Assembly: GCA_013331215.1 (NCBI GenBank)
Contig: DUGU01000310.1
Span: 3,878 to 14,632, forward strand
Direction: 5' to 3'
From: Methanoregulaceae archaeon
GTDB lineage: Archaea > Halobacteriota > Methanomicrobia > Methanomicrobiales > Methanospirillaceae
Length of the DNA stretch: 10,755 bases
How positions within the stretch are numbered: the stretch's first letter is position 1; every line of letters starts with the position of its first letter. Both the position numbers and the translations under genes were made by a program. Shown piece after piece: positions 1 to 10,755 of the stretch. The notes beneath the pieces were generated by a model that saw only the letters and a program-made list of their open reading frames with translations, did not search any database and was not told the origin of the DNA.

Positions 1-25
1 CGGAGTTCGAATCTCCGCGGGCCCA
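1..25 (+). tRNA. 3' end of a tRNA (partial, cut by the window start)
   Basis: The first bases form a perfect T arm: stem CGGAG (1-5) with CTCCG (13-17), enclosing a standard 7-base loop TTCGAAT (6-12). The 3' acceptor strand CGGGCCC (18-24) and discriminator A (25) follow. The 5' acceptor strand, D arm and anticodon lie outside the window, so the amino acid cannot be read. Base 70 would be C, not U, which argues against tRNA-Ala (G3-U70). The CCA tail is not encoded (TTC follows), which is common in archaea. Confidence 0.85.
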
Positions 26-38
26 TTCTTCGGTTTTT
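26..38 (+). terminator. T-rich stop after the tRNA
   Basis: A TTCTT run and then TTTTT at 34-38 come directly after the tRNA discriminator base. Archaeal RNA polymerase often terminates at T-rich tracts without a hairpin. The call rests only on position and base composition. Confidence 0.3.
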
Positions 39-126
39 CGGGATGTCCTTCTCCGTAGTGCAAACGGTCGGTGCATACCTTTTTCAATTCCGTCGGCGAT
101 AGGCGCATTAATTCCGGAGGAACCTC

Positions 127-1014
127 ATGGACGCGATCGTATCCATCCCTGCCGGCGAGGCCCCGATCCAGTGGATCTCGCCCGCCTGGCTCGCCGACCA
201 CCACGCCGACGAGCTCCTGATCTTCGACTGCCAGCCGAACATCCACGAGTATATCAACGGCCATATCCCGGGTGCGGTCTACCTCAACGAGAACATCTTC
301 CGCGCCCACGAGGGGACCTACCCATCCCGCTGGATCAACCGGGAGGCGGCGATGTGGCTCCTCCGGCAGGTCGGCCTCCGGGCCGACGTCCCGGTGGTGG
401 TCTACACCGGGTCCGGAACCCTGACCGGTTGCACGTCCTATATCGGCGACGGGCTCGAGCAGACCATGGTCGCCTACTCGCTCCTCCGGTTCGGCCACGG
501 CGATGTCCGGATCCTCGACGGCGGGCTCGACGCCTGGCGGCAGGAGGGGCGCTCCGTGACGAGCGCGTATGGGACGGCGAATGAGTCCGAGTACGAGCCC
601 CGGGTCCGAAATACTCTCTTCATCGACTACGACGAGTTCCTCGATCTCAAGGACCGGGACGACGTGATCGTGCTCGACGCGCGTCCGGCGGCCACGTACC
701 AGGGTCAGGGGCCCTGGCCGAAGCCGGGCCACATCCCCGGCGCCGTCAACCTTCCCTGGAAGGGGCTGATGAGCGAGAAGAACACGCGCCAGCTCCGGTC
801 ACCTGCCGAGATCCGCGCTGCGGCCGAGGCCGTCGGCGCGACCCCAGAGAAGACAATCGTCTGCACGTGCGGCACCGGGCGCGAGGCCACGAACGAGTTT
901 CTGACCTTTCGCTATCTGCTGGGGTACCCGAAGGTCCGGCTTTTCGAGGGGTCGTTCACCGAGTGGTTGAACTACCCCGCAAATCCCACCCTGACCGGTC
1001 CGAACCCGCGGTAG
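127..1014 (+). CDS. Tandem-domain rhodanese-like thiosulfate sulfurtransferase (SseA type)
   Basis: This 295-residue protein has two rhodanese domains, the usual length for two-domain thiosulfate/3-mercaptopyruvate sulfurtransferases, which move a sulfane sulfur through a cysteine persulfide. The N-terminal domain (about 15-145) shows GHIPGA (45-50) and ends in ILDGGLDAW, but its loop position reads YTGSG without a cysteine, so it is probably structural. The C-terminal domain (about 160-285) has LDARP (183-187), GHIPGAVNLPW (201-211) and the active loop CGTGRE (248-253), with C248 the likely persulfide carrier. A second cysteine, C246, lies two residues before it. No signal peptide or membrane segment is visible, so it is cytoplasmic. 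GGAGG at 116-120, six bases before the ATG, fixes the start. It appears monocistronic, with the convergent flavoprotein gene downstream. Physiological donor and acceptor cannot be told; sulfide/thiosulfate handling or Fe-S and thio-cofactor supply are plausible. Confidence 0.93.
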   Translation: MDAIVSIPAGEAPIQWISPAWLADHHADELLIFDCQPNIHEYINGHIPGAVYLNENIFRAHEGTYPSRWINREAAMWLLRQVGLRADVPVVVYTGSGTLTGCTSYIGDGLEQTMVAYSLLRFGHGDVRILDGGLDAWRQEGRSVTSAYGTANESEYEPRVRNTLFIDYDEFLDLKDRDDVIVLDARPAATYQGQGPWPKPGHIPGAVNLPWKGLMSEKNTRQLRSPAEIRAAAEAVGATPEKTIVCTCGTGREATNEFLTFRYLLGYPKVRLFEGSFTEWLNYPANPTLTGPNPR

Positions 1015-1244
1015 GATCGGGATCTCGCTGCGATCGAGCCTGCTGCCCGGGGCTTCCGCGCCGTGGACGTCCGGTCACGGGCTCTGCGGGTGTCGTGGCG
1101 GTAGCCCGGCTCCTCCGTAAGATCGCGCAGTCCCGGCTCCCATACACGCCCGGATCTCATTCGGACCTGTGTCGGCCCCGGGCTCGACGGGTCCGTCCGT
1201 ATCGGCGCCATCGTCGCCATCGGGAGCGCGTTCGCCTCCCGCCT

Positions 1245-1262
1245 GGAGAAAAAGCGAAAGAG
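1245..1262 (-). terminator. T-rich tract downstream of the flavoprotein gene
   Basis: On the minus strand, 15 bases after the stop codon, the sequence reads CTCTTTCGCTTTTTCTCC, a pyrimidine/T-rich tract in otherwise very GC-rich DNA. This fits intrinsic archaeal termination. The rest of the convergent gap (1015-1276) contains no ORF with a credible start or recognisable protein. Confidence 0.35.
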
Positions 1263-1276
1263 TTCCCCGGCACCGG

Positions 1277-2029
1277 CTAGCGCGCAGCGAGCTTGCCGAC
1301 GGTCGCGACGTAGATCGGGAACTGGTCGCTCCGGTCGGCCCCGATCGCCCGATCGAGCGCGTCGTCGTCGAAGGCCCCGATCGCACAGACGCCGCAGTCG
1401 ATCGGTTCGGCCGCAAGGTACAGGTTCTGGCAGACGTGGCCCGCGTCGAGGAAGAGGTAGCGGTACCCGCGCTCGCCGTACCGCCAGGTCATCCGGTACG
1501 GGACGGCCGTCCAGACGAAGACCGCGGCCGCCGTCTGCAGGAACGGCTGGCTGTAGCAGGCGGCACTCACCCGTCCGCCGACGGCGGGGTCCAGGTCGAC
1601 CTCGAGGAGCCGGTGGTCGATCGCGAGGTACCGGTAGAGCCCGGGCACCAGCCCCTCGACCCGGTTGACGAGCAGGTACGTCTCGAACGCGTGCCGCGCC
1701 CCCGCGCTCGGCACCGTCCGGAGCGTGTACTCTCCGCCGACGACGGCCCGCACTCCCTGGGTCGCAAAGAGCAGGAACGAGAGCTCGGCGAGCGCCAGGG
1801 GCTCGCTCGAGTACTCCCGGACCGACTCCCGCCGGACGATCGCCTCCCAGAGATCGAGGGCGGGCACGTCGAACCCGGCCGGATCCGGGAGCGCGTGCAC
1901 CGCCCCCCTATGAAGGGGGAGCTCGAGCAGGGGCTGGGGCAACCCGAGCATCTGGTCCGAGGGGGCCATGAACTCGGCCCGTGTCGTATCTAGGAACTGG
2001 CGTCCGCTTCCGTTTGACGTCGATACCAT
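1277..2029 (-). CDS. SagB/ThcOx-family nitroreductase-fold FMN oxidoreductase
   Basis: From this start the product has 250 residues. It shows the SagB/ThcOx hallmarks (numbered from the longer ATG at 2068): SDQMLGLPQP (37-46) ahead of the domain, the FMN-phosphate region RRESVREYS (79-87), PSAGARHAFETYL (120-132), DAGHVCQNLYLAA (208-220), GVCAIGAFDDDALD (226-239), and a C-terminal PIYVATVGKL. Family members bind FMN; the best known oxidise azolines in RiPP maturation, but many archaeal and bacterial copies stand alone with unknown substrates. No precursor peptide, cyclodehydratase (SagC/SagD) or transporter gene is next to it, so a RiPP role is not supported here. I chose the ATG at 2029 because homologous sequence begins a few residues later (GRQFLDTTRAEF...SDQ), a weak GAGG lies 11 bases upstream, and a TATA-like element overlaps the alternative ATG at 2068 (263 residues). 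No export signal is seen. Confidence 0.87.
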   Translation of the reverse strand: MVSTSNGSGRQFLDTTRAEFMAPSDQMLGLPQPLLELPLHRGAVHALPDPAGFDVPALDLWEAIVRRESVREYSSEPLALAELSFLLFATQGVRAVVGGEYTLRTVPSAGARHAFETYLLVNRVEGLVPGLYRYLAIDHRLLEVDLDPAVGGRVSAACYSQPFLQTAAAVFVWTAVPYRMTWRYGERGYRYLFLDAGHVCQNLYLAAEPIDCGVCAIGAFDDDALDRAIGADRSDQFPIYVATVGKLAAR

Positions 2030-2065
2030 CGTCCGCTTCGCCTCGACGAGTCTTATCGCGGACGG

Positions 2066-2077
2066 CATATTAAACGT
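2066..2077 (-). promoter_or_regulatory. Possible TATA element for the flavoprotein gene
   Basis: The minus strand reads ACGTTTAATATG here. If used as a TATA box, transcription would start near 2042-2047 and leave a short leader before the ATG at 2029. An alternative is the AATATAAAC reading on the minus strand at about 2105-2113, which would suit the ATG at 2068. Confidence 0.35.
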
Positions 2078-2099
2078 ATGGTCGCATAGGGGGCCCGGA

Positions 2100-2113
2100 C
2101 AAACGTTTATATT
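2100..2113 (+). promoter_or_regulatory. BRE/TATA promoter of the ribosomal protein operon leader
   Basis: CAAACG directly followed by TTTATATT (2106-2113) matches the archaeal BRE plus TATA consensus and stands out against GC-rich surroundings. Using the usual spacing of about 25 bp, the start site falls near 2133-2138. That is about 400 bases before the L3 start codon and about 15 bases before the long helix beginning at 2150. It is the only strong TATA element I see between the flavoprotein gene and L3. Confidence 0.65.
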
Positions 2114-2149
2114 CCATTCTCTCTCATTATAACGACACCATTATGATCG

Positions 2150-2335
2150 GACGCGGTGTGAAAGCCCGCCCGCTCATGCGATGGCACGAATGCCGTGCAT
2201 CATGCACGGCGGCTGATAGACGCTGGGGCTGAAACAGCAGTCGGGTGGACGTCATGGACGGCCCGGCCCGTTTGACGGGCACTGCTGCGTTCAGGATCTC
2301 TTTCGAGAGACGGGTTGGGGCTGGCGCACCGCGTC
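2150..2335 (+). ncRNA. Candidate structured RNA / 5' leader domain I of the L3 operon
   Basis: No convincing gene exists between 2114 and 2532. The first half folds on paper into a nested RNA. A closing helix pairs GACGCGGTGTG (2150-2160) with CGCACCGCGTC (2325-2335): 11 bp, one G-U. Inside are three elements. The first is a rod hairpin, 2163-2170 with 2208-2214 (one bulged C), continuing through 2177-2187 with 2195-2206. The second is a three-way junction: CTGAA (2229-2233) with TTCAG (2290-2294), CAGCAGT (2235-2241) with ACTGCTG (2281-2287), then adjoining arms 2242-2246/2261-2265 (extended by 2250-2253/2257-2260) and GCCCG (2266-2270)/CGGGC (2276-2280), leaving no unpaired base at the junction. 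The third is TCTCT-TTCG-AGAGA (2297-2310). An exact 19-base inverted repeat (2192-2210) offers a competing hairpin. I do not recognise the family. Cis-acting leader or released RNA are both possible. Confidence 0.5.
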
Positions 2336-2339
2336 GGCA

Positions 2340-2503
2340 CGTGCTCTTCCATACCGGCTACGGAGTCTGCAGACGGGATGCTGCAGAACGGGGCCTGGCA
2401 TGCGGAGAGTCCGGACTGCAGCTCTCCACGAAGATCCGCGGCCTTCTTCAGTCGACGGCATTCTCCTGCCGAGTCAGCACGACTTCGCCGCCTCCCGTGC
2501 GGC
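2340..2503 (+). promoter_or_regulatory. Hairpin-rich leader domain II before L3
   Basis: The stretch between domain I and L3 has no gene but many local complementary pairs: TCTGCAG (2366-2372) with CTGCAGA (2381-2387), GGAGAG (2404-2409) with CTCTCC (2422-2427), GAAGA (2430-2434) with TCTTC (2445-2449), CGGCA (2456-2460) with TGCCG (2467-2471), and GCCGC (2487-2491) with GCGGC (2499-2503). CGTGCT (2340-2345) can pair with AGCACG (2476-2481) to enclose most of them. Short stems like these arise easily by chance in GC-rich DNA, so this part is weaker than domain I. No T tract follows, so it does not look like a terminator. Confidence 0.3.
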
Positions 2504-2532
2504 AACCACAACCAGAGAGGACTGATCGGACA

Positions 2533-3549
2533 ATGCCAAAAATCAACAGGCCGCGGCGGGGGTCGCTCGCGTACAGCCCGAGAAAGCGGGCAAAGAGCCA
2601 GGTCCCCCGCTACCATTCCTGGCCCGAGCGCGACGGGGAGCCGGTGCTCCAGGGCTTCGCCGGGTACAAGGTCGGCATGACCCACGTGGTCATGGTCGAC
2701 GACCACAAGCACAGCCCGACCGAGGGCAAGGACATCATGGTCCCGGTCACGGTCGTCGAGTGCCCGCCGATGAAGGTCGCGGCCATCCGCGCCTACACCA
2801 AGGACACCTACGGGAAGCGGGCCCTGACGGAGGTCTGGGCCGAGAAGGTCGACGACGAGCTCCGGCGGCGGCTCACGCTTCCGAAGACGTACGATGCCGA
2901 AGCAGCGTGGACCCGCCTCGACGAGGCGATCGCCGCGGACCTGGTCGTCGAACTCCAGGCCGTCGTGTACACGCAGCCGTACGAGCTGACCGGCGTTCCG
3001 AAGAAGGTCCCCGACCTCATGGAGATCTGCATCGGCGGCGGCTCGCTCGACGAGAAGGTCGCGTTTGCGAAGGAGACGCTCGGCACCGAGTTCAACTTCA
3101 CGGACTGCATGAATATCGGCGCCTACGCCGACGTGACCGCGATCACGACCGGAAAGGGGACCCAGGGCCCGGTCAAGCGCTGGGGCATCCAGGTTCGCAA
3201 GCGCAAGCACTCGCGCGGCGGTAAGAAGCGGCACATCGGCAACCTCGGCCCCTGGACCCCCCACCACGTCAGGTGGCAGGTCCCGCAGATGGGCCAGATG
3301 GGCTACCAGCAGCGGACCGACTTCAACAAAAGGGTCCTGAAGATCGGCGAGGACGGCGCGGAGATCACGCCCGATGGCGGTTTCATCAACTACGGCATCG
3401 TGCGAAATCCCTATATCCTCATCAAGGGCTCGATCCCGGGCCCGTCAAAGCGGCTCGTCCGGATCCGGCCGGCCGTGCGGAAGGGTGAACATGCCGAGCG
3501 GCTGCCCGCGATCGAGTACGTGAGCACCGTGTCGAAGCAGGGGTGCTAG
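2533..3549 (+). CDS. rpl3: 50S ribosomal protein L3 (uL3)
   Basis: This 338-residue protein is the expected length for archaeal uL3. It binds the 3' part of 23S rRNA and reaches toward the peptidyl-transferase centre. Landmarks are the N-terminal [14 protein letters not shown] (7-20), GYKVGMTHV (44-52), the basic [19 protein letters not shown] stretch, the conserved loop [17 protein letters not shown] (about 248-265) that approaches the catalytic centre, and [21 protein letters not shown] (about 284-304) near the C-terminus. The reading frame stays open back to 2245, but uL3 homology begins exactly at this ATG and the extension is low-complexity and protein-unlike, so 2533 is the start. GAGG at 2517-2520 is a rather distant ribosome site (12 bases). 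It is the first gene of the cluster, 3 bases before L4, so the structured leader lies directly in its 5' UTR. Confidence 0.98.
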
Positions 3550-3552
3550 AGG

Positions 3553-4302
3553 ATGAAGGCACAGATTAAAGGGCTCGACGGCGCCGTCCAGGGCGAGATC
3601 GATCTCCCGGCGGTCTTCGCCGAGGAGTATCGCCCGGACCTGATCCGGAAGGCCGTGATCGCGAGCCAGTCGACCCGGTACCAGCCCCACGGCACCTACG
3701 TGAACGCGGGCGTCGAGTCGGTCGGCACGGGCTGGGGCTCGGGCCGGGGCGCGTCGCACGTCCCCCGTCTCCACAACGGATCCCGTGCGGTCAAGGTCCC
3801 GCAGGCCCGGGGCGGGCGCGCAGCGCATCCGCCGAAGGTCGAGAAGATCCTGATCAAGGCGATCAACAAGAAGGAGAAGACCAAGGCGATCCGCTCGGCG
3901 ATCGCGGCCACCGTGAACGCCGAGCTCGTGCGCGGACGCGGCCACCTCTTCGAGGGGGACGTTCCGTTCGTGATGGACAACGCCTTCGAGGCAGTCACGA
4001 GGACCCAGGACCTCGTCCGGGCGCTCTCCGCGGTCGGCGTCTACGCCGACGTCGAGAAGGCCAAGGACAGCCACAAGGTCAGGGCCGGGCGCGGCAAGAT
4101 GCGCGGCCGGCGGTACAAGCAGAAGAAGTCGCTCCTGATCGTGACCGCGGACGAACCGCTCGCGGCCGCGCGGAACCTCGCCGGCGTCGACGCAGTCCCG
4201 GTGGGCGCGCTCAACGTCGAGCACCTTGCGCCCGGCACGCATGCGGGTCGGCTCACGGTCTGGACCGCCGGCGCGATCCAGCGGCTGGAGGACCGGTCAT
4301 GA
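3553..4302 (+). CDS. rpl4: 50S ribosomal protein L4 (uL4, L4/L1e family)
   Basis: This 249-residue protein is typical for archaeal uL4, which lines the nascent-peptide exit tunnel. The long conserved extended loop is visible at about 42-96, with GSGRGASHVPRLHNGS (62-77) followed by VKVPQARGGRAAHPPK (80-95); its tip contacts the tunnel constriction. The C-terminal half (about 130-249) carries the globular fold, with the GRGKMRGRRYKQKKSLL segment typical of the archaeal/eukaryotic form. It starts 3 bases after the L3 stop and its last bases overlap the L23 start codon (ATGA), implying coupled translation. In E. coli uL4 is the autoregulator of the S10 operon leader, which makes it a natural candidate ligand for the unexplained leader here; that link is inference only. 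Confidence 0.98.
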   Translation: MKAQIKGLDGAVQGEIDLPAVFAEEYRPDLIRKAVIASQSTRYQPHGTYVNAGVESVGTGWGSGRGASHVPRLHNGSRAVKVPQARGGRAAHPPKVEKILIKAINKKEKTKAIRSAIAATVNAELVRGRGHLFEGDVPFVMDNAFEAVTRTQDLVRALSAVGVYADVEKAKDSHKVRAGRGKMRGRRYKQKKSLLIVTADEPLAAARNLAGVDAVPVGALNVEHLAPGTHAGRLTVWTAGAIQRLEDRS

Positions 4303-4547
4303 TCCTACGGTTCCCGTTCGTGACGGAAAAGGCGATGGCGGCGCTCGAGAACAACTCGAAGCTCCAGTTCCTCGTCGACAACCGCGCGACCAAGCCCGAG
4401 ATCAAGCGCGAGCTCGAGGCGGCCTTCGGCCACCCCGTCGCCGCCATCAGGACGATCAACACGACCGACGGCCGTAAGAAGGCCATGGTCAGCTTCGAGG
4501 ACCCGAAGGCCGCCGAGGAGATCCTCTCGCGGCTCGGCGTCATGTGA
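4299..4547 (+). CDS. rpl23: 50S ribosomal protein L23 (uL23)
   Basis: This compact 82-residue protein is normal for archaeal uL23. It sits at the exit of the polypeptide tunnel and is a docking point for SRP and other nascent-chain factors. The N-terminus has the conserved ILRFPFVTEKAMAALE (2-17), then FLVDNRATKPEIKRELEAAF (25-44), and the C-terminus VAAIRTINTTDGRKKAMVSF (47-66), which forms the RNA-binding beta hairpin. The ATG overlaps the L4 stop in ATGA, so translation is probably coupled. No extension is present, as expected for archaea. Confidence 0.98.
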   Translation: MILRFPFVTEKAMAALENNSKLQFLVDNRATKPEIKRELEAAFGHPVAAIRTINTTDGRKKAMVSFEDPKAAEEILSRLGVM

Positions 4548-4556
4548 GGTGCCAGG

Positions 4557-5270
4557 ATGGGACATCGTATCACCACGCAGAACCGGGGCCGGGGCGGCCC
4601 CACGTACAGGGCCCCTTCCCACCGGTACAAGGCCGAGCTGAAGCACGCGGGCACCCATGAGGTGACCGTGCGGGGGACCGTGATCGAGATCGAGCACGAC
4701 CCCGCGCGCCACACTCCGATCGCGCTTGTGCGGCTCGAGGACCAGAAGAAGACCTACTTCCTCGTGACCGAGGGGATCGGCGTCGGTGACGCCATCGTCT
4801 GGGGCTCCGAGGCCGAGTTCAGGAACGGCAACTCCCTTCCGCTCGGGCAGATCCCGACCGGTGCTTACGTCTGCAACATCGAGGCCCGGCCGAACGACGG
4901 CGGCAAGTTCGTCCGCGCCTCGGGTGTCCAGGCGATGGTCGTGGACAAGACCGAGGACAAGGTCGGCGTCAAGATGCCGTCGGGCAAGATGAAGTGGTTC
5001 TCGAGCCGCTGCCTCGCCACGGTCGGCGTCGTCGCCGGCGGAGGCCGCGGCGAGAAGCCGTTCGTGAAGGCAGGCAAGAAGTTCCACAAGATGAAGAACA
5101 CGGCATCGAACTGGCCGCGGGTCCGCGGCGTCGCGATGAACGTGATCGACCACCCGTTCGGCGGCGGCGGGCACCAGCACCCCGGACGGCCGAAGACGGT
5201 CGCCCGCGGCACCTCGCCGGGCCGGACGGTCGGGCATGTTGCAGCCCGGAGGACCGGGCGGAAACGGTGA
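4557..5270 (+). CDS. rpl2: 50S ribosomal protein L2 (uL2)
   Basis: This 237-residue protein has the archaeal uL2 length. It bridges the subunits and is needed for peptidyl-transferase activity. The N-terminal [14 protein letters not shown] and [12 protein letters not shown] are typical of archaea. The OB-like and SH3-like middle runs to about residue 180. The C-terminal signature [20 protein letters not shown] (190-209) contains H199, equivalent to the functionally important His229 of E. coli L2, followed by the archaeal [18 protein letters not shown] tail. GAGGTG at 4546-4551, overlapping the L23 stop, sits five bases before the ATG and makes the start clear. Confidence 0.98.
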
Positions 5271-5276
5271 TCGGAT

Positions 5277-5693
5277 ATGGCAGCAAAAAGAACGCAGAAG
5301 CGGATGCCGAGGCGGCGCGAGGAGTTCACCTACCACGGCTTCCGTATCGAGGACTTACAGGCGATGTCCATGACCGATCTCCTCCCGGTCATGCCCTCGC
5401 GGACGCGGCGCAAAGTGCTCCGCGGCCTCTCCCGGGACGAGGAGCACCTCCTCTCCCGGTTCCGGAACGGCGATGCCCGCATCCGGACGCACCTCCGGTC
5501 GATGGTGGTCTTCCCCGAGATGGTCGGGCGCGAGATCGAGATCTACACGGGCAAGGAGTTCCAGAAGGTGGAGCTCCAGCCCGAGTCGGTCTTCCACTAC
5601 CTCGGCGAGTTCGCACTGACGAGAAAGCGGGTCTCGCACGGTTCGGCCGGTATCGGCGCCACGCGGTCGAGCAAGTTCGTTCCCCTGAAGTGA
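5277..5693 (+). CDS. rps19: 30S ribosomal protein S19 (uS19)
   Basis: This 138-residue protein carries the archaeal N-terminal extension ([20 protein letters not shown], 17-36) that bacterial uS19 lacks. The core (about 40-125) contains [20 protein letters not shown] (71-90), and the C-terminus ends in [19 protein letters not shown] (120-138), the expected family ending. It belongs to the head of the 30S subunit next to uS13. GGTGAT at 5265-5270, which includes the L2 stop, lies six bases before the ATG. Confidence 0.98.
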
Positions 5694-5698
5694 TCGCC

Positions 5699-6163
5699 AT
5701 GGCACGCACAGGGTATTCCATGGAGATCGCGGGCGAGCAGTTCGCCCGGGTCAAGGCGAACGAGTTGCCGGTCTCGCCCAAGCACGCGATCGAGATCGCC
5801 CGGTTCATCCGGAACCAGGACGTCAACCGCGCGCTCGACTACCTCAACGAGGTCGTCGCGCTCAAGAAGGCCGTGCCGTTCCGGCGGTTCAACCGGAACG
5901 TCGCGCACAAGCGCGGGCTCGTGGGCTGGGACGCCGGCCGGTATCCGGTCAAAGCCTCGAAGGGCTACATCAAGCTCCTCGAAGGCGTCAAGAAGAACGC
6001 CGAGTACAGCGGTCTCGACACGGACCGGCTCGTGATCGTTCACGCGGCCGCGAACCGCGGGAAGGGCCAGAAGGCCTTCTTCCCGCGCGCAATGGGGCGG
6101 GCCACGCCGAAACGGCGCGAGACCGTCAACATCGAGATCATCGTCCAGGAGGTACAGGAATAA
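5699..6163 (+). CDS. rpl22: 50S ribosomal protein L22 (uL22)
   Basis: This 154-residue protein matches archaeal uL22 (bacterial versions are about 110). It spans the exit tunnel and touches all 23S rRNA domains. Features are the start [10 protein letters not shown], the helix [18 protein letters not shown] (22-39), and [18 protein letters not shown] (57-74). The long hairpin region ends in [20 protein letters not shown] (129-148), whose tip lines the tunnel opposite uL4. The reading frame is open far upstream (to 4994), but that part overlaps L2 and S19 out of frame. The family N-terminus begins at this ATG, with GTGAT at 5690-5694 before it. The stop overlaps the S3 start by one base (TAATG). 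Confidence 0.97.
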
Positions 6164-6870
6164 TGGCGATCGAGAGAAAGTTCGTCGCGGACGGCGTCCG
6201 AAAGGTGCGCGTCCAGAAGTACTTCCTCAAGGAGCTCAAGCGCGCCGGGTACGGTGGCATGGACATCGCCCGCACGCCGCTCGGCACGCAGGTGACGATC
6301 TACGCCGAGAAGCCCGGCATCGTGATCGGCAAGGGCGGCAAGGTCGTGCGGCAGCTGACCGCCGACCTCGCCCAGGACTACGGGATCGAGTCCCCGCAGA
6401 TCGAGGTCCAGCAGGTCGGCAACCCGAACTTCAACGCCCAGATCATGGCCGAGCGACTCGCCAACGCGCTCGAGCGCGGCTGGTACTTCCGCAAAGCCGG
6501 GTCGAACGTGATCCGGCGGGTGATGGAGTCCGGCGCCCTCGGGTGCGAAGTCGTCCTCTCGGGCAAGCTGACGGGGGCCCGCTCACGGGTCCAGAAGTTC
6601 ACCGAGGGCTACATCAAGCACTCGGGAGAGCCCTCGATCACGATGGTCGAGAAGGGCTATGCGGTCGCGATCAAGAAGCTCGGGACCATCGGTGTCCAGG
6701 TCAAACTCATCCTGCCCGAGACGAAGCTCCCGGACAAGTTCGAGATCCTGGACGTCCCGCCCCGGCAGCGCCCGGTCGAGGAGCTCGTCGAGGAGGACCT
6801 CGGCGCGACGATCGACGCCGAGCTCGCCGCGACGCCCGACGAGGAGTACGTCGCCGAGGAGGTGCGGTAG
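6163..6870 (+). CDS. rps3: 30S ribosomal protein S3 (uS3)
   Basis: This 235-residue uS3 sits in the 30S head at the mRNA entry tunnel. The type 2 KH domain holds the RNA-binding loop VIGKGG (54-59) in [20 protein letters not shown] (51-70). The C-terminal domain includes [36 protein letters not shown] and [15 protein letters not shown]. Beyond about residue 205 lies an acidic, alanine-rich tail ([20 protein letters not shown] onward), common in archaeal S3 and poorly conserved. GGAGGT at 6148-6153, inside the end of L22, is nine bases from the ATG. The stop directly abuts the L29 start. Confidence 0.98.
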
Positions 6871-7074
6871 ATGGCCATCTTCCGCTCCGGCGAGGTGGCG
6901 CAGCTCTCCGACGTGGAGATCGGCGAGCAACTGGACAAGCTCCGGTTCGAACTGGTCCGGCACAACGGTAAGGTCGCCGCCGGTGGCGCGACCGAAAACC
7001 CGGGCCAGATCCGGGAGCTCAGGCGAACCATCGCCCGCCTTCTGACCGAACAGACGCGGAGGAAGGCGGCGTGA
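6871..7074 (+). CDS. rpl29: 50S ribosomal protein L29 (uL29)
   Basis: This is a 67-residue, mostly helical protein of the tunnel-exit rim next to uL23. The helix AQLSDVEIGEQLDKLRFELV (10-29) includes the family LDKLRFEL segment. A short glycine-rich turn follows, and the second helix GQIRELRRTIARLLTEQ (45-61) has the conserved IRxLRRxIARLLT pattern. GGAGGTG at 6858-6864, within the S3 coding end, precedes the ATG, and there is no intergenic base. The stop TGA overlaps the GTG start of the next gene. Many euryarchaeal clusters place aIF1 (SUI1) after L29; here it is absent. Confidence 0.97.
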   Translation: MAIFRSGEVAQLSDVEIGEQLDKLRFELVRHNGKVAAGGATENPGQIRELRRTIARLLTEQTRRKAA

Positions 7075-7340
7075 TCGCGCCCCGGAACGTGCTCCGGCAC
7101 GAATGGATCGGCCGGCACGTCCGGGTGGCGCGAGCAACAAACCCGTCGCTTGAAGGAGTCGAGGGGCTCTGCGTCGACGAGACGCGGCAGACCCTCCGGA
7201 TCGCGACCGCGCGCGGTATCAAAACCGTGCCCAAGGCGGTCGCCGCGTTCCGGCTCCTGCTTCCCGACGGGACTGCGGTGGAGGTGAACGGCAGGGCACT
7301 CATCGGAGCGCCCGAACGCCGTCTCGCCGTCCGCAGATAA
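7071..7340 (+). CDS. rnp1: RNase P protein component 1 (Rpp29/Pop4 homologue)
   Basis: This 89-residue protein is the archaeal Rpp29 subunit, which binds the specificity domain of RNase P RNA with Rpp21 and aids 5' maturation of pre-tRNAs. It has the short Sm-like beta-barrel length of the family. The core reads SLEGVEGLCVDETRQTLRI (25-43), then GIKTVPKAVAAFRLLLPDG (49-67), matching the Rpp29 pattern of a glycine-rich turn, a DET-x-x-TL strand and a VPK strand. It starts with GTG, overlapping the L29 stop (GTGA); GGAGG at 7058-7062 lies eight bases before it. Its place between L29 and S17 is the standard archaeal one and couples tRNA processing to ribosome production. Confidence 0.95.
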   Translation: MIAPRNVLRHEWIGRHVRVARATNPSLEGVEGLCVDETRQTLRIATARGIKTVPKAVAAFRLLLPDGTAVEVNGRALIGAPERRLAVRR

Positions 7341-7352
7341 CGAGGATACCAT

Positions 7353-7679
7353 ATGGCACGAGATATTGGATTGAACGTCGGGGCCCCCGAGACGGAGTGC
7401 ACCGACGTGAACTGTCCGTTTCACGGCACCCTGCCGGTGCGCGGCCAGGTGATCACCGGCAAGGTCGTGAGCGATAAGATGACCGGCACGATCGTGGTAG
7501 GACGCGATTTCCTCCACTACGTGCGGAAGTACAAGCGCTACGAGAAGCGCTCGAGCAAGCTCCACGCCCACAACCCGCCCTGCGTCTCGGCAAAGGTCGG
7601 GGACACGGTCAGGATCGCCGAGTGCAGGCCGCTCTCGAAGGCGACGAGCTTCGTCGTGGTCGAGGTGACCAAGGAATGA
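7353..7679 (+). CDS. rps17: 30S ribosomal protein S17 (uS17)
   Basis: This 108-residue protein has the archaeal layout: an N-terminal extension with [10 protein letters not shown] (16-25), then an OB-fold core. The core contains [20 protein letters not shown] (27-46), [20 protein letters not shown] (55-74) and [20 protein letters not shown] (78-97). It binds 16S rRNA helices of the 30S body early in assembly. C16, C21 and H24 resemble a metal-site pattern that recurs in archaeal members, but I cannot say a metal is bound. A 12-base gap with GAGGAT at 7342-7347 precedes the ATG. The stop overlaps the L14 start as ATGA. Confidence 0.97.
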
Positions 7680-8074
7680 AGGCAAAATCGTCGACCACGC
7701 CACGGGCGCTCGCAACGGGCTCCCGCATGGCCTGCGTCGACAATACCGGCGCCCGGATGGTCCAGATCGTCTCGGTCGACCGGTACCACGGCGTCCGGCG
7801 CCGCCAGCCGAAGCTCGGCCTCGGCGATCTCGCGACCGTCTCGGTCAAGAAGGGAACGCCCGACATGCGGCGCAAGCTCGAGAAGGCCGTCGTGATCCGG
7901 CAGAAGAAGGAGATCCGGCGGCCGAGCGGCCTCCGCGTCTCGTTCGAGGACAACGCGATGGTGCTCGTCAACGAGCGCAACGAGCCGAAGGGCACGGAGA
8001 TCAAGGGCCCGGTGGCCCGCGAGGTCGCCGAGCGCTTCCCCAAGCTCGGCTCGATGGCCACCCTGATCGTCTGA
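7676..8074 (+). CDS. rpl14: 50S ribosomal protein L14 (uL14)
   Basis: This 132-residue protein is exactly the length usual for archaeal uL14, a small beta-barrel protein on the subunit interface (bridge B8 region) and a binding site for anti-association factors such as aIF6. Landmarks are [15 protein letters not shown] (20-34), [18 protein letters not shown] (50-67), [20 protein letters not shown] (72-91) and the C-terminal [20 protein letters not shown] (106-125). The open frame continues back to 7622 inside S17, but the family N-terminus and GAGGTGA at 7662-7668 point to the ATG at 7676, which overlaps the S17 stop. Confidence 0.97.
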
Positions 8075-8084
8075 GGAGCAGGAC

Positions 8085-8456
8085 ATGGTACTCTCAACAA
8101 GCATCCAGCCCAGAAAGCAGCGGAAGGCGCGCTACAACGCGCCGCTCCACCTGCGGACCAAGCTCCTCGGCGCGCCGCTCTCGCCCGACCTGCGTGCGAA
8201 GTACGCGGGCCGCCGAACGGTCCGTGTCGTGACCGGAGACACGGTCCGGGTCATGCGCGGCGACTTCGTCGGCGACGAGGGCCTCGTGGACATGGTCGAC
8301 GTCAAGAACGCGAAGATCGTGGTCCACGGCGTCGCGATCACCAAGGCCGACGGCACCGAGAAACCGAGAAAGATCGACCCCTCGAACGTGATGGTCACAA
8401 AACTGAATCTGAAAGACCCGAAGCGAACCGAGCGGATCGCCGGAGGGAAGGCGTAA
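8085..8456 (+). CDS. rpl24: 50S ribosomal protein L24 (uL24)
   Basis: This 123-residue archaeal uL24 is one of the earliest proteins to bind 23S rRNA. The N-terminal extension SIQPRKQRKARYNAPLHLR (6-24) is the archaeal/eukaryotic hallmark. The KOW motif follows at 51-68 (GDTVRVMRGDFVGDEGLV), then VDVKNAKIVVHGV and a basic C-terminal tail with IDPSNVMVTKLNLKDPKR (97-114). GAGGA at 8073-8077, overlapping the L14 stop, sits before the ATG after a 10-base gap. Its stop shares one base with the next start (TAATG). Confidence 0.97.
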   Translation: MVLSTSIQPRKQRKARYNAPLHLRTKLLGAPLSPDLRAKYAGRRTVRVVTGDTVRVMRGDFVGDEGLVDMVDVKNAKIVVHGVAITKADGTEKPRKIDPSNVMVTKLNLKDPKRTERIAGGKA

Positions 8457-9184
8457 TGTCCGACCACCTCAAGCGCATGGTCGCGCCGTCCTCGTGGCGG
8501 CTCGCCCGCAAGGAAGAGACGTTCGTCACCAAGACCCGGGCGGGCCCGCACGACGCCGGTGCCCTGCCGATGGCGGTCTGGCTCCGGGACCGGATGAGTC
8601 TTGCCCGGAACATGAAGGAGGTCAAGCTGATCCTCTCCGACCGGGCGGTCCTCGTCAACGGCCGGCCCTGCCGCGATCCGCGCATGGGCATCGGGATCTT
8701 CGACATCATCTCGATCCAGAAGACGGACCAGCACTACCGGGTCCTGCTCGACAAGAAGGGCCGGATCGTCACGGTCCCGATCGACGCCGAGGCCGCGAAG
8801 ACGCGCCTCGCACGCGTCGCGAAGAAGACGGTCGTGACGGGCGGGAAGGTCCAGCTGAACCTCGCGCACGGCGCGAACGTCCTGGCGGCAGACCACAGCG
8901 TGAAGTCCAAGGACTCGGTCGTGCTCTCGCTCGATCATGAGAACCGCTTTGCGGTCGTGGACCACTTCCCGTTCGCGGTCGGCAACATGGCCATGGTGAT
9001 CGGCGGACGGCATGCGGGCCGTATCGGCCGCATCGCCGCGATCACGCCGATCCCGGGCGGGACCCCCAACACCGTCGCGCTCGAGGATGCGACCGACGGC
9101 TCGCCGTTCGAGACGATCGACGACTACTGCTACATGGTCGGGCGCGAGACGCCCGCGGTCTCCTCCTGGGGGATTGAGGCGTGA
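8456..9184 (+). CDS. rps4e: 30S ribosomal protein S4e (eS4)
   Basis: This 242-residue eS4 is found only in archaea and eukaryotes and sits in the 30S body near the uS4/h16 area. The N-terminus has [17 protein letters not shown] (4-20). The S4-like RNA-binding domain covers about 42-100 with [20 protein letters not shown] (57-76) and [11 protein letters not shown]. The central domain follows, and a KOW-type segment sits near 177-195 ([20 protein letters not shown]). GGAGGG at 8442-8447 lies eight bases upstream. The start overlaps the L24 stop by one base, and its own stop overlaps the GTG start of L5. Confidence 0.97.
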
Positions 9185-9696
9185 ACGCCGCGAACGTCAT
9201 GCGGCGTCCCGTGGTCGACAAGGTCGTCGTCCACATGGGTGTCGGCGAGTCCGGCGAGCGCCTCATGAACGGCGAAGAGCTGATCCGGCGGATCACGGGC
9301 CAGAGCCCGGTCCGGACGATCGCGAAGAAGACCCAGCCGGCCTTCGGGATCCGCAAGGGGGCCCCGATCGGGGCCAAGGTCACGCTCCGCGGCGACACGG
9401 CCGAGACCTTCCTCTCGACCGCGCTCGGGATCCTCGAGAAGGTCCTGTTCGAGAGCCAGTTCGACAAGAACGGCAACGTCTCGTTCGGGATCGAGGAGCA
9501 CACGGACTTTCCGGGGATGTCCTACGACCCGAAGATCGGGATCTACGGCATGGACGTCAACGTCGTCCTCGAACGGCCCGGCGTCCGGATCGCGCGGCGG
9601 CGCGAGCAGCAGAAGAAGCTGCCCGCCCACCAGCGCGTGACCAAGGAGGACGCGGTCGCGTTCATGGCCGAGGCGTACGGCGTGGAGGTGCGGTGA
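9181..9696 (+). CDS. rpl5: 50S ribosomal protein L5 (uL5)
   Basis: This 171-residue uL5 is part of the central protuberance together with 5S rRNA and uL18. Features are [18 protein letters not shown] (11-28), [20 protein letters not shown] (37-56) with the 5S-contacting loop, [15 protein letters not shown] (57-71), and the C-terminal [16 protein letters not shown]...[11 protein letters not shown] (102-130). The GTG at 9181 overlaps the S4e stop (GTGA) and gives the usual length. The ATG at 9199 is a possible alternative, beginning directly at the conserved core, but has no ribosome site of its own. The Shine-Dalgarno region here (GGGGGATTGAGG) is less regular than at neighbouring genes. Confidence 0.96.
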
Positions 9697-9851
9697 TGGC
9701 GGGAGAACAGAAGAAGCAGTACGGCAGGGGCGCACACGAGTGCCAGCTCTGCGGCCGTAAGCAGGGGCTCGTCCGGCGGTATAACATCAACTTCTGCCGG
9801 CAGTGCTTCCGCGACTGGGCCTATCGGATGGGCTTCAAGAAGATGAATTGA
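9696..9851 (+). CDS. rps14: 30S ribosomal protein S14, zinc-binding form (uS14)
   Basis: This tiny 51-residue protein lies fully on the + strand after L5. It is the zinc-ribbon form of uS14, part of the 30S head beside uS3 and uS10. Two CXXC knuckles are seen, C16/C19 (ECQLCGRK) and C34/C37 (FCRQCFRDW), with the RNA-binding [16 protein letters not shown] (27-42) between and after them and the family ending GFKKMN. GGAGGTG at 9684-9690 is five bases before the ATG, which shares its A with the L5 stop (TGATG). The only longer reading of the frame runs out of phase through S4e and L5 and is not real. Confidence 0.97.
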
Positions 9852-9861
9852 GGTGGAAGAG

Positions 9862-10254
9862 ATGGGACGACAGAATACAATCGCCGACGCGATGTCGACC
9901 TTGAAGAACGCGTCCGACGGCGGCAAATCAACCTGCACCGTGGAGCCCGCGTCCAAGCTGATCGGAGCCATGCTCCGGATCATGCAGGACGCCGGGTACA
10001 TCGGCTCGTTCGAGTACATCGACGACCGCCGGGGCGGGCAGTTCCAGGTCCACCTCTCGGGCGGGATCAACAAGTGCGGCGTCATCACGCCGCGGTACGC
10101 CGTCGGGCTCGACGAGCTCGAGTACTGGGAGACCCGGTACCTGCCCGCGAAGAACTTCGGCCTCCTGATCCTGACGACCTCGCAGGGCGTGCTCACTCAC
10201 GAGCAGGCCCGCGAGAAGGGGATCGGGGGCGAGCTCCTGGGGTTCGTCTACTGA
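9862..10254 (+). CDS. rps8: 30S ribosomal protein S8 (uS8)
   Basis: This 130-residue protein has the usual archaeal uS8 length. It is a key binder of 16S helix 21 in the central domain and a leader-binding autoregulator of the spc operon in bacteria. It shows [19 protein letters not shown] (1-19), [18 protein letters not shown] (38-55) and the conserved C-terminus [20 protein letters not shown] (102-121). I chose the ATG at 9862 over the in-frame GTG at 9853. The family starts at this methionine, and the GTG is itself part of the Shine-Dalgarno site GAGGTG (9850-9855). Confidence 0.97.
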
Positions 10255-10265
10255 GGTGGCTTGAG

Positions 10266-10755
10266 ATGGCATTCGAAGCAACCGCAGAGATCCCCGACGG
10301 CGTGACCGTCTCCATGGACGGAACGCGCGTCGTGGTGATGGGCCCGAAGGGCACGCTCGCGCGCGACATGCGCTTCCCGGGGATCGCGATCGAGATCGGC
10401 GACGGCATGGTCACGGTCTCGACCGGGGTCACGAGAAAGCGCGTGGTCGCCATGGTCGGCACGCTCGCCTCGCACATTCGGAACATGTGCCGGGGCGTCA
10501 ACGAGGGGTACGAGTACCGGATGAAAGTGGTCTTCTCCCACTTCCCGATCCAGCTCAAACTCCAGGGCACGACCCTCGTGATCGACAACTTCCTCGGGGA
10601 GAAGCAGTCCCGCTACGCCCGGATCGAATCGGGCGTGGAGGCCCTGGTCGGCAACGACGCTGTGACGCTCTCGGGGATCGACAAGGAGAAGGTCGGCCAG
10701 ACGGCCGCCGAGATCCGGAGCATGCGCCCCCCCGAGCCGTACAAGGGCAAGGGTA
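10266..10755 (+). CDS. rpl6: 50S ribosomal protein L6 (uL6), 3' end cut off
   Basis: 163 complete codons are present before the window ends; archaeal uL6 usually has about 175-185 residues, so only the tail is missing. uL6 stabilises the base of the GTPase-associated stalk near the sarcin-ricin loop. Two similar alpha-beta repeats are visible: residues about 5-80, with VTVSMDGTRVVVMGPKGTLA and VVAMVGTLASHIRNMCRGVN, and about 85-163, with GEKQSRYARIESGVEALVGN. The run ends in MRPPEPYKGKG, the family's conserved C-terminal loop. GAGGTGG at 10253-10259, overlapping the S8 stop, precedes the ATG. L32e, L19e and further spc genes would be expected next. Confidence 0.96.
   Translation, partial: MAFEATAEIPDGVTVSMDGTRVVVMGPKGTLARDMRFPGIAIEIGDGMVTVSTGVTRKRVVAMVGTLASHIRNMCRGVNEGYEYRMKVVFSHFPIQLKLQGTTLVIDNFLGEKQSRYARIESGVEALVGNDAVTLSGIDKEKVGQTAAEIRSMRPPEPYKGKG

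What the first reader, a model, noticed from the sequence alone, without database searches (positions are those of the whole stretch)
2150..2335. Self-closing, multibranched RNA in the leader of the ribosomal protein operon
The region between the promoter and L3 is far longer than needed and has no gene. It can be threaded into a nested fold with an 11-bp closing helix joining segments about 165 bases apart. Inside are a rod hairpin, a three-way junction with zero unpaired junction bases, and a UUCG-loop hairpin. The nesting without conflict is the main argument, since isolated short stems would be weak. I match it to no RNA family I know. It could be a cis-regulator of ribosomal protein synthesis or an independent small RNA sharing the operon promoter.
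Basis: partly seen in the sequence, partly recalled or inferred. Interest (0 to 1): 0.75.

Follow-up and report, generated by a model that had tools for sequence, protein, structure and literature searches.

The report
Ribosomal-protein leader RNA, methyltransferase fossil
The stretch before the ribosomal protein L3 gene of this methane-producing archaeon holds a conserved regulatory RNA of a kind already listed as a probable ribosomal-protein switch; in related archaea the same letters also encode part of an enzyme, and here the enzyme gene is gone while the RNA has been kept.

Summary
The three-way junction (2229-2294) is a divergent relative of Rfam RF03135, a predicted L4 ribosomal leader (34.1 bits, cut-off 34.5). 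A model extended to the rod and UUCG hairpins matches the window (52 bits) and 190 of 232 genomes of the order (Methanomicrobiales), with strong covariation. The unexpected part: elsewhere in the phylum the element lies inside the PF02598 SPOUT methyltransferase gene upstream of L3 (38 of 38 matches examined), and synonymous change in the gene drops at the element in two non-overlapping gene sets. In the order the gene survives in 4 of 232 genomes while 186 have the RNA without it, often with broken methyltransferase codons still readable. So this looks like a dual-use regulatory RNA that outlived its host gene. Feedback by ribosomal protein L4 is likely but untested; predicted folds leave the L3 ribosome-binding site open, and no T-tract follows the element here.

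The parts
2106..2114 (+). TATA-box-like promoter element of the L3 operon; transcript start inferred near 2131-2140
   Evidence: Sequence read directly; the same in the 6 congeneric leaders but for one base in G003. Promoter reading is inference.
2142..2178 (+).
   Evidence: Forms in the segment fold of each of the 6 congeneric sequences, with sequence turnover inside
2191..2211 (+). rod hairpin (helix 1 of model R1)
   Evidence: 8-9 of 9 pairs in 6 congeneric sequences; 6 of its 7 model pairs show two-sided changes and 96.5% of cells pair in 71 distinct gene-less rows. In gene-bearing loci this helix is mostly gaps (4-16 of 38 rows have letters per pair).
2212..2228 (+). conserved linker between rod and junction
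   Evidence: Nearly invariant in the genus; related linker in many leaders of the order
2229..2294 (+). three-way junction core, RF03135 (L4-Archaeoglobi) match: P1a 2229-2233/2290-2294, P1b 2235-2241/2281-2287, P2 2242-2246 and 2250-2253/2257-2265, P3 2266-2271/2275-2280
   Evidence: cmscan 34.1 bits, E 6.5e-5; fold; covariation
2297..2310 (+). UUCG-loop hairpin (helix 7 of R1)
   Evidence: Arms pair in 6 of 6 congeneric sequences (4 of 5 pairs in the register counted), but it is in only 4 of 6 segment folds (not G005, G006). Weakest helix order-wide, 76.2% of cells paired.
   Evidence: Folds in all 6 congeneric segments
2339..2519 (+). conserved 3' part of the leader, function not worked out
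   Evidence: Genus alignment A2, mean column identity over the whole leader 87%
2520..2532 (+). ribosome-binding region of L3; predicted fairly open
   Evidence: RBS region more unpaired than the leader average in 28 of 30 leaders folded, window 0.53 against 0.35
2533..3549 (+). ribosomal protein L3 gene, first gene of the operon
   Evidence: PF00297 E 3.5e-96
3553..4302 (+). ribosomal protein L4 gene, presumed ligand
   Evidence: PF00573 E 5.4e-37

Best explanation
The leader holds a cis-acting ribosomal-protein leader RNA of the RF03135 type. It is a three-way junction flanked by a rod hairpin and a UUCG hairpin, which most likely lets free ribosomal protein L4 turn down its own L3-L4-L23-L2 operon. 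The RNA is old: in most of the phylum's other genomes that carry it, it is written inside the coding sequence of the SPOUT methyltransferase gene (PF02598) upstream of L3, so the same letters serve protein and RNA. In Methanomicrobiales the protein gene was lost, probably several times, and the RNA was retained as a non-coding leader. SHOWN by computation: conserved structure, covariation with and without the gene, synonymous constraint, absence of the gene, synteny in the loci fetched. INFERRED: that the RNA is a feedback switch, that L4 is the ligand, and the direction of control. UNRESOLVED: the read-out. The L3 start is 238 nt downstream and fairly open in predicted folds, and no T-tract follows, so I favour an effect on early elongation or mRNA stability.
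For: RF03135 match. Extended model R1 (157 positions, 34 pairs): window 52.0 bits, E 3.1e-12; 71 of 72 order sources; 190 of 232 genomes, 119 of 135 high-quality ones, 36 of 40 genera. Gene-less set: 92.5% of cells paired, 22 of 34 pairs with two-sided changes, covariation score 0.382 against 0.142 shuffled (0 of 500) and at most 0.085 when slid. Gene-bearing set: 90.5%, 16 of 34, 0.302 against 0.156 shuffled and at most 0.102 slid. Single-sequence folds made without alignment show CUGA/UCAG closure, the P2 arm and exactly two inner hairpins in 65 of 71 gene-less cores. Methyltransferase: ORFs over the element hit PF02598 at E 1.7e-51 to 3.4e-58 in 4 of 4 tested; 38 of 38 R1 matches lie wholly inside one open frame over 240 codons. 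In the phylum sample, outside the order, 179 genomes have both RF03135 and PF02598, 6 only PF02598, 1 only RF03135 (my comparison of the lists). Synonymous observed/expected ratio inside against outside the R1 block: 0.32/0.55 (n=30 genes) and 0.73/0.92 (n=31 genes); 0 of 20,000 random column sets, and 0 of 139 and 0 of 102 non-overlapping blocks, as low. Gene in 4 of 232 order genomes. The reading-frame phase between two codon anchors is one value in 4 of 4 intact genes and scattered over 71 gene-less leaders.
Against: The window itself scores 0.4 bits under RF03135's cut-off, and the order scan with RF03135 did not pick up G000. Two congeners, G001 and G006, gave no R1 match in the genome scan, though the G006 leader matches when searched directly (37.6 bits). 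Control genomes: Caulobacter also rang (E up to 1 allowed there). No primary-sequence similarity to 23S rRNA was found (best E 0.048), and the RF03135 authors flag no rRNA likeness for L4 and rate the motif borderline. No RBS occlusion and no T-run enrichment (5 of 69 leaders, 5 runs against 7.6 shuffled), so no mechanism of control is visible. The covariation alignments are fitted to the model, which leans towards the structure; control shuffles ignore relatedness. In gene-bearing loci the rod has few letters and the UUCG hairpin pairs in only 67.9% of cells. 3 of 41 gene-bearing loci gave no R1 match. Synonymous tests with other limits were weaker: the first haloarchaeal look with the RF03135 limits had 32 of 213 blocks as low, overlapping ones included, and the 12-codon minimum alone was reached by 155 of 5000 shuffles. 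In the window's own genus the codon phase still equals the intact one in 6 of 6 sequences. Only the 71 gene-less loci fetched, not all 186, were checked for L3.
Confidence: 0.72

Rival explanations
1. The leader is only a decaying methyltransferase pseudogene, and RF03135 is a coding-sequence artefact; the apparent structure is inherited codon conservation.
For: Outside the order RF03135 almost always goes with the PF02598 gene (179 of 180 genomes) and the matches I examined lie inside it; fossil codons are readable in many gene-less leaders.
Against: Gene-less leaders keep the structure in most genera (R1 in 36 of 40) with two-sided changes in 22 of 34 pairs, while frames are scattered. Intact genes show a synonymous trough there. 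Six genomes of the phylum sample and the Sulfolobus acidocaldarius control have PF02598 without RF03135, so the model does not simply ring on the gene.
Confidence: 0.05
2. It is a cis-regulatory leader, but the ligand is not L4: L3, another ribosomal protein, or a non-protein signal.
For: The ligand has been assigned only by analogy with earlier L4 leaders (PMC7247131); L3 is the first gene; no rRNA similarity found.
Against: By the RF03135 authors' rule, L4 is the one regulated protein already known as a leader ligand elsewhere.
Confidence: 0.3
3. An independent small RNA is released from the operon transcript by the closing helix.
For: The closed fold is very stable in this one species.
Against: Closing helix incomplete in 5 of 5 congeners; L3 follows in 69 of 71 gene-less loci fetched; inside a coding gene in other clades. 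No transcript data were available.
Confidence: 0.05
4. The 11-bp closure is a recent species-specific addition that does work in this organism.
For: 11/11 pairs, about 20 kcal/mol better than the modular fold in the window only; the closest relative G002 keeps 8 of 11.
Against: Not kept in the other four congeners; the two strands fit local hairpins there.
Confidence: 0.2
5. One ancestral loss of the methyltransferase and two later re-acquisitions, rather than repeated losses.
For: Gene bearers are few (4 of 232).
Against: Their ribosomal proteins fall inside families f2 and f3 (each family clade 100, bearer pairs 99-100) and the gene sits over the RNA at this locus in 4 of 4. Without regain at least 3 losses are needed after collapsing branches under 95, 7 on the best tree.
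Confidence: 0.2

Closest known systems
Rfam RF03135, L4-Archaeoglobi ribosomal protein leader (Eckert and Weinberg 2020, PMC7247131: abstract, sections 5, 7, 12 and searched passages seen)
   Same: Three-way junction closed by CUGA/UCAG, position before rplC-rplD; 34.1 bits in the window
   Different: Window core is shorter (66 nt against 85 model positions) and just below the cut-off; conserved rod and UUCG hairpins lie outside the 85 positions; published lineage is Archaeoglobi, whereas the model has a match in 230 of 392 genomes of the phylum sample. The text I saw does not mention the methyltransferase gene; the supplement was not readable.
E. coli S10 operon leader regulated by L4 (recalled)
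   Same: Presumed logic: L4 feeds back on the operon that encodes it
   Different: No sequence or structural membership tested; the E. coli mode of control (recalled) is not visible here
PF02598 Methyltrn_RNA_3, the COG2106 SPOUT methyltransferase (equation of the two recalled; COG2106 passages of PMC1829167)
   Same: Source of the nucleotides; broken peptide readable in many gene-less leaders
   Different: No PF02598 match in this genome or genus; the leader is non-coding
L7Ae k-turn leaders in archaea (PMC5539422, PMC6298567; search listing and abstract starts only)
   Same: Archaeal ribosomal-protein mRNA leader bound by its own product
   Different: Different protein; no k-turn shown here (not tested)

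Membership tests
RF03135 L4-Archaeoglobi | Covariance-model score at or above the gathering cut-off | tested here: inconclusive
   Window 34.1 against 34.5 bits, E 6.5e-5; relatives in the order up to 58.8 bits, 116 of 232 genomes over the cut-off
RF03135 L4-Archaeoglobi | Three-way junction closed by CUGA/UCAG with a GGGY/GCCC arm | tested here: met
   Window fold and Rfam alignment; 65 of 71 gene-less cores
RF03135 L4-Archaeoglobi | Upstream of the rplC-rplD operon | tested here: met
   L3 at 2533, L4 at 3553; L3 follows in 69 of 71 gene-less loci fetched
RF03135 L4-Archaeoglobi | Covariation supporting the helices | tested here: met
   gene-less; gene-bearing; model-fitted alignments
RF03135 L4-Archaeoglobi | Bound by L4 and represses the operon | not testable with these tools
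   Ligand assigned by analogy only
PF02598 methyltransferase gene | Open reading frame matching the profile | tested here: not met
   No match in G000 or its 6 congeners; codon-position test negative
Intrinsic-terminator attenuator | T-tract after the structure | tested here: not met
   Longest T run 3 in the window; 5 of 69 leaders have a run of 5 or more

The most novel reading that the evidence does not exclude
Across the phylum one stretch of DNA has been read in two ways, as the middle of a SPOUT RNA-methyltransferase gene and as the regulatory RNA of the ribosomal-protein operon downstream. When Methanomicrobiales lost the enzyme, repeatedly, selection on the RNA alone kept and then elaborated that piece of the dead gene into today's leader. 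The RNA, not the protein, was the more durable function of the gene.
Probability: 0.7. Interest if true: 0.75.

Novelty: new variant of a known kind. Interest (0 to 1): 0.62.

Why it matters
It gives strong support to a leader RNA that its discoverers rated borderline, nearly doubles the described element (85 to 157 model positions), and extends it to most of an order of methanogens. It also offers a clean natural experiment in overlapping functions: the same RNA with and without the protein gene it lived in, so RNA and protein constraint can be separated. It warns that an RNA family can look like a coding artefact, or a gene like an RNA, when both are true. Haloferax volcanii, where the RF03135 and PF02598 control searches both ring, is genetically tractable (recalled), so control through a coding sequence is directly testable.

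Tried and rejected
Closed 186-nt fold: rejected as conserved. Similarity of the leaders to 23S rRNA: short-word blastn against two congeneric 23S loci gave nothing beyond chance (best E 0.048). A look at the presumed L4 site (helices 18-20, located from memory) showed another small three-way junction with a GGGUGACAGUCCC hairpin, but such short likenesses are expected by chance and I claim nothing. RBS sequestration: not supported (30 leaders). T-tract attenuation: not supported. Coding read-through into L3: the frame is open from 2245 into L3 in 4 of 6 congeneric sequences and broken in 2, without codon-position signal. MAFFT plus RNAalifold on 53 diverse leaders recovered only the P2 arm (7 pairs), because loop lengths vary; I therefore built the model from 19 more alike leaders.

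L054 is a false RF03135 hit (no L3 found beside it, no R1 match) and was dropped; L011 and L018 lack a resolved L3 start and are not in the 69. A5 contains one stray 18-base second match of L059. Left out of the synonymous tests: L009, L135 and L157 (my frame extension failed), second copies of one genome, and surplus genes of the first set (30 used).

Full report
OBSERVATION. The interval folds far better than shuffled sequence (z -5.63, 0 of 200), and the rod, junction and UUCG hairpin are as described. The closing helix is another matter. I aligned the leaders of five congeners with the window and counted pairs: 11 of 11 in the window, then 8, 4, 6, 5 and 5 of 11. In each of the six sequences the two strands also fit local hairpins (2142-2178 and 2320-2338), and in the five congeners the modular fold is within 1.5-5.3 kcal/mol of the best fold; only the window gains about 20 kcal/mol from closure.

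IDENTITY. cmscan finds RF03135, L4-Archaeoglobi ribosomal protein leader, over 2229-2294: 34.1 bits, cut-off 34.5, E 6.5e-5. The family's source paper lists it for Archaeoglobi, regulated genes rplC, rplD, rplW, rplB, ligand L4 assigned by analogy with earlier leaders, covariation rating borderline, no asterisk for rRNA likeness (PMC7247131: abstract, sections 5, 7 and 12 read, other passages searched). Rfam 15 later lists three additional covarying pairs (PMC11701678, one passage). RF03135 has a match at E up to 1 in 137 of 232 genomes of the window's order, 116 over the cut-off (at least one match, L054, is false).

EXTENSION. The conserved element is larger than the Rfam model. From 19 leaders without the methyltransferase gene (A4; 19 of the 53 aligned, chosen because they align well) I built a 157-position model with rod, linker, junction and UUCG-type hairpin. 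It matches the window at 52.0 bits (E 3e-12) and 71 of 72 order sources; only L054 does not match. In the order scan it is found in 190 of 232 genomes, 119 of 135 good ones, 36 of 40 genera, now including the window's own genome and family f4; the congeners G001 and G006 gave no match in that scan. On 71 distinct rows 92.5% of cells pair, 22 of 34 pairs carry two-sided changes, and the covariation score is 0.382 against 0.142 for shuffles and at most 0.085 for slid partners. Those rows were fitted to the model, but single-sequence folds made without any alignment show CUGA/UCAG closure, the P2 arm and exactly two inner hairpins in 65 of 71 gene-less cores.

THE METHYLTRANSFERASE GENE. Four of four tested are PF02598, the SPOUT RNA methyltransferase of COG2106, at E 1.7e-51 to 3.4e-58. 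In the phylum sample, outside the order, 179 genomes have both RF03135 and PF02598, 6 only PF02598 (G253, G295, G323, G346, G352, G406), 1 only RF03135 (G239); this is my comparison of the lists. Among 41 gene-bearing loci searched, 38 match model R1, and 38 of 38 matches lie wholly inside one frame of over 240 codons, beginning at a median of 0.42 of its length. In these genes helices covary too (16 of 34 pairs, 0.302 against 0.156), though the rod has letters in only 4-16 of 38 rows per pair and the UUCG hairpin pairs in 67.9% of cells. Synonymous change is depressed over the block that the Methanomicrobiales model marks: 0.32 inside against 0.55 outside in 30 presumed haloarchaeal genes, 0.73 against 0.92 in 31 others; no random column set in 20,000 and no non-overlapping block (0 of 139, 0 of 102) is as low. 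Earlier looks with other limits were weaker for the first set: 32 of 213 blocks, overlapping ones included, were as low as the RF03135 block, and 155 of 5000 shuffles reached its 12-codon minimum, against 3 of 5000 in the second set. The Sulfolobus acidocaldarius control has PF02598 without RF03135, so the RNA model does not ring on every such gene.

LOSS OF THE GENE. PF02598 is in 4 of 232 genomes of the order (2 of 135 good ones), each time over the RF03135 match; the window's genome and its six congeners have none. All 4 also carry the R1 match, so 186 genomes have the RNA without a detected gene. Many gene-less leaders still read as broken methyltransferase, for example GSDRYAWVDV followed by a stop against GSDVSAWVDVGATSPVP in an intact gene, and the phase between two codon anchors, the same in 4 of 4 intact genes, is scattered over 71 gene-less leaders (phases 0, 1, 2: f1 16, 14, 9; f5 3, 0, 11; f6 2, 1, 5; f2 4, 1, 2; f3 1, 0, 2). 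In the window's genus the phase is still the intact one in 6 of 6, and the frame runs open into L3 in 4 of 6, but substitutions fall evenly on the three codon positions while L3 shows the usual excess at the third, so it is not coding. A tree of L3, L4, L23, L2 and S19 for 40 sequences places the gene bearers inside two families; without regain that needs 7 losses on the best topology, at least 3 after collapsing branches below 95 support. Re-acquisition is not excluded.

HOW IT MAY WORK. The position, the family and the covariation support a cis-acting feedback element. L4 as ligand is plausible by analogy only; I found no sequence likeness to 23S rRNA. The read-out is open: the element ends 238 nt before L3 in the window (median 271, range 215-417, n=69), the L3 ribosome-binding region is more open than the leader average in 28 of 30 leaders and shows no excess complementarity to the leader, and T-runs are not enriched (5 runs against 7.6 shuffled; longest run 3 in the window). 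I therefore favour an effect on elongation or mRNA stability, which would also suit an element sitting inside a translated gene, but this is inference.

NOVELTY. The core is known. What I did not find in print (paper searches; supplement of PMC7247131 not readable) is the extended element, its presence in most of Methanomicrobiales, its place inside the PF02598 gene elsewhere in the phylum, and its survival after the gene was lost. RF03135 scores highest on the presumed haloarchaeal loci, so its seed may already contain some; I could not see it.

Noticed in passing
window 2144-2152 and 2523-2531: The 9-mer TGATCGGAC occurs twice in the window, once as the 5' arm of the first leader hairpin and once in the L3 ribosome-binding region (4 of 200 shuffles have two or more). 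The 3' arm of that hairpin could in principle pair with either, a possible switch; the energy test showed no excess.
   Followed up: partly
window 2520-2532; many order leaders: The L3 start is preceded in many of the order loci by an AGGAYUGAU-type motif rather than a plain GGAGGUGAU Shine-Dalgarno.
   Followed up: no
window 2339-2519; L012, L030, L050, L056: A second block near the 3' end of the leader (GAUCGCGNGUUGGC ... UCUCGGAUU in several relatives) also looks conserved and seems to map on the C-terminal part of the methyltransferase (by eye); structure and role unknown.
   Followed up: no
L007-L010, L071-L078 and other leaders just after the element: A hairpin of the type CYGGUGCAYACCRG follows the element in many gene-less leaders and in intact genes (by eye).
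   Followed up: no
window 1277-2068 (-) and 127-1014 (+): Divergent neighbour is a nitroreductase-family protein (PF00881) and further out a rhodanese (PF00581).
   Followed up: partly
window 7071-7340 (+): RNase P protein p29 gene lies inside the ribosomal-protein operon (PF01868), a common archaeal arrangement (recalled).
   Followed up: no
RF03135 in Rfam: The family name says Archaeoglobi, but its best scores in the phylum sample are 74-78 bits in presumed haloarchaeal loci inside a protein-coding gene; the Rfam entry would profit from a note.
   Followed up: partly
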